A program made the translations under genes and the position numbers. This document shows positions 1-64,000 of a DNA stretch of 64,000 nt, piece by piece. Position 1 is the stretch's first letter; each line of letters starts with the position of its first letter. The notes under the pieces were generated by a model. It saw nothing but the letters and a program-made list of their open reading frames with translations. It searched no databases and was not told the DNA's origin. Source of the DNA: Candidatus Thiodiazotropha sp. (ex Monitilora ramsayi) (GTDB lineage Bacteria > Pseudomonadota > Gammaproteobacteria > Chromatiales > Chromatiaceae); contig JAHXIO010000005.1 of the NCBI GenBank assembly GCA_025655595.1, positions 682,001 to 746,000 on the forward strand. Direction: 5' to 3'.

Positions 1-335
1 TAGGCCATCTCCTGCATGACGCGTCTCAACAGCGGTTTCGGCAGCAGGTTTTTTCGGTAACTGCTTCCGTGAGCGATACGCAATGCCGGCGTGTGATAGA
101 TCCCGATCAGCTCATCAAGTTTTTTGACCTGGCCCGGGTATCGGTTCAACCGACTGAGGCTGGCCAGCATTGCCTCGGCCAGTTGCTCGGGATTGGCGAA
201 GGGGAGGGCGGTGGCCCATGTGCGCAGTTCGCCCGGGTCCGTCTCCACCAAGGGATTTTCGAAAGGATCCGGCTTGGGGACGAAGAAGATCTCCTGTTTT
301 GCAGCCTGGTGTCTGTGGGTGAAGAAATCAAACAT
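1..335 (-). CDS. Conserved protein of unknown function, N-terminal part (cut by window start)
   Basis: An open frame begins with ATG at 335 on the minus strand and runs off the window start without a stop, giving about 111 residues. It starts MFDFFTHRHQAAKQEIF and is soluble-looking, with no signal peptide or membrane segment. The middle carries the segment ALPFANPEQLAEAMLASLS followed by LNRYPGQ, which looks like a helical domain. I do not recognise the family with certainty. It diverges from the thioredoxin gene at 543, and the roughly 200-base gap would hold both promoters. The function is unknown. Confidence 0.6.
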   Translation of the reverse strand, partial: MFDFFTHRHQAAKQEIFFVPKPDPFENPLVETDPGELRTWATALPFANPEQLAEAMLASLSRLNRYPGQVKKLDELIGIYHTPALRIAHGSSYRKNLLPKPLLRRVMQEMA

Positions 336-542
336 GCTGAAAAGGGTGGGTTTCCTGCGTACCGCCAATCAACCAACTATAGCATCGGACTCTATGGAAT
401 CCATCCACCCCTGCCTCCCTGTTAAGGTTTCCCTGAATTGCACTATGAGGAATTAAGCCTGAAAATGGTGGTCAGAATCAACGTTCAGCTGCCATAGATG
501 TAACATGGCAGACATCGGTGAGACCTAAATTAGGAGCGATAC

Positions 543-1025
543 ATGCCAGTGAGATCGGGGATCCGCCACGTTTTTCTTTTTCTGCTATGGGTGCTGATGC
601 CATCGTTACTGATGGCCGAACCCGTGGATTTTGAGCTGGAAGGTCTGGATGGGAAGACCTATAAACTATCCGACTATCGTGGGAAGTGGGTTCTGGTCAA
701 CTATTGGGCCACCTGGTGTCCACCGTGCCGCGAAGAGTTGCCGGAACTTGAGGTGTTCCATGCCAATCACAAAGATAAGGATGCAGTGGTGCTCGGTGTG
801 GCAATGGAGCGGATCAAGAAGGAGCGTCTCCAGGCCTTCGTCGATGACCAGTTCATCAGCTATCCGATTTTGATGATGAAGCCGGCTGCGAGTACGGAAC
901 TGGGCCGGGTGCCCGGCTTACCGACCTCCTATCTGATCGACCCAAAAGGGGAATTGGCTGCTCGTCAGGTCGGTCCGGTGACATTGGAGGATCTTGAAGC
1001 ATTCATAGCAAACGGAAACGAGTAG
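543..1025 (+). CDS. TlpA/ResA-family exported thioredoxin-like protein
   Basis: This 160-residue protein has a signal peptide (about residues 1-25, ending SLLMA) followed by a TlpA-like thioredoxin fold. The redox motif WCPPC (Cys59, Cys62) and the cis-proline segment GLPTSY (Pro128) are intact. Such proteins act in the periplasm as thiol-disulfide reductases, for instance in cytochrome c maturation or in keeping partner proteins reduced. The start is an ATG with an AGGAG ribosome site eight or so bases upstream. It opens a tight same-strand run with a second thioredoxin-like protein, a TolC-type protein and an HlyD-type adaptor. The exact substrate cannot be read from the sequence. Confidence 0.88.
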   Translation: MPVRSGIRHVFLFLLWVLMPSLLMAEPVDFELEGLDGKTYKLSDYRGKWVLVNYWATWCPPCREELPELEVFHANHKDKDAVVLGVAMERIKKERLQAFVDDQFISYPILMMKPAASTELGRVPGLPTSYLIDPKGELAARQVGPVTLEDLEAFIANGNE

Positions 1026-1034
1026 GAGCCTGCC

Positions 1035-1574
1035 ATGCGAAGACGACTGCGATGGTTGCCAGTACTGCTAATGATTGTTCTGGGCAGCACCCAGGCCGCG
1101 ACCCGTGATCCTGGAGAGTTCTTCTTCGATCAGGGGTTGGGCAATTTCAACGAGGAACTGGAGATTGCCAGGGATGAAGGCAAGAAAGGTGTGCTGATCA
1201 TGTTCGAAATGGATGAATGTCCTTTCTGCCACCGAATGAAAAGGCGGGTACTAAACCAGACAGTAGTACAGGACTACTTCAAGGATCACTTCCTGATCTA
1301 TACGGTGGATATCGAAGGCGATGTGGAGATTGCCGATTTCCAGGGCAGAACAATGAAAGAGAAGGACTTCGCTTTCAAAGTACACAAGGTGCGTGCCACA
1401 CCGGTATTTGGGTTTTTCGATCTGGACGGAAAGCTGATGACCCGTTTTACCGGCGCTACAAACGACGCACGTGAGTTCCTTTGGTTGGGTGAGTTTGTGG
1501 TGAACGATCACTACAAAACGACCAACTTTTCCCGTTACAAGAGGCAGAAGAAGAAGGAACTCAGGCAACAGTGA
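1035..1574 (+). CDS. Exported thioredoxin-fold protein (SoxW/thioredoxin_2-like)
   Basis: This protein has 179 residues with a signal peptide (about 1-21) and a thioredoxin fold of the SoxW/DsbC-like single-domain type. The active motif is CPFC (Cys62, Cys65), with a cis-proline in RATPVFGF (Pro123). The C terminus is a basic tail rich in Lys and Arg. Related proteins reduce periplasmic partners, and in sulfur oxidisers SoxW sits with sox genes. No sox genes are present here, so that role is not supported. It starts nine bases after the preceding thioredoxin gene, and its stop overlaps the GTG start of the TolC-type gene, so the three are probably co-transcribed and translationally coupled. 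Confidence 0.82.
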   Translation: MRRRLRWLPVLLMIVLGSTQAATRDPGEFFFDQGLGNFNEELEIARDEGKKGVLIMFEMDECPFCHRMKRRVLNQTVVQDYFKDHFLIYTVDIEGDVEIADFQGRTMKEKDFAFKVHKVRATPVFGFFDLDGKLMTRFTGATNDAREFLWLGEFVVNDHYKTTNFSRYKRQKKKELRQQ

Positions 1575-2881
1575 GTAGTTTGGCTCGGCAGAGCAACACC
1601 CTGGCAGGTCTGCTGTTGCGGGTCATTCTGACCTGTTTCGCAGCATCGGTTTGGGCGCAACAGCCACTACCCTCTCCGCTCTCGCTGGAGCAGGCATTGG
1701 TCATCGCAGATGAGACCCATCCCGACAGGCTGTTGGCCGATGCGGCGCTGGCGCAAGCGATGGCAAGACGCCAGCAGATTGAATCGGTGTATGACACCCA
1801 GCTGAAACTTACCGGTGAATTGCGCGCTATCGATCCCTCAGAGATCGCGGTCTACCAGACCCACAACGACAGCCTCGCCCGGCTCAATCTCAGCAAGCAG
1901 CTCTACGACTTTGGTCGTACCGCCCGGGCAGAGGAGGCGGCGGATGCTACCCTGGCCTCCCGGGAGTGGCGGCTCAAGGCGGTGAGACAGCAACGACGGC
2001 TTGAGGTGATGCAGCGTTTTTTCGCCGTGTTACTGGCCGATCTGAAAAACGCCCGGGACAACGAGGCGCTCTCGATCGCCTTTATCCGTTTTGACCGGGC
2101 CTCCAACAGGCATGAACTGGGTAAAGTCTCAGACGTCGATCTTCTGGAGTTGGAGAGTCATTATCAGCAGACACGTCGGGAGCTGTCCGCCAGCGGCAAT
2201 CAGCAGCGCATTACACGCTCCCAGCTGGCGATCAGCCTGAATCGTCCCACCGACCTTCCGGCAGACCTGGTAGCGCCGGATATCGAGGTAAAGCCCTTCA
2301 CTGACGATTTGGAGCCCTGGGTCGAGAAGGCCCTGTCCGGCAATCCGGAACTGCTGGCGTTACGGGCCGGGGTCGAAGCGGCGCGAAAGCGGCTGCAGGC
2401 CAGCGAGGCGGCAGACAATCCTGTGTTGCGGGGAGAGCTCGAAGCAGCCACCTATGAAAGGGAGCTGGGAGGAAGAAACCCACTCACCGCGGCGCTTGTC
2501 TTTGAGGTTCCCCTCTATACCGGCAGCCGGGTGGATGCCGAAGCGGCGGAACAGCGGGCGATTCTGCAGCAAAAGGAAGCGGAGCTGAAGGCTTTCGAAC
2601 TGCAGATACATCAGCAGGTGCTGGAAGTCTGGCTGGCGTTGGACCGGCTTAGAGTGGAGGCGGAAGCGTTGTTTGTCACAGCCGATTTCCGGGACCTCTC
2701 ACTGGATCGCAGCCGTACGCTCTATGATCTGGATATGCAGACGGATTTAGGCGATTCCATGACTCAGATTGCCGATATACAGTGGCGCATGGCGGAAAAC
2801 CAATACGACAGGTTACTGCTGCTGGCCCGCCTGAAGGCGTTGACCGGCAGCCTGTTGCCTACCGAGGAGACACAGGAATGA
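1571..2881 (+). CDS. TolC-family outer-membrane efflux protein
   Basis: This 436-residue protein has a signal peptide ending near VWA (about residue 29) and a body of long amphipathic helices in two similar halves, as in OEP/TolC trimeric outer-membrane channels. The segment SLEQALVIADETHP is the usual start of the first OEP repeat. The start is GTG, overlapping the TGA of the upstream gene. Its own stop overlaps the ATG of the HlyD-type adaptor (ATGA). TolC proteins work with an adaptor and an inner-membrane pump. The adaptor is next, but no inner-membrane pump follows, so the complex must use a pump encoded elsewhere or be incomplete. Confidence 0.87.
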   Translation: MSSLARQSNTLAGLLLRVILTCFAASVWAQQPLPSPLSLEQALVIADETHPDRLLADAALAQAMARRQQIESVYDTQLKLTGELRAIDPSEIAVYQTHNDSLARLNLSKQLYDFGRTARAEEAADATLASREWRLKAVRQQRRLEVMQRFFAVLLADLKNARDNEALSIAFIRFDRASNRHELGKVSDVDLLELESHYQQTRRELSASGNQQRITRSQLAISLNRPTDLPADLVAPDIEVKPFTDDLEPWVEKALSGNPELLALRAGVEAARKRLQASEAADNPVLRGELEAATYERELGGRNPLTAALVFEVPLYTGSRVDAEAAEQRAILQQKEAELKAFELQIHQQVLEVWLALDRLRVEAEALFVTADFRDLSLDRSRTLYDLDMQTDLGDSMTQIADIQWRMAENQYDRLLLLARLKALTGSLLPTEETQE

Positions 2882-3663
2882 GCATGATAAGAGGCTGCCG
2901 GATCTATCTCCTGGCCACCACTCTGTTTTTGAGTGGTCAATTGAATGCGCAGGACATCTCTGCAGTCACCGACTGGTACAATCGGGTGACACTCACCACG
3001 GTGAGCAGCGGAATGGCGGCTAAAGTGAATGCCGCGGTAGGTGATGAAGTCACCAAGGGCAGTCTTTTGATCGAGCTCGACCAACGCCAGTACCAGACTC
3101 GGTTGGCAGCCGCGGAATCACGTCGTGAGGCCGCCATGCAGATGAACAGTGAAGCCAAGCGGGAATTGGACCGTTCCCTGGAGCTCTACGACCGGACGTT
3201 GTTGTCGGACCATGAACGTAAACTGGCGGAAATCGAGGCGGCCAAGGCGGATGCGGAATTTCGTGAGGCTGAGGCCAAGCTGGTGGATGTCCGATTGGGA
3301 AAAGAGTACAGCCGCATCAATGCACCATTCAACGGCCTCGTGGTGGGTGTGCATGTGCAGTCGGGTCAGGCAGTCATCAACCGCCTCGAGACTGTCCCCC
3401 TGGTTACATTGGTGGAGCATCAACGCATGAAGGCGGTGGCTCAGGTGGATGAGCGTACACTGGCACGGCTACAAACCGGCGATCCCGTCAAGATCGGGGT
3501 AAGGGGAGAGTGGCTGGAGGGAAATATTACCACCTTGGGGTTTGATCCTATTTCTCAGACAAACAACGGCCCCTTGTTTCGGCTCGAAGCCGTGTTCAGA
3601 CCAGCCGAAGGAAAGGGCTTGCGGGCCGGCGAGCAGGCAGTGGTAAGATTGCCCGATGAATGA
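2878..3663 (+). CDS. HlyD/RND-type periplasmic adaptor subunit
   Basis: This protein of 261 residues is exported: a hydrophobic signal segment ends around LNAQD. It contains a biotinyl-lipoyl-like half, a coiled-coil hairpin (alternating Glu/Ala/Lys region roughly 80-150), the second lipoyl half around [13 protein letters not shown], and a beta-barrel domain. That is the membrane-fusion-protein layout, on the short side for the family. I chose ATG 2878 because it overlaps the TolC stop as ATGA. A longer frame upstream lies inside the TolC gene. The last eight bases overlap acyP. It should bridge the TolC-type channel to an inner-membrane transporter that is not encoded nearby. Confidence 0.85.
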
Positions 3664-3946
3664 GAATACAAACAACAGGCCTGTCTGTATCAAATGTTTG
3701 GTGGCGGGCCGGGTGCAGGGTGTCTTCTTTCGGGCATCAACCCGCCATCAAGCCCAAATGCTTGGGCTCACGGGTTATGCAAAAAACCTACTGGATGGCC
3801 GTGTGGAAGTCGTGGCCTGCGGTGAGGTGGATGCAGTGGAAGCACTCCGGGACTGGCTGAGTAAAGGCCCTGAGCAGGCACGAGTTACAGGCGTCGCCAG
3901 CGAGTTTATTGAGTATCGGGATTTTTCCCAATTCCGCGTGAGCTGA
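3656..3946 (+). CDS. acyP: Acylphosphatase
   Basis: This 96-residue protein is the normal size for acylphosphatase, a small cytosolic enzyme that hydrolyses carboxyl-phosphate bonds such as in acetyl phosphate or 1,3-bisphosphoglycerate. The signature GRVQGVFFR, carrying the phosphate-binding loop and catalytic Arg, is intact, as is [17 protein letters not shown] with the catalytic Asn. It overlaps the 3' end of the HlyD-type gene by eight bases, so it is probably expressed from the same transcript, although a link in function is not evident. Confidence 0.95.
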
Positions 3947-4048
3947 ACCCTGCCTTCGTCCTGATTTATATCCAGATATATCTCGATCCATTATCGATGG
4001 ATGAGTGTCATCGATAACTGGTTGAAATCGTTCGGCCAACGCATGGCT

Positions 4049-4738
4049 TCAGTTGTCGAGGTCCTGTGTGTAACCCGGTTGATCCAAAGGCCTGAACTTC
4101 ATGGTCCGCCCCTCGTGGATAACCGTCTCAGGTGCTAACTTGGCAGTGGGTTTGTTCGTTTCCGTTGTCTCAGGATAGGTGATGGGCGCTATGGGTTCCG
4201 GTGCACTGTTGATCGGTGGATATTCTATGGGGGCTATTGCTTCTGGCTGTGGGGCCGGTGCAGGCTCCCCTATATCCGCTTTCGCAGGCTCAGCCTGATC
4301 GTCCAGCGGGCGAAACCGATAGCCTTGCATATTGCCGGGAAGCCGATACTCAGGTGCGGCTGGTTTAGGTTCGCTGCGTACGGTCTGAGGCTTTGGGACC
4401 GGTGCCGGAGTGGGTGCCGCCGGGGCAGGTGCGGTCTGAGGATATGGGTACCCGTAACCGTAACCGGCGGGTGGTTGATGTGTTGGGTAGCCGTATGCAG
4501 GGGGATAGGCCGGAGGTGGTGCATATCGTCCTTCCGGATATCCGTTGTAGCGCCGATTGGAGGAGCCGAAAAAGCTCTGCATCGGGTTTGGCATCCGGTT
4601 CATCGCGTTACCGGGGTTGAAATTGAACTCCCGAGTCTCCCGGTCGCCATCACCTGCCGGGCCGTAATAGTCTTGTGCCATCAGCAGGGAACAGGCCGGC
4701 AAAAGGCCCCAAATCATCAGCCGGAGGTGTCGTTTCAT
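4049..4738 (-). CDS. Exported Pro/Tyr-rich protein of unknown function
   Basis: This protein of about 229 residues has a signal peptide (MKRHLRLMIWGLLPACSLLMA). The ATG at 4738 was chosen over an in-frame upstream start because the signal peptide begins there. The mature part is low-complexity: a Pro/Tyr/Gly-rich stretch with YGYPTHQPPAGYGYGYPYP-like repeats, then an Ala/Pro/Glu-rich linker. A short motif occurs twice, as GYRFRPLDD and as MKFRPLDQ near the C terminus. No enzymatic domain is visible. It could be a surface or envelope structural protein. It is divergent from sfsA, with an 83-base gap. Confidence 0.7.
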   Translation of the reverse strand: MKRHLRLMIWGLLPACSLLMAQDYYGPAGDGDRETREFNFNPGNAMNRMPNPMQSFFGSSNRRYNGYPEGRYAPPPAYPPAYGYPTHQPPAGYGYGYPYPQTAPAPAAPTPAPVPKPQTVRSEPKPAAPEYRLPGNMQGYRFRPLDDQAEPAKADIGEPAPAPQPEAIAPIEYPPINSAPEPIAPITYPETTETNKPTAKLAPETVIHEGRTMKFRPLDQPGYTQDLDN

Positions 4739-4821
4739 TATTTGTCCTCGGGTACTTGCGGGTCGTTTTTTCGTTATCGATAGCGGTAATATTAAGTCTC
4801 TCTTCAGACTCATGCAAAAAG

Positions 4822-5529
4822 ATGCAGTTACCCCCCCTTACCGAAGGCCGCATTATCAAACGCTATAAGCGTTTTTTGGCCGATGTCGTGTTGTCAGACG
4901 GTCGACTGGTGACGGCGCATTGCCCCAACACCGGCAGCATGCAGGGGTGCTGGGAACCGGACGCCCCGGTGCAGCTCAGCCACAGCGACAATCCCAAGCG
5001 GAAACTGGCCTGGACTCTGGAGCGTGTGGACATGGGTAATGGTTGGATAGGTGTACATACCGGAAGGACAAATCCGGTGATCGAGGAAGCGGTTCGACGG
5101 GAGCTGATCCCTCAATTGGGTGGATACGCATCTGTTCGCAGGGAGGTGGTATTCGAACCGGCCGGATTCGAACGCGCCCGTTTCGATCTCTTTCTCTCGC
5201 ACGGTACGGCACCCGATGCTTGGGTGGAGGTGAAGAATGTCACCCTTTGGCTGGATGATGTACTGGCCTTTCCCGATGCGGTGACGACGCGTGGACGCAA
5301 GCATCTGCAGCTGTTGGCCGAGGCTGTCCGACAGAGTTACCGGGGTGTAATGGTTTATGCCCTTAACCGGCCGGAGGGACGGTGCTTCAGACCGGCGGAT
5401 GAGATCGATCCTGGCTATGCCGATACACTGCGTCAAGTGGTCGAGCAGGGTGTAGAGGTGATTGCCCTGAGACTTTCCCACCAGAATGAAGAGATGCAGG
5501 TGTCCGCTGAAGTGCCTGTGGTTTTATAA
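4822..5529 (+). CDS. sfsA: Sugar fermentation stimulation protein homolog SfsA
   Basis: This 235-residue protein matches the length and pattern of SfsA, a nuclease-fold, DNA-binding protein first described for its effect on maltose metabolism in Escherichia coli. Family landmarks are TEGRIIKRYKRFLADV at the N terminus, CPNTGSM, the WVEVKNVTLW segment holding the acidic/Lys nuclease-type residues, and FPDAVTTRGRKHL. The start at 4822 fits the conserved N terminus. Upstream in-frame codons would overlap the divergent exported-protein gene. Its precise cellular role remains unclear even in model organisms. Confidence 0.93.
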   Translation: MQLPPLTEGRIIKRYKRFLADVVLSDGRLVTAHCPNTGSMQGCWEPDAPVQLSHSDNPKRKLAWTLERVDMGNGWIGVHTGRTNPVIEEAVRRELIPQLGGYASVRREVVFEPAGFERARFDLFLSHGTAPDAWVEVKNVTLWLDDVLAFPDAVTTRGRKHLQLLAEAVRQSYRGVMVYALNRPEGRCFRPADEIDPGYADTLRQVVEQGVEVIALRLSHQNEEMQVSAEVPVVL

Positions 5530-5619
5530 CCCGCCACTTCCACTGTGACGGTCTGTCGATTGATTCTTTAAGAAGATACGGACGACACGGTGGCCATGAG
5601 TGATTACGGGATAGAAGGA

Positions 5620-6417
5620 TCAGTAACCCATGGAAGCGAGATCGAGACCGGAGGGTACCTCCGGCAACAGACCGAGCCCCGTCTTGATCTCTCCATCCGG
5701 CAGCAGTTCCATCCAGCGGTAACCCGGCGGGCAGGCATCGATACCGAAATCGTCCTGACCGGCAATGAACTGGACACAGGTCGATGGCGTTCCCAGTAAC
5801 TTGACGCCGTTGTAGTCCCCTTCGAATTCCTGGTGGATATGCCCGCACAGGATGGCTTTGACTTGCGGGTGTTGGTCGATGAGGCTGAACAGCTGATCCG
5901 GGTTGCGTAACGCCATGGTATCCATCCATCGGCTGCCGACCGGAAGAGGATGATGATGCATGCAGATCAGCGTGTGTTTGTCGGTATGGGCCTCGAGCAG
6001 GAGTTGCAGCAGCTCCATCTGTGTTTTATCAAGATTGCCGCTCTCATTGCCGGGAATGGTCGAGTCGAGAAAGATCAGTGACCATCCGTCCTCCTGCACA
6101 CTGGGCTGGGTGTGAACGTTGTCCTGATTCAGGAGTTGCTTCATCTTATGCGGCAGATCGTGGTTACCGGGCAGACAGTAGGTGGGAATGCCGGTAAGTT
6201 TGAGGCGACCGAGCAGACGCTTATAACCTTTCTCCGAAGCATCGTGCACCAGATCCCCGGTAGCCAGCATCAGATCGGGTACCCCCTGCTCATGCAACGC
6301 CTGCGCAAGCACCTGATCGAAAGTCTCCAGGGTATTGATGCCTAGCAGGCAGCGGGACGGGTCAGCATAGAGATGACTGTCTGTGAGTTGCAGAACCTTC
6401 AAACTCCTCTCCGGCAT
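5620..6417 (-). CDS. cpdA: 3',5'-cyclic-AMP phosphodiesterase CpdA
   Basis: This 265-residue class III metallophosphoesterase would hydrolyse cAMP to 5'-AMP. All metal-binding motifs are present in order: DSH (13-15), GDLVHD (54-59), GNHD (84-87), the HHHP run (154-157) and GHIH (192-195). The length and the N-terminal KVLQLTDSHLYAD are typical for CpdA. It is divergent from oxyR with a 290-base gap. Its presence suggests cAMP/CRP signalling in the organism, but no crp or cya gene lies in the window. Confidence 0.93.
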   Translation of the reverse strand: MPERSLKVLQLTDSHLYADPSRCLLGINTLETFDQVLAQALHEQGVPDLMLATGDLVHDASEKGYKRLLGRLKLTGIPTYCLPGNHDLPHKMKQLLNQDNVHTQPSVQEDGWSLIFLDSTIPGNESGNLDKTQMELLQLLLEAHTDKHTLICMHHHPLPVGSRWMDTMALRNPDQLFSLIDQHPQVKAILCGHIHQEFEGDYNGVKLLGTPSTCVQFIAGQDDFGIDACPPGYRWMELLPDGEIKTGLGLLPEVPSGLDLASMGY

Positions 6418-6708
6418 CGGTAGAAGCGCTCTTTAGGCTGATTAACTAAACTGCTGATAACGCGTTTCATCTATCGAGGTTATGGGTTATCCGTGATGGT
6501 CAGCACCATACTCCCGGAAATCCCAGTTGAATGTATTTCAGTAATATTAGATCAGTTTTTACCAAAGTAAAAAAACCAAAAGCACACTTTTTTACAGATT
6601 TGTCCTCAACTTAGTGACTTTTTCCAAAACTTTCCACATTTTTTGCCGATGCGTTAACACTTCTGATCACGATTAGTGAAATCTATTGGGTCGTCTACAC
6701 TATGTTTT
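6418..6708. promoter_or_regulatory. Divergent cpdA/oxyR intergenic region
   Basis: This 291-base AT-rich stretch separates two divergent genes and should contain both promoters. The half near oxyR is rich in A and T runs (6555-6600). OxyR usually binds its own promoter region, so an OxyR operator is expected here, but I could not identify the four spaced ATAG-type elements with confidence. Confidence 0.4.
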
Positions 6709-7665
6709 ATGACACTCAGTGAACTCAGATACATCGTCGCCGTCGCCAGAGAGCGCCACTTCGGGCATGCTGCTGAGTCCTGCTTTGTCAGTCAGCCGAC
6801 CCTTAGTGTTGCGGTGAAAAAACTGGAGGAGGAGCTTGGCGTCGGACTCTTCGAGCGCGGGCAGGGAGAAGTGAGCCTGACACCTGCGGGGGAGCGGATC
6901 GTAACCCAGGCGCAACGAGTACTTGAAGAGGCAGGCATCATTCGGGAACTGGCCAGTCAGAGTAAAGACCAGCTTTCAGGTCCCTTGAGAGTGGGTGCTA
7001 TCTATACCGTCGGTCCCTATCTACTGCCTCACCTAGTGCCGATACTGACGCAGAAAGCCGTGGGCATGCCGCTGATCATCAGAGAGAACTTCACCTCTGT
7101 ACTCAACGATCAGCTCAAGCGCGGCGAGCTCGATGTAATCATCATCTCCTATCCTTTTGACGAGCCCGGCATTCAGACCCGTCCGCTCTACGATGAGGGT
7201 TTTTCGGTGCTGTTGCCGAGCCGGCATCCACTCAGTGCCAGTGCATCCATCCGGCCTGAACAGCTGGAGGGAGAGAATGTGCTGCTGCTGGGCGACGGCC
7301 ACTGTTTCCGTGATCAGGTATTGCACATCTGTCCCGGATGTCTGCAGAAAAGTAATGGAGAGGGTGGCCTGCAACGAAATCTGGAAGGGGGTTCTCTGGA
7401 GACTATCCGTTACATGGTGGCCAGTGGTATCGGCGTTACCGTGTTGCCCGATACGGCGATCGGCCTGGATCAGATGCCTTGGGACCTGCTCACGGCAAGA
7501 CCGCTTGAAGTCGATGAGTCGCAACGCCGGGTGGCGCTGGCCTGGCGAAAGAGTTTTCCCCGCCCCGAAGCGATCAATCTGCTTTGGGAATCGATTCGGA
7601 CATGTGACCTCAGCGGCGTCCACCTCGTGGATGAACCCCTGGCGATAGGATCTGCCGTTGGATGA
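6709..7665 (+). CDS. oxyR: Hydrogen peroxide-inducible transcription activator OxyR
   Basis: This LysR-family regulator of 318 residues has an N-terminal winged helix-turn-helix (HAAESCFVSQPTLSVAVKKLE) and a C-terminal regulatory domain. With the ATG at 6709 the two redox-sensing cysteines fall at Cys199 (GDGHCFRDQ) and Cys208 (HICPGC), exactly the Escherichia coli OxyR positions, which fixes the start. An upstream in-frame GTG would add 11 residues without homology. Oxidation to the 199-208 disulfide turns on antioxidant genes. Those targets are not in the window. A REP element lies just behind its stop. Confidence 0.95.
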   Translation: MTLSELRYIVAVARERHFGHAAESCFVSQPTLSVAVKKLEEELGVGLFERGQGEVSLTPAGERIVTQAQRVLEEAGIIRELASQSKDQLSGPLRVGAIYTVGPYLLPHLVPILTQKAVGMPLIIRENFTSVLNDQLKRGELDVIIISYPFDEPGIQTRPLYDEGFSVLLPSRHPLSASASIRPEQLEGENVLLLGDGHCFRDQVLHICPGCLQKSNGEGGLQRNLEGGSLETIRYMVASGIGVTVLPDTAIGLDQMPWDLLTARPLEVDESQRRVALAWRKSFPRPEAINLLWESIRTCDLSGVHLVDEPLAIGSAVG

Positions 7666-7669
7666 AGAT

Positions 7670-7692
7670 GGTGCGGCTGGGCCGCACCCTAC
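7670..7692. repeat. REP element (single) between oxyR and the aldolase gene
   Basis: The hairpin is GGTGCGGC-TGG-GCCGCACC followed by CTAC. It has the same stem and tail as the REP copies around the RAYT gene at 13.5-14.1 kb. It lies in the convergent gap after oxyR, a usual REP location, and may stabilise transcript ends. Confidence 0.85.
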
Positions 7693-7719
7693 TCAAAGAT
7701 TCAATCCGCAATAGACGAT

Positions 7720-9687
7720 CTATATAACTCTATCGTTACCCCCGTCCACCGGTATCTGAGCGCCGGTGGTCTTGCTGAATCGCCGGTCACAGAGTTCCGC
7801 CGTCAGCTCCGCCACGTCGCGGCTGGTGATCTCGGTCCTGAGCAGGTTTCTTTTCTTGTAGGCATCCACTGAGAGTCCATAGTGCGCCGCACGCGCAGCC
7901 AGTACCTCTTCGGTCCAGATGCCAGTATCGAAGACGGCATCCGGGTGCAGGCTGTTGATGCGGATGCCGTCGGCGGCCCACTCCAGAGCGGTGATCCGGG
8001 CCAGTTGATTGAGTGCCGCCTTGGAAGCGGAGTAGGCGGCGGCACCCTGGCCGGGTGCCGCGATATTCTTGGAGCCGATCACCACGACACGGCCATGTTT
8101 TGGTGCCAGCTTAAGATAGGGGTGTGAGAGCCGGAGCAGGCGCAGGTTGGCATCCAGGTTTACGCCCATGACTTGTCGCCAGGTCTCATCGTCGAGGGAA
8201 GCCACCGGGCAGCCGCCGGGGAAGATGCCGGCGTTGAGCACCAGCATGTCGAGACCGCCGAATCGCAGTACCGCCTGATTCAATGCATCCGAGACGACCT
8301 CGCCATCGGTGATGTCACAGCCGATACCCAGAAAGGACTGACTGTCGTGTTGATAGGCGATGGTCTCGTCCAGGTCGAGACCGACCACAGCAGCACCCCG
8401 GCTCAGCAGGGAATCTACACAGGCCTTGCCGATACCGGAGGCGGCGCCTGTGACAAGTGCCACCTCACCCTGGAGACTGGGGCTTGCGCCGCTCTTTCGC
8501 AGCTTTGCCTGCTCCAGCTCCCAATACTCGACCTCAAAGATCTCTGGTGCAGGCAGTGCCCGCCAGCCGCCCAGCAGCTCCGCCCGCTGGATGATCTCCA
8601 TGGTATGCCGATAGATATCCGCCACGATTCCCGCATCCCTGCTGCTTTTACCGACAGTCAACATACCCAGTTTTGGATCGAGAAGAACTCTGGGTGCCGG
8701 ATCGAGCATTTCGACCGGATTACGGGCATTCAGCGCATGGGTTTCGAAATAGCGCTGGTAGTCAGCTACATAGTCCATCAGCCCGTCGTTGAGCATGGGC
8801 AGGCGCTTGGTACGGATCACGTGATCGGGGGTGGCGGGGCCACGTTGGGAGATCTCAGCCAGGTCGTTGCGTTGACAGAAACTGAGTGCCGCTTCACTGC
8901 GATGGCACTGCAGTACCACAGGGAAACCGGCTACTTCAGAGATATCATTGCGGAGCCTGGCAACGGTCAGGGTATCGACCTCTGTGGGTCGATGGTTTCG
9001 CGGTGTCTCCCAGGCGTTGTGTTGTTGCAGATATTGCTCGGCCTCGTCGACCAGGCGGATCATCCGCTCGTAGGAGACCTGGGCGCTGTCGCCGAAGGTA
9101 AAGAGGCCGTGATTCATCAGCACCATACCGAGGGTGCCCTCGTGGGCATCTTGGGAGAACTGTTCGGCAACCTTGCGCGCCAGATCGAAGCCGGGCATCA
9201 CGTATGGGATGACCACGACCCTATTGCCATAGAGGTCGCGGATGCGGGCCTCCCCTTCCTCCGTGTTGGTGATGGTGACGATGGCGTCGGCATGGGTGTG
9301 GTCGACATATTGATAGGGCAGCGCCGCATGCAGTATCGCCTCCACCGATGCGGTGGGCGCACTGGCGACGGTCTGGTGGGTCTTCAGCTGGTTGACCATT
9401 TCACTGTCGCTCAGCGTCTCGAGCCGCGCCAGTTTGAGCAGATGGGCCATGCGAACCGGGGTGAAGCCCGGCGCCTCGATGGTGGCCAGGTCCCATCCGC
9501 TGCCCTTCACGTAGAGGATCTCCTCCTGCTCGCCGAAAAGGTCTTTCTCGGTGATCTTGACCGAGGTATTGCCGCCACCGTGCAACACCAGTGAGGGGTC
9601 CGACCCCAGCAGGCGGGAGCTGTAGACCCGCAGATCCAACTCGCTTTCACAGCGTGCCGCTTCAGTATCGTTCCAGAGACTTTTCAT
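7720..9687 (-). CDS. Bifunctional class II aldolase / short-chain dehydrogenase
   Basis: This protein of about 655 residues has two enzymes fused. The N-terminal half is a class II (zinc) aldolase of the AraD/FucA/RhaD type: LHGGGNTSVK, the zinc ligands in HTHADAIV, and MNHGLFTFGD. The C-terminal quarter is a short-chain dehydrogenase with the nucleotide motif TGAASGIG and catalytic YSASK. Proteins of this layout are annotated as rhamnulose-1-phosphate aldolase/lactaldehyde dehydrogenase-like. The true sugar is not known. ATG 9687 is preferred over an in-frame GTG nine bases upstream because a GGAG site sits eight bases before it. The neighbouring nucleoside transporter suggests sugar or nucleoside breakdown, which is inference. 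Confidence 0.88.
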   Translation of the reverse strand: MKSLWNDTEAARCESELDLRVYSSRLLGSDPSLVLHGGGNTSVKITEKDLFGEQEEILYVKGSGWDLATIEAPGFTPVRMAHLLKLARLETLSDSEMVNQLKTHQTVASAPTASVEAILHAALPYQYVDHTHADAIVTITNTEEGEARIRDLYGNRVVVIPYVMPGFDLARKVAEQFSQDAHEGTLGMVLMNHGLFTFGDSAQVSYERMIRLVDEAEQYLQQHNAWETPRNHRPTEVDTLTVARLRNDISEVAGFPVVLQCHRSEAALSFCQRNDLAEISQRGPATPDHVIRTKRLPMLNDGLMDYVADYQRYFETHALNARNPVEMLDPAPRVLLDPKLGMLTVGKSSRDAGIVADIYRHTMEIIQRAELLGGWRALPAPEIFEVEYWELEQAKLRKSGASPSLQGEVALVTGAASGIGKACVDSLLSRGAAVVGLDLDETIAYQHDSQSFLGIGCDITDGEVVSDALNQAVLRFGGLDMLVLNAGIFPGGCPVASLDDETWRQVMGVNLDANLRLLRLSHPYLKLAPKHGRVVVIGSKNIAAPGQGAAAYSASKAALNQLARITALEWAADGIRINSLHPDAVFDTGIWTEEVLAARAAHYGLSVDAYKKRNLLRTEITSRDVAELTAELCDRRFSKTTGAQIPVDGGNDRVI

Positions 9688-9735
9688 TCGGGTCACTCCG
9701 TCAATCAGGCGCTTTTTGTTTTAATCATATTGGGT

Positions 9736-10977
9736 TTACCAGACCAGCCCGGCCACCGTCCCGGTGAGCAGGGTCGCCAGGGTGCCGGCGACGATCGACT
9801 TCATGCCCAGGGCGACGATCTCGCTGCGCCGCTCCGGCACCATCGCCCCCAGTCCGCCGAGCATGATGCCCAGGCTGCCGAAGTTGGCGAAACCGCAGAG
9901 GGCATAGGTGAGGATCAGGCGGCTGCGCTCACCCAGTGCTTCCGCCGGTAACCGGGCAAGGTCCAGATAGGCCAAGAGTTCGTTGAGTACGGTTTTGGTA
10001 CCCAGCAGTGAACCGGCAGTGACCGCCTCCGACCAGGGAATGCCCATGAGCCAGGCCAGCGGCGCCATCAGCCAACCCAACAGGCGCTGCAGGCTCAACG
10101 GCTGATCCGAGATATCGGGAAGAAGACCGAGCAGTAGGTTGAGCAGGCTGACCAGGGCGACCAGCACGAGCAGCAGACCGATAATGTTGCCCAGTAGTTT
10201 CAAACCCTCGATGGTCCCGTTGGTGATCGCCTCCATACTGCTGCTGGCCGGGTGTGCCTGGACCAACTCACCCGGCGTGCCTGCCTGGGTTTCGGGCACC
10301 ATGAGCCTGGAGATCATGACGGCGGCGGGGGCAGAGATCAGGGAGGCGGTCAGCAGGTGGCCGATCGGGTTGGGCAGTACCCCCTCCAGCAGGCTGGCAT
10401 AGAGCACCAGGACCGTACCGGCAATGGTGGCCATGCCCAGGGTCATCAGACTGAAGAGTTCACTGCGGGTGAGCCTGGCGAGATAGGGCCGGATCAGCAA
10501 CGGGGACTCCACCATACCGACAAAGATGTTGGCGGCGGCACCGAGTCCCAGCGCGCCGCTGATGTTGAGACTCTTCTGCAACAGCCGGGAAAAGAGCCCG
10601 ACCACCAAAGGGAGAATCCGCCAGTAAAAGAGCAGCGCCGAAAGGGCGCTGATCACCAGTACCAGGGGCATGGCGCGAAACGCTAGGATGAAACTGCTGC
10701 CGGTGTCACTCTCCACGAAGGGCGACTCCGCACCGCCCAGGTAGCCGAATACAAAACTGGTCCCCGCCTCCGTCGCCTGCTGCAGACCCAACAGTATCTG
10801 ATTGAGCTGGATGAAGAGCGTCTGAAACAGGGGGAGTTTCAGCAACAGCAGGGCAATGATCAGTTGCAGGGCCAGCCCGGCCACCGGCACCCGCCAGTTG
10901 AAGGCCCGCCGGTTTTCGCTGATCAGCCAGGCGAACAGGGGGATCAGAAACAGACCGACCAATCCCTGCATGGCCAT
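9736..10977 (-). CDS. Concentrative nucleoside transporter (CNT/NupC family)
   Basis: This 413-residue inner-membrane protein has about ten hydrophobic segments. CNT family landmarks are GAAANIFVGMVESPLLIRPY, the following GMATIAGTVLVLYA, and the C-terminal GFANFGSLGIMLGGLGAMVPERR. CNT proteins import nucleosides with Na+ or H+. It is transcribed in the same direction as fabA (12-base gap upstream) and the aldolase fusion downstream (about 50 bases), so the three may share a transcript. Specificity for purine versus pyrimidine nucleosides cannot be read. Confidence 0.92.
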   Translation of the reverse strand: MAMQGLVGLFLIPLFAWLISENRRAFNWRVPVAGLALQLIIALLLLKLPLFQTLFIQLNQILLGLQQATEAGTSFVFGYLGGAESPFVESDTGSSFILAFRAMPLVLVISALSALLFYWRILPLVVGLFSRLLQKSLNISGALGLGAAANIFVGMVESPLLIRPYLARLTRSELFSLMTLGMATIAGTVLVLYASLLEGVLPNPIGHLLTASLISAPAAVMISRLMVPETQAGTPGELVQAHPASSSMEAITNGTIEGLKLLGNIIGLLLVLVALVSLLNLLLGLLPDISDQPLSLQRLLGWLMAPLAWLMGIPWSEAVTAGSLLGTKTVLNELLAYLDLARLPAEALGERSRLILTYALCGFANFGSLGIMLGGLGAMVPERRSEIVALGMKSIVAGTLATLLTGTVAGLVW

Positions 10978-10989
10978 CGGCCGCCGGGA

Positions 10990-11505
10990 TCAGAAGTTGT
11001 CGGTGGAGGTGAAGAGGCCGACCCGAAGATCCTTGGCAGTGTAGATCTCACGCCCGTCGACCTTCATGACGCCATCGGCCACGCCGAGTACCAGCTTGCG
11101 GGAGATGACCCGCTTCACATTGATGTGATAGGTGACCTGTTTGGCGGTGGGCAGTACCTGGCCGGTGAACTTGACCTCGCCCACGCCCAGTGCCCGTCCG
11201 TGTCCCGGGTTGCCGATCCAGGCAAGAAAGAAACCGACCATCTGCCACATGGCGTCGAGGCCGAGACAGCCGGGCATCACCGGATCGCCGGGGAAGTGGC
11301 AATCGAAGAACCAGAGGTCGGGATTGATGTCGAGTTCAGCGACAATTTCGCCCTTGTTGAACTCGCCGCCGGTATCGCTGATATTGACGACGCGGTCCAT
11401 CATCAGCATGTTGGGTGTCGGCAGCTGGGCGTTGCCCGGACCGAACATCTCACCGTGGCCGCAACTCAACAGCTCATCGCGGGTAAAGGAACTCTGTCTG
11501 GTCAT
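10990..11505 (-). CDS. fabA: 3-hydroxydecanoyl-ACP dehydratase/isomerase FabA
   Basis: This 171-residue hot-dog fold enzyme has the catalytic residues His70 ([14 protein letters not shown]) and Asp84 (CLGLDAMWQ) at the same positions as Escherichia coli FabA. It dehydrates 3-hydroxydecanoyl-ACP and isomerises trans-2 to cis-3-decenoyl-ACP, the entry to anaerobic unsaturated fatty acid synthesis. FabB, its usual partner, is not adjacent. It lies between proS and the nucleoside transporter on the same strand. Confidence 0.97.
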
Positions 11506-11589
11506 GATCGGCTCGCCTCTATCTTGCTGCGCCCCGGTGGGCGGGTAAAAAACCGGGCTAGTTTCCCGGTTAGTCAGGGTCGAGTCAAA

Positions 11590-13311
11590 TCAGCCCGCCA
11601 ATTCTGCTTTGATGTGGTTGACGATCTCGTCGAGGGGCAGGAAGCTGTTTTCGCTCTGCTTGCGTCCGCGATACTCCACCTTGCCTTCGTCCAACGATTT
11701 CTCGCCCACCACGATACGATGGGGTATGCCGATCAGCTCCATGTCGGAGAACATGAAGCCGGGGCGCACATCCCGGTCGTCCAGCAGGACGTCGATGCCG
11801 GCGGCTTCAAGTTCGCTGTAGAGCTTCTCCACCGTTTCTTTGACCCGTTGCGACTTGCCCATTTTCATGGGGCAGAGGGCCACCTGGAACGGGGCCAGGG
11901 CGGCGGGCCAGGTGATCCCTTTGTCGTCATGGTGCTGCTCGATGGCCGCGGCCACCACGCGGGTGACGCCGATGCCGTAGCAGCCCATGGTCATCACCAC
12001 CGCTTTGCCGTTCTCGTCCAGTACGGTGGCGTTCATGGCGTCGCTGTACTTCTGGCCGAGCTGGAAGATGTGGCCCACCTCGATACCGCGGGCGATGGTC
12101 AGGGTGCCCTGGCCGTCGGGGCTGGGGTCGCCTTCCAATACGTTGCGAAGGTCGGCGATCTCGGTGGGTGCCGGCAGGTCGCGTCCCCAGTTGATGCCGA
12201 AGTAGTGTTTGCCGTCCTGATTGGCGCCGGCGCTGAAGTCGGCCAGTTTCGCTACCGTACGGTCGACGATAAATGGAATCGGCAGATTGACCGGGCCGAG
12301 GGAGCCGGGACCGGCACCGATGGTGGTGCGGATCTCCGACTCCTCCGCCAAGCAGAGGGGGGAGGCGACTTGGGGCAGCTTGTCGGCCTTGATCTCGTTC
12401 AGGTCGTGATCGCCGCGCACCAGCAGGGCCACCAGGTCGGCGTCGATCTCTTCCGATGCCTTCACCACCAGTGTCTTCACGGTATGTTCGATGGGTTGTT
12501 CGAACTGATCTACCAGCTCCTGGATGGTCTTGGCATCGGGGGTATCGACCAGGGTCATCTCTTGGCCGGGGCCTGGGCGGTCACCTGCGGGGGCGACCGC
12601 TTCGGCCAGCTCCACATTAGCGGCGTAGTCGCTCCCGGTGGAGAAGGCAATGGCGTCCTCTCCCGAGTCGGCCAGCACGTGAAACTCATGGGAGGCGCTG
12701 CCGCCGATGCTGCCGGTGTCCGCCGCCACCGGACGGAAATCGAGGCCGCAGCGGCTGAAGATGCGGCTGTAGGTCTCGTGCATCACCTCATAGGTCGCCT
12801 GCAGGGAGTCCTGGTTCAGATGGAAGGAGTAGGCGTCCTTCATCAGGAACTCGCGGGCGCGCATGACACCGAAGCGGGGGCGGATCTCGTCGCGGAACTT
12901 GGTCTGGATCTGGTAGAAGTTGACCGGCAGCTGCTTGTAGCTGCGCAACTCGCTGCGCGCCAGGTCGGTGATGATCTCCTCGTGGGTGGGGCCGTAGCAG
13001 AAGTCGCGGTTGTGGCGGTCGTGCATGCGCAGCAGCTCGGGGCCGTACTGCTCCCAGCGTCCTGACTCCTCCCAGAGTTCGGCGGGTTGCACGGTGGGCA
13101 TCAGCACTTCGAGGGCGCCCGCCCGGTCCATCTCCTCGCGGACGATCCGCTCCACCTTGCGCATGACCCGCAGGCCCAACGGCAGCCAGGTATAGAGGCC
13201 GGCGGCCAGTTTGCGGATCAGGCCGGCGCGCAGCATCAGCTGATGGCTGGCGGTCTCGGCGTCGGCAGGGGTTTCCTTAACGGTGTGCAAGGGGAACTGG
13301 GAGGTACGCAT
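11590..13311 (-). CDS. proS: Prolyl-tRNA synthetase
   Basis: This 573-residue class II aminoacyl-tRNA synthetase is of the bacterial type, with the inserted editing domain between motifs 2 and 3. Visible landmarks are [58 protein letters not shown] (motif 2 region), the editing insertion around residues 225-400, and [18 protein letters not shown] (motif 3). It charges tRNA-Pro and can remove misactivated alanine. Length matches the family. The RAYT/REP block begins about 70 bases beyond its start. Confidence 0.97.
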
Positions 13312-13382
13312 GGGGTTCGGTCAACCTGGTTGTCAAAAGGCGTGATTCTATCCCGCTTCCGGTGGCGGGTCACGGGTGGCTT

Positions 13383-13442
13383 GGTGCGGCAGGGCCGCAC
13401 CTTACGAAATAACGCCCAGTAGGGTGCGGCCTTGCCGCACCG
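13383..13442. repeat. Inverted REP pair (BIME-like) upstream of the RAYT gene
   Basis: Two REP hairpins face each other. The first is GGTGCGGC-AGG-GCCGCACC then TTACG at 13383-13405. The second is GTAGGGTGCGGC-CTT-GCCGCACC at 13419-13441. They are separated by 13 bases. The stem and the GTAGG foot match the pair behind the RAYT gene and the single copy at 7670. Confidence 0.9.
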
Positions 13443-13513
13443 GTGCTGAGTTAAATATGGTAGTGTTCGGTTGAGAATTACTAATCTGATAACAATTGCC
13501 AAGGAGCGGCGAT

Positions 13514-14065
13514 ATGTCGAACTACAGGCGTGCCCCGGTCGCGGGCGGGACCTATTTCTTTACGGTGATGACTTTTCGGCGACGGCCCTTATTTGTAGCG
13601 CCGTTGGCTCGGCGGTGTTTGCGTGAGGCAATGGTGGAGGTACACCGGAAGCGGCCTTTTGTGATGCGGGGTATCTGTCTATTGCCGGATCATTTGCATG
13701 CGATTTGGACGCTACCGCTGGAGGATGAAGATTTCTCTATGCGTTGGAGTCGGGTGAAGGGTTTGTTTTCGAGGTATTTCCTTGAAGGTGGTGGTAAGGG
13801 CGCATTGATCAACGGTTCGAGAATTCGGCGGCGTGAGGTTGGGATTTGGCAGCGTCGGTTTTGGGAGCATACGATTCGGAATGAGTTGGATTTTAAGCGT
13901 CATCTCGATTACATCCACTTCAATCCGGTGAAGCATGGGTTGGTTGGGCGTGTGGCGGATTGGCCCTGGTCGTTGTTTCATCGGTTTGTGCGGGAGGGGA
14001 TCTATACCATGGATTGGGGAGGAGATGCGGGGTTGCGTGAGGATTGGCGGTCGGTGGGGGAGTGA
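13514..14065 (+). CDS. REP-associated tyrosine transposase (RAYT, Y1 family)
   Basis: This 183-residue Y1/HUH single-strand transposase starts YRRAPVAGGTYFFTVMTF, typical of the TnpA_REP family. It has the metal-binding HUH motif in LLPDHLHAIW and the nucleophile Tyr in DYIHFNPVKHGLV. ATG 13514 was chosen because AAGGAG lies seven bases before it. The gene is flanked on both sides by inverted pairs of the same REP hairpin, the arrangement expected if this enzyme binds and spreads those REPs. The frame is intact, so it may still be active. RAYTs are usually single-copy and domesticated rather than self-mobile. Confidence 0.92.
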   Translation: MSNYRRAPVAGGTYFFTVMTFRRRPLFVAPLARRCLREAMVEVHRKRPFVMRGICLLPDHLHAIWTLPLEDEDFSMRWSRVKGLFSRYFLEGGGKGALINGSRIRRREVGIWQRRFWEHTIRNELDFKRHLDYIHFNPVKHGLVGRVADWPWSLFHRFVREGIYTMDWGGDAGLREDWRSVGE

Positions 14066-14105
14066 AAAGGTGTTGTTGAGGTTATTAGCGGGAGCGGTGG
14101 TTGTT

Positions 14106-14161
14106 GGTGCGGCTAGGCCGCACCCTACGGGAGAGTTGTAGGGTGCGGATTTGCCGCACCG
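14106..14161. repeat. Inverted REP pair (BIME-like) downstream of the RAYT gene
   Basis: GGTGCGGC-TAG-GCCGCACC-CTAC at 14106-14128 faces GTAGGGTGCGG-ATTT-GCCGCACCG at 14138-14161. Together with the pair at 13383-13442 it brackets the RAYT gene almost symmetrically. Confidence 0.9.
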
Positions 14162-14187
14162 TTTACACTAAGAGATTGCCTGACCAC

Positions 14188-14889
14188 TCAATCCTTCATG
14201 GAGATGGCATGGGTCTCTTCGATGTATGCCTTCTCCGCCTCGGTCAGCTCCACGTTGTCGTAACCGCTGATCATGGTCTTGATGTAATGGGTCGGCGTCT
14301 TGCCGGTGGTGGTCATGTAGATATGGATGATGACGAAGGTCCCCATCAGGTAGGCCGCCGCGGTGTGCACGAAGGCGATCAGGGTCAGGCCCTGGTTGGA
14401 CCAGTCGTAGCCGCTCCAGAAGTCGTAGAGCAGATAGATGATGCCCGAGGACCAGAGCGCCGGTCCGATCAGCAGCATGAAGCTCATGTAGGCCAGCGAC
14501 TGCAGGGCGTTCTGTTTACGCTGCAGGCCTTTCTTGTAGGGGTGCGGCTCGCCCACCAGGATGCCGTAGGCGTAAAAACGGATCACCTTTATGACCCCCT
14601 CTTTGAAGAGGTACTGGCGCCACTGTCCGGTGGTGAAGTTCCAGAAGGTGGTGAAGATCCACAACACGATCAGGGCCAGTGCCGCGTAGGTGTGGATGGT
14701 GACCGCCAAGTGAAAGTCCATCCAGTCATGCAGACCGTGCAGACCCAGGCCGGTGTAGAAGAGGGTGAAGATCAGCAGCGCCTGGGACCAGTGCCAGAAA
14801 CGCTCGTAGCGGGAGTAGATCATCACATAGTGCTTCTCGCCCTTCTGCCTGACCTTTGTGCCGTCGCCGTTGTTCGCTTGTCTATTCAT
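14188..14889 (-). CDS. Cytochrome b561-type membrane subunit partnered with the octaheme cytochrome
   Basis: This 233-residue integral membrane protein has about four or five transmembrane helices and histidines spaced as haem ligands (FWHWSQALLIFTL, HTYAALALIVLW, AFVHTAAAYLMGTFVIIHIY). It belongs to the cytochrome b561/Ni-hydrogenase b-type superfamily that passes electrons between the quinone pool and periplasmic partners. ATG 14889 overlaps the stop of the octaheme cytochrome gene as ATGA, giving translational coupling and marking the two as one complex. It probably links quinol to the octaheme protein. Direction of flow is not shown by sequence. Confidence 0.88.
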   Translation of the reverse strand: MNRQANNGDGTKVRQKGEKHYVMIYSRYERFWHWSQALLIFTLFYTGLGLHGLHDWMDFHLAVTIHTYAALALIVLWIFTTFWNFTTGQWRQYLFKEGVIKVIRFYAYGILVGEPHPYKKGLQRKQNALQSLAYMSFMLLIGPALWSSGIIYLLYDFWSGYDWSNQGLTLIAFVHTAAAYLMGTFVIIHIYMTTTGKTPTHYIKTMISGYDNVELTEAEKAYIEETHAISMKD

Positions 14890-16589
14890 GATGTGTCCCC
14901 CTGCCGGTTTTTCCTGCTGAAGAGCTTGCGCAGCAGTCCATGCAGCAACACGCCGATCAGTGCGCCGGCCAGCGCGAGATAACCCAGGATATCGAGCCAG
15001 CGGAAGCTGTCCCGGCCCGGCATGTAGAAGCCTTCGAGATCGTTCAGCCGGCCCTCGCGGCTGTGGCACTCGTTGCAGGCGAGGGCGTCCTCACTGGGCG
15101 CCACCATGTGGGTGATGGGCCAGAAGGAGTAGGTCTCGACGAAATCGTATTCGCCGCTGTAGGGGATGTTGTTTCTCTGCATGCCGACCTTGATGGCGCG
15201 GCCGAAGTCGTAGTTGCCCCAGTAGGCGTCTTCATCGTCGCCCCACAGATGCATATAGACCAGAGTGTTGTTGCCCTTGTCGTAGGGCTGCACCGTGTGC
15301 ATGCGTTTGAAGGGCCAGATGCGGGAACGGCCGTCGTCGTGGGTGCCTTTGTAGCCGTTGATCTCCACGGGTCCCTTGGCAGGATCGAATGTTGTGTCGA
15401 TGGTGGTGTAGATCATCTGCCCGTCGAACCAGTCGTAGTGGGGCACCAGGTTCTCGCCATATTCGAAGCTGCCCTTGATCGACTTGTAGGTCGCCCGGTG
15501 TGCGCCGTTGCCCTGGGTGTAGTGCTTCTCCTTGAAGCCCTCGCCGTTCTTGGTCCTGCCGGCGGTGCGCCAGTCCCAATCGGTCTTGGTGGCGACGCCG
15601 CCGCGGGCGATGGTTGGGATGTGACAGGTCTGACAGGCGATTTTGTCCACATGGCCGTTGAGCTTGATACCCGTTAATTCAGTGTTCGAGTGCGGTGTAT
15701 CGCTGTGGCACGATTCGCAGGTGGCCACGTCGCGGCGTTCGCCGGGCAGGCCGAGTCCCTCGGTGTCGTGGGCCATCACGTTGTAGCGGCTGCCGGCCAA
15801 GAGATGCTGCCGGGTCACATGGCAGGTGGTGCAGGCGAAGTTGAGGCCTTGCGCATCCATGTGCACGTCAAGCTCCCGGTTGGGCGACTTGAGGGAGGAG
15901 TCGAGATCCCCGTGCTTCACCCCGTCGCCGCCACCGCCGTAGAAGTGGCAGGCGCCGCAGTTTTCACGTCCCGGCTTGCCGACGTTCTGCGCCACCTTCT
16001 CCCAGGGGATGGGCTGCTTGCCCTCGAACATCACCGAGCAGGCCTTGTTGCCTGTGCTGTTGGGTGTCTTGTAGTAGGCGCCGGTGCGATCGTGGCAGAC
16101 CAGGCAGTCGATGTTGTCCTGGTTGGTGAAATCGAAATTCTCATCCTTCCAGCCGTAGCCGGCATGGCACTGGGCGCACATGCCCTCGTTGCCCTTGGCA
16201 TTGGTACAGAAGGTGTTGATCAGGGTCTTCTTGCCCAGCTTCTGGCCAGTCTCGGGGTGATCGTATTCCCAGGTCCAGTGGATCGACTGCATGAAATGCC
16301 GGCCCGCTTCGGTATGGCAGGAGAGGCAGGCCTTGGTGACTTCCGGTCCGCTCTCGAACGGGCCTTGCAGCACCTCGAACTTGGTATGGTCGGCGGTGGA
16401 CTCGCCGTCGTCGCGGATACTCGGTTTGGTATCTTCGACGATGCGGAAGTTCATGTCACTGTCGACAGGTGCTTCGTGACTGACAGGGCTATCGCTTGCC
16501 TGCGGGGGTGAAAGGGGGATGGCCAGCAGCAGGGCATACATGCATGCCCTGATACCGGACTTGATGACCAGTAAGCGTTGTAGATGCAT
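14886..16589 (-). CDS. Membrane-anchored octaheme c-type cytochrome (tetrathionate reductase-like family)
   Basis: This protein of about 567 residues has a signal peptide (basic start, hydrophobic YALLLAIPLSPPQA) and eight CXXCH haem sites, beginning near residues 88, 138, 162, 211, 253, 291, 319 and 505. Between the third and fourth sites is KACSVMFEGKQPIPWEK, which resembles the lysine-bearing active-site segment of octaheme tetrathionate reductases; the Lys role is inferred. A C-terminal helix (DILGYLALAGALIGVLLHGLL) anchors it. Relatives can reduce tetrathionate, nitrite or hydroxylamine, so the substrate is open. ATG 16589 is chosen as the start that gives a proper signal peptide. The gene lies behind an FNR box and a long structured leader. 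Confidence 0.88.
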   Translation of the reverse strand: MHLQRLLVIKSGIRACMYALLLAIPLSPPQASDSPVSHEAPVDSDMNFRIVEDTKPSIRDDGESTADHTKFEVLQGPFESGPEVTKACLSCHTEAGRHFMQSIHWTWEYDHPETGQKLGKKTLINTFCTNAKGNEGMCAQCHAGYGWKDENFDFTNQDNIDCLVCHDRTGAYYKTPNSTGNKACSVMFEGKQPIPWEKVAQNVGKPGRENCGACHFYGGGGDGVKHGDLDSSLKSPNRELDVHMDAQGLNFACTTCHVTRQHLLAGSRYNVMAHDTEGLGLPGERRDVATCESCHSDTPHSNTELTGIKLNGHVDKIACQTCHIPTIARGGVATKTDWDWRTAGRTKNGEGFKEKHYTQGNGAHRATYKSIKGSFEYGENLVPHYDWFDGQMIYTTIDTTFDPAKGPVEINGYKGTHDDGRSRIWPFKRMHTVQPYDKGNNTLVYMHLWGDDEDAYWGNYDFGRAIKVGMQRNNIPYSGEYDFVETYSFWPITHMVAPSEDALACNECHSREGRLNDLEGFYMPGRDSFRWLDILGYLALAGALIGVLLHGLLRKLFSRKNRQGDTS

Positions 16590-16737
16590 CGACCTGTCCG
16601 TACTACATGGTGAAGACCGCGACACATAATCTGCTGTAGCCCGGCCTCGTTCCCAATGAAATCAGGGCGATCCGAGTCCCTGATCGTCGCCAGCGTACGA
16701 CGCCCTGTTACTCATGACATTGATAATTCCCAATGGA

Positions 16738-16873
16738 GGTTGCGGGTGAACCCGTGGAAAGGTACCGGCTGTGTGTCATGCCGACAGGAACGGGGTATCT
16801 GCCGTGGCGAAACCAGGGCGACAGACGGTTGATGGCGAAAAACACACAGCCGGCGAGACAGGATTCCGCAACC
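16738..16873 (-). ncRNA. Putative structured leader RNA (nested stems)
   Basis: An outer stem pairs 16738-16745 (GGTTGCGG) with 16866-16873 (CCGCAACC), 8 of 8. Nested inside it, 16765-16776 (CCGGCTGTGTGT) pairs with 16842-16853 (ACACACAGCCGG), 12 of 12. A smaller imperfect hairpin with a CGAAA loop lies in the middle (about 16799-16827). It sits in the predicted leader of the octaheme cytochrome mRNA. I could not match it to cobalamin, TPP, FMN, glycine, SAM, c-di-GMP or molybdenum-cofactor riboswitch consensus. Because stems read on both strands, an sRNA on the plus strand is also possible. Confidence 0.5.
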
Positions 16874-16925
16874 CGCGGAGACGAGGTTGCCGATACCGTC
16901 TAAGGAGCACTATAAGGAGAAAACC

Positions 16926-16946
16926 AAGCGTCGGTCATTGACGCTT
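16926..16946 (-). other. Hairpin at the predicted 5' end of the octaheme cytochrome transcript
   Basis: AAGCGTC and GACGCTT form a perfect 7-base stem with a 7-base loop. On the minus strand it is followed by GGTTTTCT, so it could act as a weak attenuator or a 5' stabilising hairpin. The predicted transcript start is a few bases upstream, at about 16948. Confidence 0.5.
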
Positions 16947-16953
16947 CGCAAAA

Positions 16954-16996
16954 ACAATATGAACTGCAAGTGATTGTCGACATTGATAAAAATCAA
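16954..16996 (-). promoter_or_regulatory. FNR-type promoter of the octaheme cytochrome operon
   Basis: TTGAT-AAAA-ATCAA at 16983-16996 is a perfect match to the FNR/Anr consensus. On the minus strand TATTGT at 16959-16954 is a fair -10, its centre 33 bases from the box centre, as expected for a class II promoter with the activator at about -41.5. The transcript would start near 16948. Confidence 0.7.
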
Positions 16997-17005
16997 TGGA
17001 AATAG

Positions 17006-17041
17006 GTGATGATTGGGTTCTTTGACCCAATTGATCATCAC
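17006..17041 (-). terminator. Stem-loop behind the tautomerase gene
   Basis: GTGATGA plus TTGGGT (17006-17018) pairs with ACCCAA (17025-17030) and, across a 4-base bulge, TCATCAC (17035-17041). It lies just after the stop of the minus-strand gene ending at 17052. No U-run follows, so termination would be weak or factor-assisted. It abuts the FNR box of the octaheme promoter. Confidence 0.5.
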
Positions 17042-17051
17042 GCAATGGATT

Positions 17052-17396
17052 CTAAAAGGTGGCGGAGTTCCAACCCCAGAGATGGCGCTCGGCGTCGCTG
17101 AACTCGATATAGACCCGATCTGCGGGAATCTCCAGTTGAGCGGAGACCAACTCGCAGAGGAAATTGGAGAACTCCGTGGTGCGGTCGCCGGGCAGGCCGA
17201 TGCTCTTCAGCTCCAGATAGGCGAGGGGGGAAGTCTCACCGGCAAAGCTCATATCGGGATTGGTCTCCAGCACCACCATTACATAGCGCTCCGGCTTGCC
17301 GAGCATATTGGCGACGTTCTCGGAAGCAGCCTTCAACAGGGCAGGCCGTTTATCGGTGTCGATATCTTTGTTGGTGGTGATCTTGAGTAACGGCAT
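17052..17396 (-). CDS. MIF-like tautomerase superfamily protein
   Basis: This 114-residue protein starts MPLLKITTN, giving the N-terminal proline that is the catalytic base in MIF/phenylpyruvate tautomerases after removal of Met. The length and the segments YVMVVLETNPDMSFAG and DRVYIEFSDAERHLWGWNSATF are those of the MIF family, including the C-terminal NxxTF. Substrate in bacteria is unknown. It lies three bases after a DUF4124 protein gene, so the two are probably one operon. Confidence 0.88.
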   Translation of the reverse strand: MPLLKITTNKDIDTDKRPALLKAASENVANMLGKPERYVMVVLETNPDMSFAGETSPLAYLELKSIGLPGDRTTEFSNFLCELVSAQLEIPADRVYIEFSDAERHLWGWNSATF

Positions 17397-17399
17397 GGT

Positions 17400-17843
17400 T
17401 CAGGATCTGCAGTTGGCTTTGATATTTTCCCTTGCCTGCTGCATCAGAGACTGACGCTCCTCTTCGCTCAGGCGTTTGTACTCGCCATCCTTCATATAGA
17501 GACGGTTACCGAGACCATCCAGTTTCTGCAGATTGGAGCGGGCCGCCTGGCAATTCTGCTTCTTGATGGCGAGTTTCTCTTTAGACTCCTGTTGGGACTG
17601 TTTATTCAGCTCCCGGTCCTCGGCGTTGTCTTCCAGCCGTTGCCGCATGTCGTTCAAACGGTCCTTTGAGCTGGGTCCTGAACTGGTCCGGGATTGACGA
17701 AGTTTGACCTTCTCGGCCTCCATCGACGGCGGTGGGGTCTGGGAATAGGTCACCACCCCCTCTTCGTTGACCCACTTGTAGGTTTCCGCATGAAGCGGTC
17801 CGGATATCAGAACGGACAGGCAGATGAAGATGGCGTATCTCAC
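17400..17843 (-). CDS. Exported DUF4124 protein
   Basis: This 147-residue protein has a signal peptide ending LHA and the DUF4124 pattern at the new N terminus: ETYKWVNEEGVVTYSQTPP. The rest is a charged, helical region with predicted coiled coil and Cys residues (QNCQAARSN and KANCRS). DUF4124 proteins are common in gammaproteobacterial envelopes and have no established function. It precedes the MIF-like gene by three bases. Confidence 0.85.
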   Translation of the reverse strand: MRYAIFICLSVLISGPLHAETYKWVNEEGVVTYSQTPPPSMEAEKVKLRQSRTSSGPSSKDRLNDMRQRLEDNAEDRELNKQSQQESKEKLAIKKQNCQAARSNLQKLDGLGNRLYMKDGEYKRLSEEERQSLMQQARENIKANCRS

Positions 17844-18067
17844 AGTGATTTCCTTGGCTCAGTCGTTACGCTTGTCTGCATTTATTATGGAGAAAGCGGC
17901 TTGAAGTGCAAGTGATATGCCTGAGTATTAATGTGAACTGTGATGTTGTGAGATTGTTGACTAGTACCCTATGAAAGCGCATCCATTTCCATCTTTTTTC
18001 TACTATATGCAGGCATGCCGAAATAGAATGTTTGCAGACCTGAAGTGTGTAGATATCGGGTTCCTAA

Positions 18068-18538
18068 TTAGCGGAATTTTGCGGCAGTGATGAACTCTCC
18101 AAAGGATTCACACCAGACAATGACCGTATTGAATGCTGCGGGATCGATGGTTGCCGGTACGGGAATGACAAAATTCTCGAAGGTCTTCACATCGCCTACC
18201 TGGACCATTCTCGGCTTGACCCGCTCGAACTCGTCCTCTGTCTCCACATACTCCGGGGAGAGGTAGAGTTTGTAGTCGGGTCCCGGTGCGATCGCACCCT
18301 GGAGGACAATCGATGTCCTGCCGATCATCACCTTGCCCTCGCCCCAGTGAAGAAAGTCACTACCCGGAAGATCCCGCCGAAATTCGGCCTGAAACACAGC
18401 ACTGGACGCAGCCGCCGCCACCTCGTCGTCACTGGGTGCGTCGGGTGCGGTAAGGATCGGCAGCATGTAGATGCCCAGGGCAAAACCCAACGCTGCAAAG
18501 AGCAGGTGAGACAAGGTCAGTAGGATTGGCTTATTCAT
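18068..18538 (-). CDS. Membrane-anchored DM13-domain protein
   Basis: The protein has about 156 residues. An N-terminal hydrophobic helix (LLFAALGFALGIYMLPIL) is an anchor or signal, and the rest resembles a DM13 domain: FLHWGEGKVMIG, GPDYKLYLSPEYV, VGDVKTFENFVIPVPATID and the C-terminal NTVIVWCESFGEFITAAKF with the conserved Cys. DM13 domains are suspected to take part in redox or electron transfer, but this is not proven. ATG 18538 gives the better membrane segment start; an in-frame start 15 bases earlier also exists. Confidence 0.78.
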   Translation of the reverse strand: MNKPILLTLSHLLFAALGFALGIYMLPILTAPDAPSDDEVAAAASSAVFQAEFRRDLPGSDFLHWGEGKVMIGRTSIVLQGAIAPGPDYKLYLSPEYVETEDEFERVKPRMVQVGDVKTFENFVIPVPATIDPAAFNTVIVWCESFGEFITAAKFR

Positions 18539-18749
18539 ACAAAATCCTGGCATGTTTTATCGTGAAGGTGACAACCTGCGTTATCGGTGAAGAGAAGATA
18601 ACGCAGCATCCCGTACCGGGTTTTTCAAAGTCTAGACAATATGAGAGAGGGGTTGATAAAAAATTCGTATCATCAGTATCACGAATCGATCACGGGATCG
18701 GGGCTGTCGGCGTGTCAATCGCCCCGATAATTCATTGTGTAAAATATCC

Positions 18750-19133
18750 TCAATACATCGGATTCCCGTTCTTGGTCTCCTTCGGCACTGACTGAATGGA
18801 ATCCCAGTGCTCGACAATCCTGCCGTTATCGTCAAACCTGAAGAAGTCCATCGTGACGTACTCCTCATTGCCTGGCCAGGTCTGATGGGTATGCAGGGCG
18901 ACCATATCCCCTTCCGCAACCGCACGAACAAACTCAATCTGTTTGTTGTGATACTGCTCAGCCATTTCGGTGAAGTAATCGATGAACGCCTGCTTTCCGT
19001 CACCCACTAGTGGGTTGTGCTGAATGTATTCGTCGCCGACGTATTGTTCGACAGCCTCCGAGGGGTTGCCGAGATAAGCCGTACGATAGAAATCGATCGC
19101 GTTGCGTTTGTTGGTCTCCAGGGCGTGCTGCAT
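18750..19133 (-). CDS. SnoaL-like / NTF2-fold protein
   Basis: This 127-residue single-domain protein has the SnoaL pattern: NAIDFYRTAYLGNPSEAVEQYVGDEYIQHNPLVGDG at the N terminus, then FVRAVAEGDMVALHTHQTW and DFFRFDDNGRIVEHWDSIQ. Such proteins are predicted hydrolases or cyclases of the NTF2 fold, usually with unknown substrate. It stands alone, with no operon partner within 90 bases. Confidence 0.87.
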   Translation of the reverse strand: MQHALETNKRNAIDFYRTAYLGNPSEAVEQYVGDEYIQHNPLVGDGKQAFIDYFTEMAEQYHNKQIEFVRAVAEGDMVALHTHQTWPGNEEYVTMDFFRFDDNGRIVEHWDSIQSVPKETKNGNPMY

Positions 19134-19226
19134 GTCGAAGCTCCGAGTGGGTAAGCGTACATTTCATTTTAAAGCATGGGGTCAGAGCCAATAGACTCTG
19201 GTCCTGTTTAGCGACATAGGGATCCT

Positions 19227-20357
19227 TTAACGAAGCGCCCGCCGTTCAAGCCATATATCCACCCGTCCCCAGAACCACTCCCGTAGACGCCGGTACCATG
19301 GCCGTTGCGTCCATTGCTCAAACAGATATTCACGGCTCAAACTGAAATCGTTTTCCAGGGCCGACCTGACGCTGTCGGAGAATGCCAAATCTTTCACTTC
19401 CTGATTGGCCTCCAGGCTCCATCGTAGATTCCACCGGTCGATGTTGCAGGATCCGATTGAGACCCAGTCGTCACAGAGAAAGAGCTTTTGATGGGAAAAG
19501 CGAATCTGGTATTCAAAAATTCTTACGCCACTGCGCAGGAGTCTGAAATAGAACCGCCGCCCTGCCTGACGGACCGCTGGGTGGTCGCAGTCGGGACCCG
19601 GTAGGAGAAGGCGCACATCTATGCCGCGTCGGGTGGCGTGGCGTAGTGCCCGCCGTACCTTCCAGGAGGGTATGAAATAGGCGGTGGCCAACCAGACCCG
19701 TCTGTCGGCACCATGGATATGGGCCACCAGAGAGCGCTGTACTTCGGATCTGAAGGCGCCATAACCTACTGTCACACGACCGGCCTGCTCCCCGGCCGCT
19801 ATTGAGTCAGACTTGGGTATCGAGAGTGGGGATCCACTCGCCCGTTGCCAGTTTTTTGCAAACAGCCGCCGCCAATCGGCAACACAGCCCCCGCGAATCT
19901 CAACCGCCGCCTCATGCCAGCTTTTTGAACCTGAGGTCTCCGGATCGAAAATGTCCGACAGGCCCATGCCGCCAACAAAGGCCAGTTGGTCGTCTATCGA
20001 CAGTAGTTTACGGTGATCCCGTCTCAGGTTCTTTAACCAGCGGCCATAACGCACCGGATTGAAAAACAGAAGCTTCACCCCGCTATCGCGTAGTCGATCC
20101 CGGTCCTGTGACTTGAGTTTTCGAGCGCCGAAATCGTCGAACAGAACATAGACCGGGATCCGGGATGCGGCCTTACAAAGGGCATCGATAAATTGGTCTA
20201 TCACGACGCCGGATTCGACAAGATAGATCTCCAGGAGTACGTGTGATTGGGCTGATTGGATCGCTTTCAGCATGGCTGAAAATATTTGCTCGCCGTCAAT
20301 CAATAAGGCGAATTTCCCGTCGCTGCGCCAAGTGAACTGATATTGCTGCTTGGTCAT
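19227..20357 (-). CDS. clsB: Cardiolipin synthase-like phospholipase D protein (ClsB type)
   Basis: This 376-residue protein has two HKD phospholipase D motifs, HRKLLSIDDQLAFVGG at about residue 115 and HQKLFLCDDWVSIGSCNID at about residue 284. It lacks the N-terminal membrane helices of ClsA, which fits ClsB. The family condenses phosphatidylglycerol (with another lipid) to cardiolipin at the inner membrane. It lies divergent from the acyl-ligase/acyltransferase gene, so both neighbours concern lipids. Confidence 0.87.
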   Translation of the reverse strand: MTKQQYQFTWRSDGKFALLIDGEQIFSAMLKAIQSAQSHVLLEIYLVESGVVIDQFIDALCKAASRIPVYVLFDDFGARKLKSQDRDRLRDSGVKLLFFNPVRYGRWLKNLRRDHRKLLSIDDQLAFVGGMGLSDIFDPETSGSKSWHEAAVEIRGGCVADWRRLFAKNWQRASGSPLSIPKSDSIAAGEQAGRVTVGYGAFRSEVQRSLVAHIHGADRRVWLATAYFIPSWKVRRALRHATRRGIDVRLLLPGPDCDHPAVRQAGRRFYFRLLRSGVRIFEYQIRFSHQKLFLCDDWVSIGSCNIDRWNLRWSLEANQEVKDLAFSDSVRSALENDFSLSREYLFEQWTQRPWYRRLREWFWGRVDIWLERRALR

Positions 20358-20582
20358 GGAGTCCGTTCCGGTCTGGAATTAACGCTATCCGCTTGTTTGT
20401 AGAGCCGTTTCATGGATAGAAGTGCCTTCATCAGCAGCCTGTCATTGAGTGGTGATTACCGATTGAAGCTGTGAACTTATGACTGATGTCCCTTTCTGAT
20501 GATCTAAGCATAACAGGCTATTCTCCTAGTAAATCGGTCCCCAAAAACGGTCTCAATACCACTAGGTCAGAGAAACAGTTTG

Positions 20583-23435
20583 ATGGCATCCCAAGATTTA
20601 CACAACGGACGATCCAGTGCCTCCGATACCATCGCCGAACGTTTGCTCGGTTTGGTGCAGACGCTGGTTAAAGAGCTGTACCCGGGCAGAGGGATCCCGG
20701 CAGCCTTAACGCTCGACAGCTCTCTCGATAAAGATCTGGGCATCGACAGCCTCGGTAGGGTCGAACTGCTGGTGCGTTTGGAAAGGACGTTCAACCTGGG
20801 GATGTCGGACCAGGCCTTTGCCGCAGCCGATACACCCCGGGAGCTGCTGCATCTTATCCTGTCGGCGACACCGGCATCGCCATCGACTGCGGCAGAAGCC
20901 AGTCCCGCCGTGTTGGAATCGGCCGCTGCAGCACCCTATACCGCGCAAACATTGATGGAGGTACTTTATTGGCATATTGAGCAGCATCGGGACCGGCCGC
21001 ATATCTATCTCTATGACGAAGACCATAAACCGGCACCGATAAACTACGACGATCTGTTGAAAGGCGCCCAAGCGATCGCCGCGGGACTGCGGGAGCGCGA
21101 GCTGGAGCCGGGTCAAACCGTCTCCATTATGCTTCCCACCTGCAAGGCGTACTTTTTCAGCTTTTTTGGCATACTGCTTGCGGGTGGCATACCGGTGCCC
21201 ATCTATCCCCCGGCGAGACTATCCCAGATCGAGGACCATCTTCATCGCCATGCGCGAATCCTGGATAACGCCCGGGCATCGGTACTGATCACCGTCTCTG
21301 AAGCCAAGCCGGTCGCCCGAATGCTCAAATCACAGGTGCCTGGACTCAGACACATTGCGACACCGGACGATCTGGCCATATCCAACGTGGAGGCACTGCG
21401 AACCGCGGTGGTCCAGTCACAGAATACCGCTTTCCTTCAATATACATCGGGCAGCACCGGTAACCCCAAAGGGGTGGTGCTCAGTCATGCCAATCTGCTC
21501 GCCAATCTCAGAGCCATGGGGGAGGCGGCCCGCGTCGATTCAAACGATGTCTTTGTGAGTTGGTTGCCGCTCTACCACGATATGGGACTGATCGGTGCCT
21601 GGCTGGGGAGTCTCTACTACGCTTATCCGCTGGTACTGATGTCACCGCTCGCTTTTTTGAACCGGCCGTACCGCTGGCTGTGGGCGATCCACCACCATCG
21701 CGGCACACTCTCCGCCGCGCCCAATTTCGCCTATGAAATCTGTCAGGGCAAAATCAGGGATGAGGAGATCGAGGGTCTGGACCTGAGTTCGTGGCGTATG
21801 GCCTTCAATGGCGCCGAACCCGTCAGTGCCCACACTATCAGGCAATTCAGTCAACGTTATGAAAGATACGGATTCCGCCCGGAAACCATGGCTCCTGTAT
21901 ACGGATTGGCCGAATCATCTGTCGGTCTGGCATTCCCGCCGCTCCACCGGGAACCGCTGATAGACCACATCAACCGTGAAACGCTTGCCCGCAGCGGACG
22001 TGCTGTGCCGGTGCAGCCATCCGACCCGCCAGCAGCCGAAATTGTTGCCTGCGGTCAGCCTATACCTGGGCACCAAGTGCGTGTGGTCGACGCCAATGGA
22101 CGCGAGCTGCCGGAGCGCGAGGAGGGGCAGCTGCAGTTCCGTGGCCCTTCCACCACCAGCGGTTATTACCGTAACCCGGAGGAGACCCGGAAACTGTTCA
22201 GTAACGGATGGGTGAATACGGGGGATCTCGCCTATATGGCGGGCGGTGATATCTTCCTCACCAGCCGGGCTAAAGACATCATTATCCGCGGTGGACGCAA
22301 TATCTATCCCCATGAAGTGGAAGAGGCGATAGGCGATATGCCTGGAATCCGCAAAGGGTGTGTTGCCGTGTTCGGCAGCAGCGATCCTGACTCGGGTACC
22401 GAGCGTATCGTGATTCTGGCCGAGACCCGGGCGCAGGAGAAAACCCAGAGGTCCGGGCTGGAGAAACAGATAGTCTCACGGGTTATCGATATATTGGGGA
22501 TGCCCCCCGACGAAGTGGTGCTGGCGGAACCGCACACCGTGCTGAAGACATCCAGCGGAAAGATTCGAAGGGCGGCCAGCAAAGCGTCCTATGAGCAGGG
22601 CCTGACCGGCAGTCACCGGCGGGCCGTGTGGCTCCAATTCAGTCGCTTGGCCGCCGCGAGCCTGGTGCCGGAACTGCGCCGGGTAGGGCGGCAGGTTGCG
22701 GCAGGTCTTTACGCTGCCTACGCCTGGGTTCTCTTCACCTGTATGGCTCCCCCGGTTTGGCTAATGACAGCCCTGCTTCCCAAGCTCTCCTGGCGCTGGC
22801 GCCTGGTGAAGCACGGTTCCAACGCACTGAGACGACTCGCCAGGGTGCCGTTGGCGTTGCAGGGTCTTCAGAACCTGCCGCTCAGAGAGCCTTGTGTCCT
22901 GGTTGCCAACCATGCCAGTTACCTCGACGGTATCCTGTTGGTGGGTGTAATACCGCGCAAATTCCGTTTTGTCGCCAAGGTGGAGCTGATGACACGGCTC
23001 ATTCCACGTCTGTTCCTGCAACGCATCGGCAGTGAATTCGTCGAGCGTTTCGACAAACAGATCGGCGCCGAGGATGCGCAGCGATTAGGTAAACTGGCAA
23101 AGTCGGGAGAGTCCCTGTTCTTCTTTCCCGAGGGTACCTTTCATAGGATGCCGGGTCTGTTGCCCTTCCATCTTGGGGCGTTCATCGCCGCAGCTCAGGC
23201 AGAGATCCCCGTGGTGCCGATCGTCATCCGTGGCAGCCGTTCGATCTTAAGGTCGGATTCCTGGTTTCCCCGCCAGGGATCACTAGGCGTGATTATCGGC
23301 AAACCCGTCTATCCCAAGGGAACGGATTGGACCGCGGCGGTCGAGCTGCGGGATCAGGTTCGTGAAGTGATTCTGCGTTATTCCGGAGAACCGGATTTGG
23401 CCGGTGAGGTGAACAGCATAAAGGATCGAACGTAG
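20583..23435 (+). CDS. Acyl carrier domain - fatty acyl-AMP ligase - PlsC acyltransferase fusion
   Basis: This 950-residue protein has three parts. Residues about 15-95 form an acyl carrier domain, with the phosphopantetheine Ser near residue 56 in LGIDSLGRVELL. Residues about 120-690 form a fatty acyl-AMP ligase with YTSGSTGNPKGV, the family segment SWLPLYHDMGLIG and the C-terminal lysine region KTSSGKIRRAA. Residues about 700-950 form a 1-acylglycerol-3-phosphate acyltransferase (PlsC) with NHASYLDG (HX4D) and FFPEGTFHRMPG, preceded by hydrophobic segments. A plausible path is fatty acid activated as acyl-AMP, loaded on the carrier and then passed to a lipid acceptor. ATG 20583 is used; no clear ribosome site is visible. 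Confidence 0.9.
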   Translation: MASQDLHNGRSSASDTIAERLLGLVQTLVKELYPGRGIPAALTLDSSLDKDLGIDSLGRVELLVRLERTFNLGMSDQAFAAADTPRELLHLILSATPASPSTAAEASPAVLESAAAAPYTAQTLMEVLYWHIEQHRDRPHIYLYDEDHKPAPINYDDLLKGAQAIAAGLRERELEPGQTVSIMLPTCKAYFFSFFGILLAGGIPVPIYPPARLSQIEDHLHRHARILDNARASVLITVSEAKPVARMLKSQVPGLRHIATPDDLAISNVEALRTAVVQSQNTAFLQYTSGSTGNPKGVVLSHANLLANLRAMGEAARVDSNDVFVSWLPLYHDMGLIGAWLGSLYYAYPLVLMSPLAFLNRPYRWLWAIHHHRGTLSAAPNFAYEICQGKIRDEEIEGLDLSSWRMAFNGAEPVSAHTIRQFSQRYERYGFRPETMAPVYGLAESSVGLAFPPLHREPLIDHINRETLARSGRAVPVQPSDPPAAEIVACGQPIPGHQVRVVDANGRELPEREEGQLQFRGPSTTSGYYRNPEETRKLFSNGWVNTGDLAYMAGGDIFLTSRAKDIIIRGGRNIYPHEVEEAIGDMPGIRKGCVAVFGSSDPDSGTERIVILAETRAQEKTQRSGLEKQIVSRVIDILGMPPDEVVLAEPHTVLKTSSGKIRRAASKASYEQGLTGSHRRAVWLQFSRLAAASLVPELRRVGRQVAAGLYAAYAWVLFTCMAPPVWLMTALLPKLSWRWRLVKHGSNALRRLARVPLALQGLQNLPLREPCVLVANHASYLDGILLVGVIPRKFRFVAKVELMTRLIPRLFLQRIGSEFVERFDKQIGAEDAQRLGKLAKSGESLFFFPEGTFHRMPGLLPFHLGAFIAAAQAEIPVVPIVIRGSRSILRSDSWFPRQGSLGVIIGKPVYPKGTDWTAAVELRDQVREVILRYSGEPDLAGEVNSIKDRT

Positions 23436-23513
23436 TGCCCAGATTATCTCGTGCATGGAGCCTGGCAGTGGCGATCAAATGAGTGCTAACAGGCCACTTC
23501 CAGTGGACTTGAG

Positions 23514-23556
23514 CGCAAGGGGTAACAAACGAAAATACTATTTGTTACCCTTTGCG
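23514..23556. terminator. Large stem-loop between convergent genes
   Basis: CGCAAGGGGTAACAAA (23514-23529) pairs with TTTGTTACCCTTTGCG (23541-23556) over 16 positions with one G-T, and an 11-base loop. It lies between the convergent stops at 23435 and 23617 and could end transcription in either direction, though no long U-run follows. Confidence 0.6.
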
Positions 23557-23616
23557 ATCTTCTCCAACATGTATCGTGAATGTTCTATCACACGCATCGT
23601 TCCCCCACTAATACAA

Positions 23617-26600
23617 TTACAGTGAGGGATATTGGGAAAAACTCAAAACACCGCCATTGTTGGTGGCCACAATAATCGATCCGTTGTGGGAAAAGATACC
23701 AACGGGCAGTCCGCTGAAGTCGTGTTCACTCTGCCAGTTCTGACTGGAATTATAGTGGTCAAGGCGTGTATTTCCGTTCAGCGTTCTAAGGGTGATCACT
23801 TCTCCGCTTCCCAGCCAGATTCCATATTCAAAGTCTGACAGTATTGATTTTGTCCAGGTCAGGGTGGAAGCGTCATAGATGTCGCCGCTACCGACGAGGA
23901 CTGATTCGTCATCCGGTGAGATAAGTATTGGTGGCTTGTATGTATAGTCGCCATGGTAAGGTGTTTCACCATCTGAAAGAATGATACCGGTGACGGGATC
24001 TATATCCTCATAGTGCAAATCATTTGGTGAACTCCCGTCTCTGAAGAAGTAGATGCGATCAAGTGTGCTGTTCCAGGCATAGGCGCTGGACCGGCGATTC
24101 AAGTCAGCGCTATCTTTCAGTACGCCATCTTGATCGAATATGTAGTGTGTATTCCAGGCACCACTAGAGTCTTGTACCAAAATGTGATTGCCGGCGGGCG
24201 CTATTCCACCGACACTTGTGGCTACTGTAGTGAATGGCTCTTCCTGCAGTAGGGGGTTGTTCAAGTCGACAAACGTCACATCACCATTGGTATAGCCAAA
24301 ATAGAGTCGATGATGTTCAGGTGAATAGGTCATCAAACCGGGTGATGTACCATTTAAAGAAAGCGGATCGCCGATGACGATAGGGGACAGGTAATTGCTG
24401 GCAGTATTGGACCAGCGGTAGACACGATTGTTGTCCGAACTCAGCATGTATATAGTGCCTGAGCTGTCGCTGATCGATACGTCGGGAGTAAACGCTGGAA
24501 TGACCTGAGAATAGTCACATGAAATTCCATCACCATGCCCTGGCAGATAACAGGCAGCGTCGCTGGGGTACGCGTCTAAAGTCAGTCCTGTTGTGCTGTC
24601 ACTTTGGGTATAACCGGGATTCCAGGTGTCAGGGTAGCCATCCCGATCAGTATCAATGGATGCGGCGGGATCGAGAGGAAATGCATCGGCTAAGTTCAGC
24701 ACACCGTCATTGTCACTGTCGTTACTCGGTGTATATGAGGAAATTGATACATTTCCGTTCAGTTCTGTTAAAACTTGAAACCCGTTAACCGTAGCCAGGA
24801 TCGTTTTTGCGGTGCCGGTAAAAGTCACTCTCTCCTGGATCGTAAGATCTGAGGCGCGGCGCTCCAAAACGGTTTCGCCGGCAATGGTACGGATTGCGAT
24901 CAGACCGTCCGCAGCTGTCCAGACGGCGCCATCGATATTGCCGGGAATCGCGCCAGCCCAAGTCAAATCGGCGGTATTAAAAATATTACCGCTGCCGATC
25001 AAAACAAAATCGCCGCTTTCGGAGATTGTGATAGGTGGGGTTATCCCATAATCACCATGATAAGGTGTTTCGCCACTTCCGATAATTGTGCCGTTGGTCT
25101 GATCAATATCTTCATAGTGCAGATCATTGGGGCTGGTATTGTCCCTAAAGAAATAGACTCGGTTATTAACGGGATCCCAGGTGTAAACGCTGGAATAGTA
25201 GTTCCAATCGACTTGAGCTGTGATAACGGCGTTTGAATCCAGAATATAGTGTGTTGCCCATGCACCTGAGGCGTCTTGGGCAAGAAGATAGTTGCCGGCA
25301 GTGGACAAACCGCCGACTTGTAGGGGTAGAGCAGCAAATCCCTGCTCGGTTTCAGGGGCTGCTGCTAAATCAATGTAGATTATTGCTCCGCTGAAATAAC
25401 CGAAATAGAGGCGATTCTGGGTGGGCTGATAAACCATCTGCTGTACTGTGTCGTCAGAAGGCGTCACACTACCCAATTGAACCGGGCTCAGGAACTCCTG
25501 TGTTGCAGTGTTCCATCGAAAGAGCTTTTTCAGGTCCTGAGCAAGAAAGTAAATGATGCCGTCTCCATCGACACTGATCTCAGTGACAGATACGGTCAAC
25601 TCAGAGATGCAGACACCCCCGTCAGTTTGTGCAACTGAATGACATAAGGGGTTGAGTGGTGCGAAATCGGTGCTATCCGCAACTCCGTCGTTATCGTCAT
25701 CCGTGTCGGCGTTATTCCCTATACCGTCTCCGTCGCTATCGATGGTTTCTGTGCTATCCAACGGGAATGCATCATTGACATCATCGACGCCGTCGTTGTC
25801 ATCATCCGCGTCGACATGATCAGCCGTGCCATCTCCGTCTGTGTCGGGGGAGATCTCAAATACGATAACACCATTGGCAGTAAGACCATCCGGGTCCGTG
25901 GCTTGAATATCCAGAGAGTATTCACCCGGGGTATCCGCTACTATCTCGACAGAGAATTGTTGCTGACTGCGGACCTCGTAATTCGCGCCACTTGGTGCGC
26001 TGACGATTGAGGGCGTTATACTGAGAACGTCGAGATTAGGGTCGTACAGCCACTGTTCAAGATTAAGAATGACTGGAGAACCTTCTGCGAAATAGATCTT
26101 CGTCCCTTGACGAAAAACCGGTGCGGAATTGGTGCTGGCAAAGATGTCGAGGTTGTCAATGTCTATTCCGCTAGCAACCATTGCGGAGTGGTTGCCGTTA
26201 CCATCGACGTATTCGACGCCGAAACGTCCAGCTGAAATCTCGATATAACCGGCCTGGGTGCCCTCTCCTGAAATTTGAATCCGTTCCTCGGTTGGTAACC
26301 AATAAAGTTCAACAACACCGCTGTTCATTAAATCTATCGTGCCACTCGAGAAACCTGTGAGTGCAGCATTGTCAGGGCCGCCCAAATAACTGACTGAAAA
26401 GGAAAGTGACCTTGAGTTGAATATCTCGCCAATATCCTTGTCGTTGATGGAGCGGTTACTGAGTATATTCAGTGAAACTGTACTGTCGGGTGCAAAGTTG
26501 GCGTCGAGGTTAGTCGTGCCATCATAGACAGTCCGGCTCACTCCGTCATCAAACGAGAGATTGTCGTAGGTTAGCTTCAGCGTGTATGTTTGGTTGGTAG

Positions 26601-26991
26601 GGTTTACGTTGCTGAAGGTATAAGTGATTCCACCATCTATGGTTATAGCAAAGTCGTTTTGGCATTGGTCATAAAGATATGTAACTGTGGCGCCGGACCT
26701 GCTCACTGTGACTGTTCGTTCACCGCTGACACAAGGATAAGTCTCTGTGATATTCAGGTAATTAAACACGGGAACAGGAGTGGTGAAAAAACTTCGGTGA
26801 AATTCAAAGAGACTAATGGGCTCAAATACCTCATGACGAAGTACTTCTGCAACTTTCGACACATTGCTTGCATCGAGTACGATAGGCTTGTTCGTCAAAG
26901 GAGAGCTGTCTGAAGTCGCAGACCCACCACCGCCACACGCAGAAAGAAGTGAGCCAAGAATCAGTAAGGAGAAGGTTCTGAGAATAGACAC
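23617..26991 (-). CDS. Large lipoprotein with duplicated beta-rich halves and calcium-binding repeats
   Basis: This protein of about 1124 residues starts from GTG 26991, which has AAGGAAG eight bases before it and yields a proper lipoprotein signal (LLILGSLLSAC then four Gly). A longer frame upstream lacks a signal peptide. After an N-terminal beta-rich region come a cadherin-like stretch and thrombospondin type 3-like acidic repeats (DTDGDG, DDDNDGVDD; about 385-435), then a beta-rich block (about 470-735), a second acidic repeat (about 750-800) and a second copy of the block (about 840-1124). Both copies contain NDLHYEDID and ETPYHGDY. It is probably a surface protein with two propeller-like halves. 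Base composition is more AT-rich than its neighbours. Confidence 0.8.
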   Translation of the reverse strand: MSILRTFSLLILGSLLSACGGGGSATSDSSPLTNKPIVLDASNVSKVAEVLRHEVFEPISLFEFHRSFFTTPVPVFNYLNITETYPCVSGERTVTVSRSGATVTYLYDQCQNDFAITIDGGITYTFSNVNPTNQTYTLKLTYDNLSFDDGVSRTVYDGTTNLDANFAPDSTVSLNILSNRSINDKDIGEIFNSRSLSFSVSYLGGPDNAALTGFSSGTIDLMNSGVVELYWLPTEERIQISGEGTQAGYIEISAGRFGVEYVDGNGNHSAMVASGIDIDNLDIFASTNSAPVFRQGTKIYFAEGSPVILNLEQWLYDPNLDVLSITPSIVSAPSGANYEVRSQQQFSVEIVADTPGEYSLDIQATDPDGLTANGVIVFEISPDTDGDGTADHVDADDDNDGVDDVNDAFPLDSTETIDSDGDGIGNNADTDDDNDGVADSTDFAPLNPLCHSVAQTDGGVCISELTVSVTEISVDGDGIIYFLAQDLKKLFRWNTATQEFLSPVQLGSVTPSDDTVQQMVYQPTQNRLYFGYFSGAIIYIDLAAAPETEQGFAALPLQVGGLSTAGNYLLAQDASGAWATHYILDSNAVITAQVDWNYYSSVYTWDPVNNRVYFFRDNTSPNDLHYEDIDQTNGTIIGSGETPYHGDYGITPPITISESGDFVLIGSGNIFNTADLTWAGAIPGNIDGAVWTAADGLIAIRTIAGETVLERRASDLTIQERVTFTGTAKTILATVNGFQVLTELNGNVSISSYTPSNDSDNDGVLNLADAFPLDPAASIDTDRDGYPDTWNPGYTQSDSTTGLTLDAYPSDAACYLPGHGDGISCDYSQVIPAFTPDVSISDSSGTIYMLSSDNNRVYRWSNTASNYLSPIVIGDPLSLNGTSPGLMTYSPEHHRLYFGYTNGDVTFVDLNNPLLQEEPFTTVATSVGGIAPAGNHILVQDSSGAWNTHYIFDQDGVLKDSADLNRRSSAYAWNSTLDRIYFFRDGSSPNDLHYEDIDPVTGIILSDGETPYHGDYTYKPPILISPDDESVLVGSGDIYDASTLTWTKSILSDFEYGIWLGSGEVITLRTLNGNTRLDHYNSSQNWQSEHDFSGLPVGIFSHNGSIIVATNNGGVLSFSQYPSL

Positions 26992-27421
26992 TGCTGCTCT
27001 TCCTTGATCTTTATTGAATTGATATCTGACCGTATTTACGGGACTGACATTTATCAGATTATTACCGCTGTACATAGCCAAGAATTGACTAGTCAAGTGA
27101 CGGATAATATAAAATTTTTCCCTTGCTTTCCACATCAAGACCTGCGCATGGCGGGATTGCCCGTTGGAGTGGCATTTAATTTTCTTGAATACGAATAAGG
27201 TTCCTATTGCCAGTCTATTGACCGAGAAGTCCAGTAGGGTATCGCAACGTTTTTGTGTTGGTAATGGTCTGATTCGAAAGATTAAGCATAAACCCAACGG
27301 GATAAGACTGGTTGTCCTTACTATTTGCCTTTCTGTTTCATTGCTGGCTAAAAGCGGATTCTATGGCTATTTTTACCAGATCTTCTTTAACTTCATCTGG
27401 GCATAAACCGGTTTCGATTAT
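26992..27421. other. AT-rich stretch without a recognisable gene
   Basis: About 430 bases upstream of the large lipoprotein gene contain only short frames without recognisable homology. The promoter and ribosome site of that gene lie at the left end (AAGGAAG near 27000). The composition is clearly AT-rich compared with the rest of the window. Confidence 0.4.
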
Positions 27422-27881
27422 TTATCTAAGGTCTGCATATGCCAGGAACATTTCACTCTGAGACGACATATTTTTTAGTTTTGCTGAATAAATATCAATT
27501 GCCCGATTTACTGTTTGCCCCTGGATTATGCTGCCCCTCCACATCGTCTGGCTTTTATCATCGAGTCTATTTACCTTTTGATTGTGGCATATAGCGCCGT
27601 TATTGGCGGCTTTCTTATATTGTTTTAAGTGTTTTCTGATATCTGGTGCTTCTACGGAATTTGAAATAACTTCATTGTAAATATACTTTATTGAATTTCT
27701 CTTCACTGACATCTGGTGATTCGTTCTTGGTCTCGATGGGATGGCCTTCCGTGTGGTTGCTTGTGCATGGTTTGTTTTGGTAGTGCGGACTTTCTTCTTT
27801 ATCAGTGCATCTGAATGTTTCTGCCTGAGAAGCAAGAGTGAATAATAATAAGGATAAAAGTGCTATTAGTTTATAATGCAT
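27422..27881 (-). pseudogene. Probable frameshifted DUF4124-like exported protein
   Basis: From ATG 27881 a 69-residue frame encodes a clean signal peptide (MHYKLIALLSLLLFTLASQA) and a DUF4124-like start (ETFRCTDKEESPHYQNKPC), then stops at 27672. In the next frame on the same strand an open, protein-like sequence continues to 27422 (KAANNGAICHNQ, KSQTMWRGSIIQGQTVNRAIDIYSAKL). DUF4124 proteins are commonly about 150 residues, so a one-base shift at roughly 27680-27750 would join the two parts into a normal-sized protein. It could instead be a short intact protein followed by a chance frame. Confidence 0.5.
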
Positions 27882-27998
27882 CTTGGTTTCTTTTTGTAAA
27901 AATAGCGGATAATTTACTATGAATTCATTTGAAGTAATTGGGACAGGCCGCAGTCTTCCTCAGAGACTGTCACCCGTCCCAATAGTCCGGATTTGTGG

Positions 27999-28484
27999 TT
28001 ACTCTGTTAGCTGACTGGTGGATGGTTGTTCTATTGTATTGGTCTCTACTGCCAGCTTACATTCCATGACACCTTTCTTGCCCTCTTCTTCGGAGACTAA
28101 TTTAAGATTGGCGCCGCCCACGAATACACCCAATTTAATATATTGCTGCACGTAGTAATTCTCTCCGCCTTTGGCGTTAAGCTCCAAAGTGTTGTCGCTG
28201 AACTCGGATTCGGTAGAGAGGATGTGCCTGCCAGGTTTGATGTCTTTGTAAAAGTAGGTATTAGGTGCGGTTTCACCAATGATCTTTCCGTTAAGGGATA
28301 CGGTCTTCTTTAGAGCGCCGCCAATCATGGAGTTTCTATATATATACAAACCTGCGATGTCTGCTGATGGAACGGTAAATTCTTTTCTAGCTTTGTCATC
28401 CTCTTTTGCCGCCATTGGAACGGAGGCGCACCCGGTTATCAGTAAGAAAAAAGTAATGGTTAACGTGACTAGCGTACTTTTCAT
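27999..28484 (-). CDS. DUF2846-type small lipoprotein
   Basis: This 161-residue protein has a lipoprotein signal with lipobox LITGC. The mature part has the DUF2846 pattern: ADIAGLYIYRNSMIGGALKKTVSLNGKIIGE, TYFYKDIKPGRHILSTES and GENYYVQQYIKLGVF. Such proteins sit in the envelope and have no known function. It is in the AT-richer accessory block and is separated from neighbours by more than 100 bases on either side, so it is probably transcribed alone. Confidence 0.82.
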   Translation of the reverse strand: MKSTLVTLTITFFLLITGCASVPMAAKEDDKARKEFTVPSADIAGLYIYRNSMIGGALKKTVSLNGKIIGETAPNTYFYKDIKPGRHILSTESEFSDNTLELNAKGGENYYVQQYIKLGVFVGGANLKLVSEEEGKKGVMECKLAVETNTIEQPSTSQLTE

Positions 28485-29283
28485 TGTATAGATCTCCTGC
28501 GTACTAATGAAATGAATGAAAGAATGTTATTTTATCGGGTGCGGTGTTAGTCGCGCCGATACAGCGACAATAGATCTGTCTCGGTTTTCCAGCTGTAGTC
28601 CCTCAGTATCGATTGTGATCGCATTCCTTTGGTTAGTCTTACTCCGTTGGCCACCAGTGGGTACTGCACATGAATCCGTAGGGACTCATCTTGCCGAGAA
28701 GAGATTCTTCAAAGATTGTCGAGAGATAGGTCGCGATAGGACTCGTACCAAGAGTGTATTCAGGTAAGGGGGGAGGCGGAGATTCAGGTTGTCCGCCCAA
28801 TTCCGTCTGTCTGCTCAGGTCTTTGCCATCCATGAATCGAATGTCTTGATAGGGATTGACGGAGTTTACCCCTTTTTTATCATGGAAATAAAGTCGCTAG
28901 ATTCCTGGTGGGCTTCGGCTTTGTTTTGGGTCGGAATCTGCTTCTTCCTTCATCCCGGCGTATACAAGGATCTCGGTTTTGTCCGGAATGGCGATTAGTG
29001 CGCATTGCTTTTCCCAATCCCCCCTTTCTCTCTAGTTGGGGCTGGTCTCGCCTGAATGTATGAAGGTGTTTTGTTCTGTATGGCCACACTGGTAGCGCCG
29101 TTTCGTATCGCTTCATTTCATGCCGGTAGTGCGAGAGGTGTCCAAATACCCGCTGATTGGGCACTGGATATAGCCATGAGGTGAGATAACCGCTTGACCA
29201 ATAAGATCAATATTAGTATTTTGCGCTGTTCCTATTTAGTTTTTTGGCCGGTGCGCTATCCGGCCTGATTGGAGGCATCAGAC
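28485..29283. other. Gene-free stretch upstream of ilvB
   Basis: About 800 bases without a gene I can support. Around 28932-28990 there is a degenerate copy of a dispersed proteobacterial repeat, which on the minus strand would read CIRRDEG. Just before ilvB a perfect 6-base hairpin (GGCCGG / CCGGCC, 29246-29265) sits directly upstream of the ribosome site GGAGG at 29271. I found no leader peptide rich in branched-chain codons, so classical ilv attenuation is not supported. Confidence 0.45.
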
Positions 29284-31002
29284 GTGGAACTCAGCGGCGG
29301 CGATATCATCGTTCAGTGTTTGAAGGATGAGGGCGTTGAGCACGTGTTCGGCTATCCCGGCGGGGCCGTGCTGCATATTTACGACGCGATCTTCAGACAG
29401 AAGGATGTGCAACATATCCTGGTCCGTCATGAGCAGGCGGCTGCCCATGCGGCGGATGGTTATGCGCGTGCGACCGGCAAGCCGGGCGTGGTGCTGGTGA
29501 CCTCGGGTCCCGGCGCGACCAATGCGGTGACCGGTATCGCCACTGCTTATATGGACTCCATTCCCATGGTGGTGCTGACCGGTCAGGTGCCGACGCCGGT
29601 GATAGGCAGTGACGCCTTCCAGGAGGTCGACACCGTCGGTATCACCCGTCCCTGCGTGAAACACAATTTTCTGGTCAAGCGACTGGAGGATCTGGCGGAG
29701 ACGATGAAGAAGGCTTTCTTCATTGCCACTACCGGCCGTCCCGGTCCCGTGGTGGTCGATATCCCGAAGGACATCACAGATCCGGGGATCAAGATCCCCT
29801 ATCACTATCCGAACAAGGTCAAGATGCGCTCCTACAACCCGGTGGCGAAGGGCCATCTGGGTCAGATCAAGAAAGCTGTCAAGATCATGATGGAGGCGGA
29901 GCGCCCGGTCTTCTACACCGGCGGCGGCGTGGTGCTGGACGATGCCTCGAAAAACCTGACCGACCTGGTCGAGGCCCTCAATTTTCCCATCACGCAGACA
30001 TTGATGGGACTTGGCGCCTATCCGGGCAGCGGCAAGCATTTCCTCGGCATGCTGGGGATGCATGGCACCTACGAGGCCAACATGGCGATGCACGAGACCG
30101 ACGTGCTGATCGCCGTCGGCGCCCGCTTCGACGACCGGGTCACCGGTCACGTCAAGCAGTTCTGTCCCGACGCCACTATCATTCACGTGGATATCGATCC
30201 CTCGTCGATCTCCAAGAACGTGCGGGTGGACGTGCCCATCGTCGGCCCGGTCAAGCAGGTCCTGCGGGATATGCTCAAGGTGGTCAACGAGAGCGACAAG
30301 AAGCCGAAGAAGAAGGCGCTGGACAACTGGTGGGAGCAGATCGAGAAGTGGCGCTCCATGAACTGCCTGAAGTTCGACCGCAAGAGCAAGCTGATCAAGC
30401 CGCAATACGCGGTCGAGGTGCTGCACAAGGTCACCAAGGGCAATGCCTTCGTCACCTCCGACGTGGGTCAGCATCAGATGTTCGCGGCCCAGTTCTACCG
30501 TTTCGAAAAGCCGCGGCGGTGGATCAACTCCGGTGGTCTCGGCACCATGGGCTTCGGCCTGCCGGCTGCCATCGGGGTGCAGATGGCGCATCCGAAGGAG
30601 ACGGTGGCGGTGGTCACCGGTGAGTCGAGTATCCAGATGTGTATCCAGGAGCTGGCGACCTGTATCCAGTACGATCTGCCGATCAAGATCATCCTGCTCA
30701 ACAACGGTTACATGGGCATGGTGCGGCAGTGGCAGGAGTTCTTCTACGACAGCCGCTACTCCCAGTCGACCATGAGCGTTCATCCGGACTTCGTCAAGCT
30801 GACCGAGTCCTACGGTCATGTAGGCATGCGAGTGGAGAAGCCGGAGGATCTGGAAGGCACCCTGAAGGAGGCCTTCTCGATGAAGGATAAGCTGGTCTTT
30901 GTGGATATCAAGGTCGACCCGGAGGAGAACGTCTACCCGATGATCGCCGCCGGCAAGGGGCACCACGAGATGTATCTGTCACCTGGAAGCGAGTTGGTCT
31001 GA
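29284..31002 (+). CDS. ilvB: Acetolactate synthase large (catalytic) subunit
   Basis: This 572-residue ThDP enzyme makes acetolactate or acetohydroxybutyrate in branched-chain amino acid synthesis. Landmarks are FGYPGGAVLHIYDAI, the catalytic Glu in RHEQAAAHAADGYAR, GARFDDRVTG and the ThDP-binding region starting GESSIQMCIQEL. GTG 29284 is the likely start, with GGAGG eight bases before it. An in-frame TTG 15 bases earlier would overlap that site. It overlaps ilvH by one base (TGATG). The gene could equally be called ilvI. Confidence 0.95.
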   Translation: MELSGGDIIVQCLKDEGVEHVFGYPGGAVLHIYDAIFRQKDVQHILVRHEQAAAHAADGYARATGKPGVVLVTSGPGATNAVTGIATAYMDSIPMVVLTGQVPTPVIGSDAFQEVDTVGITRPCVKHNFLVKRLEDLAETMKKAFFIATTGRPGPVVVDIPKDITDPGIKIPYHYPNKVKMRSYNPVAKGHLGQIKKAVKIMMEAERPVFYTGGGVVLDDASKNLTDLVEALNFPITQTLMGLGAYPGSGKHFLGMLGMHGTYEANMAMHETDVLIAVGARFDDRVTGHVKQFCPDATIIHVDIDPSSISKNVRVDVPIVGPVKQVLRDMLKVVNESDKKPKKKALDNWWEQIEKWRSMNCLKFDRKSKLIKPQYAVEVLHKVTKGNAFVTSDVGQHQMFAAQFYRFEKPRRWINSGGLGTMGFGLPAAIGVQMAHPKETVAVVTGESSIQMCIQELATCIQYDLPIKIILLNNGYMGMVRQWQEFFYDSRYSQSTMSVHPDFVKLTESYGHVGMRVEKPEDLEGTLKEAFSMKDKLVFVDIKVDPEENVYPMIAAGKGHHEMYLSPGSELV

Positions 31003-31493
31003 TGAGGCATATCATTTCTATCCTGATGGAGAACGAATCCGGCGCGCTGGCCCGGGTGGCCAACCTGTTTACCGCACGCGGTTACAACATCGAGTCCCTC
31101 ACGGTGGCGCCCACCGAGGACGCCACGCTGTCGCGCATGACCCTGGTGACCCGGGGTAGCGACGAGATCATCGAGCAGATCACCAAGCAGCTCAACAAGC
31201 TGGTCGATGTGGTGAAGCTGGTGGATCTGACCGAGGGCGGACATATCGAGCGCGAGATGATGATGATCAAGCTGCGGGCGGAACGCACTCAGCGCGAGGA
31301 GATCAAGCGCCTGGTGGATATCTTCCGCGGCAAGATCATCGACGTGACCGACACCAGCTACACCGTCGAACTGACCGGCGCGGCGAGCAAGCTGAACGCC
31401 TTCGTCGAGGCGGTCAACGATGAGTTGATCATCGAGGTGGTGCGTACCGGTCCTTCCGGCATCGGACGCGGTTCCAAGGGGTTGGGGCTCTGA
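31002..31493 (+). CDS. ilvH: Acetolactate synthase small (regulatory) subunit
   Basis: This 163-residue protein has the N-terminal ACT domain (MRHIISILMENESGALARVANLF, then RGYNIESLTVAPTED) and the C-terminal small-subunit domain (VDIFRGKIIDVTDTSYTVELTG). It stimulates the catalytic subunit and gives feedback inhibition by valine in relatives. The start codon overlaps the ilvB stop by one base, so synthesis is coupled and the subunits are made in step. Confidence 0.96.
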   Translation: MRHIISILMENESGALARVANLFTARGYNIESLTVAPTEDATLSRMTLVTRGSDEIIEQITKQLNKLVDVVKLVDLTEGGHIEREMMMIKLRAERTQREEIKRLVDIFRGKIIDVTDTSYTVELTGAASKLNAFVEAVNDELIIEVVRTGPSGIGRGSKGLGL

Positions 31494-31499
31494 AAGTTC

Positions 31500-32631
<1,132 letters not shown>

Positions 32632-32687
32632 TCTCTGCGATGTACCGATCCATCGTGCAACAACAGATGGTTCGGTTGTCATAGCAT

Positions 32688-32719
32688 AAAAAACCCGGGC
32701 ATCACGCCCGGGTTTTTTT
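32688..32719. terminator. Bidirectional intrinsic terminator after ilvC
   Basis: The stem AACCCGGGC / GCCCGGGTT with loop ATCAC is followed by seven T on the plus strand and preceded by an A-run, so it also serves the convergent minus-strand gene ending at 32743. Confidence 0.93.
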
Positions 32720-32742
32720 GTGACGCTTATGCAGTCGATCGG

Positions 32743-33945
32743 TTACCGGGTAGCAAAGTTCTGCGTCCAGTAGATGCCGTATGTGGAGGCGTTGTTCTCT
32801 GCGGAGGCTGCACCCATCTCGGTGAAGATCGAATTCATGATGTTTTTACAGTGTCCTGAGCTGCTGAGCCATCCTTCCATGACTGCCTCTTCATCGGTGT
32901 AGCCAGCAGCTATGTTTTCACCATAGGCGCGCCAGTCATATCCTGCGGCTGTAATTCTGTCGCCAGGAGAGGATCCGTCTATGCCGGTATGGTCGTGATA
33001 GTCATTATCCGCCATGGATGTGGAGTGGCCCTGAGCGGCATTCTTCAGCAGACAATGCCATGCCAGGGGGGCGACGGCCGGATAACTTGTGCTGCCGCAA
33101 CTGCGGGTGGCCTCACGGGCATTGTTGACCAGTGTCAGCATCAGTTTATCGCTGTCGTCCATGCAGAGGTCGATGGTCTGCTGGCTGGTTGTGCCCAGGT
33201 TGTAATGCGTGCCGGTGGTGAAAGACCAGCTCTGTGCCGATGCGAAGTTCCCGGAAGGGTCCTGTATGTTCGATCTCAGAGAGACGGTGTAGGTAGTGAC
33301 TGCGGCCAGTTCGGCGTCGGGCGTAAAGCGTATGCTATGACTGTTGCTGTCGTAACTGACACTGCCGGAAATGAAACTGCCGCTCTGTGTCAGGGATAGG
33401 CTCTGGCTGTTTACGCTGGATTCGAGCAGTGGCTCATCAAAGGTCGCACTGATTTGTGCGGTGGTGGAGAACCCTGTCTGATTGGGTTGTGGTGATCTCG
33501 AAGTGATCGAAGGCGGTGTGATATCCACCACCGGCGAGATCTGTATATCGATACTGGCGCTATCAGAGAGCTCCCCATCCGATACGGAGAGTTGAAAGCG
33601 GTAGGTTGTCGGCTGGACAACGGTCGGTGCGGTAAAGGCGAACTGTTGACCTGAATCACCGGCGTGACTGACGGGGGCTCCCTGGGTCTGCGTCCAGGAA
33701 TATGTCAATGCATCCCCATCAGGATCGGACGAACCGCTGCCGTCAATGGTGACGGTCTCGCCGGAGGGGTAGGCCTGGGGTGCGACGACGATCGCGGTGG
33801 GTTGCCGGTTGTTCGTTGAGGGTGGTAGCAGGTTGTCAGAGCTGTTGGTGCTCGAAGAGGCGGTGTCTGAACTGCCGCACCCGGTGATCGTGAGGTTCAG
33901 TAAGAGTACTGAAACCATTACGGCTGACTGATTGGCTATTCGCAT
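32743..33945 (-). CDS. Lipoprotein with PKD/Ig-like domains and a C-terminal CAP (SCP) domain
   Basis: This 400-residue protein has a lipoprotein signal (LLLNLTITGC). Residues about 45-140 look like a PKD/REJ-type beta sandwich (DGSGSSDPDGDALTYSWTQT), and about 145-245 like a bacterial Ig-like (Big_5) domain with TFDEPL and YTVSLRSNIQDPSGN. The C-terminal 150 residues are a CAP/SCP domain (NNAREATRSCG, HSTSMADNDYHDH, YGENIAAGYTDEEAVMEGWLSSSGHCKNIMN, WTQNFATR) with its conserved His and Glu. CAP proteins are secreted or surface-bound, with roles including lipid binding and adhesion. Exact role unknown. Confidence 0.87.
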   Translation of the reverse strand: MRIANQSAVMVSVLLLNLTITGCGSSDTASSSTNSSDNLLPPSTNNRQPTAIVVAPQAYPSGETVTIDGSGSSDPDGDALTYSWTQTQGAPVSHAGDSGQQFAFTAPTVVQPTTYRFQLSVSDGELSDSASIDIQISPVVDITPPSITSRSPQPNQTGFSTTAQISATFDEPLLESSVNSQSLSLTQSGSFISGSVSYDSNSHSIRFTPDAELAAVTTYTVSLRSNIQDPSGNFASAQSWSFTTGTHYNLGTTSQQTIDLCMDDSDKLMLTLVNNAREATRSCGSTSYPAVAPLAWHCLLKNAAQGHSTSMADNDYHDHTGIDGSSPGDRITAAGYDWRAYGENIAAGYTDEEAVMEGWLSSSGHCKNIMNSIFTEMGAASAENNASTYGIYWTQNFATR

Positions 33946-34473
33946 ATTTTTACCTTGTAAGCCACTATGGTCTGACTCACCGTTTCTACCGATCTCATCT
34001 CACGGCGAAGTGGGATCATCTGTCTATTCGTCGGGTTGTCTGATGATCCAGAAGCTACATCAAACACTGAGCGTCCCCAACGCATGGATCCCGAAAGGTG
34101 GAACCAGTTTGAAAAAATGGAGCGTCAATTTTTTATTTTTGTGAATCCATATCCCAATGCGTTGGTGTGAAATTCATCATGACCATCACGCGACTTCAAT
34201 AACCTCTCTCTTGGTGAGACCTTGTAGCGGTTACATCAGCTTTTATTTGGATTGGAAGTGAGAGTCTCTCTAGACATTGCCTGAGTGCGAATCTGTCAAA
34301 TAGTGAACGTCAGAAGATTTCATTTACCAATAGGCCTTGGATTCCGCTTCTAATTGATTCAGGTCAATGGCTTGCGCTATTACGGTTAAAGAATGAAATC
34401 ACCGCACGATAAGGAGACCATAGATTCACAGATAGAAATTCTCTGGCCAAATCTAAGGGAGTCATAGCAGTTC
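33946..34473. other. Intergenic region upstream of the response regulator-TPR gene
   Basis: About 530 bases between divergent genes contain no supported coding frame. The right half holds an FNR-like box at 34354-34367, listed separately. The left end holds the promoter of the CAP-domain lipoprotein. Nothing else stands out. Confidence 0.45.
34354..34367 (+). promoter_or_regulatory. FNR-like box upstream of the response regulator-TPR gene
   Basis: TTGAT-TCAG-GTCAA matches the FNR/Anr consensus at 9 of 10 defined bases. It is about 107 bases before the ATG at 34474. A weak -10 (TTAAAG around 34386) lies at a suitable distance. Confidence 0.5.
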
Positions 34474-36111
34474 ATGGACGATCTATTCGGCCGCCTACGC
34501 TACCTGATTATCGATGACTTCGAGCAGATGCGCGTCTCCTTCAAGGGGATGCTGACGGGCTTTGGCGCCTTGGATATCGAGACTTGTGCCTGTGGAGAGA
34601 TGGGGCTTAAGGCACTCTCCGTACACAATTACGATGTAGTGATCTGCGACTACAACCTGGGTGACGGCAAGGATGGGCAGCAGGTGTTGGAAGAGGCGCG
34701 CCATCTCGGTTATCTGCGTCACGCCTGCAGTTTCTTCATGATCACTGCCGAGAGCAACATGCCGATGGTGCTCGGCGCGCTTGAGCAGCAGCCCGACGAA
34801 TACATGGTCAAGCCGATCAATTCCGATGTGCTGCAGCATCGTCTTGTTTCCGTGTTGAAACGAAAACATCAACTCAAGGCCATCGACCAGGCATTGGCGG
34901 ATGGTGACAAGCTGGGGGCAATTTCGCTTTGTGGGACGCAACGTGACGGCGACCTCAAGAAGCGTCTCTATCTGGCCAAGCTGCAGTCAGAGCTCTGTAT
35001 CGATCTGGAACGATATGACGATGCGGAATCGATCTACCGCCAGATGCTGAAGATTCGTGATTTTCCCTGGGCCAACTTCGGGCTGGGCAAGATCGATTTT
35101 TTCAGGGGTGATCTGGAGCGTGCTTCGGGTCGTTTTCGTGCATTGATCGATAAGAATCCGCACTATCTGGAAGTCTATGACTGGCTGGCGCGCGTACTGG
35201 CGGAACAGGGTGAGGAGAGAGACGCGCAGGCCCTGCTTCAGCAAGCGGTCAAGCTATCGCCCAAGCTGGTGAGCCGGCAGCGCCACCTGGGTGAGTTGGC
35301 GCTGGAGAATGGAGAAATGGCGTTGGCCGAGCGGGCATATTATGCGGCAGTCCGCTGGGGAGAGAACTCCTGTTTCGCGAAGGCCGAAGAGTATCGGCAG
35401 TTGGCGAGGCTCTATCAGGATGACGGCAACACGCCAAAGTTGCTCAGGCTTCTGACAGACGGTCGGAAACGTTTCGCGGATCGCCCTTCTGATCAGATAC
35501 AGCTTTTGAGCAGACAGGCTCTGGCGAGGCGGCATGTCGATGAGAATGAGCCGATCGATACCTACCTACAGGAGATAGACCACCTTGTCGCAATACATAA
35601 AGGTGCGCTGGCCGCAGAGGATCTCATGGCGGCGGCGGATGATCTGTTTCGGCTCTCCTGCTGTGGCGAGGCGGAGATGTTGTTACACGTACTGCTGTGC
35701 AACCACCACGATGAGGATGAGTGGATAGAACGTGTCAGAGAGTTGATGCAAAAGTACCGCAGAGTACGTGAGGCGGATGCCCTGATCGATGAGAGCCGGG
35801 GGGAGCTGAAGCGTATTCACACCGAGTGTGTCGCTCTTCTGCAGCAGGGAGGCGTGGAGAGGGCAATATCATTACTCAATCAGGCTGTGGATCACTACCC
35901 GTCAAACCGAACCATCATCCTCATGTCAGTCAGCGCCATGATCGACTATATGCGGGAGCATGGTGTGGAGCCCGGGTACCATTTCAGGTGTCGCTATTCA
36001 TTGAATCGATTACTGGAGAGAGACCGCCGGGATTTGAAAGCGGACAGGTTTCTCCATCAATTGACCCAACTCTCGACACGACCGGAACAGGAGTATTCAG
36101 TTGCAGGATAG
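34474..36111 (+). CDS. Response regulator with TPR-like helical output region
   Basis: This 545-residue protein opens with a receiver domain: acidic pair Asp14-Asp15, phospho-acceptor Asp59 in VVICDYNLGDGKDG, Thr91 and Lys113 in MVKPI. The remaining 410 residues are helical tetratricopeptide-like repeats (YDDAESIYRQML, GDLERASGRFRALIDKNPHYLEVYDWLARVLAEQG). There is no DNA-binding domain, so output is by protein contact. The stop overlaps the following histidine kinase gene by 11 bases, which makes that kinase the likely partner. Relatives occur in marine gammaproteobacteria; targets are unknown. Confidence 0.85.
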   Translation: MDDLFGRLRYLIIDDFEQMRVSFKGMLTGFGALDIETCACGEMGLKALSVHNYDVVICDYNLGDGKDGQQVLEEARHLGYLRHACSFFMITAESNMPMVLGALEQQPDEYMVKPINSDVLQHRLVSVLKRKHQLKAIDQALADGDKLGAISLCGTQRDGDLKKRLYLAKLQSELCIDLERYDDAESIYRQMLKIRDFPWANFGLGKIDFFRGDLERASGRFRALIDKNPHYLEVYDWLARVLAEQGEERDAQALLQQAVKLSPKLVSRQRHLGELALENGEMALAERAYYAAVRWGENSCFAKAEEYRQLARLYQDDGNTPKLLRLLTDGRKRFADRPSDQIQLLSRQALARRHVDENEPIDTYLQEIDHLVAIHKGALAAEDLMAAADDLFRLSCCGEAEMLLHVLLCNHHDEDEWIERVRELMQKYRRVREADALIDESRGELKRIHTECVALLQQGGVERAISLLNQAVDHYPSNRTIILMSVSAMIDYMREHGVEPGYHFRCRYSLNRLLERDRRDLKADRFLHQLTQLSTRPEQEYSVAG

Positions 36112-36805
36112 TCAACAGCAAAAAGAGGTGTTGGGATTGACTTCGGCCTTTGCCATGGTCTCCCACGACATTAAAAACTCATTGGGTATTCTTCTCAAGT
36201 ATATCGGTACGATTGCGGAAAATTGCGACCTGGAGGCCAGCGGTGTCAGCCGGGAGTGCGCGGACATGGAGTACGAAGTCAGGCGTATCAATAACAATCT
36301 GGTGAAGATGCTGACCCTGTTCAAGGTCGAGGAGGGCAACTACCTGCTCAATGTGGATGCTCACGCCATCAGTGAATTCCTCGAAGAGGAGATGCTGGAG
36401 CATGGCGACCTGACCAAACAGAAGGGGATCGGCTATGAGATCGAGTGCAGTGAGGACCTCTACTGGTATTTTGACCGCAACCTGATGACCGGTGTGATGA
36501 GCAATGCCATCAGCAATGCCCTGCGTTACACAAAAGACTGGCTGAGAGTGACGGCGGAAGCCAGCGAAGAGGGGCTGGTTATCTCAGTAGAGGATAACGG
36601 TGGCGGTTTTCCGCAGTCGATGCTGGACAACCAGGGGGAGTTCTTCCATCCGGAGTCCGGGTTTCTCAACAACAATACCGGCCTGGGGCTCTATTTCACC
36701 CAGGTGGTGCTCGATCTGCACAAGCATGATGGAAAGCAGGGGAGTGTGAGTCTCTCCAACGGCGGTATTCTCGGCGGAGGCTGCTGCCGGATCCTGCTGC
36801 CCTAG
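36101..36805 (+). CDS. Soluble sensor-less histidine kinase
   Basis: This 234-residue kinase core has no membrane segment and no input domain. The H box is MVSHDIKNSLG (His22), and the ATPase domain shows NAISNALRY (N box), VEDNGGGFP (G1) and NTGLGLYFT (G2). The start is TTG 36101, with CAGGAG eight bases before it; no ATG is available that keeps the H box. It overlaps the preceding response regulator gene by 11 bases, so the pair is co-translated. How it senses a signal is unknown; it may receive it from a partner protein. Confidence 0.85.
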   Translation: MQDSQQQKEVLGLTSAFAMVSHDIKNSLGILLKYIGTIAENCDLEASGVSRECADMEYEVRRINNNLVKMLTLFKVEEGNYLLNVDAHAISEFLEEEMLEHGDLTKQKGIGYEIECSEDLYWYFDRNLMTGVMSNAISNALRYTKDWLRVTAEASEEGLVISVEDNGGGFPQSMLDNQGEFFHPESGFLNNNTGLGLYFTQVVLDLHKHDGKQGSVSLSNGGILGGGCCRILLP

Positions 36806-36894
36806 GGGTAAATCTCCATTCTCAGAGTGAGACATCCGGGCCGAATGGTTTATAATGGCGGGCTTTTCCAAGCATCTTTTCTGGGAGACTGCGG

Positions 36895-38121
36895 ATGTCC
36901 AACGATGGCATTAAAAAGGTCGTACTGGCCTACTCGGGTGGTCTGGACACCTCGATTATCGTCAAATGGCTGCAGGACGAGTACCACTGCGAAGTGGTGA
37001 CCTTCACCGCCGATATCGGTCAGGGTGAGGAGGTCGAGCCGGTACGCGGCAAGGCCGAGGCAGCCGGTATCAAGGAGATCTACATCGAGGATCTCACCGA
37101 GGAGTTCGTGCGCGAATACGTCTTCCCCATGTTTCGCGCCAATGCCATCTACGAAGGAGAGTACCTGCTGGGTACCTCCATCGCCCGCCCGCTGATCGCC
37201 AAGCGACTGATCGAGATCGCCAACGAGACCGGCGCCGATGCCATCTCCCATGGCGCTACCGGCAAGGGTAACGACCAGGTTCGTTTCGAGCTGGGTGCCT
37301 ACGCGTTGCGTCCCGATATCAAGATCATCGCCCCCTGGCGTGAATGGGATCTCAACTCCCGCGAGAAACTGCTGGCCTATGCCGAGGCCCACGGCATCTC
37401 CGTCGAGATGAAGCGGGAAGGCAAGAAATCACCCTATTCCATGGACGCGAATCTGCTGCACATCTCCTATGAGGGTTACGACCTGGAGGATCCCTGGACG
37501 GAGCCGGGCAACGAGATGTGGCGCTGGTCGGTTTCACCGGAGGAGGCGCCGGATCAAGCGACTTATATCGAGATCGGTTTCAACAATGGCGATGCCGTCT
37601 CCATCGACGGTGAGGATCTCTCGCCTGCCGGCCTGTTGCTGAAGCTGAATCAGCTGGGTGGCGCCAACGGCATCGGTCGCGCCGATATCGTCGAGAATCG
37701 CTATGTGGGCATGAAGTCCCGCGGCTGTTACGAGACGCCCGGCGGCACCATCCTGCTCAAGGCGCACCGAGCCATGGAGTCCCTGACCCTCGACCGGGAG
37801 GCGGCGCATATGAAGGATGAGCTGATGCCCCGCTACGCCAAGCTGGTCTACAACGGCTACTGGTTCGCCCCCGAACGGGAGATGCTGCAGGCCGCCATCG
37901 ACGAGACCCAGAAGGTGGTCAACGGTGTGGTGCGGCTGAAACTCTATAAAGGCAATGTCTACGTGGTCGGGCGCAAGTCGGAGACCAACAGCCTGTTCGA
38001 TGAATCGATCGCCACCTTCGAGGACGACGCCGGCGCCTACAATCAGCAGGATGCGGAGGGCTTCATCAAGCTCAATGCGCTGCGCCTGCGGGTGGCGGCA
38101 GGTAAGAAGTCCCGGAAATAA
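36895..38121 (+). CDS. argG: Argininosuccinate synthase
   Basis: This 408-residue enzyme joins citrulline and aspartate using ATP, the step before arginine. The P-loop [16 protein letters not shown] is at the N terminus, with [15 protein letters not shown] and [16 protein letters not shown] further on. Length and motifs are those of the standard short ArgG family. It stands alone here, apart from argF-argD at 50-52 kb. REP elements follow its stop. Confidence 0.97.
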
Positions 38122-38143
38122 TCCACTGACAACCGATGCTTGC

Positions 38144-38211
38144 GTAGGGTGGGGCCAAGCCCCACCGTTACCACAGGATCGAGCATTCGGTGGGGCATGG
38201 CCCCACCCTAC
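38144..38211. repeat. Inverted REP pair with a G/C-swapped stem, behind argG
   Basis: GTAGGGTGGGGC-CAA-GCCCCACCG (38144-38167) faces CGGTGGGGC-ATG-GCCCCACCCTAC (38188-38211). The layout and GTAGG foot equal the RAYT-flanking REPs, but the stem reads GTGGGGC/GCCCCAC instead of GTGCGGC/GCCGCAC, a paired change that keeps the hairpin. Confidence 0.88.
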
Positions 38212-38222
38212 CGCAGAACCGA

Positions 38223-38246
38223 GCGTAGGGTGTGGCGAGTTGCACC
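38223..38246. repeat. Third, degenerate REP copy behind argG
   Basis: GCGTAGGGTGTGGCGAGTTGCACC keeps the GTAGGGTG foot but has a mismatched stem. It appears to be a decayed copy next to the intact inverted pair. Confidence 0.6.
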
Positions 38247-38271
38247 ATCTGGTGTTGAATGTGCTGCAGGT

Positions 38272-39330
38272 TCAGGGGGCTGTGGACCCGATTCCTTCCA
38301 GTGCGAGCCCCATCGGCACATCGTCGGTGTAAATGCCATCTACCCCAAGCGTTGCCAGCAACAGCCATTCGGCCTCGTCGTTGACGGTATAGACCATCGC
38401 CCGCTGGCCGATCTGGTGCAGCTGGGCGATCAGTAGCGAACTGGTACCAGGGGCTTGCGATTCCAATAGTTGAATGACCGCCTTATCGATGGAGGCTGCC
38501 CGGGAGAGGCTCGCCGACAGAGTGAAGAGATAGTCGTTGGCCGAACCATAGAGTGGAGCCCGGAAGAGGGTGCCGGCCTCGACCCACTGTAATCCGAAGG
38601 GTGAGGATTTCTCCATTAACGTCACCGGCAGCCCGGTGTAGGCCTCGATCATCTCCGGTGTCAGTAGTTGGAACGCACTGATGGCGAGTGTGCGCGGCAG
38701 CTGGGGCGCGCGCTCGGCGACCAGTCCCAGTATCTCCGGTGAAAAGGACTCGATCAGAACCTGCTCCGTCATGCGGCTCTTGGTGATGTCACTCACCACC
38801 GCCTCGGTGAGGCTCAGTTGTGAGCTGTCGTCAGGATCGCAAAGGGGTGACGGGGTTTTGATCTCCACAATGACCAGTCCCGAGGGTCGCTCACTGTGCC
38901 GTTTTCTGCTGAATCTGCGGGCGGCATGCAGGATCTGCTTCAGCTTCGCCACGCTGGGAAGGCGTGTCTTGAGTTCGTCGAAGGTGAGTTGGTTGACACA
39001 GGTGAAGTCATCCAGATAGTCGTCATGCAGGGCGACAGCTTTACCGTCCAGCGTCTGCACCACGTCCACTTCGACCACTTGGATACCTTCCAGGAAGGCC
39101 CTTCGCACCGCGTCGATGCTGTTTTCGATGGGACGGCTTGTATCGCTGCCGTCATTCGCTCCATATCCCCGATGACCGATGGCAAACGGGTAACTTTGCG
39201 ACTCCAGCAGGTCTTCCATGGTCCACTGTAAATGGCCATGATGCTCTGACGGGTCGGCGTTGAGATTGAATGAGAGGAGTGATAGGCATAGGAGTGCGGC
39301 GGTCCACATCCCTGTCGGTTGAGTATTCAT
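38272..39330 (-). CDS. Exported glycerophosphodiester phosphodiesterase family protein
   Basis: This 352-residue protein has a signal peptide (about 1-25, ending FNLNA) and a GDPD TIM barrel: IGHRGYG with catalytic His, ENSIDAVRRAFLEGIQVVEVDV with metal-binding acids, ALHDDYLD with the second catalytic His, IVEIKTPSP, and the C-terminal VDGIYTDDVPMG. Family members hydrolyse glycerophosphodiesters in the periplasm, releasing glycerol-3-phosphate and an alcohol. The start at 39330 has AAGGAT upstream. It is convergent with argG across the REP cluster. Confidence 0.9.
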   Translation of the reverse strand: MNTQPTGMWTAALLCLSLLSFNLNADPSEHHGHLQWTMEDLLESQSYPFAIGHRGYGANDGSDTSRPIENSIDAVRRAFLEGIQVVEVDVVQTLDGKAVALHDDYLDDFTCVNQLTFDELKTRLPSVAKLKQILHAARRFSRKRHSERPSGLVIVEIKTPSPLCDPDDSSQLSLTEAVVSDITKSRMTEQVLIESFSPEILGLVAERAPQLPRTLAISAFQLLTPEMIEAYTGLPVTLMEKSSPFGLQWVEAGTLFRAPLYGSANDYLFTLSASLSRAASIDKAVIQLLESQAPGTSSLLIAQLHQIGQRAMVYTVNDEAEWLLLATLGVDGIYTDDVPMGLALEGIGSTAP

Positions 39331-39468
39331 GGGTATCCTTTCTTGATGCCGTTGCGAAGTCTGTGAGGTTAGGGGGAATTCACCTCGAAATCAACTGGAT
39401 CCGATGAAGGGCGGTTTGGCGGCTCCGGGTTTTAGAGGACCCGGGGCCTCCCAGATATGTTCACCATG

Positions 39469-41136
39469 TCAGGCGGCCCGTTGCGCCGACCCGGCCAGGT
39501 TCAGCGTGGAGATGAGCGATCTGAGTGAGGCGCTGAGCGTGTCCTGATCAAAGGCTGCGCCGGCGACACGGTGGCCATCGATCTCCAGCAGCACATAGGA
39601 GACTGCCTCTGCATCCGTGCCTTCACCAATTGCATGCTCACTATAGTCGATCACCTTGAGCTGATGACCGTACGCCTGTGTCCAGGCATCCACGAATGCA
39701 GAGATGGCCCCTTCGCCCCGGCCGTGAATGGTCCTCTGCTGTTTGGCGTTTGCGAGTTTGGCCTCGATCACATCGATCCCCTCGTGCCGGTCGATGCGGT
39801 AACCTTCAAGTCGAACAGGGCGCTCATCCGCTACAAAGTGTTGCAGGAACAACTCATAAATCGTCTCACTGTTGATCTCACCCTGCTGCTGTTCACTGGC
39901 CTTCTGCACGATAGACGCCAGCGCTATCTGAATCCAGCGTGGTAGCATCAGGCCATAGTCCCGTTCCAGGACATAGGCCACGCCGCCCTTGCCTGACTGG
40001 CTGTTGACCCGGATCACCGCCTGATAATCACGGCCGATATCCTGTGGATCGATTGGCAGATAGGCGACCTGCCAGGGCTCGTCCGGTTGTTGCTGATGCA
40101 GGCATTTGCGGATGGCATCCTGATGAGAGCCGGAGAAAGCGGTATAGACCAGTTCTCCCACCCAGGGGTGTCGCGGGTGCACAGGCATACCGGTGCATTG
40201 GCGATAGACTTGGAGAATCTCATCCGGATCCGAGAGATCGAGCCGCGGATCTATGCCCTGGCTGTAGAGATTCATCGCCAGGGTGATCACGTCCATGTTG
40301 CCGGTGCGCTCGCCGTTGCCCAGCAAAGTGCCCTCGACCCGATCCGCGCCGGCCAGCATCGCCAGCTCGGCGGCGGCCACCGCGCAGCCGCGGTCGTTGT
40401 GGGTGTGTACCGAGACCCGGATGGCTTCGCGTCGGGTGACGTGTCGGCAGAAATACTCAACCTGGTCTGCGAAAAGGTTGGGCGTGGTGCTCTCCACCGT
40501 TGCCGGAAGATTGATAATACAGGGGCGATCAGCCGTCGGTTGCCAGACGTCGATAACCGCATTACAGACATCCACCGCATAGTCCCACTCCGTATTGGAG
40601 AAGCTCTCCGGTGAGTACTCGAAGACCCACTCTGTCTCTGGGTATCGCTCGGCTTCGCGTTTCAATAAGGTCGCCCCCTCGACGGCAATGGCCTTGATCC
40701 CATCACGGTCGCGTCCGAAGACCCGATCACGTTGTACCGTTGAGGTGGAGTTGTAGACATGCACGATGGCCCGCCTGGCACCCTTGAGAGATTCGAAAGT
40801 CCTCTGGATCAGAGATTCGCGGGCCTGTACCAGTACCTGTACGGTCACGTCGTCCGGGACCTGGTCCTCATCGATCAGCCAGCGCACGAAATCGTAGTCG
40901 GGCTGACTGGCGGCGGGAAAACCGATCTCGATCTCCTTGAAACCCAGATTGACCAATAAACCCCACAGACGCCGTTTCTGCATCACGCTCATGGGTTCCA
41001 AAAGTGCCTGGTTACCGTCACGCAGGTCCACACTGGCCCATATCGGTGCATTGCTGAGGGTCCGGTTGGGCCACTCCCGATGCTGCATGGGCAGTGGCAT
41101 TGTCGGGTTGTATTTACGATGGTCAAAACGGTTCAC
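39469..41136 (-). CDS. leuA: 2-isopropylmalate synthase (LeuA2 type)
   Basis: This 555-residue enzyme condenses acetyl-CoA with 2-ketoisovalerate, the first step of leucine synthesis. It has the aldolase-like barrel with SVDLRDGNQALLEPM, the metal-binding VSVHTHNDRGC and NGERTGNMDV, and a C-terminal LeuA dimer domain for leucine feedback (about 430-555). The N-terminal PMQHREWPNRTL places it in the long type 2 group also found in actinobacteria and many proteobacteria. The start is GTG 41136, with CAGGAG eight bases before it. It is divergent from an Lrp/AsnC regulator, which is a likely controller. Confidence 0.94.
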   Translation of the reverse strand: MNRFDHRKYNPTMPLPMQHREWPNRTLSNAPIWASVDLRDGNQALLEPMSVMQKRRLWGLLVNLGFKEIEIGFPAASQPDYDFVRWLIDEDQVPDDVTVQVLVQARESLIQRTFESLKGARRAIVHVYNSTSTVQRDRVFGRDRDGIKAIAVEGATLLKREAERYPETEWVFEYSPESFSNTEWDYAVDVCNAVIDVWQPTADRPCIINLPATVESTTPNLFADQVEYFCRHVTRREAIRVSVHTHNDRGCAVAAAELAMLAGADRVEGTLLGNGERTGNMDVITLAMNLYSQGIDPRLDLSDPDEILQVYRQCTGMPVHPRHPWVGELVYTAFSGSHQDAIRKCLHQQQPDEPWQVAYLPIDPQDIGRDYQAVIRVNSQSGKGGVAYVLERDYGLMLPRWIQIALASIVQKASEQQQGEINSETIYELFLQHFVADERPVRLEGYRIDRHEGIDVIEAKLANAKQQRTIHGRGEGAISAFVDAWTQAYGHQLKVIDYSEHAIGEGTDAEAVSYVLLEIDGHRVAGAAFDQDTLSASLRSLISTLNLAGSAQRAA

Positions 41137-41377
41137 GTCGGTGACTCCTGATATGCGGTTTCTCTCTCGGCCCTTGTGGGGCTTGCTGTGCAGTCCCCGG
41201 CTTGTGGCCGGGGGTATTTGGGTATGGCTTGTGGCCGATGGAGAAAGATTAGATCAAACCTGTTGGTTAATGATTGCGAATTATGGTTATGTTTTAGATT
41301 AAAATGGTATTTAATTGCTTATTATTATAAATTATTAGCATAAATCATATTTTGTCTTTGGGATTGTGAGTATTAAC
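41137..41377. promoter_or_regulatory. Divergent leuA / Lrp-type regulator control region
   Basis: A 240-base gap. The half next to the regulator (about 41270-41360) is strikingly AT-rich (TTATTATTATAAATTATTAG), as expected for Lrp-family binding and bending. No exact operator can be assigned. Confidence 0.5.
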
Positions 41378-41839
41378 ATGACATTGGATCGCTATGACAA
41401 GCATATTCTGGAGCTTCTGCAGCAGGATGGCAGGATCAGCAATCAGGATCTGGCCGAGAAAATCGGTCTTTCACCTTCTCCCTGTCTGCGCAGGGTGCGT
41501 GCACTGGAAGCGTCCGGGATCATAGCGGGCTATCGGGCCTTTCTGGATGCCGGTCAATTGGGATTGAGCCTGATGGCGCTGATCCACATTTCGATGGATC
41601 GTCATACGCCGGAACGCTTCGCCAACTTTGAACAGAAGATCAGTGCGCTTCCCGAAGTGTTGGAATGCCTGCTGATCACAGGTCAGGATGCGGATTATCA
41701 GATTAAGGTGCTGGTTAAGGATATGGAGGCCTATCAGGCCCTGCTGCTGAATCAGATCACAAGAATCGAGGGGGTGAGCGGTGTCCACTCCAGCTTTGTG
41801 ATGCGGCATGTCGTCGACAAGACCGCCTTACCACTATGA
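41378..41839 (+). CDS. Lrp/AsnC-family transcriptional regulator
   Basis: This 153-residue protein has an N-terminal helix-turn-helix (ISNQDLAEKIGLSPSPCLRRVRALEASGII) and a C-terminal RAM ligand domain (LPEVLECLLITGQDADYQIKVLVKDMEAYQALL), the Lrp layout. It begins LDRYDKHILELLQQDGRIS, like Lrp itself. ATG 41378 is preferred; an in-frame GTG 12 bases earlier is possible. It is divergent from leuA, so leucine-responsive control of leuA is a reasonable inference. Confidence 0.9.
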   Translation: MTLDRYDKHILELLQQDGRISNQDLAEKIGLSPSPCLRRVRALEASGIIAGYRAFLDAGQLGLSLMALIHISMDRHTPERFANFEQKISALPEVLECLLITGQDADYQIKVLVKDMEAYQALLLNQITRIEGVSGVHSSFVMRHVVDKTALPL

Positions 41840-41880
41840 GGTAATAGGTGCTATGCAGAAGTGTTGGCGGGTCTTACCGC

Positions 41881-42294
41881 TTATATCTGCGCAGTTTGAG
41901 GTATCTCGGCTTTGAGGGGTTCCGAGGGGAAGAACTGTTTGAGCCACCCGATGGCCTCGTCCGGGTCGTAGAAGGATTTCACTTCCACGTCTCTGAAATA
42001 GGTATTGGCGGCAATTCTGGTCATGATGACGTCGCGGTGGTTGCGTTCGATGTAGGCGATCGCCTTCAGCCGGTGTTTCGTCTGCTGCATCATCGAGATC
42101 TGTACCAGAACAGAGATGGAGTAACTTCCCTGCCGCTCTATCAGTGCCGGAATGGGATCGCTGAATTGATCGAGGAAGTCGGTGACAGCCGGTATATCAC
42201 CCTCGACAATCTCTTCGTTGGTGTAGATGACAGCGTGCAGGTAGCTATCATCGACGATGCTGAGCCTGACTTTTCCTGTGTCTATCGTATCCAT
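41881..42294 (-). CDS. Small protein of unknown function (possible STAS/SpoIIAA-like fold)
   Basis: This 137-residue soluble protein has no signal peptide. The pattern of an N-terminal beta strand pair (KVRLSIVDDSYLHAVIYTNEEI), a helix around AVTDFLDQF, and a late DPDEAIGWLKQFF is reminiscent of STAS/SpoIIAA-like domains, in which the last segment is the closing helix. The match is not certain. It stands alone between the Lrp-type regulator and yceI. Confidence 0.6.
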   Translation of the reverse strand: MDTIDTGKVRLSIVDDSYLHAVIYTNEEIVEGDIPAVTDFLDQFSDPIPALIERQGSYSISVLVQISMMQQTKHRLKAIAYIERNHRDVIMTRIAANTYFRDVEVKSFYDPDEAIGWLKQFFPSEPLKAEIPQTAQI

Positions 42295-42457
42295 GAGTCA
42301 GAGTATAGCGTATCTATTGAGAGCTCCAACAAGAAGCTTTGCCTGTGTGAAGTGTATATGGGTATTGGTGTCTAACCAGCGATCGCCCAAGCAGGATTAT
42401 AGCCGGAAATCGGCTGCTATGATCTTTGGTAAAGGGATTTGATTTAGAGGTATGACA

Positions 42458-43081
42458 ATGAAAACGTCTTTTCCAACAGCCCTGCTTTTTATACTTTTGG
42501 TATCCGTCATTCCCCCGGTGTCGGCATCCGATTATCTGATTGATACTGAAGGTGGTCATGCCTATATCCAGTTTAAAATCAGCCATCTCGGTTATAGCTG
42601 GCTGGTTGGTCGGTTCAACCGTTTTGAAGGCGAATTCAGCTATGACAAGAATGACCCGGCCTCTGCCACCATAGAGATTCGCGTCGATACTGCGAGTATC
42701 GACACCAACCATGCGGAAAGGGATAAGCATCTTCGGGATGATGATTTTCTACATGTGGAAAAATATCCCGAAGCGCGTTTCGTCAGTACCGGGTTTACCG
42801 AACTGGGTAACGGTAAAGCAAAGTTGTTGGGGGATTTAACCCTGCATGGCGTGACCCGGCAGATTGAGATCGATGTGAAGCATGTGGGGGCGGGGACCGA
42901 TCCCTGGGGAGGCTACCGACGCGGTTTTGAAGGCAATACCAGCATCACTTTGGCGGATTTCGGCATCACCAAGTTTCTCGGTGAGGCCGCGCGCCGGATG
43001 GAGTTTTCTCTCGGCATCGAGGGGATCAGGAAAAAAAGTGACAACAGGCCAAGACGTCCCGGCGGATTACGCATCCGCTGA
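42458..43081 (+). CDS. YceI-family periplasmic lipid-binding protein
   Basis: This 207-residue protein has a signal peptide ending VSA and a YceI lipocalin-like barrel: DTEGGHAYIQFKISHLGYSWLVGRF, HLRDDDFLHVEKYPEARFVS and LLGDLTLHGVTRQIEIDV. Relatives bind polyisoprenoids such as ubiquinone-8 in the periplasm. The AGAGG site is seven bases before ATG 42458, so that start is preferred over the ATG six bases upstream. No cytochrome b561 gene is adjacent, unlike in some genomes. Confidence 0.92.
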   Translation: MKTSFPTALLFILLVSVIPPVSASDYLIDTEGGHAYIQFKISHLGYSWLVGRFNRFEGEFSYDKNDPASATIEIRVDTASIDTNHAERDKHLRDDDFLHVEKYPEARFVSTGFTELGNGKAKLLGDLTLHGVTRQIEIDVKHVGAGTDPWGGYRRGFEGNTSITLADFGITKFLGEAARRMEFSLGIEGIRKKSDNRPRRPGGLRIR

Positions 43082-43112
43082 ACCGGGATAGACGGCGAAT
43101 GCCGGGTGAATG

Positions 43113-43514
43113 TCAGGAGAGCATCTCCACCCGAAAACGAATCTTGCGCCAGGGATTGCTTTCATCCAGCAGACGTGTGAGGCTCGCTTCCAGAGGGATT
43201 CCCTGATCCATCAGTTTGGCCAGGGTCCTGTTCTCCCGGCTGGGTACATACCCCAGGTGCTCGTTCCTGAACCATACTGCGACAGCATAGGGATCGTGGG
43301 GATTACAGGGTTCCCGTTTGAGTCTCAGTTTCTCTCCCACCTGCAGGAAAGGCCAGATGGCCGCCGCTCGGTGGTACTGATAACCCGCCAGGGCGGATTC
43401 CTGCAGGATCAGCCGGCGGCGGGTATTGGCGGGGTGCATTCTGGCGTAGACTCTGTGGTTCGTACCATTACCCAAACTGCGTAACAGTTGAGAGAGTCGT
43501 TTGACTGTTTTCAT
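43113..43514 (-). CDS. Stand-alone HIRAN-domain protein
   Basis: This 133-residue protein is mostly a HIRAN domain (ALAGYQYHRAAAIWPFLQVGEKLRLKREPCNPHDPYAVAVWF then HLGYVPSRENRTLAKLMDQG). In larger proteins HIRAN binds DNA ends or replication-fork structures, as in HLTF/Rad5. Here it stands alone, after a short basic N terminus (MKTVKRLSQLLRSLG). ATG 43514 avoids overlap with the divergent gene; an in-frame start 108 bases upstream would overlap it. The function of isolated bacterial HIRAN proteins is not established. Confidence 0.82.
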   Translation of the reverse strand: MKTVKRLSQLLRSLGNGTNHRVYARMHPANTRRRLILQESALAGYQYHRAAAIWPFLQVGEKLRLKREPCNPHDPYAVAVWFRNEHLGYVPSRENRTLAKLMDQGIPLEASLTRLLDESNPWRKIRFRVEMLS

Positions 43515-43598
43515 CGATATCGCTCCCATCAGCTGATTGATAGGTATTGAGGTTAGCAATAGAGGTGGCTCAAAACGTGAGTCCGTCGAGTAGAAACT

Positions 43599-44000
43599 AT
43601 GCTGGAGTATATTTTTTTTCATGAGCGCCCTTGGCAGCGCTTCATCGATTATCTGACATCGATGGGACTGGAGCCTCAGGCCACCTCAGGAAGTGAGGGT
43701 TGGCTGGTGACCCTGCCGGAAGATCTGGACGATGAGCTGGATGAGAAAATCGAGGTCTACTACGACAAAATGCTAGATCTGAATGAGTCTCTGGTAGCTG
43801 AGGAGGAGGGTCAGGAGCATGTCCACACCGCCGGCGTCAACGTGACATTGAAAGACGGGCGGGTAGTACAGGCGGCGGTAGATCCCGGTTTGATGCAGAA
43901 ATTGCTCGACGCCGTCACACCCCGGGAACTGGGTGATCTGGTCAATGCGATCGCCGATGCAGTAGAAAACCCGGACGAACGCCCTTTCTGTCAGCGCTGA
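43599..44000 (+). CDS. Conserved acidic protein of unknown function
   Basis: This 133-residue soluble, strongly acidic protein begins MLEYIFFHERPWQRFIDYL, a start I recognise from a conserved gammaproteobacterial family without known function. The N-terminal half resembles a small alpha/beta domain (GWLVTLPEDLDDELDEKIEVYYDKML), and the C-terminal half is helical (GLMQKLLDAVTPRELGDLVNAIADAVENP). It ends with a 10-base overlap with the convergent small membrane protein gene. Confidence 0.75.
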   Translation: MLEYIFFHERPWQRFIDYLTSMGLEPQATSGSEGWLVTLPEDLDDELDEKIEVYYDKMLDLNESLVAEEEGQEHVHTAGVNVTLKDGRVVQAAVDPGLMQKLLDAVTPRELGDLVNAIADAVENPDERPFCQR

Positions 44001-44227
44001 GAGTTGGCGGACTCCAGCGCCTGATCTATCTTTTTGCTGTTTTCCTGCAGTGATTGCTCTAGCTGTTCGGCTGCCTGACGGGCTGCCTTCTTTTGCTCCA
44101 CCAGTTCAATGTACTGCTTAGGCGTCTGGTTGTAGCTGGTGTCGGGTGGATTGTCGCTACCTTTCATGACATAGATTACGGCAAGAATTAGCACGATAAG
44201 TACGGCGAAAAAAGCGCTGTTGCCCAT
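43991..44227 (-). CDS. Small membrane protein, unknown function
   Basis: This 78-residue protein has one N-terminal transmembrane helix (AFFAVLIVLILAVIYVM) and a charged, predicted coiled-coil tail (VEQKKAARQAAEQLEQSLQE). It probably anchors a helical domain on one face of the inner membrane. Its last 10 bases overlap the convergent gene. No family is recognised. Its continuous frame and membrane design make it likely real. Confidence 0.65.
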   Translation of the reverse strand: MGNSAFFAVLIVLILAVIYVMKGSDNPPDTSYNQTPKQYIELVEQKKAARQAAEQLEQSLQENSKKIDQALESANSQR

Positions 44228-44272
44228 GGGATACCTCTCTCCTGTCCCTATAGATGGAAGTATGGATGATTT

Positions 44273-44929
44273 TCAGCCATGGAGCTGCATTATGGGCCAG
44301 TGGCGGGTATTCGCCACCTCGATGAGTTTTTCGTCGGGATCAACCGCTACCGGGTGATCGACCTGCTCCAGGAGCGGCAGGTCGTTGTGAGAATCGCTGT
44401 AGAACCAGCTGTCCTTGAGGGTCTGCCGGTTCTCAGCCAGCCAATCATTGAGCCTGTTGACCTTGCCTTCCCGGAAACTGGGCTCTCCATCCACGTCGCC
44501 TGTATAGTGTCCGTTCAGCGTCTCCGGTTCCGTGGCAATGAGATGATCGATGCCGAAACGTTCTGCTATGGGCCGTGTGACAAAGGCATTGGTGGCTGTG
44601 ATGATCAAAAGCGTGTCACCGGCGTCCCGGTGTTTTTGCACCAGCTGGATCGCACTCTCCGTAATCAAAGGCGAGATCACGCTGGAGAGGAACTCACTGC
44701 GCCACTGATGCAGTTGCTTGGGGGGGTGTTGCCGCAAGGGTGCCAGAGAGAAGCGGAGGAATTCGAAAATATCGAGCTGCCCAGCTTTATACTGTGCAAA
44801 AAAACGCTCATTTTCCCTTTCATAGTGCTCCCCGTCGACAATCCCCTTTTCTACCAGGAATCGTCCCCACAGATAGTCGGAATCTCCTGCCAGTAGCGTA
44901 TTGTCCAGGTCGAAAATCGCCAGTGCCAT
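44273..44929 (-). CDS. HAD-IB family phosphatase (SerB-like)
   Basis: This 218-residue HAD hydrolase has motif I FDLDNTLLAGDSDYLWG, motif II around LLIITATNAFVTRP and motif III in KVNRLNDWLAE followed by SDSHNDLPLLEQVD. The long helical cap after motif I is that of the HAD-IB group, which includes phosphoserine and related small-molecule phosphatases. The substrate cannot be told. It is divergent from rppH. Confidence 0.9.
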   Translation of the reverse strand: MALAIFDLDNTLLAGDSDYLWGRFLVEKGIVDGEHYERENERFFAQYKAGQLDIFEFLRFSLAPLRQHPPKQLHQWRSEFLSSVISPLITESAIQLVQKHRDAGDTLLIITATNAFVTRPIAERFGIDHLIATEPETLNGHYTGDVDGEPSFREGKVNRLNDWLAENRQTLKDSWFYSDSHNDLPLLEQVDHPVAVDPDEKLIEVANTRHWPIMQLHG

Positions 44930-45107
44930 GGGGTGGATCCTGCCAGATAACCGTATGTTGGGGTTAAAGGAAAAGAGAGTATTTTACCCTGAGAACAGTA
45001 CAGGAATTTACTGAATCAGCAAAGGCTTATGTTGTTCGTTCCTTGCCGCTTACAGATGATTGTGGAAGAATCGTTGACAATTAAAAGTGCATAATCTGGC
45101 AATTATC

Positions 45108-45632
45108 TTGATTGACTCGGACGGTTTCCGGCCCAACGTCGGCATAATTCTCTGCAACAACAACCGGATGCTCTTCTGGGGGCGTCGTGTGGGGCAGGAT
45201 GCCTGGCAATTCCCTCAGGGGGGCATCAAGCCCGATGAGACCCCGGAACAGGCGATGTACCGGGAGCTTCAGGAGGAGGTTGGGCTCAGGTCTGATCAGG
45301 TCGAGGTGATGGGGTCCACCCGTAAATGGTTGAAATACCGTCTGCCGGAACGTTATATTCGCCGCAATTGCGAACCCCTCTGTATCGGCCAGAAACAGAT
45401 CTGGTTTCTGTTGCGCACCAACTGCGGCGAGGATGCCTTCTGTCTCGATCACACTGAAACACCTGAGTTTCAGGATTGGCGCTGGGTGAAATACTGGCAG
45501 CCTGTCCGCGAGGTCATCTATTTCAAACGCCAGGTCTACACGCGGGCGCTCGAAGAGTTGGCTCCTTTGCTCTATCCCGAGGGTGCGCCGGGTCGCAGTC
45601 AGACCAACTACCTGAGACAGAACCGCCGGTGA
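45108..45632 (+). CDS. rppH: RNA pyrophosphohydrolase RppH
   Basis: This 174-residue Nudix hydrolase removes pyrophosphate from the 5' end of mRNA, starting decay. The Nudix box [22 protein letters not shown] is intact, and [10 protein letters not shown] and [14 protein letters not shown] follow the family pattern. The start is probably TTG 45108, which gives [14 protein letters not shown], aligning residue for residue with the Escherichia coli N terminus MIDDDGYRPNVGI; an in-frame GTG 21 bases earlier is an alternative. It is followed after 36 bases by ptsP, the same pairing as in Escherichia coli. Confidence 0.93.
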
Positions 45633-45668
45633 GGCACAGAGCGGAGCGACTGAAGGGGCTTCTCGGTC

Positions 45669-47933
45669 ATGCTTGATCCCCTTCATCGAATCGTTCATGA
45701 GGTCAATGCCGCCTCCGATCTGAACGAGGTGCTTCAGATTATCGTCACTCAGGTGAAACAGGCCATTGAAGTCGATGTCTGCTCGGTCTATCTGACCGAC
45801 TTCGAAAGACGCGACCATGTATTGATGGCGACTGACGGTCTGCGTGAGGAGGCCGTGGGTAAGGTCAGGCTGCCTTACCACCGTGGGCTTATCGGCCTCG
45901 TCTGCGAGAGGGCAGAGCCGGTCAATGTGGCCGATGCCCCGAGCCACAACCGCTATCTCTTTACGCATGAGACGGGAGAGACCCAATATAAGGGATTCCT
46001 CGGCGTACCTATTATCCAGAACAGAAAAGTACTGGGGGTTCTGGTGGTGCGCCAGATCGATATGCGCACATTCGCCGATGGCGAAGTCACCTTTCTCTTT
46101 ACCTTGGCGGCTCAGCTTGCCGGCGCTATCACTCATGCGCAGGCCAGCGGTCAACTGGTGACATCGGAGGAGCGTGCCCCCCCCAAGCGTTTTTTGCAGG
46201 GCAGACCGGGTTCCCCGGGTGTCGCCTTCGGTACCGCCGTGGTGGTCTATCCGCCGGCCGACCTCGATGCGGTACCGGATAAAAAGGCGCAGGATCCGGA
46301 TGTCGAGGAAGATGAATTCCGCACTGCGGTGGCCGCAGTAATACAGGACCTCATGGCGCTGGAAGATCGCTTTGAGGATAGTCTTCCTGCGGAAGACCGG
46401 GCGTTGTTCGATGCCTGGCTGATGATGTTGGGCAGTGACTCACTGATTGGTAAGACCGTACAACGGATACATGAGGGTGACTGGGCGCCGGGTGCATTGC
46501 GACAAACCATTGAGGAGCATGCCAAGGTCTTCGACGCGATGGAGGATGTCTACCTGCGGGAGCGTGCCTCCGACGTGCGTGATCTGGGGCGTCGTATTCT
46601 GATGCACCTGCAGCGGGAGGGGGGTATCCAACAGACCGAATATCCGGAGGGAACCATTCTGGTCGGTGATGAGGTGAGCGCGATGCAGTTCGCTGAAGTG
46701 CCGAAGGAGCGCCTGGCGGGTATCGTCTCTGCGAGGGGTGCCAGTTTCTCCCATGTAGCCATATTGGCCCGCGCCATGGATGTGCCGGCGGTCATGGGAA
46801 TGAGCAATCTGCCTGTCACCCGGATGGATGGAAGGTTCGTGATCCTTGATGGCTATGTGGGCAGGGTCTATGTTTCGCCGGCACCTTCTGTGGTGGAAGA
46901 GTACCAGCGTCTGGCTGAAGAGGATCGTGAACTATCCGAAGAGCTGCGAGCCGATAAAGATCTACCCTGCGAGACGACTGACGGTGTTTCGATTCCCCTC
47001 TATCTCAATACGGGCCTCATTTCGGAGATGAGTACTAGCGGTACAGAAGAGTCGGCGGGTGTCGGGCTCTACCGGACAGAATTGCCTTTCATGGTGCGGG
47101 ATAGTTTTCCTGCGGAGTCGGTGCAGGTGAACAACTACCGTAAGGTATTGAAAACCTTTCATCCACGGCCGGTGATCATCCGCACGTTGGATATCGGCGG
47201 AGACAAACCGCTGCCCTATTTTCCATTGGAAGAGCAGAACCCTTTTCTCGGTTGGCGGGGTATCCGAATCTCTCTCGATCATCCCGAGATTTTTATGACC
47301 CAGGTGCGTGCGGTGCTCCGGGCCGCAGCCGGGCTGGACAATCTTAAATTACTCTTGCCGATGATCAGCAATGTGGATGAGGTCGATGATGCCCTGCTGC
47401 TGATTCAGCGTGCGCATGATGAGTTGACGGAAGAGGGGTATGAGGTTGCGATGCCGAAGATCGGTGTCATGATAGAGGTGCCGGCAGCGGTTTATCAGGT
47501 GGAGGCGCTCGCCAGGCGGGTCGATTTTCTCTCTGTGGGCACAAACGACCTCACCCAGTATCTGCTTGCGGTCGACCGCAATAACGGTCGTGTGGCGGAT
47601 CTCTACGACGATCTGCACCCGGCAGTTCTCAGGGCACTGATACAGATCATCGAAGGGGCCAGGACTTATCAGCGGGAGGTGAGTGTCTGCGGGGAGATGG
47701 CGGGAAATCCTGCAACCGCTGTGCTGCTGCTTGGGATGGGGGTCGACAGTCTGAGTATGAACGGGGGCAGTCTGTTACGGGTGAAGTGGGTCCTGCGCTC
47801 CGTATCATTGGCTCGATCAAAGGCACTGCTGCAGGCTGCCTTGCGTTGCGAGCGTGCCTCGGAGGTCAAGGCGTTGTTGAGAAATGCACTGGAAGAGATG
47901 GGGCTGGGCGGTCTGATGCGTGCAGGTAGATAA
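45669..47933 (+). CDS. ptsP: Nitrogen phosphotransferase enzyme I (PtsP, GAF domain-EI)
   Basis: This 754-residue protein has an N-terminal GAF domain (about 1-160), then the enzyme I layout. The phosphoryl-carrying His lies near residue 361 in GASFSHVAILARAMDVP, and the PEP-binding barrel includes GVGLYRTELPFM, TLDIGGDKPLPYF, SVGTNDLTQYLLAVDRNN and CGEMAGNP. It passes phosphate from PEP to NPr in the nitrogen PTS and can be modulated by glutamine through GAF. NPr and IIA-Ntr genes are not in the window. Confidence 0.96.
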   Translation: MLDPLHRIVHEVNAASDLNEVLQIIVTQVKQAIEVDVCSVYLTDFERRDHVLMATDGLREEAVGKVRLPYHRGLIGLVCERAEPVNVADAPSHNRYLFTHETGETQYKGFLGVPIIQNRKVLGVLVVRQIDMRTFADGEVTFLFTLAAQLAGAITHAQASGQLVTSEERAPPKRFLQGRPGSPGVAFGTAVVVYPPADLDAVPDKKAQDPDVEEDEFRTAVAAVIQDLMALEDRFEDSLPAEDRALFDAWLMMLGSDSLIGKTVQRIHEGDWAPGALRQTIEEHAKVFDAMEDVYLRERASDVRDLGRRILMHLQREGGIQQTEYPEGTILVGDEVSAMQFAEVPKERLAGIVSARGASFSHVAILARAMDVPAVMGMSNLPVTRMDGRFVILDGYVGRVYVSPAPSVVEEYQRLAEEDRELSEELRADKDLPCETTDGVSIPLYLNTGLISEMSTSGTEESAGVGLYRTELPFMVRDSFPAESVQVNNYRKVLKTFHPRPVIIRTLDIGGDKPLPYFPLEEQNPFLGWRGIRISLDHPEIFMTQVRAVLRAAAGLDNLKLLLPMISNVDEVDDALLLIQRAHDELTEEGYEVAMPKIGVMIEVPAAVYQVEALARRVDFLSVGTNDLTQYLLAVDRNNGRVADLYDDLHPAVLRALIQIIEGARTYQREVSVCGEMAGNPATAVLLLGMGVDSLSMNGGSLLRVKWVLRSVSLARSKALLQAALRCERASEVKALLRNALEEMGLGGLMRAGR

Positions 47934-47986
47934 GGGGCTGTCATGTACTCTCCCTGCAAAGTCATGATGCCAAACTGTTTTGACCG

Positions 47987-48829
47987 CTAGCTACCCAATG
48001 CCTGCATGATCGATTGAATCTCCTCACTGGATGCCTTGAGGATCTCCTGGATCGCATCGTGATCAAGATTCATTCGTTGTGCGGCAGTGACGCCTGGCCA
48101 ATCAAAATCATCACCCAGTTTGTCCCAATAGGCACAGAGATTGGCTGTGATGACGACATCCGTGACATCGGGTTGACCGACATGAGGTCTCTGTAAATCG
48201 TCATGATTGGTGGCGGTATTGGCAATGTCTTCACTAAAACCCCACGCCTCCAGGATGGCGTGTCCGATGCCGGTATGCCAATTGGCCATCAACTCATCAA
48301 ATACCGTCTCATCGGCAAAGAGTTCAGAGTGATCATCGGCGCGGGTGAGTATGTAGAATTTCCCAATATCGTGCAGGAGTCCCGCAAGCATGGCCTCATC
48401 GGGATTGACCTTGCTGTGTTTTTTCGCAATGACATAAGCGATGGCTGAGACGTGCACACTGTGTTTCCACAGGTCTTTGAGGTGTTCACGCAAATTGCCC
48501 ACGGATTTCGACTGCAGTATCTGTTCGACAGCGATTGAGACGGCGGTGCTGTATGCCAGGTCATAACCCAGGCGGGCGATCGCGGTTCGAAGATCCTTAA
48601 TGGCGGCACCACTGCGATTGGCGAAATTGGAGTTGGCGACCTTCAATAATCTGGCAGAGAGTACAGGATCACTGCCAACCACTTTAGCCACCTTATCCGC
48701 GGAGACGTCGTCACCTTCCAATGCCTTTTTTACCCGAACTGCGATATCGGGGAATGCGGGTAGTTTCAGCTCTCCGGCAGAGAGTTCTGCGCTGAGCTGT
48801 TCGACAAATTGAAATGCAATATCGTTCAT
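47987..48829 (-). CDS. HDOD-domain signalling protein
   Basis: This 280-residue protein is covered by an HDOD domain (about 15-225): LPAFPDIAVRVKKALEGDDVSADKVAKVVGSDPVLSARLLKVANS, then LWKHSVHVSAIAYVIAKK and LLHDIGKFYIL, which retains the HD-like HDIG motif. HDOD proteins lack proven catalysis and act in signalling, often with cyclic-di-GMP or stress systems. It has no fused receiver or GGDEF domain here. It is convergent with ptsP. Confidence 0.9.
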   Translation of the reverse strand: MNDIAFQFVEQLSAELSAGELKLPAFPDIAVRVKKALEGDDVSADKVAKVVGSDPVLSARLLKVANSNFANRSGAAIKDLRTAIARLGYDLAYSTAVSIAVEQILQSKSVGNLREHLKDLWKHSVHVSAIAYVIAKKHSKVNPDEAMLAGLLHDIGKFYILTRADDHSELFADETVFDELMANWHTGIGHAILEAWGFSEDIANTATNHDDLQRPHVGQPDVTDVVITANLCAYWDKLGDDFDWPGVTAAQRMNLDHDAIQEILKASSEEIQSIMQALGS

Positions 48830-49035
48830 GTATCTGTATCTGACTGGATCGGCCTAATTCTGGGATAGGTGACGCGATACTGCACAATGCGCTCCCCTCT
48901 CGTTATGTGAGAGTTTATCGGCTGTAATCTTGGGAACTTAAATCGGGGCGTGTAGACAGGTGCCCGGGACTCCGAGACACCAATCTTTGGTTTTGTCACT
49001 CCTCGAACATGGAGGTCGAGGAGGGCAAGATAGGT

Positions 49036-49707
49036 TTAAAGCGAGCCCCAGGAGTTTCGGCGGCGCTGGAAGCGCAGGTGTGGCAGGATCAAACCGATAA
49101 GAATGCCCGCAATGATCACGCCAGCTCCGATAAGGAACCAGTCACGGGTTGCTTCATTGCTGAGATCCCGGTTTTCCTGTTTCAGATCCTCTACCTCACG
49201 TGTCAGGTCAGCCACCTGTTTACGAAGCTCATTGCGTTCGTTTGAGATGCGGATGGCGTTGGAGGCGGTCCGCTGGATGCTCTGCAGCTCCTGCTCCTGT
49301 TTATTCTTGATCTCCAACAGGCTTTTGTGTGACTGGTTGAGTTTTCGGTGATCCTTCTGCAGGTTGGCCAGATTGGTACGCAGCTCACCGGGCGCGGCCT
49401 TAAGAGCCTCGATCTCTTTCTGCATACTGTCGAGCTGGGTGCGTGCGCTGGGCTGGTTCATCAACTGGCGGGTCAGCACATAGCCTTCAGTCACGCCTAC
49501 CCTGACTTTAGTGTATCCGTTGTCCGGGTTGGTCGAGATCACATTGACGGCACTGCCACTGTCGAGCATGCGGATGATTTTGTGTGAGGTGCTCTCGCCG
49601 CTGCGCAAGGTGATCTTGAAGATGTCGGTCACATAGCGGGTTTCGGCGTTTACCAGCTGGGGCAAGAGTAGAATCGCGAAAAGCAGCGGCAGTGAGAATT
49701 TCTTCAT
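49036..49707 (-). CDS. TIGR04211-type SH3 and coiled-coil membrane protein (YgiM-like)
   Basis: This 223-residue protein has a signal peptide (about 1-21), a bacterial SH3 domain (RYVTDIFKITLRSGES to VGVTEGYVLTRQLM), a long coiled coil (about 85-190, heptads of Glu/Lys/Leu) and a C-terminal membrane helix (WFLIGAGVIIAGILIGLILPHL) with a short basic cytoplasmic tail. That is the YgiM/TIGR04211 layout. The SH3 part should lie in the periplasm near peptidoglycan. Function is not established. No operon partner is evident. Confidence 0.9.
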   Translation of the reverse strand: MKKFSLPLLFAILLLPQLVNAETRYVTDIFKITLRSGESTSHKIIRMLDSGSAVNVISTNPDNGYTKVRVGVTEGYVLTRQLMNQPSARTQLDSMQKEIEALKAAPGELRTNLANLQKDHRKLNQSHKSLLEIKNKQEQELQSIQRTASNAIRISNERNELRKQVADLTREVEDLKQENRDLSNEATRDWFLIGAGVIIAGILIGLILPHLRFQRRRNSWGSL

Positions 49708-49883
49708 TTTTTAATGTTCGGCTATGTTTAACTGGCGGTATTGTACAAGGTACAGTATTCGGATTTACGAAACAGCCCACAATTCCAGGGCCTGTTAACA
49801 CTCATCCTATCGGTTCTGCTGAGGCTGTTTTCTCACCCGGCATGGCAGAATGAATGAAGTGTAGTCACTCTACGCTAGTTTCG

Positions 49884-50801
49884 TCACACTCTGCCGAGCA
49901 GGAGGAACTCCATCAGTGCTTTCTGGGAGTGCAGGCGGTTCTCGGCCTCATCCCAGACAACGCTGTCGGGTGAATCCATGACCGACTCACTCACCTCTTC
50001 GCCCCGGTGGGCGGGCAGGCAGTGAAAAAAAAGTGCATCGGCGGCGGCCTGTGCCATCAGTGCATCATTTACCTGGTACTCGGCGAAAATTTCGCTGCGT
50101 GCCTGCTGCTCTTCTTCCTGTCCCATGCTGGCCCACACATCGGTGACTACCAGGTCAGCGCCTGTCGCGGCTGTCATGGGATCACGAATGATTTCCGCAC
50201 TATCACCGGCAGCGGCTAGAATCTCAGGGTCGGGGTCATATCCTTCAGGACAAGCGATATTGAGACGGAATCCGAATCTTCTGGCCGCATTGATATAGGA
50301 GTGGCACATGTTATTGCCATCACCAATCCAGGCAACAGTCTTACCTTCAATGTTACCCCGGTGCTCGAAATAGGTTTGCATGTCTGCCAGGAGCTGACAG
50401 GGGTGAAGAAGGTCAGTTAACGCATTGATGACCGGCACCCGTGAATGGGCGGCGAAAAGCTCCAGCTTTTCGTGTTCGAACGTGCGGATCATGATGATGT
50501 CGACCATCCGGGAGAGCACCCTGGCACTGTCCTCAATGGGCTCTCCTCGACCCAGCTGGGTGTCTCTGGGAGAGAGGAAAAGTGCGTGTCCGCCAAGCTG
50601 GGACATACCGACTTCGAAGGAGACGCGTGTGCGTGTGGACGATTTCTCGAACACCATGCCGAGGTTTTTTCCCTTCAGCGGTGTATGGATATCACCGCGG
50701 TGTTGCATCCGCTTGAGCTCGCTGGCCCGTCTGATGACGCTCCGCAGCTCTTCTCTGCTGAGATCGAGTAATGAAAGGAAATGTCTCGGTTGCTGTGCCA
50801 T
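49884..50801 (-). CDS. argF: Ornithine carbamoyltransferase
   Basis: This 305-residue enzyme makes citrulline from ornithine and carbamoyl phosphate. Landmarks are the carbamoyl-phosphate loop [28 protein letters not shown], and the ornithine-binding [15 protein letters not shown] 50801 with AAGG nine bases upstream is preferred over the ATG six bases before it. It follows argD on the same strand by about 30 bases and is probably co-transcribed, giving two consecutive arginine steps; argG is 12 kb away. Confidence 0.96.
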
Positions 50802-50831
50802 GCGCATATGCCTTGGAAAGAAGAGTCTTAA

Positions 50832-52001
50832 TCAGAGAAAAGCGATGATGAGTGCAGCGACTTTCTCGATAATTTCGTCACAGATCTCGTCAGAGATGAT
50901 GAGCGGCGGCAACAAACGAACCACTGATTCGGCAGTGACATTGATTAGCAGGCCTTGCTCCAAGGCCAGAGTGACCAGTTCACCGCATGGCCGATCGAGC
51001 TCGATGCCGATCATCAGACCGGATACCCGAATCTCTGTCACCCCTTCAAGTCCGCCAAGCTTCTCTTCAAAGCCCGCCTGCATGCGAGCCCCCAATTTTG
51101 CTGCCCGTATAATCAGGTCGGAGGATTCAATCACGTCGAGTACGCTGAGTCCCACCCTGCAGGCCAACGGATTACCGCCAAACGTCGAGCCGTGGTTACC
51201 CGGTGCGAAAACCTCTGCTGCAGCACCCCGAGCCAGACAGGCGCCGATGGGCATGCCGTTGCCGAGCCCCTTGGCCAGTGTCATCACGTCGGGTAGGCAG
51301 CGGTTATGTTGATGGGAGAACATTTTTCCGGTGCGGCCCATGCCGGTCTGGATCTCGTCCAGCATCATCAACCACTCATGCCGATCACAGATTTCCCTGA
51401 TCCGATTGAGATAGTCGTCAGCGGGTATATTGACGCCACCCTCTCCCTGAACCGGTTCCACCAGCACGGCAACCACGCTGCTGTTGTTTTTGGCGATCTC
51501 CTCGATGGCTTGGATATCGTCGTAGGGTACTCTGGCAAATCCCTGAACAAGGGGCTCGAAACCCGCCTGTACCTTGCGGTTGCCTGTTGCCGTAAGCGTT
51601 GCCAGGGTACGGCCATGGAAACTCTGTTCCATGACGATGATGGTGGGATTCTTGATACCTCTGCGGTTGCCATAAAGACGCGCGATCTTGATCGCCGCCT
51701 CGTTGGCTTCCGCGCCTGAATTGGCGAAGAATACCCGCTCCATGTCGGCAATATCGCAGAGCCGTTCCCCCAGCGTCTCCTGATGGGAAATACGATAGAT
51801 ATTGGAAGTGTGAATCAGGCTGCTCGCCTGGTCGCAAATGGCATTCTGAATCTCAGGATGAGCATGCCCAAGACCGCAGACGGCAATGCCCGAGATGGCA
51901 TCCAGATACCGCTTATCCTGGCTATCCCACAGCCACGCCCCCTCACCCCGTGAAAATGCTACGGGTAGGCGATTGTAAGTTGTCATCAGCGCATCGGACA
52001 T
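50832..52001 (-). CDS. argD: Acetylornithine aminotransferase
   Basis: This 389-residue class III PLP transaminase converts N-acetylglutamate semialdehyde to acetylornithine. The PLP lysine lies in MTLAKGLGNGMPIGA, with the conserved DEIQTGMGRTGKMFSHQ upstream and GNHGSTFGGNPLACRVGL after. The start ATG at 52001 has AGGATC before it. In many gammaproteobacteria the enzyme also serves lysine synthesis as succinyldiaminopimelate transaminase. It heads the argD-argF pair. Confidence 0.95.
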   Translation of the reverse strand: MSDALMTTYNRLPVAFSRGEGAWLWDSQDKRYLDAISGIAVCGLGHAHPEIQNAICDQASSLIHTSNIYRISHQETLGERLCDIADMERVFFANSGAEANEAAIKIARLYGNRRGIKNPTIIVMEQSFHGRTLATLTATGNRKVQAGFEPLVQGFARVPYDDIQAIEEIAKNNSSVVAVLVEPVQGEGGVNIPADDYLNRIREICDRHEWLMMLDEIQTGMGRTGKMFSHQHNRCLPDVMTLAKGLGNGMPIGACLARGAAAEVFAPGNHGSTFGGNPLACRVGLSVLDVIESSDLIIRAAKLGARMQAGFEEKLGGLEGVTEIRVSGLMIGIELDRPCGELVTLALEQGLLINVTAESVVRLLPPLIISDEICDEIIEKVAALIIAFL

Positions 52002-52197
52002 TTCATGATCCTAAAAAACAAAAAGGCATCCGGTACAGGATGCCGATTCTCCCTGAGAGCCGCAGTAAACGGCAGGAAATCGGTTAGTTTACCCAGCGTG
52101 GCCTAGATTTTCAAACATCTGAAGCTGTTGGAGATTCGTGTCCCGTTAGGCACAATGATGAATCAGCAAGTACTTGCCACATTGAGGTCATAATGAG

Positions 52198-52653
52198 ATG
52201 TCTATTGCGTTGACCCTGCACCTATTAGGCGTAATTATCTGGGTAGGTGGTATGTTTTTCGCCCATGTCATACTGCGTGGTGTCCTAAACGAAATGTTGG
52301 AACCCCAACAGCGCCTGCCGTTGTTGCTTCGGATATTCGACAGTTTTTTCCCCTGGGTCTGGGCGTCTGTGGTAGGAATTCTTGCCAGTGGCTACTGGAT
52401 GTTGTTTACCGTCTATGAAACGGAAACTGCCTTCTGGCTCATGTTTATGTCGGCAGTCGGAACCTTGATGGCGGCAATCTTCATTTTTATCTATGCGCTT
52501 CCATACCACCAACTCGCCAATGCCTTGAAGAACCATGATATGCCGAAGGCTGTCGCCTCGATTACGATGATTCGTCAACTGATCCTGACCAATCTCAGTC
52601 TCGGATTGCTGATTACTGTACTGACCCTTTTTGGTAAATACGGTTTATTCTGA
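52198..52653 (+). CDS. CopD-like small membrane protein
   Basis: This 151-residue protein has four transmembrane segments (LTLHLLGVIIWVGGMFFAHVIL, WVWASVVGILASGYWMLF, FWLMFMSAVGTLMAAIFIFIYA, ILTNLSLGLLITVLTLFG). The first segment with HxxxxxxWxGG is the CopD/copper-resistance or CtaG-related pattern; conserved His residues suggest haem or copper binding. It stands alone, divergent from argD. Confidence 0.82.
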   Translation: MSIALTLHLLGVIIWVGGMFFAHVILRGVLNEMLEPQQRLPLLLRIFDSFFPWVWASVVGILASGYWMLFTVYETETAFWLMFMSAVGTLMAAIFIFIYALPYHQLANALKNHDMPKAVASITMIRQLILTNLSLGLLITVLTLFGKYGLF

Positions 52654-52813
52654 GATGGCCAGTTATCTGTTTCGTCATAGAGCAGAGCTAGGTGGGCGGC
52701 AGAGCGGTCGGCTTATCGGGTTTATCACATGTTACGACGCAATATTCTATGATGTGTGGAGACACGAGTTCTCATCAATACAACTTCAGTGATGAAAAAA
52801 ACAATATAGTGCT

Positions 52814-54502
52814 ATGACCAGAGATCAAAACAGAAAGAAGAACATTTTCCTCATGGCCATCGGTTGTCTCCTGATGCTAGGCATTTCCGTCACGCTCCAA
52901 GCGGAAACCCCGAATGCCAATATGAGTGAAAAAGAACTGCACGCGCTGGAGACACTACAGAATCTCGTTGCACTGCAGGCTAATCTGAAGCGGGATATTG
53001 AACGATTGAACCAGCAGATCTCTGATGCTCAATCTGAGACACAGAAGCAGTCGTTGGTGGAGTCTCTGGTAGAGCTGGAGTCCGACCTCAAAGCGACAGA
53101 GAGAAACCTGGAGAATATCTCGGCCGGTGTCGATCTGTCTGCGCTGCGTGATGAAGAGGAGACACAGTTCGATATCCAGCATGAGCTGTTTGGTCTGTTG
53201 AAGCCTGCCATCGACGAGATGAAGGACATGACCTCGCATATCCGTCAGAAATCGGATCTCAAAGAGAAGATTGTCTACTATTCTGAGCGGTTGGCGGTGA
53301 TAGAAGCAGCGCTGGGGAATGTTGAGCGATTGCAGCAACAAGGCGAATCCGAAGCATTGGGTAAGGCGCTCACTGAATTAACCTCCGATTGGGAAAAGCA
53401 GCGTGCCTTCATGCAGAGTGAACTTGAGTCGGCACAACTCCAGCTGAATGAGTTACTGGCCTCAGAGGCCTCGATTGCAGAGGCCTCCCAAAGTTACTTG
53501 AAATCCTTCTTTCAGAAGCGCGGTCTCTATTTGACCGAGGCACTGGCTGTCGTACTTCTCATCATGCTCATGTCCCGGGTCAGCCACAATGCCATGAAAC
53601 GATATATACCCGGCTTCCGGAAAAAGCACCGTAGTTTCCGTACCCGGCTGCTGGAACTGATCCACCGTATCGTGACTATTCTGTTGGTGATCCTGGGACC
53701 GATGGTGGTGTTTTACATCGTCGAGGATTGGGTGCTCTTCAGTTTGAGTCTATTGCTTCTGCTGGGTATCGCCTGGACACTGCGGCAGGCATTGCCGAGA
53801 TACTGGCATCAGATCCAACTTTTTCTCAATATCGGTTCCGTACGCGAAGGGGAACGTATAGAGATGGAGGGACTACCCTGGTTGGTTGAGCAGATAAATG
53901 TTTACAGTACTTTAGTGAATCCAGTTGCGGAGATCAGCCAACGGGTGCCGATCGATGATCTGGTGGACCTGAAGTCGAGACCGGGAAAACCGGACGAGCC
54001 CTGGTTTCCCTGCAAGCCAGGTGATTGGGTCATACTCAGCGATGGCATCCGTGGCAAAGTTATCGGTATCTCGCATGAAATGGTGCAGCTGGTGCAGCGG
54101 GGTGGTGCACAGATGACATACTTGACCGGTGACTTTCTGGCGGCATCGCCTAGAAATCTTTCAACTAACTTCCGTCTTAAAGAGACCGTTGGCGTCAGCT
54201 ATAACCTGCAGAAGGAGAGTACCCGGGAGATCCCCGAAATTCTTCAGGCGTACATTCAGCGGCAGATCGAGCAGGAAGGCTATGCAGATCAACTGTTGAA
54301 TCTGCGTGTAGAGTTTGCCTATGCCAACAGTTCATCCCTCGATTTGACGGTGATTGCCGACTTCAACGGGGAGTTGGGTGACCTCTACAACCGCTTGCGG
54401 AGAGCCATCCAGCGCTGGTGTGTGGATGCCTGTACAGAAAATGGTTGGGAGATTCCCTTCCCTCAAATGACCTTGAGTGGTGGTGTCGCACAGCTTCAGT
54501 GA
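52814..54502 (+). CDS. MscS-like mechanosensitive channel family protein
   Basis: This 562-residue protein has a signal peptide or first helix (FLMAIGCLLMLGISVTLQA), a long periplasmic coiled-coil region (about 35-230), then three to four transmembrane segments (about 240-335) and a C-terminal soluble domain. The segment VREGERIEMEGLPWLVEQINVYSTLV matches the MscS beta domain next to the pore, followed by SDGIRGKVIGISHEMVQL. A large extra region of 100 residues separates the two strand groups. It probably senses membrane tension, but gating is not proven, and the pore helix is less typical than in MscS. Confidence 0.75.
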   Translation: MTRDQNRKKNIFLMAIGCLLMLGISVTLQAETPNANMSEKELHALETLQNLVALQANLKRDIERLNQQISDAQSETQKQSLVESLVELESDLKATERNLENISAGVDLSALRDEEETQFDIQHELFGLLKPAIDEMKDMTSHIRQKSDLKEKIVYYSERLAVIEAALGNVERLQQQGESEALGKALTELTSDWEKQRAFMQSELESAQLQLNELLASEASIAEASQSYLKSFFQKRGLYLTEALAVVLLIMLMSRVSHNAMKRYIPGFRKKHRSFRTRLLELIHRIVTILLVILGPMVVFYIVEDWVLFSLSLLLLLGIAWTLRQALPRYWHQIQLFLNIGSVREGERIEMEGLPWLVEQINVYSTLVNPVAEISQRVPIDDLVDLKSRPGKPDEPWFPCKPGDWVILSDGIRGKVIGISHEMVQLVQRGGAQMTYLTGDFLAASPRNLSTNFRLKETVGVSYNLQKESTREIPEILQAYIQRQIEQEGYADQLLNLRVEFAYANSSSLDLTVIADFNGELGDLYNRLRRAIQRWCVDACTENGWEIPFPQMTLSGGVAQLQ

Positions 54503-54575
54503 TCTGGTAAAACCCCTTGGGGCTACCTATGCTTGAGTGGAAACTGGCTAAAACGCACACCTTGGGGAGATAACA

Positions 54576-54770
54576 ATGAAATTGGATTACGAGGTCATCG
54601 AAGACGCCTATGACGACACCACTCATATCCGGACAATGACCGAGCAGGCCCGTGTGCCAGGCGGCGGTTGGTTATTGAGAACCACCATCTATTCGCAGCA
54701 CCAGATCAGTCATAGTGTCGTCAATATCCGCTCCTCAAAGAAAAAGACCCTCTACAAGTCGATAGCCTGA
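54576..54770 (+). CDS. Small conserved-looking protein, unknown function
   Basis: This 64-residue protein begins MKLDYEVIEDAYDDTTHIRT and contains VPGGGWLLRTTIYS and a basic C terminus (RSSKKKTLYKSIA). GGGGAGA lies seven bases before its ATG, a good ribosome site, which supports it as a real gene. It is soluble, with no cysteines or membrane segment. No family is recognised. It stands 73 bases after the channel gene. Confidence 0.6.
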   Translation: MKLDYEVIEDAYDDTTHIRTMTEQARVPGGGWLLRTTIYSQHQISHSVVNIRSSKKKTLYKSIA

Positions 54771-54862
54771 AGGTGTTAACGGGCCCTTGGTCCGGGTCGG
54801 AACCTTACCTGAGTCAGCGAAGCAAGTATGGATTTGGAAGGCAGGTGTGGCGCGATTGACGG

Positions 54863-55837
54863 TTATCCGCCAAGCGCTGACATGGGGCGAAGGATGGCTT
54901 CCGGCGCCTCATCGAAATGGTGCCGCTCCGGCTTTCTCGCGATAGCATCGCGAATCGCCTGACGGATCTCTTCATCGCTGGCGCCCGATCTCAGCATGGG
55001 TCTGAGGGCCAAGCGATCCTCCTGTCCGAGGCAGAGGTGGAGGTCGCCGGTGACGGAGAGCCGGACACGGTTGCAGGTGTCACAAAAGTGCTGAGACTGC
55101 GGCGTGATAAATCCGATGACCAGTCCGGAATCATCGATCTGAAAATAGTTGGCTGGTCCGCTGCCGCGCATCGCTGCTGGTTTCAGGCTATAGCGTTCTC
55201 TCAAGCGTGCCTCGATCTCGGAAAGCGGCAGATAGTGTTCACTGGCACTGCGACCGCCCTCACCGACGGGCATGGTTTCGATAAACCTGAGTGTCAGGCC
55301 ACGATCGAGACAATACTCGACCATCTTCTCAACCTCATGGTCATTGATACCCCGCATGATGACCATATTGACCTTGATCGGGTGAAACCCGCTTGCCAGG
55401 GCGGCATCGATACCTTGCAGGACCGGCTGCAGCTTGCTGCCGGTAATTTGTTTGAATCTCTCCTCGTCGAGGGAGTCGAGACTGATGTTCAGACGTCGAA
55501 CGCCTGCTTCATGAAGTGAATCGGAATACTGTGCCAATCTCGATGCGTTGGTGCTGAGCGAAAGCTCTTCGATGCCGGGCAGTGCGGCGATCCGGTTTGC
55601 GATGTCGTGCAATTCCTTTCGCACGAGAGGTTCACCCCCGGTCAACCTGACATGCTTGACACCTAGAGATGCGAATTGCCCAATCAGGCGCTCGATCTCT
55701 TCGCTGGTAAGCCACTCCTCAGGGGTTTCGAACTCCCGATGAGATCGGGGAAGACAGTAGAAACAACGAAAATCGCACCGATCCGTCACGGATAGACGAA
55801 GGTATTGGATCTCTCTGTTGAATGAGTCTTTCAGCAT
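54863..55837 (-). CDS. moaA: GTP 3',8-cyclase MoaA (molybdenum cofactor synthesis)
   Basis: This 324-residue radical-SAM enzyme makes the first step of molybdopterin synthesis from GTP. The N-terminal cluster motif CDFRCFYC (Cys21, 25, 28) binds SAM, and the C-terminal CDTCNRVRLSVTGDLHLC holds the second cluster. The protein ends with Gly-Gly (SALGG), required in MoaA. It lies just behind the nap operon, past a terminator, and supplies the cofactor that NapA needs. Confidence 0.96.
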   Translation of the reverse strand: MLKDSFNREIQYLRLSVTDRCDFRCFYCLPRSHREFETPEEWLTSEEIERLIGQFASLGVKHVRLTGGEPLVRKELHDIANRIAALPGIEELSLSTNASRLAQYSDSLHEAGVRRLNISLDSLDEERFKQITGSKLQPVLQGIDAALASGFHPIKVNMVIMRGINDHEVEKMVEYCLDRGLTLRFIETMPVGEGGRSASEHYLPLSEIEARLRERYSLKPAAMRGSGPANYFQIDDSGLVIGFITPQSQHFCDTCNRVRLSVTGDLHLCLGQEDRLALRPMLRSGASDEEIRQAIRDAIARKPERHHFDEAPEAILRPMSALGG

Positions 55838-55875
55838 CTCTTCAGTGACTTTTTATTCGGTCTGTTGAGTTTACC

Positions 55876-55920
55876 TAAAAAACGGTCGGTGTGGGTTCGA
55901 TCTTCACCCACACCGTCCGT
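55876..55920 (-). terminator. Intrinsic terminator of the nap operon
   Basis: On the minus strand CGGACGGTGTGGGT pairs with ACCCACACCGACCG (55906-55919 with 55883-55896; one A-C mismatch in 14), closed by a short loop and followed by a T-run. It ends the nap operon behind napC and separates it from moaA. Confidence 0.9.
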
Positions 55921-55933
55921 GGTTATAGGCCTG

Positions 55934-56506
55934 TCAATACTCAGCGTTCGGATCGAAGCCTTCAGGCAGCGAATGTGCGATACCCTTATGGCAGTCGATA
56001 CAGGTCTTCTGCGGTTCATTGCCGTCAACCGCGTCCCAGTAGTGCTGATCGTGTTGTTCCGAACTGCGCGGTGCCTGCCGGTCAAGGTCCATGGATGGGA
56101 ACTTATGGCAGTTGCGGCACTCCCGGGAGTCGGTCTTCTTCATAGAGCGCCACACATTCTGCGCCAGCTCGAGACGTTTCGCTTCGTACTTCTCCGGCGT
56201 GTCGATGGTCCCCAACACCTTGTGGTAGAGCTCATTGGTTGCCTGAATCTTACGTACGAACTTATGGATCCACTCCTTGGGCACATGGCAGTCAGGGCAG
56301 GTGGCGCGAACGCCTGTCCTGTTGGTGAAGTGGATCGTCTCCTGCAATTCTTGGTAGACCGTCTGTTCCATTTCGTGGCAAGAGATACAGAAGGTCTCGG
56401 TATTGGTCATTTCCATCGCGGTGTTGAAACCACCCCAAAGTACGATACCGGCAACGATACCGACCAGGATCAGAGTCAGGCCGCTTCTTTTTTTGCTATC
56501 ACTCAT
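55934..56506 (-). CDS. napC: NapC/NirT-family tetraheme cytochrome c
   Basis: This 190-residue protein has one N-terminal membrane anchor (LTLILVGIVAGIVLWGGF) and four CXXCH sites, starting at Cys40, 70, 130 and 169. It oxidises quinol in the membrane and hands electrons to NapB. It is the last gene of napFDAGHBC. The gap to napB contains a perfect 11-base stem. Confidence 0.95.
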   Translation of the reverse strand: MSDSKKRSGLTLILVGIVAGIVLWGGFNTAMEMTNTETFCISCHEMEQTVYQELQETIHFTNRTGVRATCPDCHVPKEWIHKFVRKIQATNELYHKVLGTIDTPEKYEAKRLELAQNVWRSMKKTDSRECRNCHKFPSMDLDRQAPRSSEQHDQHYWDAVDGNEPQKTCIDCHKGIAHSLPEGFDPNAEY

Positions 56507-56548
56507 TGTTACACCAAATTAATTATCTACTACTACCGATAGTGCGGA

Positions 56549-56574
56549 AGGGCCCCTTCGATTGAAGGGGCCCT
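56549..56574 (-). other. Intercistronic stem-loop between napB and napC
   Basis: AGGGCCCCTTC (56549-56559) pairs perfectly with GAAGGGGCCCT (56564-56574) around a GATT loop. No U-run follows, so it more likely stabilises mRNA ends or tunes napC expression than terminates. Confidence 0.7.
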
Positions 56575-56582
56575 GGTCGACA

Positions 56583-57008
56583 CTATTTGGCACCCTGAAA
56601 GTTGTTCTGCACCAGCGGATCAGCTCCCACCTGGGGTGCATGGCACTGATTACAGAAGTAACGGCGGCTCGAAATGGTCTTCAATACCTTCCCATCACGA
56701 TCCGTGTAGTGGCTGTCTCCCACCTTGGGCGCCTTCTCTTTCTCGTAGGTCTCATCACTGTGGCACTTCATGCAACCGTTGTTCTTCAGGTTGATTTCGT
56801 ACTTGTCGACCTCGTGCGGTACCATTGGTGGCTGCAGCTTGAAGCTTCTAGCAATGCCGCCCTTGATGTTGACGATCTTCATGTTCGCCGGCTTCTTAGC
56901 CATGGTATCGAGCGCGTCGCCACGCAGCGATTGAACCTCGGCCAGTGCGGCAGTCGACAGGAACATGGTGGCGATTGCCGCAAGTGTCAGTAGTGCGATC
57001 TTTTTCAT
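56583..57008 (-). CDS. napB: Periplasmic nitrate reductase, diheme cytochrome subunit NapB
   Basis: This 141-residue protein has a signal peptide (MKKIALLTLAAIATMFLSTAALA) and two CXXCH sites at Cys79 and Cys119. The region NMKIVNIKGGIARSFKLQPPMVPHEVDKYEI is the NapB pattern. It takes electrons from NapC and passes them to NapA. ATG 57008 is chosen because the signal peptide begins there and GGAGAAAGG precedes it; longer in-frame starts run into napH. Confidence 0.95.
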   Translation of the reverse strand: MKKIALLTLAAIATMFLSTAALAEVQSLRGDALDTMAKKPANMKIVNIKGGIARSFKLQPPMVPHEVDKYEINLKNNGCMKCHSDETYEKEKAPKVGDSHYTDRDGKVLKTISSRRYFCNQCHAPQVGADPLVQNNFQGAK

Positions 57009-57057
57009 ACCTTTCTCCATCATCACTCTCATAAACAGAATTGGTTTGATGTACCGG

Positions 57058-57966
57058 TCAGGCCCGGACACCCCGATTGATTTCACCCTCTCGCTTGTAC
57101 TCGTCGATTTTTTTGGCGTGACGACCGCCATAACTGAAAACCTCTGGTGCACAGATATCGATACAGCGCCCGCAGTTGGTGCAGTCGGACGAGAGAATCA
57201 CAGGGCTCAGCCCCTTCTTCTCACCCTTCAGCGCCGGTTTGATCACCTGCGGTTCCGGACAGACCACGTAGCACTCCATGCAGTCGTTACAGGCCTGACG
57301 ATCGAGGGCGTTCACCCTCAACAGACTCTTGCTGCCGACCAGGTTGTAGAAGGCGCCCACCGGGCAGATGTGTCCGCACCAGCCGTCCTTCGCCACAATC
57401 AGATCGAACAGAAAGATCCCCAGGATCATGATCCAGGCCGCACCCATGCCGAAGACGATGCCCCGGAACATCATGGAGACCGGATTGACCAGTTCCCAGA
57501 TGATGCCGCCGGCAACTACCAGTGGCAGGATCAGCGTCAGTGCCAACATCCAGTAGCGGGTTGAGCGCGAGATCTGCGAAGTGGTCCGGATCCCCAGCTT
57601 GCGCCGCAACCAGGCGGCCAGGTCGGTGACCATGTTGACCGGACAGACCCAGGAGCAGTAGACCCTGCCACCTACCAGGTAGTAGAACACCAGCACGATG
57701 GCCACACCGATGATGGCAGCGGTCTCAGGCACCACACCCGACAGACTGGCCTGCAACAACACGTAGGGGTCGGTCAGAGGTAGAACGTCCAGGGTCAGGT
57801 TCGAGGCCAGATTGCCCTTCACGATCCAGATGCCGAACCAGGGTCCGGTAAGGAACAGCGCCAGAATACCGAGTTGACTGAGTCGTCTCAGAATCAGGAA
57901 CTTGTGGGACTTAAACCAGCCTTTGGCGGCGATGGCGTCATCACCCAATGTTGTCATATCGACCAT
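57058..57966 (-). CDS. napH: Quinol dehydrogenase membrane component NapH
   Basis: This 302-residue protein has four or five membrane segments and two poly-Cys signatures of the family (CSWVCPVNMVTD and CGHICPVGAFYNLVG), then two [4Fe-4S] ferredoxin motifs (CNDCMECYVVCPEP, CTNCGRCIDICAPEV) in the cytoplasmic tail. NapGH provides a second, menaquinol-linked route to NapA in relatives. The start at 57966 lies just after the napG stop; an ATG nine bases later is possible. Confidence 0.95.
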   Translation of the reverse strand: MVDMTTLGDDAIAAKGWFKSHKFLILRRLSQLGILALFLTGPWFGIWIVKGNLASNLTLDVLPLTDPYVLLQASLSGVVPETAAIIGVAIVLVFYYLVGGRVYCSWVCPVNMVTDLAAWLRRKLGIRTTSQISRSTRYWMLALTLILPLVVAGGIIWELVNPVSMMFRGIVFGMGAAWIMILGIFLFDLIVAKDGWCGHICPVGAFYNLVGSKSLLRVNALDRQACNDCMECYVVCPEPQVIKPALKGEKKGLSPVILSSDCTNCGRCIDICAPEVFSYGGRHAKKIDEYKREGEINRGVRA

Positions 57967-57967
57967 A

Positions 57968-58825
57968 CTACTTGTCCATGAAACCGCTATTGAGTGTATC
58001 CAGAGGATTGGAGGAGAAGGGTGTCTCCTCTGCCTCGCCATCGATGATCAACCCTTCACCTTGCAGGTCGTAACGTACCCCTTCGGGTAAGTTGTAACGA
58101 TGTTCGGTGTCGGGCGTGACCAGTGCCTTACCTGCTTTCTCTTTCTCCTTCCAGCCTAAACGGTAGTGCTTACCCAATTCACCCTTCGCAAGGTGCATCG
58201 GGAAGACCTTGATAGCCGCCTCTTCCAGGATGCATGCACGTTCACAGAGTCCACAGCCGGTACAGGCATCTGAGTGAACCACGGGAATGAACAGGGCATG
58301 CTTACCGGAACGGGGGTTGTGTTGCATGTCCAGACTGATGGCGCGACCCCGAATGGGGCAGATGTTGAAGCAGACTTCACAACGCAATCCGTGGAACGCG
58401 ATACAGCTCTCCTGGTCGATGAGCACAGCCAAGCCCATACGCGAATCTTCGATATCTTTCAGGTCATGATCGAGGGCGTTGGTGGGACAAGCCACCACAC
58501 AGGGGATTTCCTCGCACATTTCACACGGCCCGGTACGGGCAATGAAGTAGGGCGTCCCGGTGGCGACTTCATCGCCAACTTCACCCAGAAACAGAATGTC
58601 ATAGGGACAATCGCGCACGCAGAGGCCGCAGCGAATGCAGGCGCCGAGAAAATCCTCCTCCGGCAGGGCGCCGGGCGGACGAATGTAATCAGCCGGGAGT
58701 GATGAGGCCCTTTTCGAATAAGCCCCCAGTCCCATCCCGACCAATCCCACACCACAGGCGGTCTTGAGCATATTGCCCAGAAACTGTCTGCGGTTGATCT
58801 CGTTTTTTCTCTCTGTTTCTGACAT
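57968..58825 (-). CDS. napG: Ferredoxin-type electron carrier NapG
   Basis: This 285-residue protein has a twin-arginine signal (NRRQFLGNMLKTA) and four [4Fe-4S] motifs beginning CIRCGLCVRDCP, CEMCEEIPCVVACP, CEVCFNICP and CTGCGLCERACI. It is exported folded and works with NapH in quinol oxidation. It is preceded by a perfect stem-loop after napA and followed immediately by napH. Confidence 0.95.
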   Translation of the reverse strand: MSETERKNEINRRQFLGNMLKTACGVGLVGMGLGAYSKRASSLPADYIRPPGALPEEDFLGACIRCGLCVRDCPYDILFLGEVGDEVATGTPYFIARTGPCEMCEEIPCVVACPTNALDHDLKDIEDSRMGLAVLIDQESCIAFHGLRCEVCFNICPIRGRAISLDMQHNPRSGKHALFIPVVHSDACTGCGLCERACILEEAAIKVFPMHLAKGELGKHYRLGWKEKEKAGKALVTPDTEHRYNLPEGVRYDLQGEGLIIDGEAEETPFSSNPLDTLNSGFMDK

Positions 58826-58870
58826 GACTGATTTGATACTGCGATTCAGTGCTTTCGTTTTCAGTTAACC

Positions 58871-58894
58871 GCCGGTCCGGTTGCCCGGACCGGC
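58871..58894 (-). other. Intercistronic stem-loop between napA and napG
   Basis: GCCGGTCCGG (58871-58880) pairs perfectly with CCGGACCGGC (58885-58894) around a TTGC loop. On the minus strand the stem lies just behind the napA stop and is not followed by a U-run. It may adjust the ratio of catalytic to electron-transfer subunits. Confidence 0.7.
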
Positions 58895-58904
58895 ACCGTA
58901 CAAG

Positions 58905-61475
58905 CTATGCGCGTGTCACCTTTACACCGCACTTCTTGTAATCCGTCTCTTTCGAGAGCGGATCGGTCTGGTCGAGGGTCAGTTTGTTGACCAGGCGTCC
59001 CGCATCGAACCAGGGCACAAAGATCAGGCCCTCAGGACATTTGTTACGGCCCTTGGTATCGACCTTGCAGACGATCTCGCCGCGACGGGTGGTGAGCTTG
59101 GCCAACGCACCATTACGCAGACGACGTTTCTTGGCGTCTTTCGGGTGCATGTAGACCACCGCATCGGGGACCGCACGATAGAGTTCGGGAACGCGACGGG
59201 TCATGGAGCCGGAGTGCCAGTGCTCCAATACACGGCCGGTGCAGAGCCACAGATCGTACTCTTTATCCGGCGGCTCGGCGGCCGGCTCATAGGGAGCTGT
59301 GATGATATTGGCCTTGCCGTCAGGCTTGCCGTAGAACTTCACACCTTCGCCCTTCGCGACATGAGGATCGTAGCCTTCACGGAAACGCCACAGGGTCTCT
59401 TTTCCGTCAATCACCGGCCAGCGTAGACCGCGCACCTTGTGGTAGGTGTCGAAGTCGGCCATCTCATGGCCTTTCTTCGGGATACCTTTAGCCGAGTTGA
59501 AGAGGCGGTACTCCTCGAACAAACCCTTCTGTACATAGAAGCCGAAGTGTGCCGATTCGTGATTGTCGTACTTATTACCACGGCTGTCAGTGACCTGTTT
59601 CGTCGGGAACTTGTCAACCGTGCCATTGGCGTAGAGCACATCGTAGAGGGTCTTGCCTGCATACTCTGGCTTTTTGGCGATCAGATCGGCTGGCCAGACA
59701 TCTTCCACCTTGACGTACTTGGAGAACTCCATGACCTGCCACACATCGGATTTGGACTCCCCTGGTGCCGCTACCTGCTCACGCCAGAACTGGGTACGAC
59801 GCTCGGCGTTACCGTAGGCGCCTTCCTTCTCGATCCACATGGCGGTCGGCAGGATCAGATCTGCAGCCTGGGCCGATACCGTGGGATAGGGGTCGGAAAC
59901 GGTGATGAAGTTGTTCGGGTTGCGCCAACCGGGATAACTCTCGTCATTCATGTTGGCGGCGGCCTGCATGTTGTTGTTACACATGACCCAGAAGGTATTC
60001 ATCTTGCCGTCGTTAAGGGCGCGGTGCATGGCGACCGCGTGGATCAGGGTCTTGCCCATAGGCTTGCCGCTGATATCCGTCTGATCGGCGCCGTCGGTCT
60101 TACCGTTGGCCCTGGGGATAGTGCCTGCCGGCAGCTTCCAGGTCTTCTCGGCGAACTTACAGTGGGCATCCTTCTTGGTGACCAGGTCTGCGGGCAGACG
60201 GTGGGTAAAGGTGCCGACCTCGCGTGCGGTACCGCAGGCGGAGGGCTGACCGGTAAGGGAGAAGGGGCTGTTGCCGGGTTCGGCGATCTTGCCCATCAAC
60301 AGGTGGACGTTATAGCAGAGGCCGTTGACCCAGACACCACGGGTATGCTGGTTGAAGCCCATGGTCCAGTAGGAAGCGACCTTCTTGTTGGGATCGGCGT
60401 AGGCTTTAGCCAGTCTCAACAGATTGTCCTTAGGCACCTTGGAGAGTTTGGAAGTGTACTCCAGGGTATAGGGCTCAACCGACTTGGCATACTCTTCAAA
60501 ACTGATCTTGGTGAGCTTGCCCTTGTTCCGGTTCTTGGCCGCCTTTTCACGTGGATCGTTGGCACGCAGACCGTAACCGATATCGGTAGGGGTCTTGGTG
60601 AAGTTCACGTGCTTGTCGATGAACTCCTTGTTATAGGCCTTGTTCTGGATGATGTAGTTGGCGATGTAGTTGAGGATCGCCAGATCGGTCTGTGGTTCGA
60701 ATACCATGCCGTTGTCCGCCAGCTCGTAGCAGCGATGCTCGAAGGTGGAGAGCACATGGACTTCACAGCCGGGCTTGGTCAGACGGGTATCGGTCAGACG
60801 GGACCAGAGAATCGGGTGCATCTCTGCCATGTTGGCGCCCCAGAGCACGAAGACATCGGCATGCTCCAGATCGTCGTAACAGCCCATCGGCTCATCGATA
60901 CCGAAGGCGCGCATGAAGGCGCCCACCGCAGAGGCCATACAGTGGCGGGCATTGGGTTCCAGGCTGTTGGAGCGGAAACCGGCCTTCAGCAGCTTTTGCG
61001 CGGCATAGCCTTCCCACACGGTCCATTGACCGGAACCGAACATGCCGACACCTTTCGGGCCCTTGGCCTTACGGGCAGCGACCCATTTATCGGCCATGGT
61101 CTGGAAGGCCTCTTCCCAAGAGACCTCTTCGAACTTGCCGTTCTTGTCATACTTGCCGTTGGTCTTGCGCAGCAACGGTTTGGTCAGGCGATCCTCACCA
61201 TAGAGAATCTTGGGCAGAAAGTAGCCCTTGATACAGTTGAGGCCTTTGTTGACCGGGGCGTCAGGGTCGCCCTGGCTGGCTACGACCTTGCCGTCTTTCA
61301 CGCCCATCAGTACGCTACAGCCGGTACCGCAGTAGCGGCAGGCCGCCTTGTCCCAACGAATACCGTCGTCTGCGTCGGCAGCTAATGATTGGCTGACTGG
61401 CAGGGTAACACCAGCCACGGAGGCTGCTGCTGCGACTGCATTACTTTTGATAAAGTCTCTTCTAGTTAATTTCAC
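58905..61475 (-). CDS. napA: Periplasmic nitrate reductase catalytic subunit NapA
   Basis: This 856-residue molybdopterin enzyme reduces nitrate to nitrite in the periplasm. It has a twin-arginine signal ([16 protein letters not shown]), one [4Fe-4S] cluster from Cys46, 49, 53 and 81 ([16 protein letters not shown]) and the molybdenum ligand Cys179 in [18 protein letters not shown]. The C terminus has the molybdopterin-binding pattern ([20 protein letters not shown]). It is slightly longer than the Escherichia coli enzyme. The first 14 bases overlap napD. Confidence 0.97.
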
Positions 61476-61731
61476 GGTTCATTTCCTCCATCGACTCTTC
61501 ACCGCCGTAGTGATAAATCAAGATAGTGTTCACGACGCCTTCCACGTCGCGTAACGCATTCATTGTGTCGGAAACGGGTGACATCGATTCACCCTCATCC
61601 TCCACGGTGACAATCAGTTTGTCCTCTTCCAAACCACCATGGACCTCTACGCCCTGGAACGTCTGCAGACGTTCAGAGACCACAGGCCCCTGTGTTGGTT
61701 TGGTATGGACAATCAAGCTACAGATATTCAT
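61462..61731 (-). CDS. napD: NapD chaperone for NapA
   Basis: This 89-residue protein has the NapD ferredoxin-like fold pattern: [27 protein letters not shown] and [17 protein letters not shown]. It binds the twin-arginine signal of NapA and keeps it from export before the cofactor is loaded. It overlaps napA by 14 bases, so the two are translated together. Confidence 0.93.
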
Positions 61732-61754
61732 GGATAGCTGACCCCTCCAGTGAC

Positions 61755-62267
61755 TTAAGCGGCGTAGTCCCGCTGACTTGGTAAAATGGAAATGGAACGG
61801 TTAGGGCAGATGGCAAAGCATTCACCGCAGCCGTTGCAACTGTCGTTATCGATCAGCGGCTCTGAACGACCGCCGGTTTTGAGTTTGAAGCGGATCGCGG
61901 AAGATTCGCAGGTATCGCCGCAGCTTCTGCAGACGACACCTTTGAGGGAGAGACACTGCTCCGAGATGGTGACTTCCAACTGCCAGGCTGTTTCTTCCAA
62001 CGGTTCGTGATTTTCGAATGCCTGGTGGGTGCAGGCTTTATGGCAATCGCCGCAGAAAGTGCAGGCACCCAGAGAAAAATCGACAACAGGAAAACCGCCG
62101 GAACCTCTTTTCAGAATCCGTTCGGGACAGGCCTTGATGCAATCATCGCAGCGTTCGCAGTTTTCAGTGAATTCAGCTTCTGTTTTCGCCCAGGGTGGGC
62201 GTATACCCTGGCGGCTGCCTCGCAGGTCACCACGGAGAAACTGGACTCTGTCTATGGGTCTCTTCAA
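61755..62267 (-). CDS. napF: Ferredoxin-type protein NapF
   Basis: This 170-residue cytoplasmic protein has three classical [4Fe-4S] motifs (CERCDDCIKACP, CTFCGDCHKAC, CNGCGECFAICP) and an additional Cys set (CRSCGDTCESSAI). NapF helps assemble or load NapA in relatives. The start is probably TTG 62267, with GAGGTGA seven bases before it. It is the first gene of the operon, and its promoter carries FNR and NarL-type sites. Confidence 0.93.
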   Translation of the reverse strand: MKRPIDRVQFLRGDLRGSRQGIRPPWAKTEAEFTENCERCDDCIKACPERILKRGSGGFPVVDFSLGACTFCGDCHKACTHQAFENHEPLEETAWQLEVTISEQCLSLKGVVCRSCGDTCESSAIRFKLKTGGRSEPLIDNDSCNGCGECFAICPNRSISILPSQRDYAA

Positions 62268-62317
62268 CTGTTCACCTCGATCGGTGTGCAGTGTTTCACC
62301 AGACGGGCTCGTTCGCT

Positions 62318-62331
62318 TTGATGCCGATCAA
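62318..62331 (-). promoter_or_regulatory. Perfect FNR box upstream of napF
   Basis: TTGAT-GCCG-ATCAA fits the FNR/Anr consensus at all ten defined bases. Its centre lies about 57 bases upstream of the napF start. If it is a class II site the transcript would begin near 62283. This indicates oxygen-limited expression of nap. Confidence 0.8.
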
Positions 62332-62377
62332 GTTCGGGCCCGAAAAAATGAAGAATTTCTTAAGAAAATCATAAAGT

Positions 62378-62393
62378 TACCAAGTTATTGGTA
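62378..62393 (-). promoter_or_regulatory. NarL/NarP-type 7-2-7 site (proximal)
   Basis: TACCAAG-TT-ATTGGTA is a near-perfect inverted heptamer pair with 2-base spacing, the arrangement bound by NarL/NarP. Its centre is about 61 bases upstream of the FNR box centre. Confidence 0.65.
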
Positions 62394-62401
62394 GTGTATT
62401 A

Positions 62402-62417
62402 TACCCTATAATGGGTA
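62402..62417 (-). promoter_or_regulatory. NarL/NarP-type 7-2-7 site (distal)
   Basis: TACCCTA-TA-ATGGGTA is a second inverted pair with 2-base spacing, close to the NarL consensus TACYYMT. It lies 24 bases, centre to centre, from the proximal site. The adjacent upstream gene encodes the NarL-type regulator. A weaker half-site (CAGGGTA) follows at about 62432-62438. Confidence 0.7.
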
Positions 62418-62477
62418 GGTGTTATGCCCTCCAGGGTAGAGCGCTGCTATAAGTTGAGATGTTTTCGAAAATTTTAA

Positions 62478-63125
62478 TCAAAGTCGCCTCAAGGCCCATA
62501 CCGCGGCCTCAGTACGGGAGTGAAGGTTGAGCTTCTTCAGCAGATGTTTGACATGGACCTTGACCGTGCCTTCCGAAATGCTAAGCGTCTTTGCGATCAG
62601 CTTGTTACTCATGCCGTTTGAGATATGTTCCAGTATCTCCTGTTCGCGTGAGGTTAGGGGAGTCGGTGATTTGTCTTCGACCAGCTTGTCTTCGTCGCGC
62701 AGGGCCTTCGCCAGGAGCTGGGTCAGGTGGTCGCTGATGACTACCGTACCCTCCATCGCTTTGCGGATCGAGCCCAGGATATCCTCGGGTTCCATGTCTT
62801 TCAGGAGATACCCATCAGCGCCTATCCTAAGGGCCGTCAACACATCCTCTTCGTTATCGGATACGGTGAGCATCAATATCAGTGAATCGATATCCTCCTG
62901 CTTCATCGCTTTGAGGGTGTCGATACCGCTCATTCCCTTCATATTGATATCCAGGAGAATGAGATCGGGTTGCAGCGATTTCGCCAATTCGAGACCGTCC
63001 TGCCCATTGGCTGCTTCACCAACCATCTCCAGAGTGTCGTCCATGTCAATAAGATCTGCGACGCCCTTGCGGAACAGCGGATGGTCATCGATGGCGAGAA
63101 TGGTGTGTCTACTGGTCTCATGCAT
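62478..63125 (-). CDS. narL: NarL/NarP-type nitrate/nitrite response regulator
   Basis: This 215-residue response regulator has a receiver domain (acidic pair Asp13-Asp14, phospho-acceptor Asp59 in LILLDINMKGMSG) and a LuxR-type helix-turn-helix (LTSREQEILEHISNGMSNKLIAKTLSISEGTVKVHVKHLL). It overlaps its partner kinase gene by eight bases and precedes the nap promoter with matching 7-2-7 sites, so it very likely controls nap. NarP is an equally valid name. Confidence 0.93.
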   Translation of the reverse strand: MHETSRHTILAIDDHPLFRKGVADLIDMDDTLEMVGEAANGQDGLELAKSLQPDLILLDINMKGMSGIDTLKAMKQEDIDSLILMLTVSDNEEDVLTALRIGADGYLLKDMEPEDILGSIRKAMEGTVVISDHLTQLLAKALRDEDKLVEDKSPTPLTSREQEILEHISNGMSNKLIAKTLSISEGTVKVHVKHLLKKLNLHSRTEAAVWALRRL

Positions 63126-64000
63126 GGTTCAGTTTCTCGATCAGGGATTGCTTCGGTTTCTTTATAGCTGAATCGTTAATATCGAATGTCAATTTTATCC
63201 GGGTGCCTCCCATGCCCGACTCCACCACCTGCAGGTCGCCCCCCAGCCAGTCCGCACGCTCCTTCATAATGGGGAGTCCGTAGTGCTGCATCATATCACT
63301 TTGATCACCGATGCCTACGCCGTCGTCTTCAACGGTGACGGTGACGATACCATCCTGGTTGCATTTCAGGACCACGGCGGCGCGTGTGGCGTCTGCGTGG
63401 CGGATGATGTTGGAGAGGGCCTCCCTGACAATCTGGATGACATGGATCTCTGCATTGGGTGTGAACTGGCAGTTGCCGATCTGATTGACATACTCGATGG
63501 AAATACCGGAGCGCTCGGAAAACTCATTCACTGTGGTTTTAATCGCTTCGCCCAACTCGGTTTCGCTGATGCGCAGGCGGAAGGTGGTCAGCAGCTCCCT
63601 CAGTTGTCGATAAGCCCCGTTGAGTGCGGATCTCAATACGCCAGTCAAATGGAGCAGATGCGGGGTCTCCGCATCATCACTGACCGCCTTCTCCAACAAG
63701 CTGACCTGAATCTTCAGGTAAGAGAGTGATTGAGCAATGGAGTCATGCAGCTCTCGGGCGATGACGCTACGCTCCTCAAGCAGAGATAACCTGCGGCTTT
63801 CCGATACCTGCTGGGCCACATTGATAGCCAATGCGATATGGCTGGCAACAGTCTCAAGCAGACGCTCCTGCCAGGGTTCAAGTTGCATGTCGGTAGAGAA
63901 TTCCACCAGCAGTACCCCATACTGCTGATTCTTGTCCCGGATCGGCGTCGAGAAGATGTTCACCGGTTTTCCGCTCACCCGACTCTCGATCTGAAAGGTG
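63118..64000 (-). CDS. NarX/NarQ-type sensor histidine kinase, C-terminal part (cut by window end)
   Basis: The frame runs without a stop to the last base of the window, so the N terminus (sensor, membrane segments, HAMP) lies outside. Present are a GAF-like region (NIFSTPIRDKNQQYGVLLVEF), the HisKA_3 dimerisation box with phospho-acceptor His in VIARELHDSIAQSLSYLKIQ, and an HATPase with VREALSNIIRHADAT and VEDDGVGIG. The His box is that of NarX/NarQ/UhpB kinases. It overlaps narL by eight bases. Confidence 0.92.
   Translation of the reverse strand, partial: TFQIESRVSGKPVNIFSTPIRDKNQQYGVLLVEFSTDMQLEPWQERLLETVASHIALAINVAQQVSESRRLSLLEERSVIARELHDSIAQSLSYLKIQVSLLEKAVSDDAETPHLLHLTGVLRSALNGAYRQLRELLTTFRLRISETELGEAIKTTVNEFSERSGISIEYVNQIGNCQFTPNAEIHVIQIVREALSNIIRHADATRAAVVLKCNQDGIVTVTVEDDGVGIGDQSDMMQHYGLPIMKERADWLGGDLQVVESGMGGTRIKLTFDINDSAIKKPKQSLIEKLNHA

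Follow-up and report, generated by a model that had tools for sequence, protein, structure and literature searches.

A probable scar of a lost cydABX operon, carrying two predicted FNR-type promoters, precedes an octaheme cytochrome gene in Candidatus Thiodiazotropha

The locus described here lies within a 64,000-nucleotide stretch of contig JAHXIO010000005.1 from Candidatus Thiodiazotropha sp. (ex Monitilora ramsayi), referred to below as the window, whose coordinates are used throughout. On the minus strand, positions 14886-16589 encode otr, a tetrathionate reductase family octaheme c-type cytochrome, whose product matches TIGR04315 over the full profile with 615.6 bits (cut-off 375), in keeping with the octaheme identity given to this gene in the first-pass annotation. 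The gene is accompanied by one for a cytochrome b561-type membrane partner (PF01292 by Pfam; 14188-14889, minus strand). Directly 3' of this operon, at the place occupied by cydD in intact relatives, a 189-residue open reading frame has been noted (13496-14065, plus strand), which gave no match in a Pfam search and which we take to resemble a REP-associated Y1 transposase. Orthologs of otr (79-100% identity) are present in 16 of the 22 Ca. Thiodiazotropha genomes and absent from six; in the assemblies of G173 (L036) and G192 (L038) the otr match is interrupted by one in-frame stop each. One account of lucinid symbionts (PMC11237559) places an otr, possibly a different copy, next to a soxY copy.

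Comparison of the 16 orthologs has revealed a conserved block abutting the otr start codon (16590-16634, minus strand), found at all 16 loci, reading ATGTGTCGCGGTCATnACCGTCATCACGGA in most of them and partly altered in the window. An 8-bp hairpin is possible within this block, with no double changes across the orthologs. When covariation was assessed in 14 of the 16 (G195 and G203 were omitted, being identical to G063 there), 80.4% of cells were paired, compared with 80.1% in shuffles, which leaves covariation unsupported beyond sequence conservation. The lack of double changes suggests that the block is perhaps a translation-start element. A repeat element or MITE was also considered as the source of the otr upstream region and was ruled out, as a second copy is absent from its genome.

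Further upstream, pattern search of the window detected a perfect FNR box at 16983-16996 (TTGATAAAAATCAA; listed on the minus strand as TTGATTTTTATCAA). Two such boxes occur in the window, against 0.15 expected, and genome-wide the pattern is found at 21 places, against one for a reversed control pattern. A -10-like TATTGT can be read at 16954-16959 (minus strand), with a predicted transcription start near 16948, and this putative promoter is designated P1. The earlier description of a perfect TTGAT-N4-ATCAA site followed by a plausible -10 is thus borne out by the sequence. Neither P1 nor the second candidate promoter described below (P2) was listed in a simple sigma-70 consensus scan. The same scan returned a sigma-70-like match within the leader, ATGACC-18-TATAGT at 16938-16909 (minus strand), one being found where 0.5 were expected. 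Just upstream of the box, following a gene for a MIF-like protein, an inverted repeat (GTGATGAT/ATCATCAC, 17006-17041, with an inner ATTGGGT/ACCCAAT) is present, which is perhaps the terminator of that gene.

A transcript initiated at P1 would carry a long leader capable of extensive folding. At its predicted 5' end, repeat search located a 7-bp hairpin (16926-16946, minus strand) with the arms AAGCGTC/GACGCTT. A 12-base stem, CCGGCTGTGTGT/ACACACAGCCGG, joins 16765-16776 with 16842-16853, and an 8-base stem, GGTTGCGG/CCGCAACC, joins 16738-16745 with 16866-16873; the latter, long-range pairing is one of two options, as the whole-leader fold pairs GGTTGC locally with an upstream GCAACC. Folding of the minus strand has further delimited a stem II at 16856-16901, with TCTCCGCGG in its apical loop, and a 14-bp stem III, spanning 16764-16854 with arms at 16841-16854 and 16764-16777. 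Relative to shuffled sequences, the z-scores for folding were -2.44 (16590-16948), -4.71 (16730-16885) and -5.03 (16736-16948). The first-pass annotation had described three stems of 7, 12 and 8 bases in a long folded leader that fits no riboswitch consensus, and on these points it was accurate: the stems are where it placed them, folding surpasses that of shuffles, and no Rfam family reached its gathering score in the window, 16560-17060 giving no match at E-values up to 5 either.

The origin of this region becomes apparent when it is compared with relatives in which a cytochrome bd operon is intact. In G197, the gene order is MIF-like gene, FNR box, cydA, cydB, cydX, otr, cytochrome b, cydD and a second ABC gene, the last being taken as cydC because of where it lies and because it matches the second ABC gene in G194. 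The order in G194 is cydA (cut by the contig end)-cydB-cydX-otr-cytb-cydD-cydC, so that in these two of the 22 genus genomes otr is preceded by the end of cydB and then by an intact cydX. The G197 CydX matches TIGR02106 with 52.6 bits (cut-off 31.6). In the window, 16909-17031 (minus strand) shows homology to G197 sequence comprising the promoter of cydA and the early part of its 5' UTR (80% over 123 nt, E 1e-28), including an FNR box that matches the one found before the intact cydA (G197, L120 9242-9255), which makes P1 the presumed former cydA promoter. Closer to otr, 16735-16691 aligns with cydX of G197 (45 nt, E 6e-7) and of G194 (59 nt, E 9e-10), and 16652-16609 aligns with the G197 block just before the otr start. 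Alignment and frame reading place a cydX remnant at 16662-16735 (minus strand), translated as LGIINVMSNRASYAGDDQGLGSP up to a stop codon and preceded by no in-frame start codon. Of the coding sequences of cydA and cydB, nothing recognisable was found in the window genome. Since promoter, leader and cydX are all homologous to parts of the intact operon, the region is shown by this comparison to be a deletion scar of cydABX, with P1 and the early leader homologous to those of cydA; it is probably no purpose-built riboregulator of otr. The leader therefore does not belong to the octaheme gene in its own right, as had been supposed, since, by homology, the box derives from the promoter and the leader from the 5' UTR of the deleted operon.

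The same operon appears in various stages of decay across the genus. Matches to cydB (PF02322) above cut-off occur in two of the 22 genomes, with a fragment in G150, and intermediates are found in G063, which fuses the first 35 cydA codons to cydX, and in G150, which keeps pieces of cydB, cydX and cydD. This patchy distribution is in line with PMC6712303, in which cytochrome bd genes are ascribed mainly to one group of Ctena symbionts; bd oxidase is also mentioned in PMC11059160 and PMC6461927. In a tree of the otr proteins, the cydAB-bearing genomes G194 and G197 fall into separate clades, and the history of cydAB requires three changes by fewest-change counting, or 7-8 losses if regain is disallowed. 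As the former count is only three, cydAB may have been regained through recombination; given the leftovers, we favour loss. In the other genera represented by G003 and G064, the order cydA-cydB-cydX-cydD-cydC is found with no otr in between. An association of cyd genes with otr is also seen outside the genus, as the betaproteobacterium Tibeticola sediminis (L104, 105-5406) has the order cydA-cydB-otr-cytochrome b-cydX.

If the long P1 leader had been a riboregulator, its fold would control otr through a small molecule, haem or translation, and this second level of control had been proposed by the first-pass annotation. Several observations speak for such a function. The fold exceeds shuffles by a wide margin, and the window leader offers two mutually exclusive pairings for GGTTGC. 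In addition, stem III, which has a counterpart at the matching position of the G197 cydA leader, forms 14 of 14 pairs in both genomes, with both-side changes that retain pairing at 8 of the 14 columns (3, 5, 7, 9, 11, 12, 13 and 14). The window genome, G197 and G063 have a common architecture, with stem II occupying about 47-92 nt, and stem III beginning 93-94 nt, downstream of the predicted start. Against this, the leader is homologous to that of cydA, has no Rfam match, and is not consistently present before otr. The perfect distal box precedes otr in the window genome, G007 and G163 and precedes cydA in G197, and it occurs in altered forms in G063, G188 and G173; no box of the searched form lies between the MIF-like gene and otr in G184, G199, G198, G202, G192, G150, G203 and G195. 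It is hence missing from 8 of the 15 assessable loci, where weaker forms may exist, G194 having been left out of the count because its contig ends inside cydA. That the cydA leader extends beyond the genus was also considered and set aside, a box of the searched form being absent from the 30 cydA loci of other genera examined, out of 88 genomes with cydA.

The fold itself also weakens in those relatives that lack cydA. Stem III retains 12 of 14 pairs in G007 and 11 of 14 in each of G063 and G188, and it is unrecognisable in G163. Among 1000 shuffles, the number pairing as well was 0 for the window, 0 for G197, 18 for G007, 126 for G063 and 265 for G188, the 3' arm being taken as the best-pairing stretch of downstream sequence in data and shuffles alike. 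Leader z-scores were -3.54 in G197, -3.43 in G063, -2.14 in G007, -1.83 in G163 and +0.99 in G188. By eye, pairing of the 5' hairpin is kept in G163 and is broken or partial in G007, G188, G197 and G063. A plain sequence alignment of the leaders departs from the fold and was excluded from the pair counts, and the G197 leader gave two chance-level Rfam matches (E 0.22 and 2.9), far below gathering scores. Of the covariation anticipated for homologous leaders, compensatory changes are seen for stem III against G197, and the stem loses pairs in G007, G063 and G188. Taken together, the pairing counts and z-scores suggest that it was probably as part of the cydA leader, represented here by one intact-cydA genome (G197), that the fold came under selection, and that it has mostly faded after cydA loss, persisting mostly as a passenger before otr. 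With the box missing at 8 of 15 loci and the main stem weakened or unrecognisable in four genomes, second-level control of otr by the leader finds little favour and is considered improbable; the complete retention of stem III in the window genome despite the loss of cydA keeps the idea alive at that low probability.

The element common to all loci lies much closer to otr. A promoter-like arrangement at 16734-16692, downstream of 16738, is shared by all 16 of them, and its core is a 20-nt block from the cydX scrap, ATTGGGAATTATCAATGTCA (16715-16734, minus strand), which comparison of the 16 loci showed to be exact in 14 and to differ by one change in G188 and G163. The block is absent from the six genus genomes with no otr ortholog, and it occurs once per genome, an extra match with two mismatches being found only in G150. 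With up to one mismatch, it was recovered from 7 of 188 family genomes, all seven belonging to this genus, and from none of the 178 genomes of other genera. Parsimony placed 6 changes in 22 sites, compared with 347 in 98 flanking sites (3.5 per site), on a tree that joins the window genome to G184 and G199 at a fork left open by the otr tree; none of 100000 random site sets was as low as the block. Counted from TTGGG, the sites unchanged past the block are 30, 31, 36, 37, 40, 41 and 54. Sites 36-41 correspond to the motif TA..CT, kept at all 16 loci and read in the window as a -10-like TACGCT (16692-16697, minus strand), which, with the box centre placed at -41.5, lies at -12 to -7 and is separated by a 17-nt spacer from a -35-like ATGTCA (16715-16720, minus strand); the frozen sites 30, 31, 40 and 54 are not accounted for by a -10. 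Within the block, an FNR-type box, TTGGGAATTATCAA (16720-16733, minus strand), has one perfect half, the other half being TTGGG. In G163 the tyrosine codon contained in TA..CT has become a stop, with TA..CT still unchanged. The arrangement, designated P2, agrees with the sigma-70 consensus at only about 7 of 12 letters. Its layout is compatible with that of a class II FNR-type promoter, for which the start is predicted at 16685 and the leader at about 96 nt. The scrap has remained almost unchanged probably because it now works as the promoter of otr, and we infer that otr lives mainly on P2.

Two other readings of the conserved block need to be weighed. The 20 nt could have been kept for a useful short CydX-like peptide that is still made, rather than for a promoter, since the block encodes LGIINV. 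cydX is intact together with cydAB in 2 of the 16 genomes (G194 and G197), and in a further six lacking cydAB (G150, G195, G203, G184, G199 and G188) the frame is open from an ATG through the block. Moreover, nine of the 16, intact G197 included, share one end point of the frame, 23 codons downstream of where the block begins, which indicates that drift of the C-terminal frame has been mostly through substitution. In the remaining eight genomes, however, cydX is clearly broken: there is no in-frame ATG in the window genome, G198, G202, G192, G007 and G173, and G063, G163 and G173 run into stops after 8-12 codons. These eight still show 4 changes in the 22 block sites against 219 in 98, and none at the TA..CT sites. 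The third positions of codons within the block are frozen across this genus and variable in the intact cydX of other genera. Selection on a peptide is accordingly regarded as very improbable. The block could alternatively be bound by a regulator that does not belong to the CRP/FNR family, or could act in RNA, considering that conservation extends beyond the 14-nt box into TGTCA and that TTGGG departs from TTGAT. This is rather unlikely in view of the dyad CATTG-N8-CAATG contained in the block, its similarity to the region of the distal FNR box in the window (82% identical over 22 nt), its class II spacing to the TA..CT hexamer, and the nature of the two in-box changes, of which one falls in the spacer (G188) and the other gives GTCAA (G163).

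An FNR protein is encoded in the window genome according to profile search (NF008365, 287.4 bits, cut-off 228), and its gene is preceded by a perfect box about 33 nt before the start of its longest open reading frame. The genome also has eight Crp-type matches, and, since TTGGG makes a weak half-site for FNR, P2 could be bound by a different member of the CRP/FNR family. The reading that we consider likely is that the region is a cydABX deletion scar, that otr is served by both P1 and P2, that P2 is the element under selection and that the folded leader is mostly a passenger. Gene order suggests that, in an ancestor of the genus, otr and its cytochrome b gene became placed as a pair between cydX and cydD. 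As homology to an intact relative shows, the window genome later lost cydA and cydB together with the first part of cydX, a deletion that joined the FNR promoter and folded 5' UTR of cydA to a cydX fragment directly before otr. The otr gene would now be read from two promoters, both presumably under an FNR-type activator at low oxygen: the distal P1 (box 16983-16996, start near 16948, leader of about 360 nt), which was not found in about half of the relatives, and the proximal P2, made up of cydX codons that survived (box 16720-16733, -10 at 16692-16697, start near 16685, leader of about 96 nt), which appears to be what selection kept at every locus seen.

This interpretation suggests oxygen control of an octaheme cytochrome in lucinid symbionts and would provide, within one genus and with intermediates, a case of a respiratory gene taking over the regulation of an oxidase lost beside it, in which a promoter embedded in coding sequence has been exposed by decay of that gene. 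It also gives reason for caution, as a long structured leader may be a deletion scar and no riboswitch. In literature titles and abstract openings on bd oxidase, octaheme genes and promoter relics, the arrangement was not described. The balance tilts slightly towards an FNR-type otr promoter set inside cydX codons and kept with TA..CT through 7-8 cydAB losses (if there was no regain) amid drift, together with an undescribed, compensating fold of the cydA leader that some species may transcribe before otr.

The elements of this locus can each be set against a known system. Compared with octaheme tetrathionate reductase (OTR), the window otr shares the full-profile TIGR04315 match and differs in its adjoining b561-type partner gene, its substrate being putative. 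The 5' part of the region is homologous to the FNR promoter, leader and cydX of the gammaproteobacterial cydABX(-DC) operon as found in G197, whereas in this genus otr-cytb lies between cydX and cydD, and the window genome is devoid of cydA and cydB. With regard to the cydA 5' UTR fold of G197 and G063, stems II and III of the window leader are equally far from the predicted start, while the stem letters have been largely replaced. In class II FNR-activated promoters, the box is centred 41.5 before the start and overlaps a weak -35, with the -10 at -12 to -7. Relative to its predicted start, P2 shares the box centre, the weak -35 overlap and the -10 position of such promoters, and it departs from them in having the half-site TTGGG in place of TTGAT and in lying inside the codons of another gene.
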